A stretch of DNA of 64,000 bases, taken from the NCBI GenBank assembly GCA_903813345.2, contig CAIIXF020000005.1, positions 11,413,375 through 11,477,374 on the forward strand, read 5' to 3'. Source of the DNA: Owenia fusiformis (Eukaryota > Annelida > Polychaeta > Sabellida > Oweniidae). A model generated the notes under the pieces. It was not told the origin of the DNA. It did no database searches and worked only from the letters and a program-made list of their open reading frames with translations. Made by a program: the position numbers and the translations under genes. Below are positions 1 to 64,000 of the stretch, one piece after another. Every line of letters starts with the position of its first letter. The stretch's first letter is position 1.

Positions 1-524
1 TCAAGAATTGGCAGAAAGGAACAAAAAACAATTGTACTAAAAAATAAAAAATGTTAACAAAAATAGATATAAATAATTTTCGCATTAAATTATTGTCAAT
101 CAGTCAACATTACATAAAGGACCGTGTTTTTTTACAGAATGTTTTCAGTCATTGGTTTAAGAGAAAACATTGTTAAATTCAGTTCACCATATTGATACCT
201 ATCCTTTATAGCGTCTAACTTGATAACACGTTAAATCAACTGTATAAGTAAGCCTTGGCTACTCATGATGCTGTATCAAAAAAAAGAATTGGTTCCCGAT
301 TCATCATATTATCAATTTACACCACCTTAAAGCATCTACACATATTATGCCAAAATTCATACAATGCATGATTTTAGGTTACATACATACATATGATAAT
401 ACATATGAATACAGGAACAGGTTCACCATAATACTTTTGAAAACTATTTTTCACAATTTGATAATACTCTGGATATCAGAAGTATTATGCATTTTTTAAT
501 AATAAATGAGAGTAAAATATTTGA

Positions 525-605
525 TTAACATCTCAAATGCTGTATAAAACCTGAGTTAAAATCCTCATTACTAAAATTATGCAACTCTTGCCTAAGCCTC
601 ATGGT
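525..605 (-). CDS. Candidate terminal exon of the HIT/GalT-like gene
   Basis: On the minus strand an acceptor (TGTATAACCAG) at 606-607 is followed by 26 codons starting TMRLRQELHNFSNEDF and a TAA at 527-525. The phase (0) matches the donor of the 4736-4635 exon. The peptide is polar and plausible as a C-terminus, but the intervening intron would be 4.0 kb and a missed exon inside it cannot be excluded. Confidence 0.5.
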   Translation of the reverse strand, partial: TMRLRQELHNFSNEDFNSGFIQHLRC

Positions 606-3600
606 CTGGTTATACAAATAAATACATTCAAACAAGTTATCAAATAGAAACATACAAGTAAACAAATATAGCCAGACAAGCAGACAAATGTAGTCATACA
701 AGCTTAACAAATACACTCATATATAAATATACCGTACATATGAACATACACATGGTCATACAAGTACAGGGTGGTCCTTGAACGCTATAAATATATACTA
801 GGTATAACTGGACCACCCTGTACACAGTGGCCGATAACATGTAAAATTCAAATAAAGTATATCTAATGCTCTTCCCAAAAGGAACAAGACCATTTAGCTT
901 ACTGCCCATGTTCATGTTATAAATGGTCCAGACATTTCTTGGGACAGAGCATTAGACTGAGCATTAAGAGATTCTAATGAATTCAGATCAAATTACAACA
1001 CCGAGGATTGAGTGGTTATCCCAAAGATTTATCCAATTTGCATTGGAATTTGGATAATATTTATCCAAAAAGTAATCCAACTCAAGAGGTGGATTGAGAT
1101 TTTTCCTGAGATTAATCCCAGGACTGTACAAATTCACCAATTTTTGGATTAATTGAAGGATCAATCCCACAATGCATCATTCAGATCCTTCTATTACTGT
1201 TATACAAATCTACAGTAAAACCTAATAGCAAACATCTTTTTAGTCATATGTGTTCACTACACAGGAGTAGAAAAATCAATGGAGTATGTTATGAGAAATG
1301 ATGTCCACTATGACAGGCTTAACTGTACATGTATATACTACAGGGCGTCCCGAAAGTATGGGGGCCCCCTAGGCAGACATATACCAATGTCATATACAAT
1401 GTGAAACTTTGTATTGATAGTTAATAGTCAATGAACAAGTCTGAGAAAATACAGTCCACTAGCTAATAACTGGCCATATAAGAGCAAATCTAAGTTGGAG
1501 CATTTTTAAGACTGTGTTTAGACTATATAACACTGGTTATCTACTTGATTACCCTGGTTTGGGGAGGCTTCAAAAGATCAACGTCAGACAGAAAACTAAA
1601 TAAATCTAGCAAGGGGGGGGGAGTCAAAGCCACTTCAGTTTGCTATCCGACAAAGAACATTTCAATTCTTTTGCAATTTTGACCTTGGAATAGTTTAAAA
1701 TAAAGATTCTACCTGATACTTTCTTTGTCAAGATGCATGCAATATAGCAATAATATTATGCCTACTGTTGTTGTCACATGTTTTAAGAATTCTAAATAAG
1801 TTATGGTGATGCCCCCAAGCAAACACGTGAAAGGTCCGCGATCAACTTTCATGGTATTTAGTTTTTGGGGTTGGGGGAGTCAAACTCAAAATTGGTACAT
1901 TTATTTAGTTTCCTATCAGACATTGGACTTTTGATGCCTCCCCTTACAGAAACAGTACAATGGTACGATTTTAATTTTTTCCTTATTTCACGCATTATTG
2001 GTAGGATTCCAAAAATTTTTGAAAATGTGTCCGTATCATATGTTTAAGAAATTGCACGTGTTTGCGAACAAATAGTTCAGAAGACAGCAGAATCATCAGA
2101 TCTTGACCATTTTTTTGAAATTCTATGAACATAACAAAACGTCTTTTGAACTATTTTTTTGCAAACATGTACATTTTCTTAGGCATAGTACTGAAACAAG
2201 TGTCTGACAAAAATGTCGTAGGTGGGAATTCTACCAATAATGTGGGGTAACCCAAACTAACAATTTCGGAAACCAGCCTAATCAAGTGGATCACACATTC
2301 AAACACATCCTTCTATAAATTGATAGCACCTTCAACAGTTGTAACAAATCCTATATTCAGTGTAAATTCATTGATTTGACCTTCCATAAATATATTCAAA
2401 TCTACACTTGAACTATCCTGGCTCTAGATATTAAAAATGATTTTGAGGATAGTAGGAATAATGTACAATGGTCCAAAATGTAAGGGTAATATCAAGGTAG
2501 CATGTAAGGATAATATCAAGGTAACATGTAAGGGTAATATCAAGGTAACATGTAAGGGTAATATCACGATAACATGTAAGGGTAATATTAGGTGACAAAT
2601 ATGGATAGAATGGGGTCGAATGCAATGGTAACATTGGGGTCACATGTAAGGTTGATATCAAGTAACATGTAAAGGTAATATTAGGTGACAAATATGGGTA
2701 AAATGGGATCACACACAATGGTAATATCAGGATATAAAGCTAATATTTAATTCAGCAGATTATTTTACTAAAACTGATGATTAATAACTGTTTGAGACAT
2801 TCAGGTCTTATGCATTTATTTGACATGAAGAGACCCATGTATCCCTTTAACCTGTCGTTGTCTTGAATAGAAAAAATGATTGCTAAGCTGATTAGCTTAA
2901 ATCTCAATACATATATAATATGCATAATCTCAATTGTAGAAGTGACGGAGAATTTGAGCGAATTAATTGTATAATAGAACTTTCTAAATTGTCCATTTTT
3001 AATAACAGCATATATCATAATAACGGCATATTATATTAATAATTGCAGCAGTAGCATACATTCTGTATACATATAACAATTTCTTGATGCAAGGTTTTTG
3101 ACATAACATCATTATTTGTTTGATATACTAACTGAAAAATTCTGCTTATTTTAACCTGGCTTAAAGGAAAGTTATGCCTAAATATTGCTTTCTACTCACT
3201 ACTTCTCAAATTATGTTCAGATCCATTTTTATGCAAAACTTGGGCCTTTGATACTTAAAATCAATTTTTTTTACTTAAAATCAATTTAATATGGATGCTC
3301 AAACAGTTCCCACTAAGTTCCTTGATATCATTTTTAAAATTATTGTGAAACCAAAGAGTGTATGGCAATAAGTGAAACCAGGAGCCCAATGGGCTGATTA
3401 AGCAATAACAAATTGAGAAAATATTTGGACATACTCCTCCTTTAAGAGCCACTGTTGGCACCTTATATAAAATAAATAAAATAAAAATACTAAAAAGGTC
3501 AAACCTTTAAGAACACGAGTCATTGCACATGATGTAATACTATCAAACAAATAACATTAACCCAGAGTTGCATTTGAAAAAATATGGAGTATAACAATTC

Positions 3601-6600
3601 TGGTATTGCTGGACCTCCTCTGACTAGGATTGACTGATTGTTATACAAGATAACCAGTTGCCATGTTTAGCAAAACACGCAAAAATGTTTTGATATGGTC
3701 AAATTTGATCACTTAGAAATGTGATGCTCAATTCCAGTAAGCTGCCATCTTTTAAAATTTCACACAGGAAGTGATGTCATCAACTCTCAACTTTGCATAT
3801 AGCATTAGGTAAGGAGCTATTAAGAATTACAAAACCAGCTAAATATTCTTTTTCAACTTTGTATCTTATTTAATCCTTCTGAAAATCTCTTCTTTTATTC
3901 TTAGTTGACAAGCCCTGAAAATATTTTTGCACAGAAAGTAATGATCACTTGTCTACAAGTGATTTTGTGCTACTTTCCTATACTGTTATGGGCAAGGTTA
4001 TAGAAGTTGAGAGTTGATGACATCACTTCCTGCAAGAAATCTTAAAAGATGGCAGCTCACTGGAAATAAGCACTAGATTTTTAAATGATCAATATTGACC
4101 ATATTAAAACATTTTCCCATGTTTTGCTAAATATGGAAACTATATATATATGATTATAGCTACCGTATCAAGAGAGAAAGGGTCTGGCAAGGAATATTCC
4201 TTTAAGCAATTCTGTTATTTCTTTTCAATGTAGATGCCACATGCTGTAAATCCCTGTTGCGTCCACTAATGCTGGTTTTCTGTTTTACATTTTAAAAAAT
4301 GCCTAAGCTGACACTGTATAGGCCTCATGAGGTTTTCACAAGATGCTTCCTATGCTTGATTGATTTCCTGATGAACTGAATAGCTTTGAATGGATCCACA
4401 TTCACATTTGATGCCTGGAATGGAATAAAAGACAATGATGGTGACTATCACAATGATAGTGATGTTGGCTAGCACATAAAGGAATAAAAGACAATGATGG
4501 TGACTATCACAATGATAGTGATGTTGGCTACGCACATAAAGGAAAAAAAATTTGTATAGCTAACACAGAAATTGACGAATGACCATTTCTGGTTGTGATA
4601 TAAAAATGGTAAATGATAGTGATATGATACTTACGGCGAATAGTTCTAGTGAGCTGATGTCTGAGCGTATTTCAGACACTGATCCCCGAGTGACAATACG
4701 AGCCAAGGTAGGCATCCTACCAGTGTTACTTGACCCCTGGAGATAACAAATACATGTTGGAAATGGTCTTTTGAAATGTTCCCTTAAAGTAGTAAACACT
4801 TTTGATCAAATTTCATTTAGAAGAACAAAGCACATTTGTTGATGTAAAAAGAAAGATAATCTCATTTATATCCATCAAGCAAAATAAAACACAAATACAA
4901 GGGAATGAATAGATAATTAAAATATGAGCCCTACCATTTCAGGATAGACTATAGACATGCTGTAACACAAGTGGTCCATATCCTCAATAAAGGCTGAAAT
5001 AAAGTGAGATATCGAGTTATCCACCAGCCATTTGGCCAAACAGTCTTCTTTACATTGCCAATCACAATGAAATGAACCATGAACCATGAAATAAAATGTG
5101 CGATGTGCAAATTTGTGTCCATACATATTATGTTTAAAAATAATTTAAGTTATGAATATGATCAAGCACATCGAACAACATTGCCAATTAAAATAAAATA
5201 CAAGGTATATAAGGTAGAACAGTTTTACCATGGGCTTTTAATTAAAGCCCATGATTTAACAATGTCTTATCTAATACAAAGTGTAAAGTATAGTCAGTTC
5301 ATTCTGTAGTCCCATAGACTTTTTAAACAATGAGAAAACTACATATTATTGTTATACAGTGCATGTTATACAGTGCTTACCTCGGGTAACATAGTATATC
5401 ATATGGAAGAAATTTGCGGACGGACTTTCTGCCATTATCACAATTTCATTATCTTTTTTAGGAGTCTGAAAAGAATTAAATTCTAAAATGCATCAACCAC
5501 TTTTTATGCATATGAAAAATAACCAAGTTCCAATCACCATACTTCAAATCGAAAGTAAAGTGTACATGTATGCATGAATGCTGGAGGATAGGGAGCATTT
5601 CAAAAGATCAGTATTGGAGAAATAACTGTATTTGAAAAGTTAAGGGGAGGGGGTCATAAGCATTAAAAGTTATCTTTTGAATTTTGAAATGCTCCCTTAT
5701 TGAGACAACATGATGCAGATGTTCATGTCATACGTATATTTTGAGCAAGTAAACAGTAAAATTAGTGAGAAAAAATATTGAAAATAATTATGAGACATGA
5801 AGTTACTTGTGTGACATATTGCAACAAAATGCACGAAACTCAAAATTGCAAAATAACAATGAAACATATAGGCCACCTTAAACTTTGGTATTCCCTTATA
5901 GACCAACCACGCCAATATATCAAATCAATATAACGCAACTTGAAGTTCAGAGATATTAGTACACTGTACAAACGTCAAATCACTTACAATACTTGCATAT
6001 GCAACCACATCATCCACATGGACTGCTAGCCCAAGGATATCATGTAGATGAATCAGATCTGTAAAGTAGTTCCGGTCAGGGAACATTTTTGAGTATTGTT
6101 CAGCAGCTAATCTCCAATTTTCCTGACTTCCTGGAATAATATAAACAAAAATAAATTAAACTTGACATTATCAAATAAGATGTGTACATGTGAGCTATTA
6201 CATTAACATCAATTGAATTCTTATTGTGGAATTACATATATGTCATGATGTGAATTCACCCGGACTGAAAACACCCAGTTGATGATTTGCAAGCTATTAA
6301 CACCAAGATGAATATCTATTTTCACCAATTTGATATCCATAAGAACCAAGGAAATACTTTATTTTGACAACAGTGGGCTTTTTATTAACCACATTAGATG
6401 AACTAAGAATTTTGCACACTGCAGATAAAAAGTCATGGTGAGAAGTTTGAATAGTATTTATGACAACAATAATATATTGTATATCAAACAATTTATCATG
6501 TTTGCGTTAATATAGAACTTACGAGCTAATCTGCTATACTATAGTGCAAATGAAGAGATCTAATACATTAATTTCCACATTCAAAGCATTCAAATGAACT

Positions 6601-9600
6601 ATTTACTATCTCTAAGCCACCCACCATAGTAACGGTCTGTCTCCATGGTAACATGTACATGAGGGTGTATCTGGCTAGCACTGGCATGTGGTAAAAGATC
6701 CCACATAACTATAGGGTACTTGTAGTTAGGATCTGTGTAATGTACTTTGTTTACCCTGGAAGTAGTTAATACAATCAATAGTACATATATACAAAAGGTA
6801 GTACATATGCCCAATTGATAGAACATATATACAATAACGCAGATGCGAGTAGGTAGTTACCAGTTTCGCCACCAGGTGGCTCGTTCGGGTCAGATAACAT
6901 GGCGGGTATAGTAGAAAGTTCCCTTTAACTACATCTGTTTTAGTGGTTCAATTTTCATATAACCCTTATGTATCTAATAGTGATGCAAATTAAAGTATGA
7001 CCAGTAAAAGAAAATGTTATCTGTCAAATACAAGAAAAGATATTTCACTTTTTGTGATTTTGTAACATGGGGTCTATGAGGAATCAACCCGAACAAGAAG
7101 TCACATTTTCAAAAAAAATTAAATTTTCAAAGTTGATAAACACTTTTCGAAACCATTTTTCTAGATGTACTTCTACATGTAGATTTCAAATATGACATCA
7201 CTATGACTGAATTTTGAATATTTAATGGCTTAAATCAAGATTATTTCTATTCGCATCTAGTCTATTGATAGTACATATACACTTCTGAAATTTCAGATTT
7301 ACAAGTGATAGATAACACAGTATACAGGGTGGGCCAAAAAAAACAATACCCAAGTTTAAATATGAATGATTCATATGATGCATGTTAAACCATGCCATGT
7401 ATTATATATAATTTTAAAGATAGATCATTTTCGAATAAAATGACACCATCCAATTGAAAAACCCTTGTTTTCTCTTGGAGTTAGAATCTGAAGTTGACAC
7501 CATGGGTGCCATGAGCGACCAAAAATCAAAAAACGAAAATTCCCCAAATTTCCCTCCATATTGCAGTCACAGCTGCACTCAATATGATAGAATCATCATA
7601 AATGTATTTAAGAGTAATACACAATTGATAATTAATTAAAAATATGTAAGTATTATTGCTGAATTTTGCACTATACTTGTATAAATGTACCTCTTTTGAA
7701 GGTGCTAAAGTTCAAATTTCCCTCCATTTTCCACAATTTGGAAATCCACAGGGAATAATTTTTTGGTCGCTCATGACACCCCTGGTGTCAATTTTAGCCT
7801 CAAACTCCACAAGAAAACAATGGTTTTTTATTCAGATGGTGTCAAGTTGTTAGGATATGATTTTTCTTAAAAATGATATACAATACATGGCATTGTTTAA
7901 CGTTATATCATATGATATTCACCCTTAAACTTGGGTATTGCTTTTTTGGCCCACCCTGTATAATGTGAAAATGGGCAGAAAATGGATTCTATGGGCTTTT
8001 GGCTTTCCAATAAACATTTTTGAGCACTCAATAAGCCAATAGATTCCAGTTCATATATGCAAATGTTTTAAGTAAAGTAAAGTAAATGTATCTATGTCAC
8101 TTGCTTACCAATCCAATGTTAACTGAAAGAGATCCATGAATTCTATAAAGTTCCAGTCTAGAGGATGGTGGTTCCTGAAGACAACCATGGTGTGCCAGGC
8201 ATCATACTTGAAGGCATTAGAGGCGGTAAAGGCATGGCTTGTCTCTAGTCTTCCAAATGGATCTATCCCTGTATATCTGAATAAAGGAACAAAATAATAT
8301 GTATTTACAAGGTACCAGTGCATGTAGATCTCCTTTCAATCAATTTAAGGTAAAGTTATCATATAAAACAATCAAACACTTTGGTTGTAACACAATATTG
8401 ACACTGTCATACATGAAATGATCATATATAAAATCATCTCTAGCAATGATCGTATGAAACTCGCTGACATGTTAAATGAAGTAGAATGACATATTTGCAA
8501 CATGCTCATTTCACCGATATGATCATATTTCTAGGAAAGTGAGATATACCTTAGGTACCTGTTTTGGATAGAATATCTCAATGTTTCTCCCTTTTGGCAG
8601 GGTGAAGGCAAATTTCCAGCAGGGTAGTACATGTATGTGATTCTCAGACTTTCAAAGGGGTAAATCATCCAATTGCTATAATGCTGGGAAGATAGCATTT
8701 TCCAAATTTTACAGGCATTTTTAAACTTACTTTTTATATGTAGATTCACAGAAGTCACATGTCTTCCCACTCTTTTCAGCTAAGTTATCTACACTGGAAA
8801 ACATATAAGAATACATAATCACCAATCACTTCATTTATATGTTTTTAGGTAACTCAACATTACTATAAATTATTACTCAATTCTTTCCTGTTAGTTCGAA
8901 ATGTTATCACCAAAATGTTCTCTATTTATTCTACACTTTAATAACACGTCAAGTGTGCTCCAGCATTCTCATTGGTCACAATTCAACTTTTCGGGAAACC
9001 AAAAAATGTTTGTTTGAGAGTATAAATTTAATATATAAAAGGTACTATCAGGTAATATATTTATGTACCCAAATAAAAAAAAATCAGATAGCCATCACTT
9101 GCACCAATATCTATCAAGAGCTTTGATTTACATACAGTATTATTGAAAAATTTCAAGTAGCATTAGAACTTCCTTATTTGCATTTGCATTTTTTACATTT
9201 GCGTCAGAGTAACAGGGCCCTTTAAAATATCTAAAAATACTGCAGTGTTATTAGGATCAAGTGATGTTGACTTTTTGTACAGTGTGGTAACATCTCTGAA
9301 CTTCAACATCCAAATCATGAACTTTATGATGGCCTGGTCCATTCAGGAATGTTATGATTCAATTAAAGGGATTAGAAGAGGAAGAGAATTAACATCCCCT
9401 TTTCAATTTTTTGCCAGATTTTGTAAATCAATAGATCATCCTGAAATAAAGCTACGGCTGTTAGAAAATAAGCATGATATAGATCCTAAGATCCAAAAAT
9501 TTTAAATAAAATCATGACTATTTTTGAAAATAGGGAAAATACGACATGGAATCCTGAGCCCAAAATTTTAAATTGTGACTGTTTTGAACTCTCATATCAT

Positions 9601-12600
9601 CTCTAAACCATCAAGTCTCTTTAAATTAAATTGATGAAATCACCCTCCTATTTTAAAACCAAAGGTTATCAAATGCTATGACTTTTTAGAGTTTAATTCA
9701 AAACACTCATAATTCTCGAAATAGTCTAGTAGTTACATTAATTGACAAAATGCTGATTTAAGAGAGGAAGGAAAATTAAACTGAAAAAATGAAACATCTC
9801 CATATTTCAATTTTTGTGATTTGGATATATTGTTTATTACAAACAGCATTGGCAACAGATGCATTATTAGCAGGTATGACATTCTCATTAAATGTATATT
9901 TACTTCAGATAATTTATTTTATTTATGACAAACCACCATAAAAAGTAAAGATAAAATGAAAACATCTTTAACATGTATATTATGGACATTATGGCCATAT
10001 AGTCATGCAGGTTTCAGGTTTAAGATTTTTTAATACCACTTTTATCGAATCTTTATAATTTTACTCGATACGATTGTCACTTTTCTGAGCTGAGACTTTT
10101 ATGAGTGTTTGTCTCATTTGATAATCCAAAATTTTCATGTTTGCCGAAAATTTAACAAAAATGTTCAGTTTACGCAGGATTTACTATGTAATGTGCAATT
10201 ACAATCACACTGCTTCCTTCGCTTCCTTCCTTTTCCTCCACCCATATGTGCTATATTATGACTTGTTTTTACAGATGGGTGTCCCTTTGGAGATTTTCTC
10301 CTTATAAGAAGACATAATACGTCACCTGGGTGTAGAGTTCTCTTAAAGCTCTATGAGTCATGGTCAGGCAACAACAAAGACATGTGCTTGGCAAAAGCCT
10401 GTCAGTTGGATGGCAATGTTGTCCACTACAGAAGCAGACACCACTGTTTCATATACAGATGTGAGGCTAGCTCAGATGGCACTGATTGGGAGTATCAATG
10501 GACAAGAAATCAAATATGGGGACAGGTATATGCCAAACCTCATAGATCAAACATCAAATGCTACAATTCCTACTTTGTAAGGAGAACATCAAGCACAGTG
10601 TGGCAATACTCTGAATGTAATAATATCAGTCGTTATGATAAAGATGTAGTTCAAACTTTGAACGACTGTATGAACTATTCTTGTCACACTTTAGCTAATG
10701 TGTTCAACTACTATCCTGACACAAAGCGATGCGACACTAAATATTGTATGTGGAATTCAACAACTAGTGATTACAACTTAAATCCTAAACCTAGCTCTAC
10801 AAAGGTATATGTTTATGCTCTGATGCATATTCAACAATGTAGCACAATACCTCCACCCATACAAATACCAGCAAACACTAACATGTCTTGTCAAGTGACA
10901 GGGTATTTCCAAAGCCCCACAGAACCTGACCAGATAAATGATATCTTCTGTAAGTCTCGTTCAAATACATTTACACTAAAAGATCGAGAGAGTGAAATGA
11001 GGAGTCATTATTGTTATAGCAACCATGAAGGAACTGGATGGAAGATAATTTCAGATCAAGATGTCCCTTGCTTTAGTGATAATCAAACGAAGGAAATGTT
11101 TGTCATGCCATATCCTGGCACACCAACCTGCCAAGGAAATATGTTTATCATAAAACAATTTCAACAACATTGCAAAATATCTGCATGTTATACACATGGT
11201 GCTGAAACTGGATTAGACCTCAGACAGTGCATGATACGTGCATGTGAAGGTGGTGCAAATGTTATCAATTACAGAAGTGCCAAAAACATACATGCATCAA
11301 GACTTCCATCTGTATGTGATTTGAGAACCTGTTTAATTCATAATGGTCAACTTGATTTAAACCTCACCTATAACAGTACAGGTTTTGAGGTTTATGTGCT
11401 GCACACTACACAAGGAGCAAAATCAACAACAATGACACCATCAACAACGACACCATCAATAACGACAACATCAACAACAGATCAACAAGAAATCATTTCT
11501 TTCGAAATTGCCACAATAGTTATGGGAATCTTACTTGTGGTTTCAATTGTGGTGATTCTGATAACTTGCATCATGTTAAAAAGACAACATACTAAAAGAA
11601 AACATGAAATGAATTCTCAAGATGACAACCTGGCACCTCTTAAAGATTATGCAGACAATGTCACTGATAATAATTATGTAAATGATTCTTTTATTGATGA
11701 GATAAGCTATGGAAATCAGAATGATCCAATTGTACAACAGAGCATTGCCAGAACTGTTAATGAAGGTGCCCTTGAAAATGAAAGAGATGAGGAGCTTAAC
11801 TTTATGATTGATCCAACTGGACCAGAGAGAAAGGTCAGAACTGTTACTGAAGGTGCCACTGAAAATGATAGAGACAAGGAGCATAACTTTATGAATGATC
11901 CAACTGGACCAGAGAGAAAAGTCAGAACTTTTAATGAAAGTGCCCTTGAAAATGACAGTGATGGGAAGCATTACTACATGAATGACCCAACTGGACCAGA
12001 GAGAAAAGTCAAAACTGTTAATGAAGGTGCCACTGAAAATGACAGAGATGGGGAGCATAACTATATGAATGATCAAACTGGACCAGAGAGAAGAGTCATA
12101 ACTGCTAATGAAGGTGCCTTTGGAAGTAACAGAGATGCCACTGAAAATGACAGAGATGAGGAGCATAACTATAGGAATGATCAATTCGGACCAGAGAGGA
12201 AACCCAGAATTGTGAATGAAGGTACCAGTGAAAATGACAGAGACAAGGAGCATAACTACAAAAATTATAAATTTAGACCAGAGAAGAATATCATAACTGC
12301 TAATGAAGGTGCCTTTGGAAATAATAGAGATGCCACTGGTGCCACTGAAAATGACAGAGATGAGGAGAATAACTATAGGAATGATCAATTCGGACTAGAG
12401 AGGAAAGCCAGAATTGTGAATGAAGGTGCCTTTGGAATTGAAAGAGACAAGAAACATGGTTATAGTTATGTTACTCTTGACAAAAACAGAGATGAGAAGC
12501 ACAACTATAAGAGTATGAAAGTCAGAACTGAAAATAAAGGTGCTCTTGGAAATGACAGCGATGAGGAGCATGACTATGTGAATGTTCCCATTACACCAAA

Positions 12601-15600
12601 GATGAAAGTGAGCACTATTAATGTTAAAGACAAAGAGTGTGTCTATAAGAATGATCCAAGTGAACCATAATGGAAAGACTGAACTGTTGATCTTGGTAAT
12701 AACTGAGACAAAACTATGGAACAAGAATTTCTAGGAATTTCATAAGGAATCAAGTGATATCTCTTGCATAGTCACAAAAAATGACACCCATCTTACGTTG
12801 CATAGGTTGTTTGTCCATTATAATATAGGCTTGTTCTTTGGCACGTTCAAAGTAGACATGGATGTGAAATTCCTTTGCAGACACACATGGATTCTGCACA
12901 AAAAATGTCACCCAGTCTTTGTAACATAACTTTGTAAATACAAAATAATGTAGTTGTAGATAAAATCACTATAACTTATTTCCAAAATTATGTTACAAAA
13001 AGTGGGTGTCGTTTTTTGTGTAAAATCCAGTTGTGCCAACAAAGGAATAGACGGCACATTTTATAACGCTCATAAATGCGCATCTAGGTGAGCCAGTCAT
13101 CTGAAACTTCTTTTGAAGTTTTAATGTGCAAAAAACAAGTCTGAACTTCTGCAGACAAAAAAGTTGTGTGGGTTGGTGCCATTTATATTGTGTCACGCTG
13201 TATATACTATTGAATTTGTGACAAGATATCTTCTATAATGTACTAATATAACTTGTAAAAATATGGGAATAAGTCATGTTTAGCTAATTTAATCATGGGA
13301 GTGAAGTCAATGAAATGATAATTTAGAGCAAATGTTTTCAATTTTAAATGGGTTATTCATCAAATAACCTTGATTATTATATCACTGTCATATTCCCAAC
13401 TCTCTCATTGGTCTACATATTATATGTGACATAGATGTATTGTGTATATTATATGTGACATAGATGTATTGTGTATATTATATGTGACATAGATGTATTC
13501 TGTATATTACATGTGACATAGATGTATTCAATGGCCATGCCTGTGATGTCACAAAAAAGGCATATTCAATAGGTGTATTAACCAGGTGTATCGTTTCGTC
13601 CAGTGTAAATGTGAGTGATAGAAAAAAAATCTGATAATTCTTGTTCTTATAAGACATTGCCAACAGCAAGGGAGTGGTAAATATAGCAGTGCACAATAGT
13701 ATGAAATATTTGTATAATATTGATTTAAAAGAATGACCTATCTATATATTTTCATGTGAGACGTGTTATATTGAATAACTAATGCTAATATCTGTAATTC
13801 ACATATAGTATGCCATCTATGACAGATTACTGATTTGCAGTGAATCTCTTCAACATTTTCCTCATTATGAATTGAAATTTGATAATTATATCACATAGTA
13901 GGCGTAAATAAATGTCAATTTGACATTTCATAAAAAATCATCGGTAAATTTTATTTTTATTCAGGGCAGGGCCATGGTTTCAAAAGCGAATAAAAGTAAA
14001 CAGTAAATTTGTAATTTGTGGCAAAAAGTGGTGAACAATAAAAGATGAACAGTGAAAGTGTTCAGCAGCATAGGCACTTATACCATTTATTGTCAGCATT
14101 TAGGCCCGTAGCAAGGGGGGGGGGTTGCAGGGTTCGCCCCCCCCCCCCCCCGGCCCAAAAAAGATTCTTTCAAAATTGTCAAATGTGAACCCCCCTGGAA
14201 ATTTTTGAAAACTGAACACCCCCTTGGCAAATCCTGGCTACGGGCCTGGCATTCCTATCACTTAGCAAATGCATCCCATATCAAGTAAGTTAAACCTGCA
14301 TTGTTTTTTTGTTTGCTGAATACTATTTATGTGTTAACAGAGTTTCAAGTAACTCAACTCAATTATCTGATAACATTCTAATGTTGAGTAATATGTGTAC
14401 AAGAACAAACAAATCTGATTTATATTTAGTCAAACCTGTTTTAAAAAAGACTGCCTTGAAAAGTAATTATGATGGGATCAGTCAATATTTCATTTGTTGG
14501 GAAAGACCAGCATACAGCATAGTTACGTACACATATGCAAAGTAATAGAGAAAACTCCTAATAGCTATTTTGAGTTAAAAGCGAACTTGAGAGTCCAAGG
14601 GTTGTCTGCGCAAAAAGTACCATGATTGTGACGTGCATGGACCTAGGGACAAGTCAAGAAATCTGAAGTACAACGTAATTCTATATGCTTCACAATGATA
14701 TCATTTTTTCTAGAGATTTAATGTGATCTAACATACTTTTAAAGTTAAATATAGCATGACATCATCAAATATGTTGTGAGACACTTTACACTTGCACATT
14801 TCGTTGAAATTTGGATAACTTTAGAATTGATAATAAAAATTTTACTAAATGTTATGCTGTTGGAAATTCAACAAAGAGGAAGAATGAGAAAATGCAATGG
14901 AGAGGTTACTTTGATGTGTTATGTGTTGATGGTTACATTCTGTTTGAATACATCACAACTGATTAAAAAATAGCAACAGTAAACTGAAATTATTCTATTG
15001 ACATTACTTGAGCTTCAGATATATAAATCAAAACATTGACTTTGAATACACATAGTATTGAAAAGAGTTGTGCAAATTGATTTATTTGTACATTTGTCAT
15101 GTCAATTGTGAATGACATTTCCGCCTGGTTAGAAATATGATGATCTGATAGAATGGGATATACGCATGAATTTAAGAGAAAAATTAAAACTACAAATGTG
15201 GCAATAATTTATTCGCTTCTTCGTGGCATCATCCTCTTCATGTTGTCCTTTTGCGAATCAATTAAGGAAGATCCCATGAAATGAAACAAATATGTTATTT
15301 CTTTCGAACATTGATGTATTTTTTGTTCTGTGTGTCAATGTAAACAATTTGTTGTTAAAAATTGGAAGATTTTCACCCACGTAGATCAGCGGTAGCATCG
15401 TAATACGGCCACTATTATTCAAAATGCCTGCTCACTAACCAAACTGTCATAAGAATGTGTAATATGCTTCTAAGTATCAGTTAACTTCTTTTCCAGTTAT
15501 AGCCAAAGAAGATATTTACATGCAAGTGTTAATGTTAAAGAGCAAGTTTAATTTTTTCTATTTGATGTGAGTGGGAGAGTTATAAATCTGCATATAAATC

Positions 15601-18600
15601 AGAACTAGTCACTTGATATGACAGTGTGTCATCCAGATATCAGTGGAAATGATCATAGGGAGGAAAGAGTAAGTTATTATTGATTTTGGAGCACTTCATC
15701 CAGAGTAGGTATGCTCATATCAAAACTGGAGAGCCATATTTAGATTATAAAATTGTAAACTGTTAATAAAATGTCAATAATAATGTGACTTAACATGAAT
15801 ATTTGTATTTTTCCCTGCTCAATACTATCATAGCTAAATATTTATTTATTTTGACCACTTTAAAATAAGGAAACATTTTCATGTCCTAATGTAAAGGGCA
15901 ATAACAATATAATAACAACCACCAATTTCCTCAAATGCAGGATATGTCTTGCAATCAATGTCTCATTTCTCTATCTTTTTATTTTATATTGCAATAGTTT
16001 AAATCAGAAAGCAAAATGAAATCACCAAAGTTACAGCTTATTATTCCTGGCATATATTTGATGCTAACATTCTTTGTATTTGCAGCACGTGGAGATGAGG
16101 GTAAGAATTAATTACTTTGGTAAATACAAGCAATTGCATGAACTGAAGAAATAACTGTATATTTTTAGCTTATAAAATGAATCTATGTAAAATGGACAAA
16201 TATGGCAGTACAAAGGCAGTATGATAATCAATTAAATGTAATGATGATAAATTAATTAAAGCATAAAATTTTATATAAGGTTAGATTGGTAAATGTTCAT
16301 GATGTTCACATTTAAGATGTTCATGATGTACAAATTACTGGCAAATCGAATCAGTCAAAGTATTTGCGTGTGAAAAGTTGAAAATGTGAAGTAAAATTAG
16401 AGACCATGTATTGTTATATATTTCCAGATTGTTATTCTGGAGACTTCCTCCTTGTAAGGCAAGATCGTTATCCTGGCTGCCAGATATTAGCGCAGTTTTA
16501 CTCTCCAGGGCTGGTCAACTCAAAAAGGCAATGTTTCAACAAGGCATGCCAACTTGGTGGAAATGTAGTGCATTATAGGCAAGGCTATCATTGTTCTGTT
16601 TACAGATGTGAAAGCAACACAGCAGAAAATGATTGGAACTATCAGTGGCGCTATCAAACTAATCGAAGGGGGCATGTATATGCTAAGCCTCACTCCTTCA
16701 TACCCAGATGTTATAATTCATATTTCATGAGGCGAACATGGACATGGGGAGAATATTCAGAATGCATTCTATATGAACATATATATGATGAAGAGCTCAA
16801 GAACTGCACGACATACATGTGCAACAGAAAAATTGGAAATGCTCTAAACTATTATCATGACCTCAGACAGTGTGACATAGTCTATTGTAAATGGAGCCCT
16901 GCACATAATGATTACAATTTAAAACTTTCTAGTAGGAGTGGTAATGTTGATGTTTATGCTCTCATGCACAAAGAACAATATGACACCACTTTTCCAGAGA
17001 TAGTAGTACCCTCATCCATTCCAAACTGCCGCACAAATGGGGATTTCCCCACTCAAGGTGTTGTACTTGCTAATCTACTTTTAACCCAGTATGATTCCAA
17101 TGGTTATGTAAAGTCATCAGCCGATAATTCAGTAAGAAGCTTCCAATGTCCGAGGAACCACGAAGGTACACAATGGGATTTGTATAGCGATCAAAATACT
17201 TGCTTATATCAAGGTTCAACCAAATTAATGTCAATTGTACCATATCCAGGTACACCAAACTGCGGAACAGCCATGTTTGCTCTCAAAAGAGTTAAACAAC
17301 TTTGTGAATTCTCTTACTGTGGATTGAGTTATACACACTATGGAAACGATCTAAGGGAGTGTATGATATATGCTTGTGAGGGAGAAGGAAATGTGATCAA
17401 CTTTTACAGTTCAAGTAATAGTTCAAGAGGCATATGTATATATGGTAGATGTAGCATGTCTTCAAGTGGAGAATACAACCTAGAGTTAAATCATGAATCT
17501 GACAACAATGGGCTGGGGTTTGATGTGTATGCACTTCAAGAGATGTCAATAACAACAACGCCAAAACAAACAACTACAACACAATCAGCAACATCAGCAA
17601 AACCAACAACATCAGCACAACCAACAACATCAGCACAACCAACAACAACAGCACAACCAAAAACATCAGCACAACCAACGACAACAAACCCACCTGACAC
17701 AACAACTATATTCAAAGCTCCTGAAACAACATCACAGTTACCAACCTTAAATAAAACAGAAAGTATCACCCATACAAATCCTCCATCATTTACACCAGAG
17801 CAAACTCAGCTTGCCCAATATCAGCAAGAGATTCAACAGTTAAGAGCAGTTGCCATTGTATTGGGTTTATTTCTCTTAGTAGCTTGTGCAATAATTGGAG
17901 TGATATTTATCTACCGGCACAATAAGAGTAAAATAGTTGATAATCAAAACAAACCACCAACAAATCCTTTAACAGACCAGGAAGATGCAAGTGAAATGAC
18001 CAATACAGCAAATGATCCAACTGGTCTCAAACTACATGGTAATGAAGATGTAACAAATGAATATGAAACTGCAAACATTTATGAAAATGAGGCAATGATG
18101 TCAGAAGATGAAGTTAATGTTGATTTTACAAGAGCAAGTGGAGCTAGGTATGAAGAAATTTCAATGACCAATTTAGCAAATAATCCCACTGGTCCCAAAT
18201 TACATGTAATTACATGCACCACAAACGCAGATGAGCCTACGAACATTTATGAAAATCAAGAAATGATGATGTCAGAAGATGAAGTAAATGTTGATTCCAC
18301 CACAGATGAAGCCAGGTATGAAGAACTTCATATGGGCTCTGATGCTCCTATAGATAACAGTCAAACCTATGAAGAACTGCGGGTGGACTTTTCTCAATCT
18401 GCTTAAATCGGTAACAAGAAAACTTTAGAGGAAGAAGATTATACTGACGGCACCAACTTCCACGATAGATACATCCATCTTGAGTATGAAAAATATATAC
18501 ATGTACTTACTATAGTCTCTCAGATATTTCTGGTTTAGTGATTGGTCGCTTCCCTCTGAGTGGATTGAATATGGTACTATCTCTGGTGAGTTCATTGAAG

Positions 18601-21600
18601 GTAATGGTGATTGTCTGAAATTACAAAATGTTACACAAATTGAGCAAAATGTAGCTGTTCTGTAACTGTGATGTTAAACACATATAAATACATATATGTT
18701 TTTCCAACGGAGGCCAGCTTTACAAGCCTTACATGGGGATGGGGGGGGGGGGCTTGTTGTGTATTGTAACCTATTTCCCTCTGTTTAACCAAACTATTCC
18801 ATCAACAATTAAACATACTTTATGTTGACATAATCCTCAAACAATACAAAAGACAAGACAATACCTGGTGCTGAGCTTCCTCAAGATACTTTTTGTTTCC
18901 TCCAAGCCATTTTAACATCTTTGGAACAAATGTGTCTGGAATGTTCAGTGAACCTGACCTCTTCCTCACTGTGAAGATGGTGTTAAATATAGCCAGGTAT
19001 TGCCTGAAAAAGACACACTGATTTTACTTTTCCTTTAAAAAAAGCTTCTGGTTGCCATATTGGATTATTTCATGTGTCACATAATTTGTCATACAATAAT
19101 GTATATAAAATATCATTTTCTGGAGTTATCGCAAAAAACTTTAAAAGTGACATATATTGGCTGGTATTTCTTAATGGTTGCCATGTTGGACAAAATGTCA
19201 TAAGAAATTGAGTCATGCTTCTTATATGCAAGTAAATGGAATTACAAATAAACAACAGAATTGCTACATAACTTTCAAATGAAAAAACAACATAAAACAG
19301 AACACTGACTTCAAAAACTGTTAAAATAATGTAAAAACAGCTTCAAACTTAGACGCATCAATTGCCCCCTTCCACTCCCCCAAAATGAACCATTGTAACT
19401 ACCTGCAAACAGGGTACGTTGACACATCTATTCCCCCTCCCACTCCCCCAAAATGAACCATTGTAACTACCTGCAAACAGGGTGCGTTGAAATCTTCCAC
19501 TCCTCCACCATATCATATAGTACTCCTATAGATGGCGTTGCAAATTTATTGAAGCACATGTTCTTATATTCCTCCTGGATATAAAACAAAATCACATGTA
19601 AATAATGTATTATTTGATACATGTCATACTCATACATATACGATATACAAACATTCAATATACAATATTCAAACATGACCGTGCTCTATTCGAATTTCTC
19701 AACCAATCAGAATGCAGCATAGCCAATATAGAACGTTCTCTAATTCTCCATAGATGCACGACCATGCTCTATTCAATCTGCAATTTGCATTGTTTTGAGT
19801 GACGTCACATCTCAGCTGCACATCTGGGGCTCTGTCCGGGGATAATCTTGACAGCATGCATATTCTTCCTTCATGCCCGTTCCACAGACACGGCTTTTAC
19901 TAATTTTTATGTTTGAATCGGAATAAATAATGATAGGCCATTCAATATGGTGAAATTCAGCACTCGTTGGACAGAATGTTAGTACAAATGCACTCACCTT
20001 CGGTTCGTGCTTTGTACAACATTCTGTCGAACTCGTGCTGAATTCCACCATATTGAATGGCCTATCATAATTATTCCTTAAATTGAACCCGGGCATAAGA
20101 AAAGGGGTTCTATCCCCAGGTCTTATTACAGATTTTTCAATACTTTAATTTTTTGCATATCTTAAAAAGCACTAAGACACATTTCAAATGAGCCATGGCT
20201 TATGTCTTAAAAAATTTCTTTGCAGATATAGACCAAACAGATTTGAATTTAGCATATAAAGGTTGCATCTTCACCTCAATAGACTGATATCTTAAAGTGT
20301 AAGCATGCTAGTAATAACTACAGATAGCTAGAAATGATTTATGAGCACAATGTAAAGCAATTAAATGATATATTAAGTAACAATTTCAGGTGGATATGGC
20401 AATTTTGCTTCTCTTTACTCATTTTCACTTTTTAAGCTGAGCTTCCTAATATTTTTGTAACAATTCCCAAGATATGACCCAGGTATTCTATGATTAACAC
20501 CTGAACAAATATTAGCAAGTTGCAAAATACTGCAGGTTTTTATTTTTCATAATTAGGCATTAAAATTATGTAATGATTTTAGGAGGCGGCGTGGCACTTT
20601 ACTTCAAAAACCATCATATGAAGGTTGTTTCTGCTCAAGAACCAAGTGTTTTATTTAAAGGCCCCATATAAAGTTTAAACCACTTTGGCTTATATTGTAG
20701 TCTTACCCAATGTTATCAAAGTGTGATATCTGAAACTTTTTTTTTAAATTTCAAAAAGTGGTTTTTGATAGATTTTTTGTTCCAAAATTTGTGAATTTAT
20801 TTAAAACCAACTTTTAGAGGTCACTCATATCTTCTAATTAGCCACAATCCATACCAATGCGTAGCATTCATCCTCCCGTGTTTTTTGCCGAAAAAATTAA
20901 GAAAATTGGTTCATAAGCGAGAAATGAACTTATCAGTGCATGAAAATGGTTCTGAGAAAAATGCATTTCAAAATTTTAGTTCTCATAGAAACCAATGGTA
21001 CAATGATATCTAAAACATAATTTATTCTTCCTTTTAACCTGGTTAGACAATCAACATTGTTTTTTTATGAAAGTCTAACATATTTAGAAAAGATTGACAA
21101 AAAGTTTTTGGTACCTTAGTGACATCACTAATGTTTCAAAATATTTTTGATATGCTAAAACATTGAAGTGGCCCATTAAATATGGCATTTTATTATTGAA
21201 ATAGTGTGTCCTTTGTTCAACCTTTGCATTGGTGTTAAAAAGATAATCTTTTTTGAAATGCATTAAGAAATATTTGATGATTAAGAAATTTCAACTTTTT
21301 TTGAAAAATGGCGGGAAATTTGAATATTTGAGAAATGAAATGCTCACAACTTTTTTTTCAAAAACATTTTTTTTGTTCAAAAATCTCTAAAATCACTTTT
21401 TAAGTCCTGACAAATAGTAAATGAATGATAAAAAAATATTTTCAAACTTTAGACGGGGACTTTAAGTGTAAACATGCTAGTAATAACTTCAGATAGCTAT
21501 AAATGATTGATGTGCAATATGTTAATTAATTACATAATTAATGACGTAACAATCTAAGGTAGGTGTGTCAATTTTGCCAACATACCAGGGGCATGGTGCT

Positions 21601-24600
21601 TTACTTTACAAACCACAATATCAAGGTTGTTTCTGCACACAAACCAACTGGTGTATTGAAATTAGGATGTTAGTTACAAATTCAGCTACAGGTATAAATG
21701 GTTCATGTGTAAAATGTTAATTAATTACATCATGATGTTACAATCTAAGGTGGGAGGTTCAATTTTGTCACTGTTTTCACTTTTTTTAGCAGAGTTTCTT
21801 CATATTTTTGTGACTGCTAAAGTATGACCCAAATGTATATCTTCATCATTGAAAAGGTATTACCAAGGTTTCAAAATACTGCAGGTTGAGTATTCTTCAT
21901 AAATTGGCATTGGAATTATATAATCATTATAGATGGGGGTGTGGCACTCTCTCCACTTAAAAACACCATATAAAGGTTTTCTTTGCACATGAATCGACTG
22001 ATAATTTAGAATATAAGCATGCTAGGTATAACTACAGATATTTATAAATTATTTTATGTGCAAAATAATAATTAGTTACATCATAAATTACATCATTTTA
22101 TATAAAATTGTAGTTTATAATGCTATATCACCTGTTTGATTACCTAAATGCAGATTAAGATGATAATAGCCCCAGGTGCTGTATAAATCAGTGCCATGCT
22201 ACAAACATGTACCAAACCACTGACACATGCTCAGAATCAAGGCTTTGATATCATCTGACAGGGAGATTCATTCCATAGTATATTAGCCACAATACAAAGT
22301 TAGCAAGAGATAAGGGGCTTACTACATCGCTGTATATCAAACCCATTATGAAGTCAATGAAACTAACAACAAAAATGGTATTGTTGATGGAAGCTCAGAG
22401 ATTTAAGCTATGATTTTGGCCAAGAGTATATCATATCTACCAACGACAAGCAGCAACAACATATAGCAGTTTCAGAGCAATGGTATTACCCTGATTGTTC
22501 CTGTAAGAATATGTACATGCTGACAAGATTTATAACATCCATGGGTATATTCATGTCAGAATTTGGTATCCACGAAATGAAAGAAGCATCATTTGCATGT
22601 GTATAAAAATGCTGAGTAGAAATAATTTCCCTCTGAATGTTAAAGCTCTTCACATGCATAACTTCATCCAGTTGATTGTATTGTATTTTTTTTACCACCA
22701 ATGAAGGTGAGCAATACCTCTTGGGTATGTCCCGTATATATACGGTCGTAATTTACGTAATTAACATGGAACCCAGAAACCCCTCCTTTAAGGAGCCCTA
22801 TGTTCTTTTATGTGCACTTATACATAGACATATATGATATAAGTATATACCACAGCCTTTTGTATGAGTTGCAGACCACTCAATCAAACACCCTGAAGTA
22901 CTTCACGCAAACAAGCAAATTTAGTCTTGCCTGAACCAGGGATCAAATCCGGGACCTATTGCGTAAGAAGTACAGGGTGTTAAAAAAAAAACGCAACCCA
23001 AGGAAATAGCTATATCTTGGAAAATACTCATGCAATTATGTTTATATTTTCAGGAAAGAAAGAAGAGACTGTGTTTGTATAGCTCCTGTTGTTAGATAGT
23101 TGTAAAACATGATGTCTTGGACACTTGGTCAAAAGACAGTTGTACTAGCAAAATACGAAAAATGTGAAAGGAAAATCACTATATCTTGGAAAATACTAAT
23201 TCAATTATGTTTATTTTTTCAGGAAAAGAAAGAAGAGACTGTGTATGTATAGCTCCTGTTGTCGGTAAGTTGTAAAACATGATGCCTTAGACACCTACTC
23301 AAATGGTGTTTTGGCACTTCAGATTTGGCACAAATTATCCTCATTCAATGTGTGGTGAATTTGTTGAGTTTCATCAAAATCACTCCAGGGACTTTACAGT
23401 CATAGTCAAAATGCCTTCTTAAGTCTCCCTGAACCAGGGCGTTTGACTGCGATTTGAAAGCATTTTAAACATGACTGTAAAGTCCCTGAAGTATTTTGAT
23501 TTCACTCTACAGATTTACCATACAGTGAATGAAGATGATTTGTGCCAAATTTGAAGAGCCAAAACACTATGGTTAGAAAGTTATTTAATTTTTTTGACGT
23601 TGCAGTCACCCCTGACTGCGTTTTTCGTATTTTCCTAGTATAACTGTCTTTTGAGCAGGTGTCCAAGGCATCATGTTTTACAACTAACCATTTACAGGGG
23701 CTATGCATACACAGTCTCTTCTTCATTTCCTGAAAATATGAACATAATTGAACGAGTATTTTTCAAGATATAGCGATTTCTTTGGGTTGCGTTTTTTTTA
23801 ACACCCTGTACCTGCGCTACTGCTGAGCTACACGGGTGGCCATTTTGAAGATAAAAAACAACCAGAAGCCCCACTCCTAAACATTGGGTGCAGTCAGAAC
23901 CTAATTAACCAGTCTTCACTATGATGACTTTAACAAGAGCTGAGCGAGAGGCAGAGTAGCTGCTATATATGGGACAGTTGAAGATATGCTTCCCCATGTC
24001 ACATCAATTATGCCAGATATGGTTATTTATCCTATGCCAAGTAGAGTTTTAGGGAGATAAGTTGGTAAGATATATCCTGTATCCTATCCTGATTTTGAGG
24101 TTTCCATATCCAGAACCTCCATATCTCCCACCATATCTCCCGCTTCGGTGCATATCTTCATACTTCCGGTGCATATCTTCCCGCTTCCGGTAATGCAATA
24201 AAATGACTTTGCATATGAATGATTTGTATATTTTTATACCTTGTAGTATTGAAATGACCATATGACCCTGAAAACTCAACTTGGTATAGGATAAAGCAGT
24301 TATGTACGGTCGGTTTGGATATAGGGTTCATCCCTCGTGAGATATGCACATCTACCTTCGGTCCCTACGGTCCCTCAGGTAGATATGCATATATCCCTCT
24401 GGATAAACCCCATATCCAAAACCTCCCAGTACATAACCCTTATTTATCTGAATGACATGGAATGCCTCCAAAATGCATATTTGATAGTGTAGCATGTCAG
24501 ATTAGGCTCTGGTATTGAATGTGGACCGATTTGTTCTTAAAACAATGTTTATCAAGTGTGGATGTGAACAAAGCGTTACAATAACTTTGAAACCAGGAAC

Positions 24601-27093
24601 CATAAATCTTTACATACAGTATAGTCTGAACGTGTGTAGTCAGCTGAACAAAGATCTTGTGATCTTGATGTCAACCTTTTATTTGAGAGTTGCTATGAAG
24701 ACTACCAAAGGGATGCACACAGTCATCAGACAACAGAGATGTCTGCAAACAGAATCCACAACCTGGTCCCAACTACCCCTCTTTCTCTGCAAACTCCAAC
24801 CATACAATTAGGAGAACAGGATATCAGATAACTGTAAAACGCATACTTGCATACTGCTATGGGGTCAAACCCAGTATTCATTAAACTATATTGGATCCTA
24901 ATATGAGTTCAGAGAAAGAGATCTTGATGAGTTGGCATATGAATATGAAAGAGATGATATTGTCCAAATTTTACTATAAACCGAGTCAACAATTCAGCAC
25001 ACCTTCTTTGAAAGATTGCCTCTTTTGAATCTTGTAATGTTATTGTTAAAACTCATTTCTTGGACATTAGGTAGATTATATATTTGGAGGCACAGTAAAT
25101 TTAAAAACATAAGATTTGTATCATATCCCGAAATATCAAGCAATACGCATTATGCAATATATAATCTAAATATTGAGTCTACTAGTGTATTTCATAATTT
25201 GCCATGTCTATTTGAATCGTAATTTATCTAGAATATGATACAGTAACCATTTACAAAGAAAAAATTTCCATTCCAGGTGCGAACCAACCCATACCTGCTG
25301 GTATATTAACAACACTACAATGCCCATTTTTTTGAGTGATTGCATGATTCCAATGCTCTTTATGAAATATACTCACATAATAATTATAATAGTAGAATTA
25401 CACAAATATCATATCATAGTTACATAACTACACGGTACAAATATTAGGAAGCTCTGCTGAAAAAGTGAAGATGAGGAAATAGAAATTGTCACACCCACCT
25501 GTAATTGTTACATAATTTATTATGCAATTAATTAACTTTGCACATATTTCATTTTAGGTATCTATAGTTACAACAAGCAGGCATTACCTTTGAAAAACGG
25601 TTATTTCATGTACAGGAACAACCTTCATATGATAGTGTTAGGTAAATAGTGCCACATCCCCTTCTCAAATAATTACGTAATTCAATGCCTACTTAAAAAG
25701 ATATTCAAATTGCAGAAATGTGCATTAAGCTAATATTTCTGCATAAACATGCACACTTGGATATTCTATTCTTAATAGGAATAGTTACAAAAATATTAAG
25801 CTCAGCTGAAAAAGTGAAAATGAGTAAAAAGTAGCAAAATTGCCACATCCACCTGAAATTGTTACATAATTTTCATTTAATTGCTTTACATTGTGCTCAT
25901 AAATCATTTCTAGCTATCTGTAGTTATTACTACCATGCTTACACTTTAAGATATCAGTCTATTGAGGTGAAAATACAACCTTTATATGATAATATGTAAG
26001 TAAAGTGCCACGCCCACCTCTGAAATGATTACATAATTTCAATGTCATTTTATAAAAAATGCTCAACCTGCACAATTTTGCATCTTCCTAATATTTTATG
26101 TAGACACAATAAGGTATCCAAAAATGCAAAGAAAAAAACTTTCTACTACAAAACGACCCCTACTGTGTCTACCGCTAGACTACATTTGGGTGATAATACT
26201 TGTACAACTGTACCTTGTATATGGGGCAAACTCTTTTAATTAGAGTTATTGAAAGTGAAATATGCTCTCCTCATACTACTGTAGTGTACTGAGAATACAT
26301 TATTGTATTATAACCATTGTATCAAAAACATGCCATGAATTATACTATTGTACAAAAGATATGCTAATTGTACTTTAACTGCAGAACAAATGTATTTTAC
26401 TTTTCTATTGCACTCTAATTATACCATTGTACAGTGCTAAAAATATCTAATCTAATATACCATTGCACTAAATATTTGTGATACTTTCAAACTTTCTATC
26501 TCTTAATAACTTTGTCAAAAATAAGGCAATCTTCTTGATTTTCCTTTTAAACATAAGTTGTCAATGGATATGTTTTTTCCAATGTGACATTCATATGTCC
26601 CATATAACCCAGGATATGACCTTGTTGTTGACACGGATATGACTGGGACATTAATATTTGGGATGTGCCTTTGTCAACATCGCCATCTCATGATAACATT
26701 GAACTGACACTCTGCACAATATAGAAATCTCATAATTGTAATAACAAAAAGTTCAATTGCAAATCCTTGGAGGTTTGATTGTTTTATTTATTAAACATCT
26801 TGCCTTTTTACATTTTCACAGTGGTAACTTGCATGTACATTATGCCACTCTGTACTGTAACTATACTATTGGACTATGAATGTACATGCAAGGTAAAAAT
26901 GACAAAATTTACCTTGGTATATTTGTCAGCTGTTACAAAGGAGGACCAGGCCGAGTATGTGTATCCTCTTTGAGTTCGAGATATCGTCAAAGACCCTTTG
27001 TGTAAGAGGACCATCATTGACATGAGCATCAGCACAACAGCAGTACAAAGGAAGAGGAAGACATTCAGCTTACACACAACTGTTTTCATCCCA
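525..27093 (-). CDS. Membrane-anchored HIT/GalT-like protein, 12 coding exons
   Basis: Exons (minus strand, 5' to 3'): 27093-26913 (ATG 27089), 19574-19471, 19003-18865, 18614-18511, 8793-8731, 8276-8109, 6755-6625, 6130-5988, 5465-5381, 4993-4935, 4736-4635, 605-525. All have AG/GT borders and matching phases, giving 451 aa. Residues ~8-29 form a hydrophobic signal anchor, so a type II single-pass protein is inferred. Residues ~140-425 resemble the galactose-1-phosphate uridylyltransferase branch of the HIT superfamily. I see C187-x2-C190, DPFGR (201-205), RNHHPLDW (His232/233) and the HIT triad H282-P-H284-V-H286, whose middle His is the nucleophile in known members. A second half (residues 297-425) includes LHDILGLAVHVDD and RIVTRGSVSEIRSDISSLELF. 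A nucleotidyl transfer or hydrolysis function is inferred; the substrate is unknown. Four bases before the ATG belong to an exon preceded by an acceptor, so a non-coding 5' exon lies upstream. Two plus-strand genes lie in the 8794-18510 intron. The last exon is the least certain. Confidence 0.8.
767..820. mobile_element. Mini foldback element, CAGGGTGGTCC termini, TA flanks
   Basis: Begins CAGGGTGGTCC and ends GGACCACCCTG, flanked by TA on both sides (765-766 and 821-822). At 54 bp it is almost only termini. TA flanks and the CAGGGTG start are shared with the longer elements at 7325, 22973 and 52239, so this is probably a deleted Tc1/mariner-type non-autonomous copy. Confidence 0.6.
1341..1410. 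repeat. Dispersed repeat copy (ACAGGGYGTCYCGAAAGTATG)
   Basis: The start (acagggcgtcccgaaagtat, then a C/G run and ctaggcagacatatacca) recurs at about 28059-28130 with a few changes. No matching opposite end was found at either site, so both look like single-ended or decayed copies. Confidence 0.5.
1560..1945. repeat. Foldback repeat with ~80-bp arms
   Basis: The left arm 1560-1660 (ggggaggcttcaaaagatca...) is the imperfect reverse complement of 1867-1945 (...acttttgatgcctcccc). A related arm (agggagcatttcaaaagatc) occurs at 5590-5695. No ORF lies inside. Confidence 0.5.
2468..2720. repeat. Minisatellite, ~24-bp unit
   Basis: Successive copies of a unit close to aaggtaacatgtaagggtaa tatc, degenerating to the right. 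The open frame across it on the minus strand is a by-product of the unit length and not a gene. Confidence 0.8.
3658..4138. mobile_element. ~480-bp foldback (MITE-like) element
   Basis: The arms 3658-3800 and 4010-4138 are imperfect reverse complements: 'gaagtgatgtcatcaactct' pairs with 'agagttgatgacatcacttc', and 'ccatgtttagcaaaac' pairs with 'gttttgctaaatatgg'. No coding capacity. Confidence 0.6.
4422..4540. repeat. Recent 59-60-bp tandem duplication
   Basis: The units 4422-4480 and 4481-4540 (ggaataaaagacaatgatgg...) are nearly identical, differing by one or two bases near the end (gctagcac / gctacgcac). It lies ~95 bp below the 4635 splice donor, inside the intron. Confidence 0.85.
7325..7958. 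mobile_element. 634-bp foldback MITE with TA target duplication
   Basis: Termini CAGGGTGGGCCAAAAAA / TTTTTTGGCCCACCCTG are flanked by TA on both sides (7323-7324, 7959-7960). The inverted homology runs through most of the element: 'accatgggtgccatgagcga' at ~7500 pairs with 'tcgctcatgacacccctggt' at ~7770. It looks like a non-autonomous Tc1/mariner-type element. The two ~60-codon ORFs inside are opposite arms of the same palindrome. Confidence 0.8.
9789..12670 (+). CDS. Cys-rich type I membrane protein with YxN-repeat tail (nested gene 1)
   Basis: Exons 9789-9873 and 10275-12670 join in phase 1 (826 aa). I chose the ATG at 9789 because it opens a signal peptide (MKHLHISIFVIWIYCLLQ) and the splice (GCAG|GTATGA ... 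TTTTACAG|AT) keeps frame. Residues 30-~410 contain three related Cys modules, each with C-x3-C, GNVVHY/ANVFNY/GANVINYR, two more Cys, and an ending like VYAKP/VYVYA/VYVLH. This is reminiscent of PAN/MANSC-type modules, but I do not recognise the family. A Thr/Ser stalk and one membrane helix (~441-465) follow. The cytoplasmic tail carries ~29-residue repeats (EGATENDRD-x2-HNYMNDPTGPERK) with nine YxN motifs, including Y496-VND and Y796-VNV. Such motifs bind Grb2-type SH2 domains when phosphorylated, so a signalling receptor role is inferred. Paralogue of the gene at 16016-18406. Confidence 0.85.
13415..13530. repeat. Short tandem array, ~28-bp unit
   Basis: About four copies of tatatgtgacatagatgtat followed by 6-8 variable bases. 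Confidence 0.8.
14103..14250. repeat. Dispersed palindromic repeat with G/C homopolymer runs
   Basis: Starts ggcccgtagcaaggggg and ends ccttggcaaatcctggctacgggcc, i.e. inverted ends. The same family appears at 34557-34720 (caggcccgtagctaggattt), ~46170-46335 and ~62765-62900. Non-coding dispersed repeat. Confidence 0.6.
16016..18406 (+). CDS. Cys-rich type I membrane protein with YEN/YEEI tail (nested gene 2)
   Basis: Exons 16016-16100 and 16428-18406 join in phase 1 (687 aa). The first exon is 85 bases, exactly as in nested gene 1, and encodes a signal peptide (MKSPKLQLIIPGIYLMLT). The ectodomain (~30-400) has the same three Cys modules (CFNKACQLGGNVVHYR; CTTYMCNRKIGNALNYY; CMIYACEGEGNVINFY). 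A 55-residue stalk of Thr/Ser/Pro/Ala repeats (~404-460, likely O-glycosylated) and one membrane helix (~502-525) follow. The tail contains a ~60-residue direct duplication with NIYENE/NIYENQ, MSEDEVNVD and RYEEI/RYEEL, plus a final TYEEL. pYEEI is the classical Src-family SH2 ligand and pYxN the Grb2 ligand, so signalling is inferred. The stop lies only 104 bp from an exon of the opposite-strand host gene. Confidence 0.85.
19371..19500. repeat. ~68-bp tandem duplication spanning a splice donor
   Basis: The block 'cccccaaaatgaaccattgt' with 'aactacctgcaaacagggt' occurs twice, at ~19375-19420 and ~19444-19490. The right copy contains the last bases and donor of the minus-strand exon 19574-19471. 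The left copy carries an intact second GCAG|GTAGTT at 19403/19402. Confidence 0.8.
19815..20125. mobile_element. ~300-bp foldback element
   Basis: The arms are reverse complements across the centre: 'gataggccattcaatatggt' (~19932) pairs with 'accatattgaatggcctatc' (~20047); the outer 'tctggggctctgtccgggga' pairs loosely with 'ggttctatccccaggtctta'. No coding capacity. Confidence 0.65.
20270..20445. repeat. Left arm of a long inverted repeat (partner 25815-25985)
   Basis: Reads 'cacctcaatagactgatatc', then 'ttaaagtgtaagcatgctag' and 'taataactacagatagctag'. The reverse complement is found at 25815-25985 with high identity. Partial direct copies follow at ~21465-21560, ~21660-21990 and ~22000-22090. 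Confidence 0.7.
22890..23850 (-). repeat. tRNA-derived SINE split by a MITE
   Basis: On the minus strand, 23841-23811 reads like a tRNA 5' half (GTGTAGCTCAGCAGTAGCGC, an A-box). Bases 22970-22930 give the B-box/T-arm part (GGTCCCGGATTTGATCCCTG). The 836-bp element at 22973-23808 separates them at a duplicated TA. Removing it restores a continuous tRNA-like head. Confidence 0.65.
22973..23808. mobile_element. 836-bp foldback MITE with TA target duplication
   Basis: Termini CAGGGTGTTAAAAAAAA and TTTTTTTTAACACCCTG, followed inward by CGCAACCCAA / TTGGGTTGCG, with TA flanks at 22971-22972 and 23809-23810. Inverted homology continues into the body (agaagagactgtg / cacagtctcttct). Probably a non-autonomous Tc1/mariner-type element. 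Confidence 0.8.
24300..24441. mobile_element. ~140-bp foldback element
   Basis: 'agttatgtacggtcggtttg' with 'gatatagggttcatccct' at the left is mirrored by 'aaaccccatatccaaaacct' and 'cccagtacataaccct' at the right; the centre is 'tctaccttcggtccctacgg'. No coding potential. Confidence 0.55.
25440..26050. repeat. Inverted copies of the 20.3-22.1 kb repeat
   Basis: Two successive inverted copies (25440-25680 and 25790-26050). Both include 'ctagctatctgtagttatta'-like sequence and the 'agtgaaaatgag' / 'gccac(a/g)cccacct' blocks seen in reverse at 20270-22090. Confidence 0.65.
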
Positions 27094-28479
27094 CTGAAAA
27101 TACAAGTTAAAATATTTAAGGCTCATGTTAATAACTGGTCTAATGTCAAAATGTCAAGTATGTGGATTTATTACAGCATGACCAAAAATATTCCAGTTTT
27201 TGGTCACCCTGTACATAAAAATTGAAGAAAATTTAAGTAACTTTTTTGAATGAATATTCTACCAAAAACAACACTGATTTTTTTTTTCTCTTCTGTTTAT
27301 CATATTTTTTAGTTATTTGTAAGCTAAAAAGAAATCTGTTTCAGCAATACTATAAAACAGGCTAATGATACTATAAGGCAACTTTTTGTGATAAAATGGA
27401 ATACAGAGAAACCAGTATATCTGAACACTTCTGTAATCGGGCAATTCCTCAATATGAATACTTTTTCTCTTTTCCAATTTTTTATCTCCCATTGAGTTAA
27501 AACCTTGAAATGTGAACACCTGCTACTTTGAACACTTTTAGCTGATCCCAGAGGCATTCGGATTAGACAGGTTTTACTGTAGTCCTCATATGCCAAACCT
27601 TTTAAACAGTGCATGCTGTGTATAGCTTTACCCTATATAACTATTTTGAAATGTATAAGTTGAAAATTCTTTATTCAAGAAAGGATTCTCTGAGAATTGT
27701 GTCAAAATTGAAACATTTTAAAACAATGGCAATTATGTACAGTACTTAACAGCATTAACATGTCAAAAGGAGCAAGTTAAAAGAAATCACTATTTGGTTT
27801 TTCATACAACTGTATCTTAATTAAAGGCCCTGGAACTATTGAAAACATGTCTTTTTATTGGAACATTGTCCCAGGGAAAGTAGGAAAGTACAATTATTTT
27901 TAGTATATATATATCAGATCCGATAAATAAATGTTTTTGGGTCAACGAAAGTGCCCAAAAACCCCATCCCCCTTGCAAAAGTATTTTCATCTCCATATGA
28001 ACATCCATATTTTGACCCCCCCCCCCCCCCTACATACTCAAAATGTTGAGATAGCATACAGGGTGTCTCGAAAGTATGCCCCCCCCCCTAGGCAGACATA
28101 TACCAGTGTCATCATAGTATTTGTCATATATCATTTTAAAGCTCATCCAAAGTTACATTGATTTGCCAAGTATCATGGTTCAACTCTCATATGGGAAAAA
28201 GTTACAGTTATTTTAAAATTCAGTGTTTGGCCAAAATAAAGTTCAATTTTACACCACATTACTAGTCAATGTGTCCTCCCTTTGCCATGTTACAGCAGCA
28301 ATTATTTTCAGATATGACATTAAAAGCCCTTCAAATAGGAGTTTGGAGTTTGTAATCCTCTTAAAACCCTTTAAGTCACTTAAGAAGAGTTTCTCGGAGT
28401 ATCTACCCTCACCGTTCTCTTTTTCCAACGCAATATACATCCGACCCAAAAATAATTATTTTTCGAATTATTATAAAAT

Positions 28480-29272
28480 ACATTAAAATGGCGGCCATTT
28501 TTCAAAATTTTTTCAAAATGGCCACCTTCTACTAAAAGTGTCATAGGATAGTGTGTCATGCTTTTAGTATTCACATACCAAATATGAACAAAATCGATCA
28601 ACTACTTTTCGAGTTATAGTAAAATATGTTAAAATGGCGGCCATTTTGAAAAATGGCCGCCTTCTACCAAAAGTGTCATTAGACAGTGTGCCATCCTTAT
28701 AGTATTCACATACCAAATATGAACAAAATCGCTTCACTACTTTTCGAGTTATAGTAAAATAGGTTAAAATGGTGGCCATTTTTCAAAATGGCGGCCATTT
28801 TTTAAAATGGCCACCTTCTACCAAAAGTTTCTTTAGACAGTGTGCAATGTTTATAGTATTCACATACCAAATATGAACAAAATCGCTCAACTACTTTTTG
28901 AGTTACAGCAAAAATCGTAAAATAAAGAGTAAAGGCCGCCATTTTTCATGATGGCTGCCATGTGCTTCTTTAATATCTACATCTCTAGCTTTATTAATGT
29001 CCTATATAATTTTTTTACATCTAAAACATATTGCTATTACAGTTTTACATATTGCACCTAAATTACTGTAAATTCGGCACTAAAATGGCCACCATTTTGA
29101 AATGAGCGGCCATTTTGAAAATCGGCTTTCGAGCAGAACTTCTACCCCCATAGGGTATATGTGTACAAAATATGAACAAAATCGGGCCAACGGTATTTGA
29201 GTTATTGCCCGGACGGACGGACGGACGGAGCCGTTCCCTATATCCCTCCGAACTTCGTTCGATGGGATAATA
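28480..29272. repeat. Repeat array with AAAATGGCGGCCATTTT motif and hairpin tail
   Basis: About four degenerate ~125-bp units ('accaaatatgaacaaaatcg', 'cgagttatagtaaaat', 'aaaatggcggccatttt'), ending in 'gttattgcccggacggacgg' and the hairpin CCGAACTTCGTTCG followed by atgggataa. The same tail ends the array at 31790-33330, so both belong to one family. No ORF. Confidence 0.75.
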
Positions 29273-30442
29273 ATGAAATAAACCAAAGATTCCTTACCAA
29301 ATATGCCTAACGTATTAAAGCTATTGCCAAAAGTATGTTCTCAAGCACTTCAGTTAAATGTTCCTCTTTATCACCAAAGTAAAGCCAAACTCCAGTAGGA
29401 TGTGATTCTTGTTTCTAATTCCTAATAACTTTGTTGCTTATTGTTGCTTAATTAAAAATAACCCTTGAGGTAAATCTGCATTCACATGTTTTTAATTTGA
29501 AATACAGTTGGTCCACAAGCATACTATAAGTGCAATGAATAAATCCAGATCCTAGACGACTGTCTATATTAAACGATCCACCAAATTAGATAACTTTCTA
29601 GAATCCTTTTAAACAAACTAAATCTAGTATTTCAACTATTGATATATATACATGTATTAGAATCAATGATTTAATATATCTATTTCTAGTGGAGAATGTT
29701 TAATAAAACATCTGCTAACTGATTTGCCATGAGACTAAAACAGATTATTAGCTTTCCAAATGCAGAAATAACAATAGATAAGTTTAATACAGCAGATGGT
29801 ATTAACAAATAACTTGTTCAATTTTCAGGTATCAAAAATATGCAGGTATTCTCTGAAAAAAGAATGAAATATTTTGTTTTATTATTCTTATTCACTATTA
29901 TGCTTCTAATTCTGTAACAATGAGAGGATAGATATTGGATTCTGGAGAATATATACCAAATATGCTTTTAACCATTTAATGCATAGATACAATACATGAG
30001 CTCATCAGAATAACCACTCTAACTACAGCCACTCTTAGATGCAAGATATTGCCATCTTTTATCCTCAATAGTCACATGTGCAAGATGACTTGTGACATCA
30101 CTGGTTTATAAACATCAAGAACATGGCAACGGATGCACAATTGCTATGAGTACCCATGCTCATACTACAAATATAAGCTGTGATGTCATAACAGTGAAGT
30201 TTTGTTGCCATGCGTATCCAAGTATTTTCTACAATATTGTTGTGACGTCATAACAAAAACATAACATCCGGGACTTTCTACCATGGTATATACTCCGTGG
30301 TATACACCCTACTATTTTTAATCATGTGATCGTTTCTTATCCAATGAGAAAACGAGAAACATTTCAATGATATAATAAATAATAACAATATTTATGCCAT
30401 GTGACACTGTAAGTTCAAACATTCTTAGAATAATACACAATA

Positions 30443-31172
30443 GAGTAATATCTAACTATTCCATCACAACACAGTGATATATCTAACTATTCCATCACAA
30501 CACAGTGATATATCTAACTATTCCATCATAACACAGTGATATATCTAACTATTCCATCACAACACAGTGATATATCTAACTATTCCATCATAACACAGTG
30601 ATATATCTAACTATTCCATCACAACACAGTGATATCTAACTATTCCATCACAACACAGTGATATATCTAACTATTCCATCACAACACAGTGATATCTAAC
30701 TATTCCATCACAACACAGTGATATATCTAACTATTCCATCACAACACAGTGATATCTAACTATTCCATCACAACACAGTGATATATCTAACTATTCCATC
30801 ATAACACAGTGATATATCTAACTATTCCATCACAACACAGTAATATCTAACTATTCCATCACAACACAGTGATATCTAACTATTCCATCACAACACATTG
30901 ATATATCTAACTATTCCATCATAACACAGTGATACATCTAACTATTCCATCACAAAACAGTGATATATCTAACTATTCCATCATAACACAGTGATATATC
31001 TAACTATTCCATCACAACACAGTGATATATCTAACTATTCCATCACAACACAGTGATATATCTAACTATTCCATCACAAAACAGTGATATATCTAACTAT
31101 TCCATCACAACACAGTGATATATCTAACTATTCCATCACAAAACAGTGATATATCTAACTATTTCATCACAA
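30443..31172. repeat. Minisatellite, 31-33-bp unit, >20 copies
   Basis: Perfect to near-perfect copies of 'atatctaactattccatcac' followed by 'aacacagtgat', with a 2-bp (at) indel separating 31- and 33-bp variants. Variants such as cataac and caaaac are interspersed, suggesting unequal exchange. Confidence 0.9.
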
Positions 31173-31789
31173 TAACTGCAGTTCTAGGAACTTCCCAAAT
31201 CCCATTCCATTCCAAGTCATTTTTTATTTGATCTCGGGAGAATTTTTTAATGACTTCGTAGGGTAACCACATTTTGAATTCTAATTTTCATCCTTGTTGG
31301 TATGGTATATACATCGGATGATATAAGACTGGGTGCAACAAATATTTTTGAATTAAAACTACCCGTATCTTCCTTAATGTCGACTTTGTGTGTCAAATTA
31401 AAAAATGATGATGTCTTGAGAGGTTTAGAAGCTCCCCAATTTTTACAGATTTTCAGACCAAGCGCACCTCTAAAATATGCATTAAGGCTTATATGCCATC
31501 TATCCATTCAAAAGTATTGTAAAAACAACTTAGTGAAAGTGTGCATGCTTGACTGACATTCTCTGAACTTCTAATGCTTTGTACAGTATTCAACAGATTG
31601 TGTGAGTAACAGTTTTTCACAATTTTTTTTTCTTTCTTTTTTAAATATGCAGTGACAAATATGTCAAGTATTATTATAGAAGTCTGAGTGAAAAAATGCA
31701 TTTGATGTCATTTTGGATGCAAATTGCATAATAAACTAGAAAAAAAGCAACTCCACGGAGTAGCAAATCCCACCGAACAAAACCTGTTT

Positions 31790-33330
31790 TGATAAAAAAT
31801 TTGAGCCGAATTCATCCACTGGTATTTGAATTATCAAAGATAATGTTTTTATGAAACATGGTTGCCACTTTGAAATTCAGCTGTCATCTTTAGATTTCTT
31901 CTTTAGCAGAGAATGTCCGTCCAATGGTATTTGGGTTATCAAAGATTACTTTTTTAATGAAAAATGGCAGCCATTTTGAAATTCAGCTAACACCTTTGAA
32001 ATTTCTTCTGAAGCAGATCTCCTTTTTCCCTAAACATCAGCATATAAAATTGGAACCAAATCCATCCACTGGTATTTGAGTTATCATTAATTACGTTTTT
32101 TACGAAAAATGGTGGCCATTTTGAAATTCAGTGGCCATCTTGAAAATTTATTTTTGAGCAGAACTTCTCTGTCTCTAGGCATCAGCATATAGAATTTGAA
32201 CCAAATTTGTCATTTGATATTTGAGTCAAAGGTTACGTTTTTTTACGAAAAATGGCGGCCATTTTGAAATTCAGTGGCCATCTTAAAAATTTATTTTTGA
32301 GCAGAACTTCTTTGTCTCTAGGCATCAGCATGTAGAATTTGAACAAAATTCGTCGTTTGAGTTATCAAAGGTTACGTTCTTTTATGAAAAATGGCGGCCA
32401 TTTTGAAATTCAGTGGCCATCTTAAAAATTTATTTTTGAGCAGAACTTCTTTGTCTCTAGGCATCAGCATGTAGAATTTGAACAAAATTCGTCATTTGAT
32501 ATTTGAGTTATCAAAGGTTACGTTCTTTTATGAAAAATGGCGGCCATTTTGAAATTTAGCTACCACCTTGAAAATCCCTTCTTGAGCAGAGCTCCTGTGT
32601 CCCTAGGCATCATCATGTAAAATTTGAACCAAATCCATTCAAAGGTAATTGAGTTATCAAAGATAATTTTTTTTTACGAAAAATGGCCGCCATTTTAAAA
32701 TTTAGCCGCCATCTTGAAAATCCTTTCTCGAACAGAGATCCTTTGTCCCTGGGCATCAGCATCTAAAATTTAAACCAAATCCATATTATGATATTTGAGT
32801 TATCAAAGATAAAGTTTTTTTTACAAAAAATGGCTGCCATTTTAAAATTTAGCTGCCATCTTGAAAATCCTTTCTCGAGCAGAGCTCCTATGTCCCTAAG
32901 CATCAGCATCTAAAATTTGAACCAAATCCATTCAATGGTATTAGAGTTATCAAAGATAATGTTTTTTTAAGAAAAATGGCCGCCATTTTGAAATTTGGCG
33001 GCCATTTTGAGAATGTTTTCTTGAGCAAGGCTCCTTTGTACCCAGGCATCAGCATATAAAATTTGAACCAAATCCATCCACTAGTATTTGAGTTATTAAA
33101 GATTATATTTTTTTCGAAAAATGGCCGCCATTTTGAATTAAGAGGCCATATTGAAAATTCCTTCTCGAGCAGAGGTCCTACACCCATAAGGCATAAGCCT
33201 ATAGAATTTGAATGGAATCCGTCAACCGGTATTTGAGTTATTGCCCGGACACACGAACGGACTGACGAACGGACGGACGAACAGACGGATGGCTTTTCTA
33301 TATCCCCCTCGAACTTCGTTCGGTGGGATA
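31790..33330. repeat. Second ATGGCGGCC-motif array, ~160-bp units
   Basis: About nine units carrying 'gagcagaacttctttgtctc', 'taggcatcagcat', 'aatttgaaccaaatccat', 'atttgagttatcaaag' and 'aaaatggcggccattttgaa'. It ends with the same tail as the array at 28480-29272: 'gttattgcccggac', an acggacg run, then the CGAACTTCGTTCG hairpin and gtgggataat. Confidence 0.8.
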
Positions 33331-33634
33331 ATTATTCTTAACTCTCTATTCTGTATAAATTTTGAAACGTCTTGTAAGAACTTTATTTTAATTATTTTAT
33401 TCATGATATTTCACATTTTGCCACATTGAATGAAAAAAAAAGTATTCTATAAAAATGTGAACAGTACACAACGACCCACAATAAAAAAGGAACAAGTTGT
33501 TATGCCATCTCTCTTTTCCATGATTCTGAAGTTCTGTTTCATAATTGTATACATTAAATCTTAATAAATCAGATGTCAGCATTATTAATCTCATTTCAAC
33601 AAAAAAGTGTGGTTATTTAGCCATTTCATTGAAG

Positions 33635-33998
33635 GGTGGGCCAAAAAAACTCCACTTTATAAGGTATAGGGTACGGGAAGGTCTCAAGGAGATGGTATAA
33701 AGGCACCCAATCTCAAAAATTCCTCAACTAAAGCTGGCAATTAGACAGGTTGAAAGAACCTTTGTCAACATTCCATTGATACTGCTATATCAGCATGGCG
33801 ACTAAGACTAAAAGCTATCATCAAAGAGAGTGGCAGACCAATTTAAATCCTCTTTTAGATCAAATACAACCAAAGTTGAAGGACATGTTACATTATTTTA
33901 TTACTTAGGACCCATGGCACTATATAACTGCAAAATTTGTTGAAATATGAAAAAGTCATAGTGTCTTGAAAAAAGTGGCGTTTTTTGGCCCACCCTGT
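33635..33998. mobile_element. Decayed MITE, AGGGTGGGCCAAAAAA termini
   Basis: Left end 'agggtgggccaaaaaaactc', right end 'gcgttttttggcccaccctg'. The termini match the 7325-7958 family but the left TA-CAG is degenerate (ttga) and the interior is not a palindrome. It may be an internally deleted relative of a transposase-bearing element. Confidence 0.6.
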
Positions 33999-34335
33999 TT
34001 TTATGAATTCCCTGGTTGATAACTGCATGTATTTCAGCTTCAGTAAACACACTAGTTTAAAGCTGCCTTTTTCGAAAAAACGCAATCTTGGGTTGTTCCT
34101 GGGGTCTCGAGTGATATTTAGAATTATAATGAGAGAATATACAATAATAAACAAATGGGGAAAATGCTGTGCAAAAATACTCACGATAAAGGTGTTATTA
34201 TGATGATTGGTCCTTCGATTGCTTGGATGATCAGCCGGCCATTTGATTTTTCGAAGATTTCTAAATTTAGAATGTCACGTGACTAGCTAATTAGATGTTT
34301 AGATAAGATCAGTTAAATTACTCTCCCTAGTAAGT

Positions 34336-34407
34336 GATGTCGGGGTAGTACACAGGTAGAACGCTCGCTTAGCATGTGGACGTCCCGAGTTCGAATTCTC
34401 GCCTGAT
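34336..34407 (+). tRNA. tRNA-Ala(AGC)-like pseudogene or SINE head
   Basis: 'acgctcgcttagcatgtgga' is the tRNA-Ala anticodon arm with an AGC anticodon. An A-box-like 'ggtagtacacaggtagaacg' precedes it and a B-box-like 'gagttcgaattctcg' follows. The ends can pair with wobbles (GTCGGG/CCTGAT) but the T stem and D stem are degenerate, so it is unlikely to be functional. Confidence 0.5.
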
Positions 34408-34556
34408 TTTTGATTGGCTTTGATTTTACGCTTAAAAACATTTTTAACTTCGTCAACTTTATATTAAAACATTTATTATCTTGTCAGTTGTATGAAAATG
34501 TAAAAAATAATATATGTCAGCTCATTGCCTTTTCGAGAACAGTCAAGGTTTAAGCA

Positions 34557-34725
34557 GGCCCGTAGCTAGGATTTGCCAAGGGGGGTTAAGTTTTCAAAAA
34601 TTTCCAGGGGGGGATTCACATTTGACAATTTTGGCCCAAATTTGGCTAAAATCAATTGAGAAGTGCTCAAAATGGTGTAAAACTGTATGATTTTGGAAGA
34701 ATTTTTGGCCAGGGGGGGCATAATG
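34557..34725. repeat. Copy of the GGCCCGTAGC dispersed repeat
   Basis: Begins 'caggcccgtagctaggattt' and continues with G-run blocks ('ttccagggggggattcacat'). It shares 'gtgctcaaaatggtg' with the copy at 62765-62900 and the ends with that at 14103-14250. Confidence 0.6.
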
Positions 34726-34959
34726 TAATACAGTATGCAAATAACATGTTTTATATTTCTCTGTGATAGCCTAGATGTAGTGTAGTATAATTATATTTAT
34801 TTTGTCATGACCAATATGTCAGGTCATGACATCTAAATCAAGCAGCTAAATTCAATATCTCAGTTTCAGGTGTCAGGATTATGTAGTGGGTGATAGGTGG
34901 CATGCAAAGGTTGTTCTACAGATTAGTCAGCCTTTGAAAGAGGTAAATATTAATATAGA

Positions 34960-35310
34960 TTAAGATAAAGATAGTTTGTAAGTACTTTTAAAAATAAGCA
35001 ATCAAAGGACCATATTGAAACTGTATAATATGTAAAAATAGAAACATTTATACATGTCCTAACTTTTGTATATTTCAGTTTGTTTTGTAGTTTAGCTGTA
35101 TGCTTCTCTTCTATGTTATTTTTGTAAAAAATTAACATGGCTAAAACTCCCTAAATTACAAAAGGCCACAGCTTTGCTGCACATTATACATAACTATCTG
35201 AAATATACAAAAGTTAGGACTTGTACATATGTTTCTATTTTTATATAGTGTTGCAATATAGTCATTTATTTGCCTATTTTCTAAATTCAAAGTACTTCCA
35301 AACATTTAAA
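34960..35310. mobile_element. ~350-bp foldback element
   Basis: 'acatgtcctaacttttgtat' (~35054) pairs with 'atacaaaagttaggacttgt' (~35206), and flanking 'aaaaatagaaacat' pairs with 'atgtttctattttt'. The outer arms are weaker (agtacttttaaaaa / ttcaaagtactt). Confidence 0.6.
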
Positions 35311-35540
35311 ATTTTACTGTAGACTTAGTTCTACAAGTAGAACTCAATGTACGGCCTTCTTTATTATTCTGATCTTTCTCAGATAGCTGTACACGGTACA
35401 TTGAGTTCTACTTCCAAGCTTAATGCAACCATGAATCACATTTTTTCGATTGATGGAAACAAATTTATCTTGATAATATACGACAGATACTTGATAGTAA
35501 TATAATAACACCTACCACCAATCGATTCAACTCATCCTTT

Positions 35541-36555
35541 TTGCGTAAAATATTCATTTATCATTTCGTTCAGTGTGTCAACATGATTTCGGATTTGCCA
35601 TTTAGATGTTACCGTAATCTCAACCAACTTTTCCAAACAATTTTGAAAGCTGTTTCTAATACTCCTGAATGTATTCATCATCAAAGACACAGAGGGATAT
35701 CGGATGATGTATTCATAAGGTATATATTATATGACAGAGATCACGATAGTTGAAAAAACTTGTTAGCCATTGTGGCTAAATCTTCCAAAAAAATTTTCGC
35801 CAACCAAAATATGAATTAGCCATTTTGAAAAACCGTAAAAAAGGGAACATTAAAAATGATGCAATGTCTGATGATGACAGTTTCACTTTTCAAAATCATA
35901 TTCAGAAATAAAAAAAACGTCAATTAAAATTGAATGTAAAGCATCTGCCGCGAATGTGATCGGCATTTCACATAGTCTGCACGGTGTAATATCACCAATT
36001 CGTTTACCTTGTGATATCGGAGTCCCAAAATACTTCCAAACTGCCGACTTTTTCGACTTAGATGCCGGCTCGATTTTTCAATTTCTTTCCTACATCCGGC
36101 ATAATGCACTCGATTTGCGAACGACGATGAAAAAATTTACGAACAAGCATTACCATCTACCTGAAATCGCGGGTCCGTTAATAACACTTTTCAATGCAAA
36201 GAAGTGTAAACTAGGTACGAGGTAAGTGAAAATATTTAATTTTTCAGAACGAAGTCGGAGGTGCTCCTCGCTATTTATACACGTTTTTATGCATTCTAGG
36301 GAAGGAATCTATGTACCGATATTAACCCTTTCTGTCCCATGTCCCGAACCGAAGCATCTGGACCGAAATTCGGTCCAATATCGGGAAACCGTGACAACTC
36401 TAATTCGCCATAACTGCGAAATACCTTTACATATTTTTCGCCACCTCTTTCGAAAATTCGCGATTGGCGAATGGCGAACGTCTACCGTGATCTCTGATTA
36501 TATGGTTGCTTTGATCACTTTATTTCTGTCACAATACCATTTTATTAGGGTTTAA
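35541..36555 (+). other. Unassigned CpG-richer stretch with three short ORFs
   Basis: Open frames at 35541-35753, 35956-36225 and 36226-36555 (70, 89 and 109 codons) in different frames, with CG dinucleotides visibly more frequent than around them. No family recognised and no convincing splice pattern links them. It could be a decayed gene, a promoter-like region or chance. Confidence 0.2.
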
Positions 36556-36867
36556 TTAGTTACGCTTGTCGAAACAAGCGGAACTATAAAATTACGCACT
36601 TATGCCAAAATGATGATGGAGGTTACACCTAGCTGGGGCTATAAGACAAGTCAGATAAGAAACGAGGCCCCAGGCTTGGTCTAATTTTGTTGGACTACTG
36701 TAGACTTATACTATCATAACTATGGCTAATTTAAATATGATTTTGACTAAGTGGTGTCTTTTGAGCTTCTTCGACAGAAAATAATAACACGAATTTTTCT
36801 TAAGGTGTGATTTTAAGTATGTTAACATGAATCTGAAAATATATTTAAGGAATAAAGACCAAGATTT

Positions 36868-37015
36868 TATGATTTATGGCGTAATATATGACCAAAAAGT
36901 TTATTCTGTTCATTGTTAAAAGACCGAAATCGCGTGGCAATTGAGGTCTTTGGCAATGGCCAGAATAAAATTTGAGGTCATATATTATAAATCATAAAAT
37001 CGAGGTCTTTGTTAC
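36868..37015. mobile_element. ~145-bp foldback element
   Basis: 'agaccaagattttatgattt' with 'atatatgaccaaa' at the left is mirrored by 'gaggtcatatattataaatc' and 'ataaaatcgaggtctt' at the right. Non-coding. Confidence 0.6.
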
Positions 37016-37298
37016 GATTCTGATAGAGCCCATGGATAAACAGACAAGAAACAAAACTACAGTGGGGAACATAAAGAATTACTAAAGCTCTGAAAATTAC
37101 ATGCTGTCGCACATGTAATAAATTCTTACCTCAGTGTATTCAGTGCTCTATTTTCTCCGTCCTAGTAAGTCAAAATATAGTGGAATTTGTGTCCATAATG
37201 AGAAATAAGAACTTAAAAAGTCAGTTGAAGTGGATATTCACATGTTATGCCGACTCTTCAAATGTTGAGGTGATTTTGTAGCCTGATTACGCCACAAC

Positions 37299-37391
37299 GG
37301 AGGATTGGCTCCCAGAATGCAACATGACACGTGCCAGCTTTCAAAATGCCGTTCGGCCATTTTGATGTTGCATTCTGGGAGTCAATCCTCC
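37299..37391. mobile_element. 93-bp MITE abutting the first HPDL exon
   Basis: Inverted ends: GGAGGATTGGCTCCCAGAAT with GCAACAT, and ATGTTGC with ATTCTGGGAGTCAATCCTCC. It ends 13 bp before the candidate upstream HPDL ATG (37405). The same terminal sequence borders the 4.2-kb element at 44846-49047. Confidence 0.75.
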
Positions 37392-37404
37392 TTGGATAAC
37401 AAAC

Positions 37405-37460
37405 ATGGCTATTCATGAAAACATTCGTTCGATTTGTAGGGATTTGTCCATCATTTGCAG
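37405..37460 (+). CDS. HPDL: Candidate alternative first coding exon of HPDL
   Basis: ATG 37405 opens [18 protein letters not shown] and ends at TGCAG|GTATGA (phase 2). The acceptor TTATTCCAG at 37995 sits directly before the 38003 ATG. Joining them gives Arg-Pro-Glu-Met and stays in frame, adding 21 residues. The acceptor shows that some upstream exon exists. That this exon codes is inferred from frame continuity; an Arg-containing N-terminal extension would suit mitochondrial import. Confidence 0.5.
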
Positions 37461-40400
37461 GTATGAAGCTTTGGATTCATTTAATGTGCTACTTAAAGTG
37501 AACGGGAATTATTTTTCTAGAGCTTGGGAGAGTTTGAGACACGAAACTTGGAATTCAGCTCATTGTGACAACTTTTGATGGTTGAGGTTTATTTTTGTCC
37601 CCCACTTTATTTGCATTTATGAATTTTAGCGCTCATAGATACTCCAATATAGACCAGTTCATCAATTGTTCTAGCTATCGTAACGCCACGTATCATATTA
37701 GAATTCAAATTATAAGTGCAATAGAGCCAATAAACAGAGTTATAAGGAGAGAAACAAAATCTTACCTTTTATTTTCACATTCTTGTAAGTCTAAATGACA
37801 AACTAAGATGGTACAGTACAGAAAATAATGTTTTTGATATAACTTGATAATGTAAACACTAATTGTAGAAAACTTCAAAATTAGTATATTTTTACATAAC
37901 ATTTTGAAAAAAAAATACACTAGCCTGTATACAATCAATAAGAAATAAAAAGTCATAATTTCGCTTTTCGAAAAGTTTGAAATCTTTTATTCCAGACCGG
38001 AAATGGCTGCTCAGCACTTACATCATGTTGAAATAGGAGTAAAAAACTTGGATTTATCCCTGAAAGCATTTACTGAACAGTTTCAATTTGAATTGATAGC
38101 TACACGAGAAACCAAGGCATCGAAACAATGTGTGTTGAAAGCTGGTTCTTCAATAGTTGTGCTCACAGACCTAATGAAAAATCATAAAATAAATTTTACA
38201 AAAAATGCAGACGATGCATCAGGGGTGATAATTGATGATTTCATTTATGACTGGAGTTCACATTTTCATCAAGTAACTTCAGACAATAATAGAGTTGCTA
38301 TTGATTCGGTTTTCAATGTTGCTTTAGAGGTAAAGAACATCGATAAATGTATTGCTAATGTGACTCAAAATGGGGGTGTCGTCCTACAACCTAACAAATC
38401 CATTTCTGACTCTAATGGCAGAATCAAGTATGCAATCATTAAGTCCTGTATTGGGAATGTGACACACACTTTGCTCGAGACTAAGGATTATTCTGGTGTG
38501 TTCCTGCCTGGATTTGATATAGAACATCCATTTGACAATTCAGAAAGGAAATCCAACCTAATCACGCATGTTGATCATGTTGCTTGTGTAGTGCCTATTG
38601 GCTGTTCAAATGCTGTACAAGATTGGTATGAACGATGCTTCAAAATGAAGCGATTTGTTGTGAACAGGTAAATGTTCTAGGAATTATTTAATCCCTTACC
38701 CTGTGAAGAATTCAATTAACATAAATCAAACATGCAGTTCAACTTGTTATTTTCATAGTCTAAATCTGATTTGCATGCCCACAGCCACCAAGAGTTTAAG
38801 GGATTCAGTCAAAAATTTTGTAACTAAATTTGATAAAATTTAACCATTGACTGATATATAAGTAGCATTGTGGTCCCGTTTATATCGATGACAAGAGTTG
38901 AAATGACCTCCTATTGGGAATACTTGACAGAGGGCACCGTTGAAAGACCCCAGACCCCTCTAGCTTGTGGTGCTCTGCACAATTGACACTTTCCATGGAT
39001 GTGTGACACATCCCACCCATATGCTAAAATCACTCTCACCTCTTTAGAAATCGATATCACTCTAAACATGCTATCATTCTAAGCATGAAGAGTTAGAAAA
39101 GTCTGTAAACTCGCTCAAAAATCCAGTCGGCCCCAGGTTTTTTAAGAGTGTGTCTAATGAACCGTCCTTACATGCTTTTGCTCCAAGTTTCAAAGTTTCA
39201 AGTTTTATTACCTTATAACCAAAAGAGGGTTTCTTTGTCAGTACTGTATCTAAAAAATGGGAAAATTTGCCTTACCTTACTCTCTGTATGTCAGTAATGC
39301 TAAACATTGTCTGTCTGATAGTTTTATAATAGGGTCTGTTGCTTTGTTGTGTGATATTTATCAAGCCTAATAACTAGTAAAAATTCTAGTTTTCACAATT
39401 CAGACCAAAATTGGTCAAAATATGCCCATTTTTCATGATTTTTCTCATTTTCAAGTGGGTGCAAAATCTCAGGTGGGCGCTGCGTCTACTTGCTACTAAT
39501 TTTGGGGAGATCACTTCAAATATACTGTGTTTACTATATTTTTAGTGAAGAAGATATTCTAGATGGCTACGTTATCAAGGACATGGGGGTTGGTATGAAA
39601 CTGATGGCACTGGAATACTGGAAATGTTCTGAGGTTGGTTTACAATCTCAACATGAAGATGGTCTAAAATTAGTTTTAGCAGAACCATTACCCGGTGAAG
39701 GTAAGGAGATAAGATTAGATAGGATTTTACAACTTTCTAAGTACAGAACATGCATAGAATCACAAAAACCCACGGTTCATACTGAATAGAAATGTTAACA
39801 AAATTAAGGTATGCATCAGCAAGAATAATTAAATTCTGAGTAGCTTATTGGCAGTTTGTTTTTGAAGACTGAAGATGGGATGAAACATTTCACTTTTGTA
39901 ATGTTGAAAATCTTGACCAATTATGTAATTTTCAAAACTTTAACCAATTATGTAATGCTCAAAACATTGACAAATTATGTAATGCTGAAAACCTTAACCA
40001 ATTTTGTAATGTCCAAAACCTTGACCAATTATGTAATTCTCAAAACCTTGACCAATTATATAATGCTCAAAACCTTGACCAATTATGTAGTGCTTAAAAT
40101 TTTGACAAATTATGTAATATTCAAACCCTCGACAAATTATATGATGCTCAAAACCTTAACCAATTTTGTAATGTTCAAAACCTTGACCAATTATGAAATG
40201 CTCGAAACATTAACCAATTTTGTAATGTTAAAAACCTTGACCAATTATATAATGCTCGAAACCTTAACCAATTTTGTAATGTTCAAAACTTTGACAAGTT
40301 ACGCAATGCTCAAAACATTAACCAATATTGTAATGTTCAAAACCTTGACCAATTATGTAATGCTCGAAACATTAACCAATTTTGTAATGTTAAAAACCTT

Positions 40401-42775
40401 GACCAATTATATAATGCTCGAAACCTTAACCAATTTTGTAATGTTCAAAACTTTGACCAATTATGCAATGCTCAAAACCTTAACCAATTTTGTAATGTTC
40501 AAAACCTTGGCCAATTATATAATGCTCAAAACCTTAACCAATTTTGTAATGTTCAAGACCTTGACCAATGTTCAAAAACTTGACCAGTTATGTGATTCTC
40601 AAAACCTTAATCAATTATGTAATGCTTGATAACTTGACTATTTTCACAGATTTCTTCCTCTTATTAAAATATTTAGCCTTATTTTTAATTAGGTGCAATT
40701 TATTTTTTGAGTTTATTTAAAGGCAGAATCTGATCTATAATGGGGTGACAAAATTACAAGCAACATGTATAACTGACCTACCAATCTATTCTTTACAATG
40801 TCAAATACAATATCTCCCAAAAGATTTGGAATATGTTATAAATTGGTGAAGTTATTAATGATTCAAAGTGCAAAAATGAGTGAAAAATGTTTAAATTATC
40901 CCAAATAATAAGAATGGTAACCATTCTTATAGAAAAATAATACATTATTGTAAAAATCTTTAGTTTTCCTAGAATAAAGTATGCACTTTTGTGATTTTTA
41001 GATAATAGGCATGACAAGGAATGACATGAGCCAAAAATATTCTAAAATTGAAACAATTTTTTGTTTAGCCTGCTCGCTATATCTGATTCTCTCTTTAACT
41101 TTGTGCAGCTTTTATTTCAAAGAATTATGTCTTTGTGAAAATATGTATGTTTGTGTATTTTGATTTAAAAGGCAATTGAGTAATTTAATGTATTATGCCT
41201 GCGTTCTCAGGACTTATATATGCCACTTTCATGAGAGTAAATATAAATAGTGAAAATATCTTAATAGGCTTCTAATTTAATCTCTTATAAACTGTCACAA
41301 AATGTATAAATCATGGATTGTATAATTATCCATGACGAGTGAGGTTTCAGGTACATAACAGTGGGATAAACAATTTATATCTTTGCTAACAGGGACATAT
41401 ATATCTCCCGCAGTGTATCTCCCATTCCAAAATTTCCAGGAAAAAATTTTGTTCAGGTAGAAACAGTGAATTTGTGAGGCCTAGGCCTCGTGAATTTTGC
41501 TTGACCAAAATGTTAATGAAATTCTCAATGATAATGAGAACACTTTAATCAAACCTGGATATGGGTGTTTCGAAAACCTTATTTATGAACCTCACTTGTC
41601 ATAGGATAATTTAGTTATGCAATGCTCGGTTTTGAATATGAGTACATATATATCCCTCGGTAAGTATGATATCTTACCTTAGACTCTCCAGGCCCTAAAT
41701 TAAGATTTATTAATGTACCCATGCTAACATGTTATTGCTTATCAACATTTATAGATGAATTTTGCATGATATTGAATATGGATTTTCAGGGCAATAGTAG
41801 GATATCATTTAATTGCCCTTTAGAATAAAACATATATTCAATCCCTTCCAGTATTGGATCTTTAGTTATTCATATTCCAGGGACAAATCAATTGACTACG
41901 TTCTTAGAGGAGCACGGCGGGCCAGGTGTCCAGCATATTGGATTTCTGACAAATGACATCACGGGCACTGTATCCGTACTTCAGAAGCGTGGAGTGGACT
42001 TTCTACACCCACCCCATACTTACTATTCTGAGGTAGATATTTTCATAAGGAGTGTGTGCATATTGTAATTTTCCAGCAAAATTAGCTCTTAATTGCTCAA
42101 AATTGACAAAAAGTGCAGGATTTCATAATGATGATGTCCTTGTAACTATGACACTATGGAGATCACCAAAATGGAGATCACCAAAATAATTGGAAATTAA
42201 ATTATCTGCCCATTTCCAAAATTGGTCCCATTTGAAGGAAATGCATCAAAAATTGAAGGAGAACTGGTCTATGAGAAACCATAGCCTTGAGAAACTGTGT
42301 ACATATATATTTCTACCTTGTTGTTATAGATTGGTAAGTTAGATGAGATGCTCTCGGTAGGTGCTGATGTAAAAGCCCTCGAGGAACTTGGAATTCTACT
42401 CGATAGTGAGGCTGATGCAGAAAATGATAAGCAGAAAGCCAGGTATAATAATTATACTCCTAGATCATTTGTCTTACTACTGTGTTATTTTGATCATAAA
42501 GTAGGTCAACATTTTGAGGATTGGCGAAGTAACCATAGTGATTCTGCAGAATTATGACACAGGTGCAAAAATGACATGTTTTACAGTATTTGAATATATT
42601 TTTCAGGTACCTACTTCAAAAGTTTACAAAACCAATATTTGATCGAAACACATTCTTCTTGGAGATATTACAAAGATGTGGAGCAACAGGATTTGGTGCG
42701 GGGAACATCTCTGCCCTCTGGCGGGCAGTCCAAGCTTTTCTTAGCGAAAATAAATTGGCAGAAAATAAACAATAA
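37405..42775 (+). CDS. HPDL: 4-hydroxyphenylpyruvate dioxygenase-like protein (HPDL)
   Basis: Exons 37405-37460 (probable), 37996-38667, 39546-39700, 41881-42032, 42330-42442 and 42607-42775; all phases agree. Starting at the internal ATG 38003 gives 417 aa; with the upstream exon 438 aa. Members are two-domain vicinal-oxygen-chelate non-haem iron dioxygenases; human HPDL is mitochondrial and linked to 4-hydroxymandelate formation in coenzyme Q headgroup synthesis. Numbering from 38003, the iron ligands are all present: H192 (THVDHVA), H292 (GVQHIGF) and E381 (FFLEILQR). YSGVFLPGF and the end ([19 protein letters not shown]) resemble HPDL more than HPD. Human HPDL is ~371 aa, so this protein is longer, with a more acidic insert ([14 protein letters not shown]) before the last exon. 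Intron 39701-41880 contains a 27-bp minisatellite and a dispersed repeat. A poly(A) signal lies at 44028 and nearer ones at 42771 and 43019. Confidence 0.92.
39395..39495. repeat. Dispersed repeat (second copy ~56735-56840)
   Basis: 'tttttcatgatttttctcat' followed by 'tttcaagtgggtgcaaa' and 'ggtgggcgctgcgtctacttgc' is matched at 56735-56840 ('ttttcatgatttttctcact', 'ttcaagtgggtgcaaatgga'). One copy sits in an HPDL intron, the other in a CK1 alpha intron. Confidence 0.65.
39897..40632. repeat. 27-bp minisatellite in HPDL intron 39701-41880
   Basis: About 27 copies of 'aaaaccttgaccaattatgt' with 'aatgctc'. Because 27 is a multiple of three, one frame stays open for 257 codons (9-residue LTNYVMLKT repeat). 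It lies between the donor at 39701 and acceptor at 41880 and is not part of the HPDL protein. Alternating even/odd variants (ttatgtaatgctc / ttttgtaatgttc) suggest a 54-bp higher-order unit. Confidence 0.85.
40727..41100. repeat. Dispersed repeat, inverted copy at 58528-58885
   Basis: 'aataagaatggtaaccattc' with 'aatatctcccaaaagatt' here matches the reverse complement 'gaatggttaccattcttatt' and 'aatcttttgggagatatt' near 58690-58800. The homology spans ~350 bp, including the end 'agcctgctcgctatatctga'. Confidence 0.75.
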
Positions 42776-42789
42776 ACACAGAGGAACTA

Positions 42790-43001
42790 CGAGGGTTGTC
42801 CCATAAGTCTTGAAATTTTTATTCTTATTCATAGAATATTTGAGATACAATGATAAAAATTTCACATTTTCTAACGTAGATATATTTCTACTATCTCTGT
42901 AAGTTTCATCGCATAATAATAATAATACCAATTTTCAGCCAAATTCATTAAAATCTTTTTGAATTAGAATAAAAATTTCAAGACTTATGGGACAACCCTC
43001 G
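42790..43001. mobile_element. mariner-type MITE in the HPDL 3' region
   Basis: Termini CGAGGGTTGTCCCATAAGTC (inverted at the right end) extend for ~36 bp, are flanked by TA on each side, and total 212 bp. CGAGGGT-type ends are typical of mariner elements. It begins 15 bp after the HPDL stop; an AATAAA at 43019 follows the right end. Confidence 0.85.
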
Positions 43002-43649
43002 TATAAAGAAATTTGAACAATAAACACCCAAGGATATTATTTATAAAACCCATTATTTAATTGTTTCGTCAACCTATGAGAATACAAAAAATAGATCTTC
43101 CAAGATGTACTGGTTAGCTTCCGATGTAATGGTTGTGCTTCCATTTTATAGAGTTTGATGGGATCTGATTGACTTGAATCTCACATATTCATTAAGAATA
43201 TTTACACTTACACACTGTATGAAAAGCTGATCCAAAACCAACAAGGTTTGATAGATCCACATGTATTTTGAATCTCACAATATTTTCACTTTCATAATAT
43301 TTACACTCACAATATTTTCACATTCATAATATTTACACTTGCAAATGATATGTAAACTAGTTACCAGTCCCTTTTAATGACAAAATAAGTAGGCCTAGTA
43401 CAAATGAATCTGTTGAAAGTCTACAAAAAACATAATTTTGATAAAATACCCAGTCATAGGCCCTTTTTACACTGGCATGTGAAATGCTTGATATTAATGC
43501 AAAATAGGAGAAAGTATATTGATTCTATATTTGCATTTAGTTAAAACCCAAAATTTAAAAGAAAACAAATTTTGGGAAATTCATTGATTTGTTTTATGCA
43601 AGTTTTATAAATGCAATGTTTTTGTAATCCATATGCTGTGCACTAGTGA

Positions 43650-43735
43650 AAGACCATGCATTATTGAAATACCATGCATTATTGAAATGTCAATACCATG
43701 CATTATTGAAATGTCAATACCATGCATTTATGAAA
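43650..43735. repeat. Short tandem repeat, ~24-bp unit
   Basis: Four copies of 'accatgcattattgaaatgt' with variable 'caat' linkers in the presumed HPDL 3' UTR. Confidence 0.7.
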
Positions 43736-44027
43736 TACAGTACTATGCATTTTACAGCCGTACAAATAATTGATGTCAATAGTAAAATGTGCGAAAGAGC
43801 AGTTTTTTAGAATTCTTTAAAATGTGCATCCAATGTGACACAAAACAAGGATTGAACTTTATATGGTTTAAATATTTATGTATTACATGTTTTTCATTGG
43901 GCCTATTTTGAGTTTGTTATTCAACATGTGCGTCAAATGTGACATAAACCACAGATTAAACTTTGTATGGTCTAAAGATTTATGTCTAACTTATTTATTT
44001 ATAAATAGTGCATAGAAATGTTTGTGA

Positions 44028-44033
44028 AATAAA
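44028..44033 (+). terminator. Candidate poly(A) signal for HPDL
   Basis: AATAAA in 'gtgaaataaattataaagta', 1.25 kb after the HPDL stop. Closer AATAAA hexamers occur at 42771-42776 (overlapping the stop codon) and 43019-43024. Which one is used cannot be told from sequence. Confidence 0.35.
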
Positions 44034-44845
44034 TTATAAAGTATCCCCATATAAGAATTGAAACATCATTGTTTCTTCTCTAACTCACTCACATGACAAG
44101 GCAATGATAGATCATCAGTAGGTTTGACACAAGACAATGGACCATTTGCTATATAGAGATGGATAAATAGATGGTACCATGTGTGTTGGTAGGGCCAGAA
44201 TACTATTCATAATATACAGACAACTGGCGAAAAGTCTTTTTTTCTTGATTGTTTACCAAAAGAGGAGGGAAAGCCCCAGAGTTTAAAGATGACAGACATA
44301 ATTACGTCTCTTGCTTACCACCTTCGTTCGAATTTTCAACAAGTTATCAAATACTACACTTCGATGGGATGTTTTAATTGATATAGGCATATTCCGTACA
44401 CCTTTCTTTATCTTGGTGTGAAATGAGAAGCTATGATATTGGTTAACACGCCAGAAATGAACATAAAATTATTCGAAGCGTATTTCGAAAAATGTTAAAA
44501 CCGCCATTGATGACGTCATTTGTTTGTCGACTTTTGACCATTCAGCAACAATGTCATCTCAATACAGATTTACATTATAAGCATATGTCATCTTTGAATC
44601 CTGGTGTTTCTCCCCCTCTGGTTTACCAAGTATTTCCATTTGGATTTTATTAAAATTATTAACGTTAAAAGAGTCAATGACCTTTTTAAGATTTTTTAAC
44701 GTTGTGTCAATGAAAAGGAATAAAGGTAAAAAACTGCAAAAGGTTGTTTTTATCGAAAATTCTACACAGAATTCAAATATGCCATCAAATAGAAGAAAAT
44801 ACCAAAAGTGGGTTTAGCTCTTTAAAATTCATAAAAGTATTTCAT

Positions 44846-47800
44846 GGAAGATTGACTCCCAGGATCGAAACTCAATATTTTCCAACAATGAAAACATTGA
44901 AAGGAGCAGGGAAAGTATTGCAACAGACTTTTGATAATTTTGACAGTTGATAATTTTTTTGTGAGTAGTTTCTGGCTGGTAAAAAGTAAATGCTTGGGAA
45001 AGGCGAATCTATAATCTTCAAGAAAAGTTCAAAGAATAGTTTCCAGATCAATTGGATTATCTTATAATCCATGTTTAATCCACCCATCAACAAGCTTTTT
45101 CAAAATACATTCGTCATTTTCACTATCGTCCCTCATTTTTTTTACAATTTTTCATGCAAAGTTACATTGTACTTGAACACATGTTTCATCAAGTAAAATG
45201 TGTAAGGAACTCCATGAAGTTTGTTTTTGTGTTTTTTTTGAAAAAATGAACCTCTTAAAATGCATGTTTACAAAAATAATTTAGGAGTGATGTAAAAGAT
45301 GGCAATGTTTTTCAATAATAACATGCATAGGTGGGTGAATTACTCATGTGTGTTGTGTTTTAATCCTGCATTCACTGACTGAGTTAGCCTATTGAAAAAT
45401 CGTAGAGATTAATAATACAAACAGTAATACTATGAATACTTCTACTTCAAGCTCAAATAGCGCTTTCAGGGTCCTGTGTTGAAATACTAGATCACCTTAT
45501 GTGCATGAATTTTCAAGAGAAACCATCAGTGCAAGCAATTAAATGAAAGCATCATCCGAACATCACTTGAAAAGTACTAAAGTGGTGAAAAATTGCTGGA
45601 TGTTGACAGAAAATGTGCCTAGGGGAGAGGGTCGTCTCTCAACCCCCCTCCACCCCCTCCCTGATCACGGGACTAATACATGTGATATGGCAAAGTCCAA
45701 TTCATAGATTAAGTTTCCCTTGCAGTCTTGTTGGCATTTTTATTAGAGTTCATGTTTTGTTTATGTTAATGGGTGAGTGGAAGACCCTTGGGTGGGAATC
45801 AAATATAAAATGTTTTCTAAAATATATATTTGAAATACTTTGTGTATGTACAGTCACAAACTCTAGGCAACATTAACTAGTAATGGGGCAACACCTCAAC
45901 TCAATTGAGTGAATGTGTAAACCATTTAAGGAACAAAAAACATTACATAAAACAAACTCAGCATGCAAACATGTAAAACTGGCATGGCAAAACAATAGAT
46001 AGTGAAACTGAATAATAAAAGCACATACGACTAGAAAACAAGGGATTAATGAACACAAGTGTAAAGTAATGAAGGGACCTGTTAAAATGACATGAATGGG
46101 GATTGGTCAATTTGAATAGTAGAAATATAAAAAATGTGAAAATTAGCCAGGTAGAGGGGGAGAGATAAAGGGAGCTGCTGCTCCCCCAAGAGATTCTTTC
46201 AAAATGATGCAGTTTCTCACCAATCTGAGCACTTCGCATGATTTTTTAGCCAAAACTGTCAAAAAGTTCATCCCTAGGCAAAAGCTTTGCCCTTGGTAAA
46301 ACTGCTCCTACCCCTTGGTAAAAGCTGGCTACAGACTGTGTAAAACACTTGTGTGAGAACTTGAACATGAACGAGTACTGTTATGACCCCCAGTAATGTT
46401 GTCCATCTCTCAACTGGTTTAACTGGGGACCATTACATCAATTGGCATTATATCAATCAGGAAACAAAAAGAGGCCAGTGATGTGAAAATAGTCAATAGC
46501 ACGGTGTTATAGCATGACGGTTACGCCACCTCTGAAAACGAGGTTGGACAGCTACGTTCACTAATTTATCCAATAAAATGGCCGCGATGGAAGAGAAAAC
46601 TAAGGTTGGCGCATTATTTTCTATTTCTGTGTATCAATGAAAGGATGAACGATTTATGTAAAAATCGCATTCGGTGATACTTTCAGTAATGTATATTTTG
46701 AACGTAGCCTTTGCAAATTGATGCCCGGGGATAACATGAAATAAGAGAAAAACTGTCGAGTTTGAAATTCAAAACTACACAAAAATTTAGTAATTTGTTT
46801 ATTTTTGTTTTTGTTGTTAGGGCATGGTCTACATTGCCTAAAAACCTTGTGGTATATAGATGTAACCTACATACGATCATACAAAGCCAATTGAGCATTG
46901 GAAACCACCTATGTTTTACTCAAGCCATAATAATGTATTTGAATTTGCAGTAGTTATACACAGTTTACTTATACTTACAGTTAATATTTTGAGTGGCTCA
47001 TGTACTGAGACAACACGAGAATGGACCAAATATTATAAACTTTGATATCTCAGTCGGTAGGTTTACAGATTATATTCTGTTTCTTGTAGACCACCTGGCA
47101 GATTTGACCCAGTCTTTATAACCAACCATATATACGTCACCGAATGGAACTAGTTTAAAAGGAAATCTTATCTGTGAATATTTCCTACAGGCGAGAAAGA
47201 GGACATGCTGCCTTTCCCATCCGCCATTTTTTGTTATCGTTACCGCAAAATTTTGCAAATCGCCTTGACGTAACCGTCATGCTAAAACACCGTGAATAGG
47301 GGACCATAAGTTTACACATTCCATGTGTACGTTCATCAAAATAGTGCGATCTTAACCTCCCTAATAACTGAAATTGTTGACTCAACCAATAGAATCATTC
47401 TATGTTTGTTTATATTTGTTCACATTAATATGGAAGAAAATCGGACATTTTGCTAAAAAGATGTTATTGTAAATCTTAGAAACAATGATAAAGGTAGTAT
47501 ACACCACACACTCAATGGTATTGATTGTGGTTTTCAGAGACTCTCAATAGGGACTTTAAGCTTGCAATGTTTTTCACAACCTAAATGTGAATGGAAAATA
47601 TTTAGCGATGCATTTGTATGGGCGATTGGTCATAGGTTGGCGTTTCGATTTTATATGCAAGCTTAATCTCCCTAATGTTAACATTAAGGTAAGAGTGTAT
47701 GTTACTCATAACATTTTCTTAGGGTAACATTTCTTGAATTGATGAATATGCAAAAATTATTCTTAGCATATCATCCTTCATTTCATTATTTGAATAATCA

Positions 47801-49047
47801 ATCTGGAGATAAACTCAAATAAGGAAGTGTGTTATAAAACATCATCATATATGTTCAATGTTTTTTCAGAAGCTGGATCAAAATATTTGTCTTACTAAAA
47901 TTATTGGCAAAGGTATGATGTACTAAATTGTACTGTATTTATGATTTTAATAGGACTGTACCTCGTGAATCATTACTGATAAACAAGATACAGAAAACCT
48001 GTTCAAAGTAAATGCTATAATTAGGCATCATAGAAATTATCATAAAGAGAGGTATTTAGAATTTTTTAGCAACTTATAAATAATAAAAAAAGAGACTTCT
48101 ACAAACCATCAGTGTAAAACTTACAAGTGATAGCACAGTGTGAAAAACAAGCACCAGAGAATAAACAAAGGTGGCATCAAAGCACCTAGTACAGATGGAT
48201 ATAAACAAACAAACAAAGCAACTTACACACACACACACAGGTTTAACTGCACTCAAACATTAAACAGTCAACTTGACAGGTATTCAGAATTTTTGGGGAA
48301 ATGCTGCGGTTATGCTCCATTGATTAAACAGGGGATCAAACAGCAGGGGATCAAACAAGTCCAACCATTCATTTATGAAAACATTTTGAACTAACTTTAT
48401 GGCACACTAATGACATCTTATATGAGTGTGCTGTACTAAAAGCATAGCTTTTAGATCCCCATTGGATCCCCTTATATTGGATTATCATAATCCTAATCCA
48501 CGAGGAGTTCCTTATATATTTTAAGTGATGAAACATGTGTTCAAGTACAATGTAACTTTGCATGAAAATTGTAAGAAAAAATGAGGGACGATGGTGAAAA
48601 TGACGATTGTATTTTGAAAAAAGCTTGTTGATGGGTGGATTAAACATGGCTTATGAGATAATCCAATTGATCTTGAAACCATTCTTTGAATTTTTCTTAA
48701 AGATTATACATTGGCCTTTCATATGCATTCATTTTTGTACAGCCAGAAACTACTAGAAAAAAATTATTTACTGTCAAAAATCTGTTGCGATACTTTCCCT
48801 CGCTCTTTTGTTATTTTCTGAAATTATAACGGACTATAAATTCTAAATAAACAGTTTAAAATATTCGAACCAATATCTCGATCATTTCTTGTGAGTATTG
48901 GAATTTTTTCGTAAGGAAATAAGACCAAAATTCATGATTCAAATGTTAAGGTGAACAAAATGGCGGCTGTTTAATTCGAATTTTGTATCACAACATGCCC
49001 AAATATGGAACAGAATATCAATGTTGCACTCTGGGAGCCAATCCTCC
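44846..49047. mobile_element. 4.2-kb element with ~350-bp subterminal inverted repeats
   Basis: The ends GGAAGATTGACTCCCAGG (left) and CTGGGAGCCAATCCTCC (right) are inverted. Regions 44900-45225 and 48500-48835 are long reverse complements at roughly 85-90% identity by eye ('cacccatcaacaagcttttt' is shared; 'ttacattgtacttgaacaca' pairs with its complement). No transposase ORF is visible, so it is non-autonomous or decayed. It contains the nested 46500-47294 element, an (AC)n tract at ~48222 and a 46170-46335 dispersed repeat. Confidence 0.65.
46500..47294. mobile_element. 795-bp Transib-like non-autonomous element (CACGGTG ends)
   Basis: Left end CACGGTGTTATAGCATGACG and right end, read inward, CACGGTGTTTTAGCATGACG; the match continues GTTACG for ~29 bp with about two mismatches. 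The flanks AATAG (46495-46499 and 47295-47299) form a perfect 5-bp target duplication. A CAC(G/A)GTG-type heptamer with 5-bp duplication fits the Transib/ProtoRAG superfamily. No transposase is encoded; ORFs inside are ≤71 codons. Confidence 0.7.
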
Positions 49048-49486
49048 TTGACAGTAGATGCAATTTGGACCATCAACAGACTCATTCAAATCTTTCCTAA
49101 AAATCTAATAAAAATAGGCATTGTGCCTCATATTCGGGAGAAAATTCGAGAGCCAAATAATAGATCAACCCTATGCAGAATATATTATGAACTCCTCTTT
49201 TCAACTGGTTTGTAACAGGGCCTAATCACAATGATTTTCTAAATACTTCATACTCAATCAGGCAAATAAAGGCAACAGAGCAGAGAGTAGTTCCCAGGAA
49301 ACACTTTTTAAATCGTACTTATTTTTCCTAGTACCATTCATACTGTTTTTATAAGTTGTAATTGGAATTAGTTTTTCAAAGGAACAATGCATCTTATTAA
49401 ACAAACCGACACAGTTTTGCAGATTTTAATTTTGACTCAAACAAATCCAACATAAAATAATGTATTTTTCATAAACAGAATTTCTA

Positions 49487-51819
49487 TTTATTGTGACTAA
49501 TACTGGTACATTAACGATAGATACTACTTTACACCCGACATTAAATAAAATCAAACATTTGCCCATCTCATGCTCTATACACCAGGAAAATAATGTTTAG
49601 GCATATATTACAGACTTGATACAAAATGAAATTGTGAGAAATTAACAATACCATTCTACTTCATCCTTGATTTACATCTCATTTAAGAGTGCAAAAATGT
49701 CAAACATCTAAAAACTATTGTCATTTTTATATACAATTTACAAGGTATGGCATCAGTTACCATGGCAACAATTCTTCCTTGCATATCTTACATTTATGTT
49801 TTTGTCAAAATTGCACTCTCAATGTTTCAAAAAGGTTAAGTACTACTTTACAAATCAAAAATAAATAAATATGGGCGATACTTCAATGTTATGAAATAAT
49901 AGAGAACGATTTCTACTAAAATGTTCCATGTACTAGTTCTAGGTAGGTACACATGTAATATTGAAGAGTATGAAATTTTCAGGCCTTTACATATTAAATG
50001 TATATTTAGTGGTGCTTAACTGGCTATTAAACATTCTCTGGTCAAACCATTTAGAATTTGCACTTTTAGTGTAAAACAAAAGAAAATGGGTTTGTCACAT
50101 GGCATATGGAAATTCCCCTAAAGAGACAATTAATCTGTAGAGGTCTTTAACATGTTTGTGCTCATTTACAATGCATGTCGTGTACCCCAACTTAACAAAA
50201 AATGAGCTAAAATGCACTATACCGGCATACATAGAAGACTGTACATGGCCATGACACACCAAATACAACTCAGTTATGACTCTTCAAATAAACTGCTATG
50301 ATACGCCCAATACAACTCTGCTATGTACAATGACAGGCTTAAACCCCTAAAATAAACAAAGCCATACCAAGGGTCCATTTCTAGAATATATCACTGAATT
50401 GTTATTCATTACAAGAAATTCATCAAAGCCCCTTCAAATGAAGGACCTTGACAAAATCATATCGATTCCATTCAGAATATTTCAAGGTCAAAAGTTTACA
50501 AATTAAATTGAAATCATGAATCTCAGACCATCAATATATACTCAAGAAACAGCCCCCTGTGCATTATTGGCATGTGATTATTATAATAATATTTATTACA
50601 TATGTTGTTATTATTAATATTATTAGTGAAAATGGGTCAACACAGGTATTTATATCCTGTAAGCCTTTGCTATTTACAATTATGATGAGTTGTCTGATGC
50701 GCTTTTAGTGAATTCTTATAATAGAGTCATATAACACTTGTCAACTCTAGGTGAACTGGAAATATAAAATACAACTTGGGTTGCCCCCAACCAGAGGTCT
50801 CACAAGGAGAGAAGTCAGGGGACTCTAGTAATAGATGGCACTGACAACAGCAAAGCTTGCTTTTACAATGTCAACTTTGAACACAAGTTTACAGATTGGT
50901 GAATTATTGTAACCTTTCTTTTGGGTCACCATGTATAGAACTATTATGAATATTAAAACAAACGAAATGAAAGTTTCTAATGATTTGATGAATGGAGTTG
51001 AAACCAACTGCAACTAGAGATGGAGGATATTATTAACATATTATATCCATTCTCAATATAGGTGAAGTTTAGAATTGGAGAAATGGAGGTATGAGTATTT
51101 CATCGATGGGATACAGTAAAACCTGTAAATGATAGACCCTGTGTTCAAAGTTTTACAATGGCAAATGGCAACTAAAGAATATTCGTCCTAATGTTGTGGA
51201 CAAAGTTTCTATCCTCTTCATTAGCTGTGATAATACAATTTATACAAGTATGAATAGCACAATGATAAATAATCATATGTCACTGTTGACTGGGGAAAAT
51301 TGAGTAGAGCACTATACTGTGTATCAAACTTTTGCTTTATTTACGATACAATCATAGTAAATTTTCATCTGATGAAAGAAAGTCATAACGACAAGTAAAT
51401 TGTCCTAGTTTCTTGTAAGGTATCTACATGTCTTTAGACAAAGAATTTCTGCAGTTCTTTACTTGATATAAGTACATACTTTTGGCAACAAAAATTGCAT
51501 TTAACGATAGAAGAAGTAGAGTTAAATATAATGTAGAGTTGGTTCAATATTCAGCTCCTATGCACTTCAACTGTACATGACTTTGATAGTACATGTATCT
51601 TAATACCAGCTCTATCCACTCACATACTACAGAAACCACAATACCAAAATATAATGGTGAAGATTTGAAAAAATGATGTTTCATTCTATTTGTCATCCAC
51701 ATTTCCTCTGATGTCTCCATCAATAACTTAGAGGCCTAGTGTCTGTTTTCCAAACTTGTTGAATATCTGTGTGAACTATTGTTGTCTTGCAGCACAATCA
51801 AGTGAAGCAAATCAGCGAG
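49487..51819 (-). other. Possible 3'-terminal exon / 3' UTR on the minus strand (CK1 alpha?)
   Basis: An excellent minus-strand acceptor (TTTCTTGATTTCAG at 51833-51820) precedes 2.3 kb lacking the foldbacks that crowd neighbouring DNA, ending at a minus-strand AATAAA (plus-strand tttatt, 49487-49492). The CK1 alpha last coding exon has phase-1 candidate donors at 54125 (CCAG|GTACCG) and 54095 (AAAG|GTTTGG). Joining either gives Ala-Arg-stop. Read in phase 0 the exon gives 27 residues (LADLLHLIVLQDNN...) but no matching donor was seen. Confidence 0.3.
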
Positions 51820-52238
51820 CTGAAATCAAGAAATCCACAATTATTAATGATATTCTTTAATAATTAAATAAAGAATGTACGATAATCAGTACTAAACAGT
51901 ACTATCATATATAAAACAAGGCATTCACATGAAAATGTCACCACCTGCCATTTGATACACATAACAAACACCAGCTGCCAAACACGCCGTACATAAGAAG
52001 ACTATAACAATATATCACAACTTCTATTGGTGGCATATAAAAACTAACAGCTATGTTTCAAATATTTCTAAATGTCTACATTATTGACTTATTGTACAAT
52101 GTTTTTATTCACTATTACAGCAACATAATCTTCCATGAAATCTTAACAATATAAAATATAATCAAAGGTGAAATATTATAGTTTTAATAAATTGAACTAT
52201 CTGCACAAATAAATGAACATGGAATAAATTATAATATA

Positions 52239-52331
52239 CTGGGTCGTCCAAAAAATGCGAATTTACTTATCTTTAATTTGATATATTTATTTTTGAAACA
52301 CGAGTGTCCGATTTTTTCTTGGACCACCCTG
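52239..52331. mobile_element. 93-bp MITE, CTGGGTCGTCC / GGACCACCCTG ends
   Basis: Left 'ctgggtcgtccaaaaaatgc' and right 'ttttttcttggaccaccctg' form an imperfect inverted repeat flanked by TA (52237-52238, 52332-52333). Same class as 767-820. Confidence 0.6.
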
Positions 52332-52409
52332 TATTATTTGCGTAACTGAAAACATGCAATTATATTAGGCAATCTATAAATAGATTACATGTAATTAAGC
52401 TTGTATTCG

Positions 52410-52592
52410 CGAATGCAACTTTCAGCTGTCGTCTACCAGATTAACCTACTTTTTTATGACCGACTCATTTAAATATGAATAGTACTCATTTAAATATGAA
52501 TAGTACCTGCCATTTTTCCATTCATATTTAAATTGATTTGGTCATAAAATAGTAGGATAATCCGGTCGTCACTTTTTGCATTCACGATCACA
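52410..52592. mobile_element. ~180-bp foldback element
   Basis: 'attcgcgaatgcaactttca' with 'ctacttttttatgacc' at the left is mirrored by 'ggtcataaaatagtagg' and 'actttttgcattcacga'. The centre has a duplicated 'tcatttaaatatgaatagta'. Confidence 0.6.
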
Positions 52593-53407
52593 AGCTAAGT
52601 TAAATATGGGTTGTTTATCAAATACTTATTACATGAAAGGAATCAGGGAAAGATCTACAATGGTAAAAGAGGAAATATTATAAGATGGTGAAATGCTAGA
52701 ATTAATGTGACTATTTCAAGCCTAAATTTCTCATGCTTAACTTGTGGGAAGTTACTCACTCGTCAATTAACCTTGCATAAGTCTTGCAGCAATAATTCAC
52801 ACATCAATTAAACTTGCAAAAAACTTGCAATGAATTAAAGTTATTTAATTTAAAGAAGCTCTGTATGATGGAAATTGGATTAAATATCTAGTGTTTTAAA
52901 TACATTTTAATTAAAGGGTCTAATAATTCCATATTAGGTTTTGAGTATTAAAATTATAATTATGAAATTTATGAGCAAGAGTTAGAAGCATTATCAATTT
53001 TTTAAGCAAACACTTTTTGTTATCTTCATGTAGCAAAGGTTTGGTCATTGTCATGGTGATAAGAATTGGACTTTGATAAACAACCCTATAGGTGTTAGTG
53101 ATTGAAGATGGCACTAACTGTAACTGCTCCTCGCTCAAAGGTACTGACAATTCACCACACCACACAATCTTCAATATTCGAACTTGAACTTAATAATTGC
53201 TCAATTTGTTTGTGTTTATATGACTATTTCAACTCTAATCAAACTGACAAAATCTCAATTTTATAAGATTCATGACCAGATATTGTCCTACTTAGTGAAA
53301 AAATATTGAAAAAAATAATTCCTGGTTCAAATCTGCCAATCCGTCAGTAATTTCAGTATTATCTATCTTATACCAAGTTATAGTCTGATACTTGTGATGA
53401 GAATACC

Positions 53408-53745
53408 TGAATACAGTGGACACCATGTATACAGTCTGTTACATGATCCAGGACACTCTGTATATAGTCTGTTACATGATCCAGGACACCCTGTATACAG
53501 TTTGTTATATGATCCAGGACACCCTGTATACAGTCTGTTATATGATCCAGGACACCCTGTATACAGTCTGTTACATGATCCAGGGTACCCTGTATACAGT
53601 CTGTTATATGATCCAGGACACCCTGTATACAGTCTGTTATATGATCCAGGACACCCTGTATACAGTCTTATATGATCCAGGACACCCTGTATACAGTCTG
53701 TTACATGATCCAGGACACCCTGTATACAGTATGTTACATAATCCA
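53408..53745. repeat. 33-bp minisatellite
   Basis: About ten copies of 'ccaggacaccctgtatacag' with 'tctgttatatgat'. The 33-bp unit keeps two frames open at once, giving overlapping ORFs of ~93 and ~113 codons that are artefacts of periodicity. Confidence 0.9.
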
Positions 53746-53820
53746 GGTATTCTTTAGATCTAGCCTGAAAAACTTAAATCATGTGTGGTGTGTGGAGTGT
53801 ATGAACAAAATGTTGTTCAC

Positions 53821-54081
53821 AGGTTGAGGTCATACATGTATGGAGATATAGCCCTAGTTTCAATTATCTGTATCTATGTGTTCATAGTGTCAATATGTAG
53901 GGCAGTATTTCACCTGGCTATTGCTATATCAGCAAATGTTGCCTTGAATTGGGTCTTATACTGCCCTGCATGTTGTACAGAATTAGGACCTCAACCAGAC
54001 CCTATAAAGAGTGAGACAGTAGGCTTGAGGAGAGAGAGAGAGAGACAGAGACAAGAGAGAACACCAAGACAGATGAACTAG
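53821..54081 (+). CDS. Uncertain ORF, hydrophobic then Arg/Glu-rich, tail-to-tail with CK1 alpha
   Basis: After a fair acceptor (TTGTTCACAG at 53820) the frame stays open to a TGA/TAG region at 54079-54081. It encodes two hydrophobic stretches, a [14 protein letters not shown] segment and a basic/acidic tail ([11 protein letters not shown]). The last four bases overlap the CK1 alpha stop codon on the other strand. No family recognised; the open ORF also extends upstream to 53785, so it may be chance. Confidence 0.2.
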
Positions 54082-57000
54082 AGGATGGCCAAACCTTTGC
54101 CCTTTATATCTTTTCCTCCGGTACCTGGAGTAGGCACATTATTGGAGCTAGCTGAGGCGGCCGCAGCAGCCTTCTGTTTTAACATGGTCCAATCAAACGT
54201 GTAGTCATATTGATGGTTGAGTGTGCGGAACAGAATACGGAACAACTGCCGCAGGTACATGTAGTCGGGGGCCTCTTCAAACCTCAAACCTCGGCAGTAG
54301 TTGAGGTACATGGCAAACTCAGCAGGAAAACCCTGTAATTAAACCAGCGATTATTTTATAGAACTACTCCTCTATGAGACTATTGAGAAATAACTATGAG
54401 AATGTTTTTCCCTTTTACAAGATTTATATGTCAATCCTCCATTGAAAATGTATATATTTTTATTGATGACATCATAGCGAAGTAGCAAATTGTGCTCAAT
54501 AAGGGAGAGGGGCAAAAACTTCACAGTGGATTGTATTTGGTCATGCTAAATCAATCTAACCAGCAGTTTTCCTCCTAATTCCCACTAAAAACATCCTCCA
54601 AATGCATGTCTCAAACCATCATCCATTCACTTTGTGTCTGGGAAGAAGTTAGTAACAAAGTGGATGTGGTCTCTAGCCATGCATTTGGAGAATGTTCCAG
54701 AAGATAATTCTATACAATGCCCTACCTTACAAAGAACCTCCACTGGAGTTGACATTTTCTTCTCAGAAATTTTTTCATATTTTTGTTTCTTTGTGGCTGC
54801 CTAAAAAGCAAAACAAATAGGTACAAAATTTTTTTTAAAAAAAACAAGAACAACATAACATCTGAGTAGTTACTTTTGCAATATTCTTCAATATATGCAA
54901 AAAGTGAAATATATTTTCTTGTATTGGACAGATAATATTTTCTTTTCCTGGACATAATTCTAATTTGTACGATAATGACGATCAGATACATAAGGATAAT
55001 ATAAAAACTGATCCGCAAAAACTAATGAACATTCATATTTCAGGCAACTGCGATGTTATCTGACCCAAATTAGCCACATGGTGGTGAAACTGGTAACTGC
55101 GCACTGGCATATGTGTTGATGGAATAAGCATTTACCTTGAGGCCCTGCCAAGGTAGACTACCTCTGTTGAAATACATGAGGACATAGCCCAGTGACTCCA
55201 TATCGTCACGGCGACTTTGTTCAATCCCCAGGTGAGCATTGATGCTGGCGTACCTACAGGCAAAATAATTCATTCACTTAGTCAGAATAATTCTTCTTAA
55301 TGAGCACAAAAGTTACAGTGATTTAATTTGATTTTTTGTTTTTTATTGTATAGACTATATCCAGGTAATGTAAATATACTGTCGGCCACCAATTGCCAAA
55401 TCAGAATTATAGGTGGCCATCATTTACATAATGACAAAATAAAAGTATAATATTTTGCTATCTTTGGTAGACTGTGCATTAAAGAGTATCCCAGAGTATG
55501 GTGTCAAGTAAAAGTAAGTAAAATAAAGAGTGGGTGCTCTTGAGTGCTTCAAGGCTAGGATGAGACCCCTCGCAATCTGCTAAAGATAAAGTTTCATCAC
55601 CATATGAGAGAAAATGTTGGTTTTGGAATTCAGGACATTTCAAAAATAGATGTTTAAATTTTCCGGTTCCACCACATGAGCAATGAACCAAGTCTATTTA
55701 AGTAAATTGGTGTGCAAAAAGTTTTACTTTCAAAAATAAATCAACATGAGCTCTTGAACTATCTATCAAGAGTGAATTCTTGAGTCTTGGCAATATTGTA
55801 AAATGTTTTGATGTTGGTGTAAAGTGTAAAATGTTTGATGCTGACATAAGATGTAAAATGTTTGATGCTGACATAAGATGTAAAATGTTTTGATGTTGGT
55901 GTAAAGTGTAAAATGTTTGATGCTGACATAAGATGTAAAATGTTTCATGCTGACATAAGATGTAAAATGTTTCATGTTAGTCAAAAATGCAAAATGTTTA
56001 ATATGGTGCAAAAATGTTTGATCCTTGATTTAAGATTCAAAATGTTTTTTATGCCTCTTGCATTTAGGAGATCCCTTTCACCATCCCTATTAATGCCCTG
56101 GTGTTCCTAAACTCATATCTAATGTTACCTCTTTTCATTCAGTGTATGTATAAACTGGAAGAAATAAAATAATAAGAAATTTTGAAATGTATATATGCTC
56201 CATTTCAAATAAATACAACTTAATAAGACATCAACATGCAAAATGTCACCACTTGCCATTAGTTACAGATGCCAAACGCTGAACACCATATGCTGAACAC
56301 TGTCCACAATAACATTGGAGACTATAACAATATGTCACCTCTTATGTAGTGACATAAAAATAAAATTGGGCTCAAAGGTGTAGAATTTGATGTTAGCGTA
56401 CCTGGCTGTTCCAGTCAGATTCTTGTCTTCCCTGTAAGGTATATGTTGTCGTGTACGGTTGTCACGGTATTTTTTTGCCAAACCAAAATCAATCAGGAAA
56501 ACCTATAAATCAAAACATTACATATCATCAGTAAATCTACTATATACACAGCATAACATACAGATATAGTCAAAAATAACCTTATTTAGAATTTCAACAA
56601 ATCAAAAATCCATATGTTTCTATATATACTTCATCACAAGGAAATGATATAATGCATTTTTGAAGAAAACTTTCTTTGTATATCCTCAGTAATGGTGTTA
56701 AATATCACAAACTTATCTCAAGGTCGGTGCAAAATTCTTATTTTCACAATTTTGACCAAATATGCTGAATTTTCATGATTTTTCTCACTTTCAAGTGGGT
56801 GCAAATGGATTCTCGGGTGGGTGCAGTGCCCACTTGCATAAATGCCGGAAAATGAGGAATTCACTGTTGTTATTCTCTGAATGTTTATCCCAAATATGTA
56901 ATCTATAGACTATAGTTGACGATCTCAAAATTATTATCCAAAATGGATGGTACAGATACTAACTAGAGATCCTAAAGAACTTATAATGTCCCAAAAACAG

Positions 57001-60000
57001 TTGAAATAATATTTCCAAATTTAGCAACATAATTATTTGCGCAAATGTTTCCCAATGAACATCTACAATGGTCAATTAGTATAATTTGGTTCAGTTTAGT
57101 CAATTAACCGCCTACATTCGTCCATAAAATCCAGATGTGACGTCGTCCTAACAAGCATTAAAGCTAGACCACAAGAAGTATAAGAAAATTCTCTCTCAAA
57201 CACAAGACACAAAGATATGAAGTTCCCGTGAAAAATAATGTTCAGATTTGAGAGTACATGGTGTCCCAGATGTCATGAGAATATTTTGAGGGAGATTAAT
57301 AAGGCATGGGTAGTTTTTTGTCAAATTTGGAACACCCATTAAACAAGCATTGAGGAATAACTGACATCAATTTCAGCCTCATAGCTATTATATTTTTGAT
57401 TTTATTATCAATTGATTGACATGTTGTAGAAAAACCCGGAGCTGTGCTCCAAATTTGACAAAAAACTACATATGCCTTATATCTCCCTCAAAAAATTCTC
57501 ATGACATCTGGGCATCCTCCGATCACAGGGCTTCAAAATCCAGAATATATTCTTTCATTTTACCCCCTGCGATAAGCAGTTATCATTTCCCCGATTAAGA
57601 ACTCGCAATCTGATTTGCTGTCGCAACACTGCGACAGAAATCATGTATAAGTCATTGCTCATAATTGGATCACGTGATTCAGTTTAATCGGGCGCTTCCA
57701 AATTGGTTATAGCAGGGGGAAGAAGGAGGTACTGATTCTGGATACCTGCTTAGGAGGATGCATCTGGGACACCCTGTATATTACTCAGAGCCTACATGAG
57801 TTGGTCATCCAATGTGCAAAATAAAAATGAAAGAGCTGTATCATATTAGGGATCCTGTAATACAAAATCTATTTACAGACTACATCCTTGTCCTCATTCC
57901 CTATCTTTAATAGACCCTATTACTTGATATTAAAGTTGACAATACCTATGTAAGATAAAAGCTGAAATAATGAAGATTCCATGTGCTAGGCTCAGGCTTC
58001 TGCTGTATGAGACATTTGTACACCAATATCAATATATTTATGTGTGTACTCTAAGAATATAGATTTTTCTCTTCAAATCATGCAAGAGGCATATCCAATA
58101 AGTTATTTGATTGATTTCTCTACAATGACTTGCATACCCTTCACACTTATCAATCTTTATCAGACCTCCTACAGATAAAATATTAATAACTAGAATAATG
58201 TTTGTTATTATGTTAAGTTATGGGAGGTTTTGGATATTGGATTTATCCCAAGGGAAAATATGCATGCTGACTAGGGTCTGAAAATATTAAATATACATTA
58301 GCCATTATATTAAACGCTAATGCATATGTGAAGTTCTGAACTCTGAAATCAACTCTGAATAAACAGATATATGCCTGAATGAAATAAAGGTACAAGATGA
58401 GTAGGCTTTTTTGAATCAAACTGCTTTTTGTGTCAGTGGGATTCTGCCTTCACAAACAACAACTCTGGAAAAAGTAACCTTTGATATTTCGTGACTGGTA
58501 GACTATTGTAAAAATCACAAATTAACGAGAGAATCAGATCTAGCGAGCAGCCTAACAAAAAATTGTTTCAATTTTAGAACATTTCTGGCTCATGTCATTC
58601 CTTTTCATGTATATTTTCAATACCCAAAGTGCACACTTTATTTCAGGAAAACTCGAGGTTTTTACAATAATTTATTACTTTTCTATAAGAATGGTTACCA
58701 TTCTTATTATTTGGGAGAATTTAAACATTTTCACCCATTTTTGCACTATGAATCCCTTCACCAATTTATAACATATCGTGAATCTTTTGGGAGATATTGT
58801 ATTTGAGATTGTAAGGAATACATTGGTAGATCAATTGTACATGTTGCTTGTAATTTTGTCACCCCAATAGAGTTTAGATCTAATACATAATTGACTGCAG
58901 ACAAATTGGGTGCTAACTGCAGAATAGCCAAGAGTAACCAACATAACAATGAACTAATATGATGGCACATTAGCAACATTAGCAACTTTAGCCATTCAGT
59001 TTTGTTCTGTGGGCTGGACTGTACAACATACTCATAGATCTTCACTTAACACTTGAAGTTCAAGGTTGGATTATTGATCCAATGTTATCCATTGGGAATT
59101 CAACTAATGGTAGACTTATTCTACCAAGTTATTAGTTGTATTACTTGGGAGTGCTGGTTTAAAGAACTGAGAGAACTGAGTCTTGGTCATGTATACACGC
59201 TGGCTATCACTGGTGCAATCTGTAAAAATTTGTATTCAAACATGATCAAATTGTTGTTCATGTGTATGTTTTTAAAAGAATAAGAAATGGGTTAGCTGTG
59301 TACAACACCATCACAGATTAGGATAAATCCCACATACTGACATATTATGATTTATGAGGTCAATTTATGCAAATAAATATTGAACTAAAGCTGAACTGCA
59401 TTAGGTTTATCCCATGTGCCATTCTGAGTCTTGGAGCCTTTCTAATGTTGTAACATTCAAATTATGCAATCTTGCCTGAAGTGATTATCAATCAAGAGTC
59501 AGAAACATTGCAGCTTACATATTATTTGCAATTACAGTAGACTGCACTGGTAATTTAGTTAATTGTAATGGTTACTATGTATATTACGATCGTAACTTTA
59601 TCGTGATGCTGACAAGATACAGTATTGCAATGGTAGCTTCAAGATTATTGTGACAGTGATATACAGTATTGTGACAAAGTATTGCAGTGGTAACTTGAAG
59701 ATTCTAAGAATCTTGTAATGGTAACACACCTTATTGCAATGGCGACCGATTCCCATCAGGAAGTTATCTGGCTTGATGTCCCTGTGGATAAAGTTTTTGT
59801 TGTGCACATATTCAATCCGACCAATCATCTGAAAATAAACGACAATGAGGGAATTTTTAATCAGTGATAATCAATTATATCTGTAATAAGTATATTTATG
59901 ATTTACTTGTGACATGTATAAAAGCACTATGTACTGGACAGCTTGGATTTCCGAGGTCTGAAAATCATACAAGTATGCAAATACCATATTATACTCATGG

Positions 60001-61311
60001 AGATGGATCGAAAGATTTATTGGCTATAGGGGACCGAGCTGTTTTTCTTAAAAATATGAACAAAACCTCACAATTTAATTTCTAATTGCTATAACTAATA
60101 TAATATTAAATTGATTTAAGAAAATAATTGTTTGATATTTGTATTTACCATTATACGATAAGAATGATATAATGGACACATGCAGTACCATGTGAATGCT
60201 AGTAGTCAGACAAAAAAAACATGACAGAAAATGTGAAATCCAGAACTTGATTACATAATGATTCTACTGTATAACCCCAAGTACTTTATTACCAATACTG
60301 TCCTTTGGCTATATTACAGATAATGAGACAGTTCTGATGATTTTAAATCTTAGACAATCAAAAGCTTTTAGATAGTAATTTATGGCCATTTTATTTTAAA
60401 GGAATGTTTGTAATGTCATGATGTTCTGATGATTCCATATTTCAATCAAACATAATCCAGAAATCTTACTACGAGAGTAAAGATGAAGCTGAGCTTTTGA
60501 CTCATTATAGGATCACTACAGGATCACTACTGTTCTTCTACTTAATTTGGAGCTCCTTATTTTGGCGGATTTGCTGTTTTGAACATTTGGCGATGACTTA
60601 ATTTAGCGGACTTGCAATACTGAAATGTATACCATACAAATTTACAATTGAAATATAAAACATTGAATCTGGCGGATACTTAATTTGGCAGACTTTAACA
60701 ATCAAAACAGCCACCAAATTAAGTAGAAGTTCACTATCTCCTCTACACATTTACTGCCTCGTGTTGTATTCACATTCAATCAAATCAAGCAAAAGTCTAA
60801 TATTCACTATTCATATATTAAAAAATTAAAGCTTTGATATTAAGGAAGTGCCTTTTTAAAATTAAGAAATTGCTTGGCCACCTTATTATCACTTAATTAT
60901 AAAAATATACTACATATTGGTGAGATCTACACATTAGCTGAAAAATGTTTCTCAGCTAATGAAAAATTGCATCACCTTGGTAACATAATAACTATTGTAT
61001 GATGAGTTATAAGGGCCTTGGGCCAAAGGTATTATTTGATAATATATTCGAATATAAGTAATGTACATGTACAGTGGAATATGAAGTGATAAGATTCTCA
61101 AATTTTGGGGTATAATAGGTTTAAAATAAGGCTATAAGAAATCTAGGGATACCCCCCCCCCTCCCCATTGATATATACTCGTACCTGGTCAGCCAACATG
61201 AGTACTGTTTTCATAGTAAACCTCCTGGAGCAGAAGTTGAAGAGATCTTCCAGACTTGGCCCCAGTAGGTCCATTACTAGTACATTGTAATCTTTCTCAT
61301 TGCCGTACCAT
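54078..61311 (-). CDS. CSNK1A1: Casein kinase 1 alpha, C-terminal six exons (5' partial)
   Basis: Exons (minus strand): 61311-61185, 59828-59730, 56502-56402, 55253-55136, 54800-54726, 54332-54078; splice borders and phases all agree (257 aa here, ~337 in the human protein). The Ser/Thr kinase acts in Wnt/beta-catenin priming phosphorylation, Hedgehog and clock control. Visible landmarks: [36 protein letters not shown] (catalytic loop); [13 protein letters not shown] (DFG); TGTARYASIN (the CK1 SIN variant of APE); [40 protein letters not shown]. The alpha type rather than delta/epsilon is shown by the short tail directly after [11 protein letters not shown]. The tail ([16 protein letters not shown], ending LAIL) differs from the vertebrate end and may be one of two splice ends. 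The glycine-rich loop and Lys exons (~80 residues) were not found up to 64000 and probably lie outside. Confidence 0.95.
55479..55691 (-). pseudogene. Possible non-LTR retrotransposon C-terminal relic
   Basis: The minus-strand frame reads [20 protein letters not shown]..., a C-x-C...H-x4-C pattern resembling the zinc-knuckle tail of LINE reverse transcriptases (CxxC...HLLxxCP). About 70 codons, in a CK1 alpha intron, with nothing else of an element seen. Confidence 0.3.
55795..55990. repeat. 27-bp minisatellite in a CK1 alpha intron
   Basis: About seven copies of 'gtaaaatgtttgatgctgac' with 'ataagat' and a second variant (ttgatgttggtgtaaagt). Multiple-of-three length again leaves ORFs open on both strands. 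Confidence 0.85.
57257..57776. mobile_element. 520-bp MITE, TA flanks, GGTGTCCCAGATG ends
   Basis: Left 'catggtgtcccagatgtcat' and right 'gcatctgggacaccctg' are inverted and flanked by TA (57255-57256, 57777-57778). Internal inverted homology: 'gtcatgagaatattttgagg' against 'ctcaaaaaattctcatgac'. Lies in a CK1 alpha intron. Confidence 0.7.
58528..58885. repeat. Inverted partner of the 40727-41100 dispersed repeat
   Basis: Runs from 'agatctagcgagcagcctaa' through 'gaatggttaccattcttatt' to 'gtaattttgtcaccccaata'. Intronic in CK1 alpha. Confidence 0.75.
60533..60735. mobile_element. ~200-bp foldback element
   Basis: Ends 'ttctacttaatttgg' and 'ccaaattaagtagaa' are perfect inverted repeats; 'ggcgg' blocks recur inside. 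CK1 alpha intron. Confidence 0.65.
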
Positions 61312-61404
61312 CTAAAACATAGCAAAACAATAGCAACATTAGAAGACAAGATAATACTTGACTTGAAAATAGAGAGACGTCATTTAACAGACGTCATTTA
61401 ACTA

Positions 61405-61610
61405 ACTTATTGCATGTTCAATAATCCCATATAACGTATAAATGAAGCGTTTGATTACGTCATCATTTATTGCGCAGTCTGATATTCTTACGTATAGATG
61501 ACGACGATTCAGAAGACTATCACACTTGTGGACGTAGAGAGCTGCGCAATAAATGATGACGTTATCAAATGTTTCATAAGTTATACGGGAATAATAATCA
61601 TTGTATACGT
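61405..61610. mobile_element. ~200-bp foldback element
   Basis: 'acgtcatcatttattgcgca' pairs with 'tgcgcaataaatgatgacgt'; 'atataacgtataaatgaagc' pairs loosely with 'tttcataagttatacggg'. Immediately upstream of the CK1 alpha exon 61311-61185 on the gene's strand. Confidence 0.7.
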
Positions 61611-61656
61611 GACATGAAATCTCTCTATTATCATGTTATGCACCTTTATTTCATAA

Positions 61657-62560
61657 CAGTGTTCGCGTTGACGCCGTTTTTTGCCATTTTTACGGAAATT
61701 TCAGAAGGTTGGACGTAAAAATCAAAATCAACTTATGTCCCTAGGACGCAAAAATTATAAACTGCATCAAGATAACTTTTACTGCAGCACAGAAGCGGTA
61801 ACATGATTTTCATCAAGATTTTCAAACTCACTAGATCTACCTTGATATACGAGCAATGATCCAGGTATATTTATGTCGACAAATCTGATTGGCTATCATG
61901 GCGACCGAAGATTAACAGGGTTTCCAGTATGAGACATGAATTTTGATTGGTTCCGATATATTCCGGAAAATGCCGCAATCGAAATGGAAGATCAAAACAT
62001 ACAATATTGCAGAAATCCCCTGTGGTGCCCCACAAATTGAAACGATTGTTTTTCACGATTATCTTTATTATTTCCACTAGGAACCATTATATATTGATCT
62101 AATGTTATACATCAAGATAATTGTTTAATGATAGATCGAGGTTTTCCATCTAAAAGTCTTCAGAATAAGGAGAAATGTTAATAAAAAGAAGCGAAACTTC
62201 ACGACCTTGACATGACCTTCAAGATCGCAGGTTTGTAAAATGTGAAAACAAAACTCTTAATTTGAGCATTTCCTTTATTCATATCGGACTATTTTGGTAT
62301 AACATTACTTAAGAATTGTGTGAAAAGGACCCAGTGATAAATATTTATCGGGAGGATGCATCAAATTACAATATATGTCATTTTTATCCCATTTTAGTGT
62401 AAGCACTCTATTATCGCCCACTTTATTTTCACTTTCACAATATTTTCTTGAACTTTGTGAAGAAATAAGAGGGACGCAAAAGAATTAGATGGGGACTCAA
62501 ATTTTTCAAATGGGTTGCGTCCCAGGGACTCAGAAATTTAAATGGCTAGCGCGAACACTG
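61657..62560. mobile_element. ~0.9-kb hAT-like non-autonomous element
   Basis: Ends CAGTGTTCGCGTTGACG and, read inward, CAGTGTTCGCGCTAGCC; both start CAGTGTTCGCG as in many hAT elements. 'gtccctaggacgcaaaa' and 'ttgcgtcccagggac' are subterminal inverted repeats. The flanks share CATAA next to the ends but not a clean 8-bp duplication. Confidence 0.5.
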
Positions 62561-62764
62561 CATAATAACAAGGAAAGCATATAGAATATAATGAGGAAAG
62601 CACCTTTAGAAGACACGAACCAATTTTTTACAAATATTATTATTAAAAAAATCTTTATTAAATTAGATGTTCCTCGATGCTCTATTTTGGGGTATATGGC
62701 ATCCTTGTAGTATAACTGTTGTAAATGAGATAAGAGAAGTCCATTAGAAGTCCACTCTTCTTGC

Positions 62765-62900
62765 TAAGGGGGTGGGGGACTTTTTGACAGTTTTGGCAAA
62801 AAAAACTCAAAAGTGCTCAGAATGGTGAAAAACTGCATGAATTTAAGAGAATTTCCCCGAGGGTAAGCTTCAGCCCTAGATCCCCCTTGATCATGGGCCT
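62765..62900. repeat. Copy of the GGCCCGTAGC / G-run dispersed repeat
   Basis: Shares 'aagtgctcagaatggtgaaa' and G-runs with 34557-34725. The 3' side 'tgatcatgggcctggat' is a diverged end. Confidence 0.45.
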
Positions 62901-63194
62901 GGATCCTTACATCACAAAAGCGTTAACATAATCATCTATATAACAAACATCGAACAGAGTGTTAATTAGGATTTATATATGATGAATCCTAACAATATTT
63001 TTTATCATAGAGACAATATTACGAAAAACAAAAATTACAAAAAACATTTCTGGTTCGTACTACAGAGAAAATATTACAAAAAACAATGTTATGAAATACA
63101 TCTCATTCATATTTTAAGATTGCTTCTTGATTTTTCAAAAATTCAAATAAATTAGGATATCTCAGACTTCAGCAAGATGATCAAGTGAAATCAA

Positions 63195-63765
63195 TGACTG
63201 TCCCTCTGAGGTTCTTTATATGATTGTTACTTCGAGGTTCTATGGTTGTCAATTTGAGGTCCTATGGTTGTCAATTTGAGGTTCTATGGTTGTCCATTTG
63301 CGGTCCCATGCCTGTCAATTTGAGGTTCTATGGTTGTCAATTTGAGGTTCTATGGTTGTCAATTTGAGGTCCTATGGTTGTCAATTTGAGGTTCTATGGT
63401 TGTCCATTTGCGGTCCTATGGTTGTCAATTTGAGGTTCATTGGTTGTCAATTTAAGGTTATTTAGTTGTTACTTTGAGATTCTATGGTTGTCAATTTGAG
63501 GTTCTATGGTTGTTACTTTGAGGTTCTATGGTTGTCAATTTGAGGTTCCATGGTTGTCAATTTGAGGTTCTATGGTTGTTACTTTGAAGTTCTATGGTTG
63601 TCAATTTGAGGTTCTATGGTTGCCAATTTGAGGTTCTATGGTTGTCAATTTGCGGTCTTATGGTTGTCAATTTAAGGCTCTAAGGTTGTCAACTTGAGTT
63701 TCTATGGTTTTTACTTTAAGGTTCTACAGTTGTCAATTTGAGGTTCTTGGTCACTTTAAGTTCTA
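63195..63765. repeat. 22-bp minisatellite, ~25 copies
   Basis: Copies of 'tctatggttgtcaatttgag' plus 'gt', with variants (gttactttgag, ccatttgcggtc) at irregular spacing. Confidence 0.9.
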
Positions 63766-64000
63766 TGAGTGCCATTTTAAAAACATATAAATGTATTGTG
63801 AATTGAAAGATGAACCAAACCATCACAAATGATCTAATATTTCAACTGAACCACGACTGCCTATAACTGCATATACATTCAGATTTCAGATTCATGATCT
63901 TAATTACCTTCAATCCCACATACGGGGTCATATACAAAGCAAATCCACTGTGATATCTTAATATAATATTTCAGCAGAAGTTCAATGACTTCCAGAAATT

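Follow-up and report, generated by a model that had tools for sequence, protein, structure and literature searches.

Gene A, on the forward strand of the 64,000-nucleotide stretch of the Owenia fusiformis genome analyzed here (the window), probably encodes a receptor that recruits Grb2-family adaptors at many sites at once, through tail tyrosines that would be phosphorylated and then bound, and it belongs to a family in which, as we likewise consider probable, tyrosine motifs have been amplified in minisatellite fashion to reshape the tails. Work on multivalent pYxN tails has so far dealt with LAT and EGFR, each of which has only a few sites. If this reading is true, gene A would provide a natural repeat series of near-identical sites in which docking valence could be tested against adaptor clustering and Ras output, and a second family member with a different multiplied motif would extend that valence series. 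It would also be an example of invertebrate receptors diversifying inside the cell, not just outside. Among the titles listed by our literature searches, none describes a receptor with a repeat-multiplied docking tail.

The predicted spliced model of gene A (9789-9873 joined to 10275-12670) encodes 826 amino acids. Exon 1 (9789-9873) holds the start codon and a signal peptide, predicted from the hydrophobic N-terminus, and ends in phase 1 at a GT donor at 9874; exon 2 (10275-12670) is a single open frame, joined in frame to exon 1, that supplies the remainder of the protein including the stop. The product is ordered as signal peptide, Cys-rich ectodomain, Thr-rich stalk, single transmembrane helix and 364-residue tail. 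Besides the hydrophobic N-terminus, the hydropathy profile contains one strong helix (maximum 3.26), which with its following basic residues occupies 11504-11575; a Thr/Ser-rich stalk precedes it (11417-11503, with a TRF repeat at 11427-11478) and the basic stretch LKRQHTKRKH lies directly inside it. Cysteines are split sharply: the 437 residues that precede the helix, signal peptide counted, contain 25, and the 364 that follow it contain one. This split, the basic inner residues and the single helix agree with the original prediction of a cytoplasmic tail (11576-12667), and by these sequence criteria gene A reads as a single-pass cell-surface receptor. N-glycosylation sequons (eight before the helix, five after) do not discriminate topology. 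By the Uversky boundary, the tail classes as disordered.

The Cys-rich part of the receptor had been anticipated and is real; our analysis adds that it appears apple-like, that the family is large and that a paralogue multiplies a different motif. Structure modelling predicted four ectodomain modules (pLDDT 89.1, pTM 0.88), each with one long helix (residues 35-44, 129-138, 218-227 and 316-326). Numbered along the open frame that was modelled, and delimited by the model and Foldseek, these are module 1 (10274-10555; apple/PAN-like, with profile matches to modules 2, 3 and 4), module 2 (10556-10849; matching modules 1 and 4), module 3 (10850-11125; matching module 1 only) and module 4 (11126-11416; matching modules 1 and 2). 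A Foldseek search with the model returned eight matches at E<=0.001, all to apple domains of factor XI or plasma prekallikrein (plasma kallikrein), with E-values of 3.4e-7 to 4.7e-6 and probability 1.00. Identity was about 10%, and the superposition, made on the whole chain rather than module by module, was poor (TM about 0.2, rmsd about 21 A), which indicates that the modules are arranged differently from those of factor XI/kallikrein. No PAN/Apple match appeared at E<=1 across 33 rows of the family alignment, the ectodomain had no credible Pfam match, and sequence and profile searches of solved structures (PDB) with gene A gave nothing credible. The model thus points to an apple/PAN fold, as tandem modules of one helix packed on strands, that is not assigned to the Pfam family. 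Factor XI and plasma prekallikrein share with the gene A model four tandem apple modules, but are secreted proteases, unlike the gene A receptor.

The tail contains 15 tyrosines, nine of them in a YxN context: Y496 (VND), Y507 (GNQ), Y596 and Y625 (MND), Y661 and Y729 (RND), Y690 (KNY), Y796 (VNV) and Y819 (KND). The count of nine sites had been predicted, and the spliced model reproduces the earlier residue numbering. None of 20,000 residue shuffles of the tail reached nine (1.88 expected), a null that overstates the excess, since sites in tandem copies are inherited from a common unit. Two sites, YVND (Y496) and YGNQ (Y507), lie just ahead of the array at 11675-11716, and the other seven fall inside it (11753-12667, from TRF and unit alignment). 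The predicted repeats of about 29 residues were recovered: among ten units, six have exactly 29 residues, three are longer (36, 39 and 38), and a truncated unit of 18 closes the array. TRF reports a period of 87 bp at 11719-12137, with rows of longer period up to 12451. The anchored Y/F positions of the array are 11801(F), 11888(F), 11975, 12062, 12170, 12257, 12374, 12461, 12506, 12575 and 12644, and the two phenylalanines are, as predicted, those of FMID (F538) and FMND (F567).

A check raised earlier was whether Tyr and Asn are conserved while the linkers vary; within the array the answer is mixed. At the 11 anchored sites, position 0 is always Tyr or Phe (nine Y, two F), Asn at +2 is kept in 8/11 and both residues in 7/11; Y and N are thus well kept, but not above several other unit positions, with Asp at -5 present in 11/11. 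An alternative reading is that the array is a neutral coding minisatellite, in which one ancestral membrane-proximal YVN does the work and the rest arose by slippage in a disordered stretch that is tolerated and contains the motif by chance. We regard this as unlikely, though it has several observations on its side. Omega of whole 29-codon units is 0.98, near neutral (5/10 units used), Tyr is lost in two of the ten units and a third reads YSY/YKS, and in L007, the nearest paralogue of gene A, two YVN sites occur without an array. The unit is also absent from all other tails searched. A whole-tail search of the genome recovered gene A alone; the profile search originally called for across invertebrate proteomes, run on the family tails of this genome with nine units, yielded no second carrier (best real scores 0.8 bits, shuffles up to 10.1). 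Against neutrality, omega of the repeat cores is 0.62 (8/11 sites used), Y and N are retained together in seven units, and the repeated block carries a tyrosine motif in all four members scanned for tail tandem repeats (gene A, gene B, L040 and L005). Selection on the Y and N codons alone could not be demonstrated in the omega analysis, with too few units.

Recruitment of Grb2-type adaptors is consistent with the adaptor repertoire of the genome, in which four Grb2-like loci keep a Trp within a (F/Y)(L/V)WVVKF stretch, the specificity residue that selects Asn at +2. In Grb2, Trp EF1 is described as forcing the bound peptide into a turn, and replacing Asn(+2) with Ala lowers SH2 affinity 1000-fold (PMC7337045). 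The Grb2 SH2 domain is described as preferring Asn at +2 very strongly, and pYxN is reported as the motif of Grb2-family SH2 domains (PMC7337045, PMC6669380), which argues against the tail being a phosphotyrosine scaffold mainly for other SH2 proteins, such as the Grb7 family, or one with a mixed set of partners in which Grb2 is minor. That alternative seems to us improbable; it would account for Arg or Lys at +1 in four of the nine YxN sites, Asp at +3 in six of the nine, and the 6/15 tail tyrosines outside YxN. The four basic sites also depart from pY-(L/V)-N-(V/P), given as the higher-affinity Grb2 form (PMC3787023). The proposal of an adaptor-recruiting scaffold is supported in part: gene A places nine YxN sites in a predicted cytoplasmic disordered tail, the motif is in excess and recurs in other tails, and the Grb2-like loci keep their Trp. 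The four sites off the higher-affinity form, and Tyr and Asn that are not uniquely kept, weigh on the other side.

LAT lacks a large ectodomain, unlike gene A, and has three Grb2-type sites as compared to nine here, seven of them in tandem units. Both are transmembrane proteins with several YxN sites, phosphorylated and recruiting Grb2-family adaptors in LAT (PMC6669380) and known from sequence in gene A. The EGFR tail is similarly disordered, bears several Grb2 sites and condenses with Grb2, and in these condensates SOS activates Ras more strongly (PMC9181613). A kinase domain is part of EGFR itself, whereas the nine Pfam families matched by gene A at E<=1 include neither a kinase domain, which sets it apart from receptor tyrosine kinases, nor LAT. 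Among weak matches, SIT (SHP2-interacting transmembrane adaptor, PF15330) covers the membrane helix and the beginning of the tail (E 0.00025) but scores 22 bits, short of the curated cut-off of 27.6. Membrane segments of ErbB1, TMEM154 and EphA2 also match there with sub-threshold scores, and the SIT match therefore looks like one that any membrane helix might give. Tyrosine motifs also occur in the tails of Hydractinia Alr proteins, for which we know of no repeat-amplified motif array. Alr likewise comprises many paralogues in one invertebrate genome, with 41 members (PMC11999971), but its ectodomains have an immunoglobulin fold rather than an apple-like one.

In the scheme we favor, the four apple/PAN-fold modules would form the recognition part of the receptor and the disordered tail a multivalent docking strip. 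Ligand would cluster the receptor, a cytoplasmic tyrosine kinase would phosphorylate the YxN sites, and several Grb2-family adaptors could then bind adjacent pYxN sites, so that adaptors become locally more concentrated and stay longer and, where Sos-type partners take part, Ras/MAPK output rises, as with LAT or the EGFR tail. Docking valence would have increased as one coding unit of 87 bp was duplicated in tandem, and Phe-for-Tyr units would be silent. We infer all these steps for gene A, from expression and ligand to phosphorylation, adaptor binding and output.

The gene A family has 62 matches in the Owenia fusiformis genome. YxN is present in 13/35 family tails; five of these have at least two sites, and all five belong to one clade. 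Across 33 tails (excluding gene A and L040), YxN occurs 17 times against 10.2 expected (0.023), while the control motifs YN (3 vs 10.3) and YxxN (4 vs 10.1) fall below expectation, p-values here and below treating related tails as independent. In the six closest other tails, a group picked after the tails were seen, the count is 11 vs 3.73 expected (0.0004 of 5,000 shuffles). Family ectodomains have no such excess (44 vs 58 expected from composition). FxN is also in excess in the 33 tails (9 vs 4.17; 0.018), as are FxN (4 vs 0.84; 0.008) and reversed NxY (8 vs 3.71; 0.024) in the six, so part of the YxN signal could reflect Asn-rich neighbourhoods or decayed sites. Tested singly, L002 (0.032) and L007 (0.018) alone fall below 0.05 among the other YxN tails (gene B 0.19, L005 0.12). 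The YVN of gene A at Y496 aligns with a YVN of L007 (0.014 of 500 shuffles, uncorrected, one of 21 pairs).

In eight paralogue tails a Yxx[IL] motif precedes DESxM(L/M), a combination similar to endocytic signals that might suggest that the tyrosine motifs serve trafficking or are non-phosphorylated spacer features. This appears very improbable for gene A, in which Yxx[LIVMP] fits 4/15 tail tyrosines (2.6 expected) and YxN is not an endocytic YxxPhi signal. A paralogue of a different clade, L008/L040, bears an array of Yx[DE][VILP], with 19 sites against 1.0 expected. These recall Nck-binding YDxV tails, a link known from a reference title in PMC9333988, and include YDEV but are mostly YAEV or YTEP, in a member separate from gene A. 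We tentatively suggest, as a possibility short of even likelihood, that this apple-like receptor family tunes signalling by minisatellite-type amplification of SH2-docking sites. Its members would have independently multiplied different codes, gene A the Grb2-type YxN and L008/L040 the Nck-like Yx[DE][VP], in a genome that also has additional adaptor genes of the Grb2 type. The family would then be a recognition system whose valence and adaptor choice evolve through the copy number of repeats.

A second family member within the window, the paralogue gene B, repeats the exon 1/exon 2 layout of gene A. Exon 1 (16016-16100, forward strand) encodes a predicted signal peptide, a hydrophobic N-terminus in the same arrangement, and exon 2 (16428-18406, forward strand) includes a tail in which IYEN and YEEL each occur twice and YEEI once. 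Both tails contain PTGP-like stretches, but a common origin of the gene A unit and the gene B tail was dropped as the profile did not rise above shuffled controls. A 168-bp duplication detected by TRF at 17995-18325 covers part of the gene B tyrosine-motif region, and the gene B and L031 tails align at IY(E/Q)NEAM (0/500 shuffles).

The repeat segment forms the C-terminal part of a two-exon plus-strand gene (gene A), whose two predicted exons, one at 9789-9873 with the signal peptide and a phase-1 junction, the other at 10275-12670 with the remainder, encode an 826-residue receptor; the splice junction is predicted from the sequence itself and from a matching arrangement in a paralogue, gene B (16016-18406). 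The product runs from a hydrophobic N-terminus through a Cys-rich ectodomain and a Thr-rich stalk to a single, strongly hydrophobic helix, where hydropathy averages 3.26; beyond it lie the basic stretch LKRQHTKRKH and a tail of 364 residues. Cysteines number 25 in the 437 residues N-terminal to the helix, signal peptide counted, against one in the tail, and this distribution, with the helix and the basic stretch, supports the predicted cytoplasmic placement of the tail as far as sequence criteria allow. Sequons (eight before the helix, five after) do not discriminate. Pfam searches with the whole protein gave sub-threshold matches only, the best of them at the membrane region (9.3e-5 for an ErbB1 membrane segment and 0.00025 for SIT, besides TMEM154, EphA2 and others, all under cut-offs).

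The nine YxN motifs of the original prediction, from Y496 to Y819, were all found at their positions, and the array is real and well above chance: shuffled tails held a mean of 1.88 and none of 20,000 reached nine, a null to be read with caution because tandem copies are not independent. Ten repeat units occupy 11753-12667 on the plus strand, of which six have 29 residues, three are longer, with 36, 39 and 38, and one is truncated to 18. Across 11 anchored sites, position 0 is always Y or F (nine Y, two F) and N stands at +2 in eight, with +1 and +4 to +6 more variable. Tyr and Asn are therefore among the kept positions, but they share this with others, namely D at -5 (11 of 11) and E at -3 (8 of 11). 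Omega was 0.62 for eight of the 11 repeat cores (the two sites of an odd unit and the truncated last unit excluded) and 0.98 for whole units (five of ten used), so that constraint on the core appears mild at most. The chief rival explanation is a tolerated coding minisatellite surrounding one ancestral site. The best-supported reading is a docking tail: from the observed anatomy we infer, for every signalling step, that the receptor would cluster, that its tail would be phosphorylated by a cytoplasmic kinase, that Grb2-like adaptors would be captured side by side on the phosphorylated tail, and that output would depend on valence, as one study describes for EGFR tail/Grb2 condensates (PMC9181613). 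The tail would act as the same type of docking tail as those of LAT and EGFR, a likeness proposed for its working rather than for family membership.

Binding of pYxN by Grb2-family SH2 domains is stated in PMC6669380. In PMC7337045, the EF1 Trp of Grb2 imposes a turn on the peptide and an Asn(+2)Ala change cuts affinity 1000-fold, the residue being glutamine in one figure legend and asparagine in the text. Another study gives better binding for pY-(L/V)-N-(V/P) (PMC3787023), by which rule Y796 (YVNV) would be the best Grb2 site in gene A. The four sites with K/R at +1 would likely bind more weakly. YVND and two YMND are plausible predicted sites, YMND because the CD28 motif is YMNM. Searching the genome with fly Drk gave 45 matches, and five loci were read. 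Four of these (L061-L064, on contig C9 at 22.19, 19.76, 22.91 and 22.93 Mb), read with first exons incomplete, are taken as putative Grb2-like loci on the strength of SH3, SH2 and SH3 pieces that follow one another in each; L060 has SH3-SH2 pieces only. Flies have one Grb2-like gene. All four retain Trp in a (F/Y)(L/V)WVVKF(N/D)SLN stretch; in the second SH2 exon L061 and L062 are identical at 44 of 46 residues, and L064 is an outlier (21-23 matches to the other three on 45 read positions).

The gene A array is part of a pattern wider than originally reported. The ectodomain found 62 genomic matches at E<=0.001, two from some genes, with counts to be read as lower bounds; 53 distinct places were fetched, and six matches lie outside that set. 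Twenty-five places span query residue <=10 to >=360 in a single frame (27 rows, two repeats). Judged by hydropathy alone, 35 of the 53 places have a membrane helix and, in the same frame, a tail of 20 residues or more, six have a helix with a shorter tail, and 12 have no helix in that frame, so some members may be secreted or may continue into additional exons. In a cluster at C12:15.72-15.80 Mb (L010-L013, L015, L030) the frame stops shortly past the ectodomain, without a membrane helix; these are perhaps secreted forms. Elsewhere (L005, L006, L007/L018, L036, L037, L039) the ectodomain match is divided between frames, which may reflect introns, errors in the assembly or broken genes. A set of shorter relatives (L041-L055, 10 of 15 in C4:14.74-14.79 Mb), in which the match covers roughly the first half of the ectodomain, includes eight whose tails share a conserved short signal, Yxx[IL]DESxM(L/M) (L042, L044, L045, L049, L051-L054). 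A third member (L033; C5:11408100-11409950, minus strand) lies outside the window, some 3.5 kb ahead of its start, and has a tail with EYVQ and without YxN. In a tree built on 32 rows, after exclusion of one shorter than 180 residues, gene A joined L007 (96/92) and gene B joined L031 (97/92), which matches the first half of the ectodomain only. These four form a group of eight with L002, L003, L005 and L006 (100/99), and L008 falls outside it with L009, L017 and L037 (99/94).

At least one YxN occurs in 13 of 35 tails, gene A counted, and at least two in five (gene A, gene B, L002, L005, L007), all within the group of eight. Across 33 tails (gene A and L040, the extended reading of L008, excluded) there were 17 YxN against 10.2 expected (0.023 of 5,000 shuffles), and the six nearest tails held 11, with 3.73 expected (0.0004). 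YxxL/I/V was also in excess in the 33 (39 against 17.2; none of 5,000 shuffles), YN and YxxN were rarer than expected, and family ectodomains held 44 YxN against 58 from composition. Against a simple YxN reading, FxN was commoner than expected (9 against 4.17; 0.018), as was reversed NxY in the six near tails (8 against 3.71; 0.024). Tested singly for YxN, L002 and L007 pass 0.05 and gene B and L005 do not. Comparison of tail pairs, in which 8 of 21 fell under 0.05, uncorrected, yielded IY(E/Q)NEAM common to gene B and L031 (none of 500 shuffles) and a membrane-proximal YVN common to gene A and L007 (0.014).

A second array multiplies another motif. In L040 (C3:21510873-21514400) the tail, which extends from about 1400 onward, has 618 residues and 30 Tyr; 19 Tyr stand in Yx[DE][VILP] against 1.0 expected (none of 4,000 shuffles), and there is one YxN against 3.3 expected. 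Its array, which consists of 11.2 copies of a 66-bp unit and can also be read with a double unit of 126 bp, multiplies YAEV/YTEP. Smaller duplications with a Tyr block are present in gene B (two copies of 168 bp) and L005 (30 bp, 2.4 copies); different tyrosine motifs are thus multiplied inside one family, in at least two separate clades. Yx[DE][VP] of L008/L040 may be Nck-like; a paper title in the reference list of PMC9333988 concerns YDXV motifs and Nck.

In none of the 33 rows of the ectodomain alignment (32 places, L007 as two pieces, several rows partial) did PAN, Apple or any other Pfam model match credibly at E<=1, and PDB sequence searches were empty or at noise level. The structure predicted from this alignment (pLDDT 89.1, pTM 0.88) has four modules, each modelled as one long helix with several strands. 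Foldseek returned 225 matches; among the best 50, all eight at E<=0.001 (3.4e-7 to 4.7e-6) were factor XI or plasma kallikrein, and weaker ones included Toxoplasma microneme apple domains, a Sarcocystis lectin, AMA1 and Wsc1, interspersed with unrelated proteins (thyroglobulin, G-protein complexes). The lectin and AMA1 are apple/PAN proteins. Because whole-chain superposition gave TM-scores of about 0.2 and an rmsd of about 21 A, the modelled four-module arrangement does not match, although individual modules may match apple domains. In profile comparison module 1 was related to each of the other three and module 2 also to module 4, with no match for pairs 2-3 and 3-4.

Elsewhere in the window, open minus-strand stretches around genes A and B (4600-8300 and 18500-19590) resemble exons belonging to one or two genes; a Pfam scan of four pieces of them found no match. 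An open plus-strand frame at 37949-38671 matches a glyoxalase/dioxygenase model just below threshold (19.6 bits against 20.6, E 0.0013) and is possibly 4-hydroxyphenylpyruvate-dioxygenase-like. Tandem arrays lie at 30448-31172 (31 bp, about 24 copies), 53418-53747 (33 bp, about 10 copies) and 63219-63751 (22 bp, about 24 copies).
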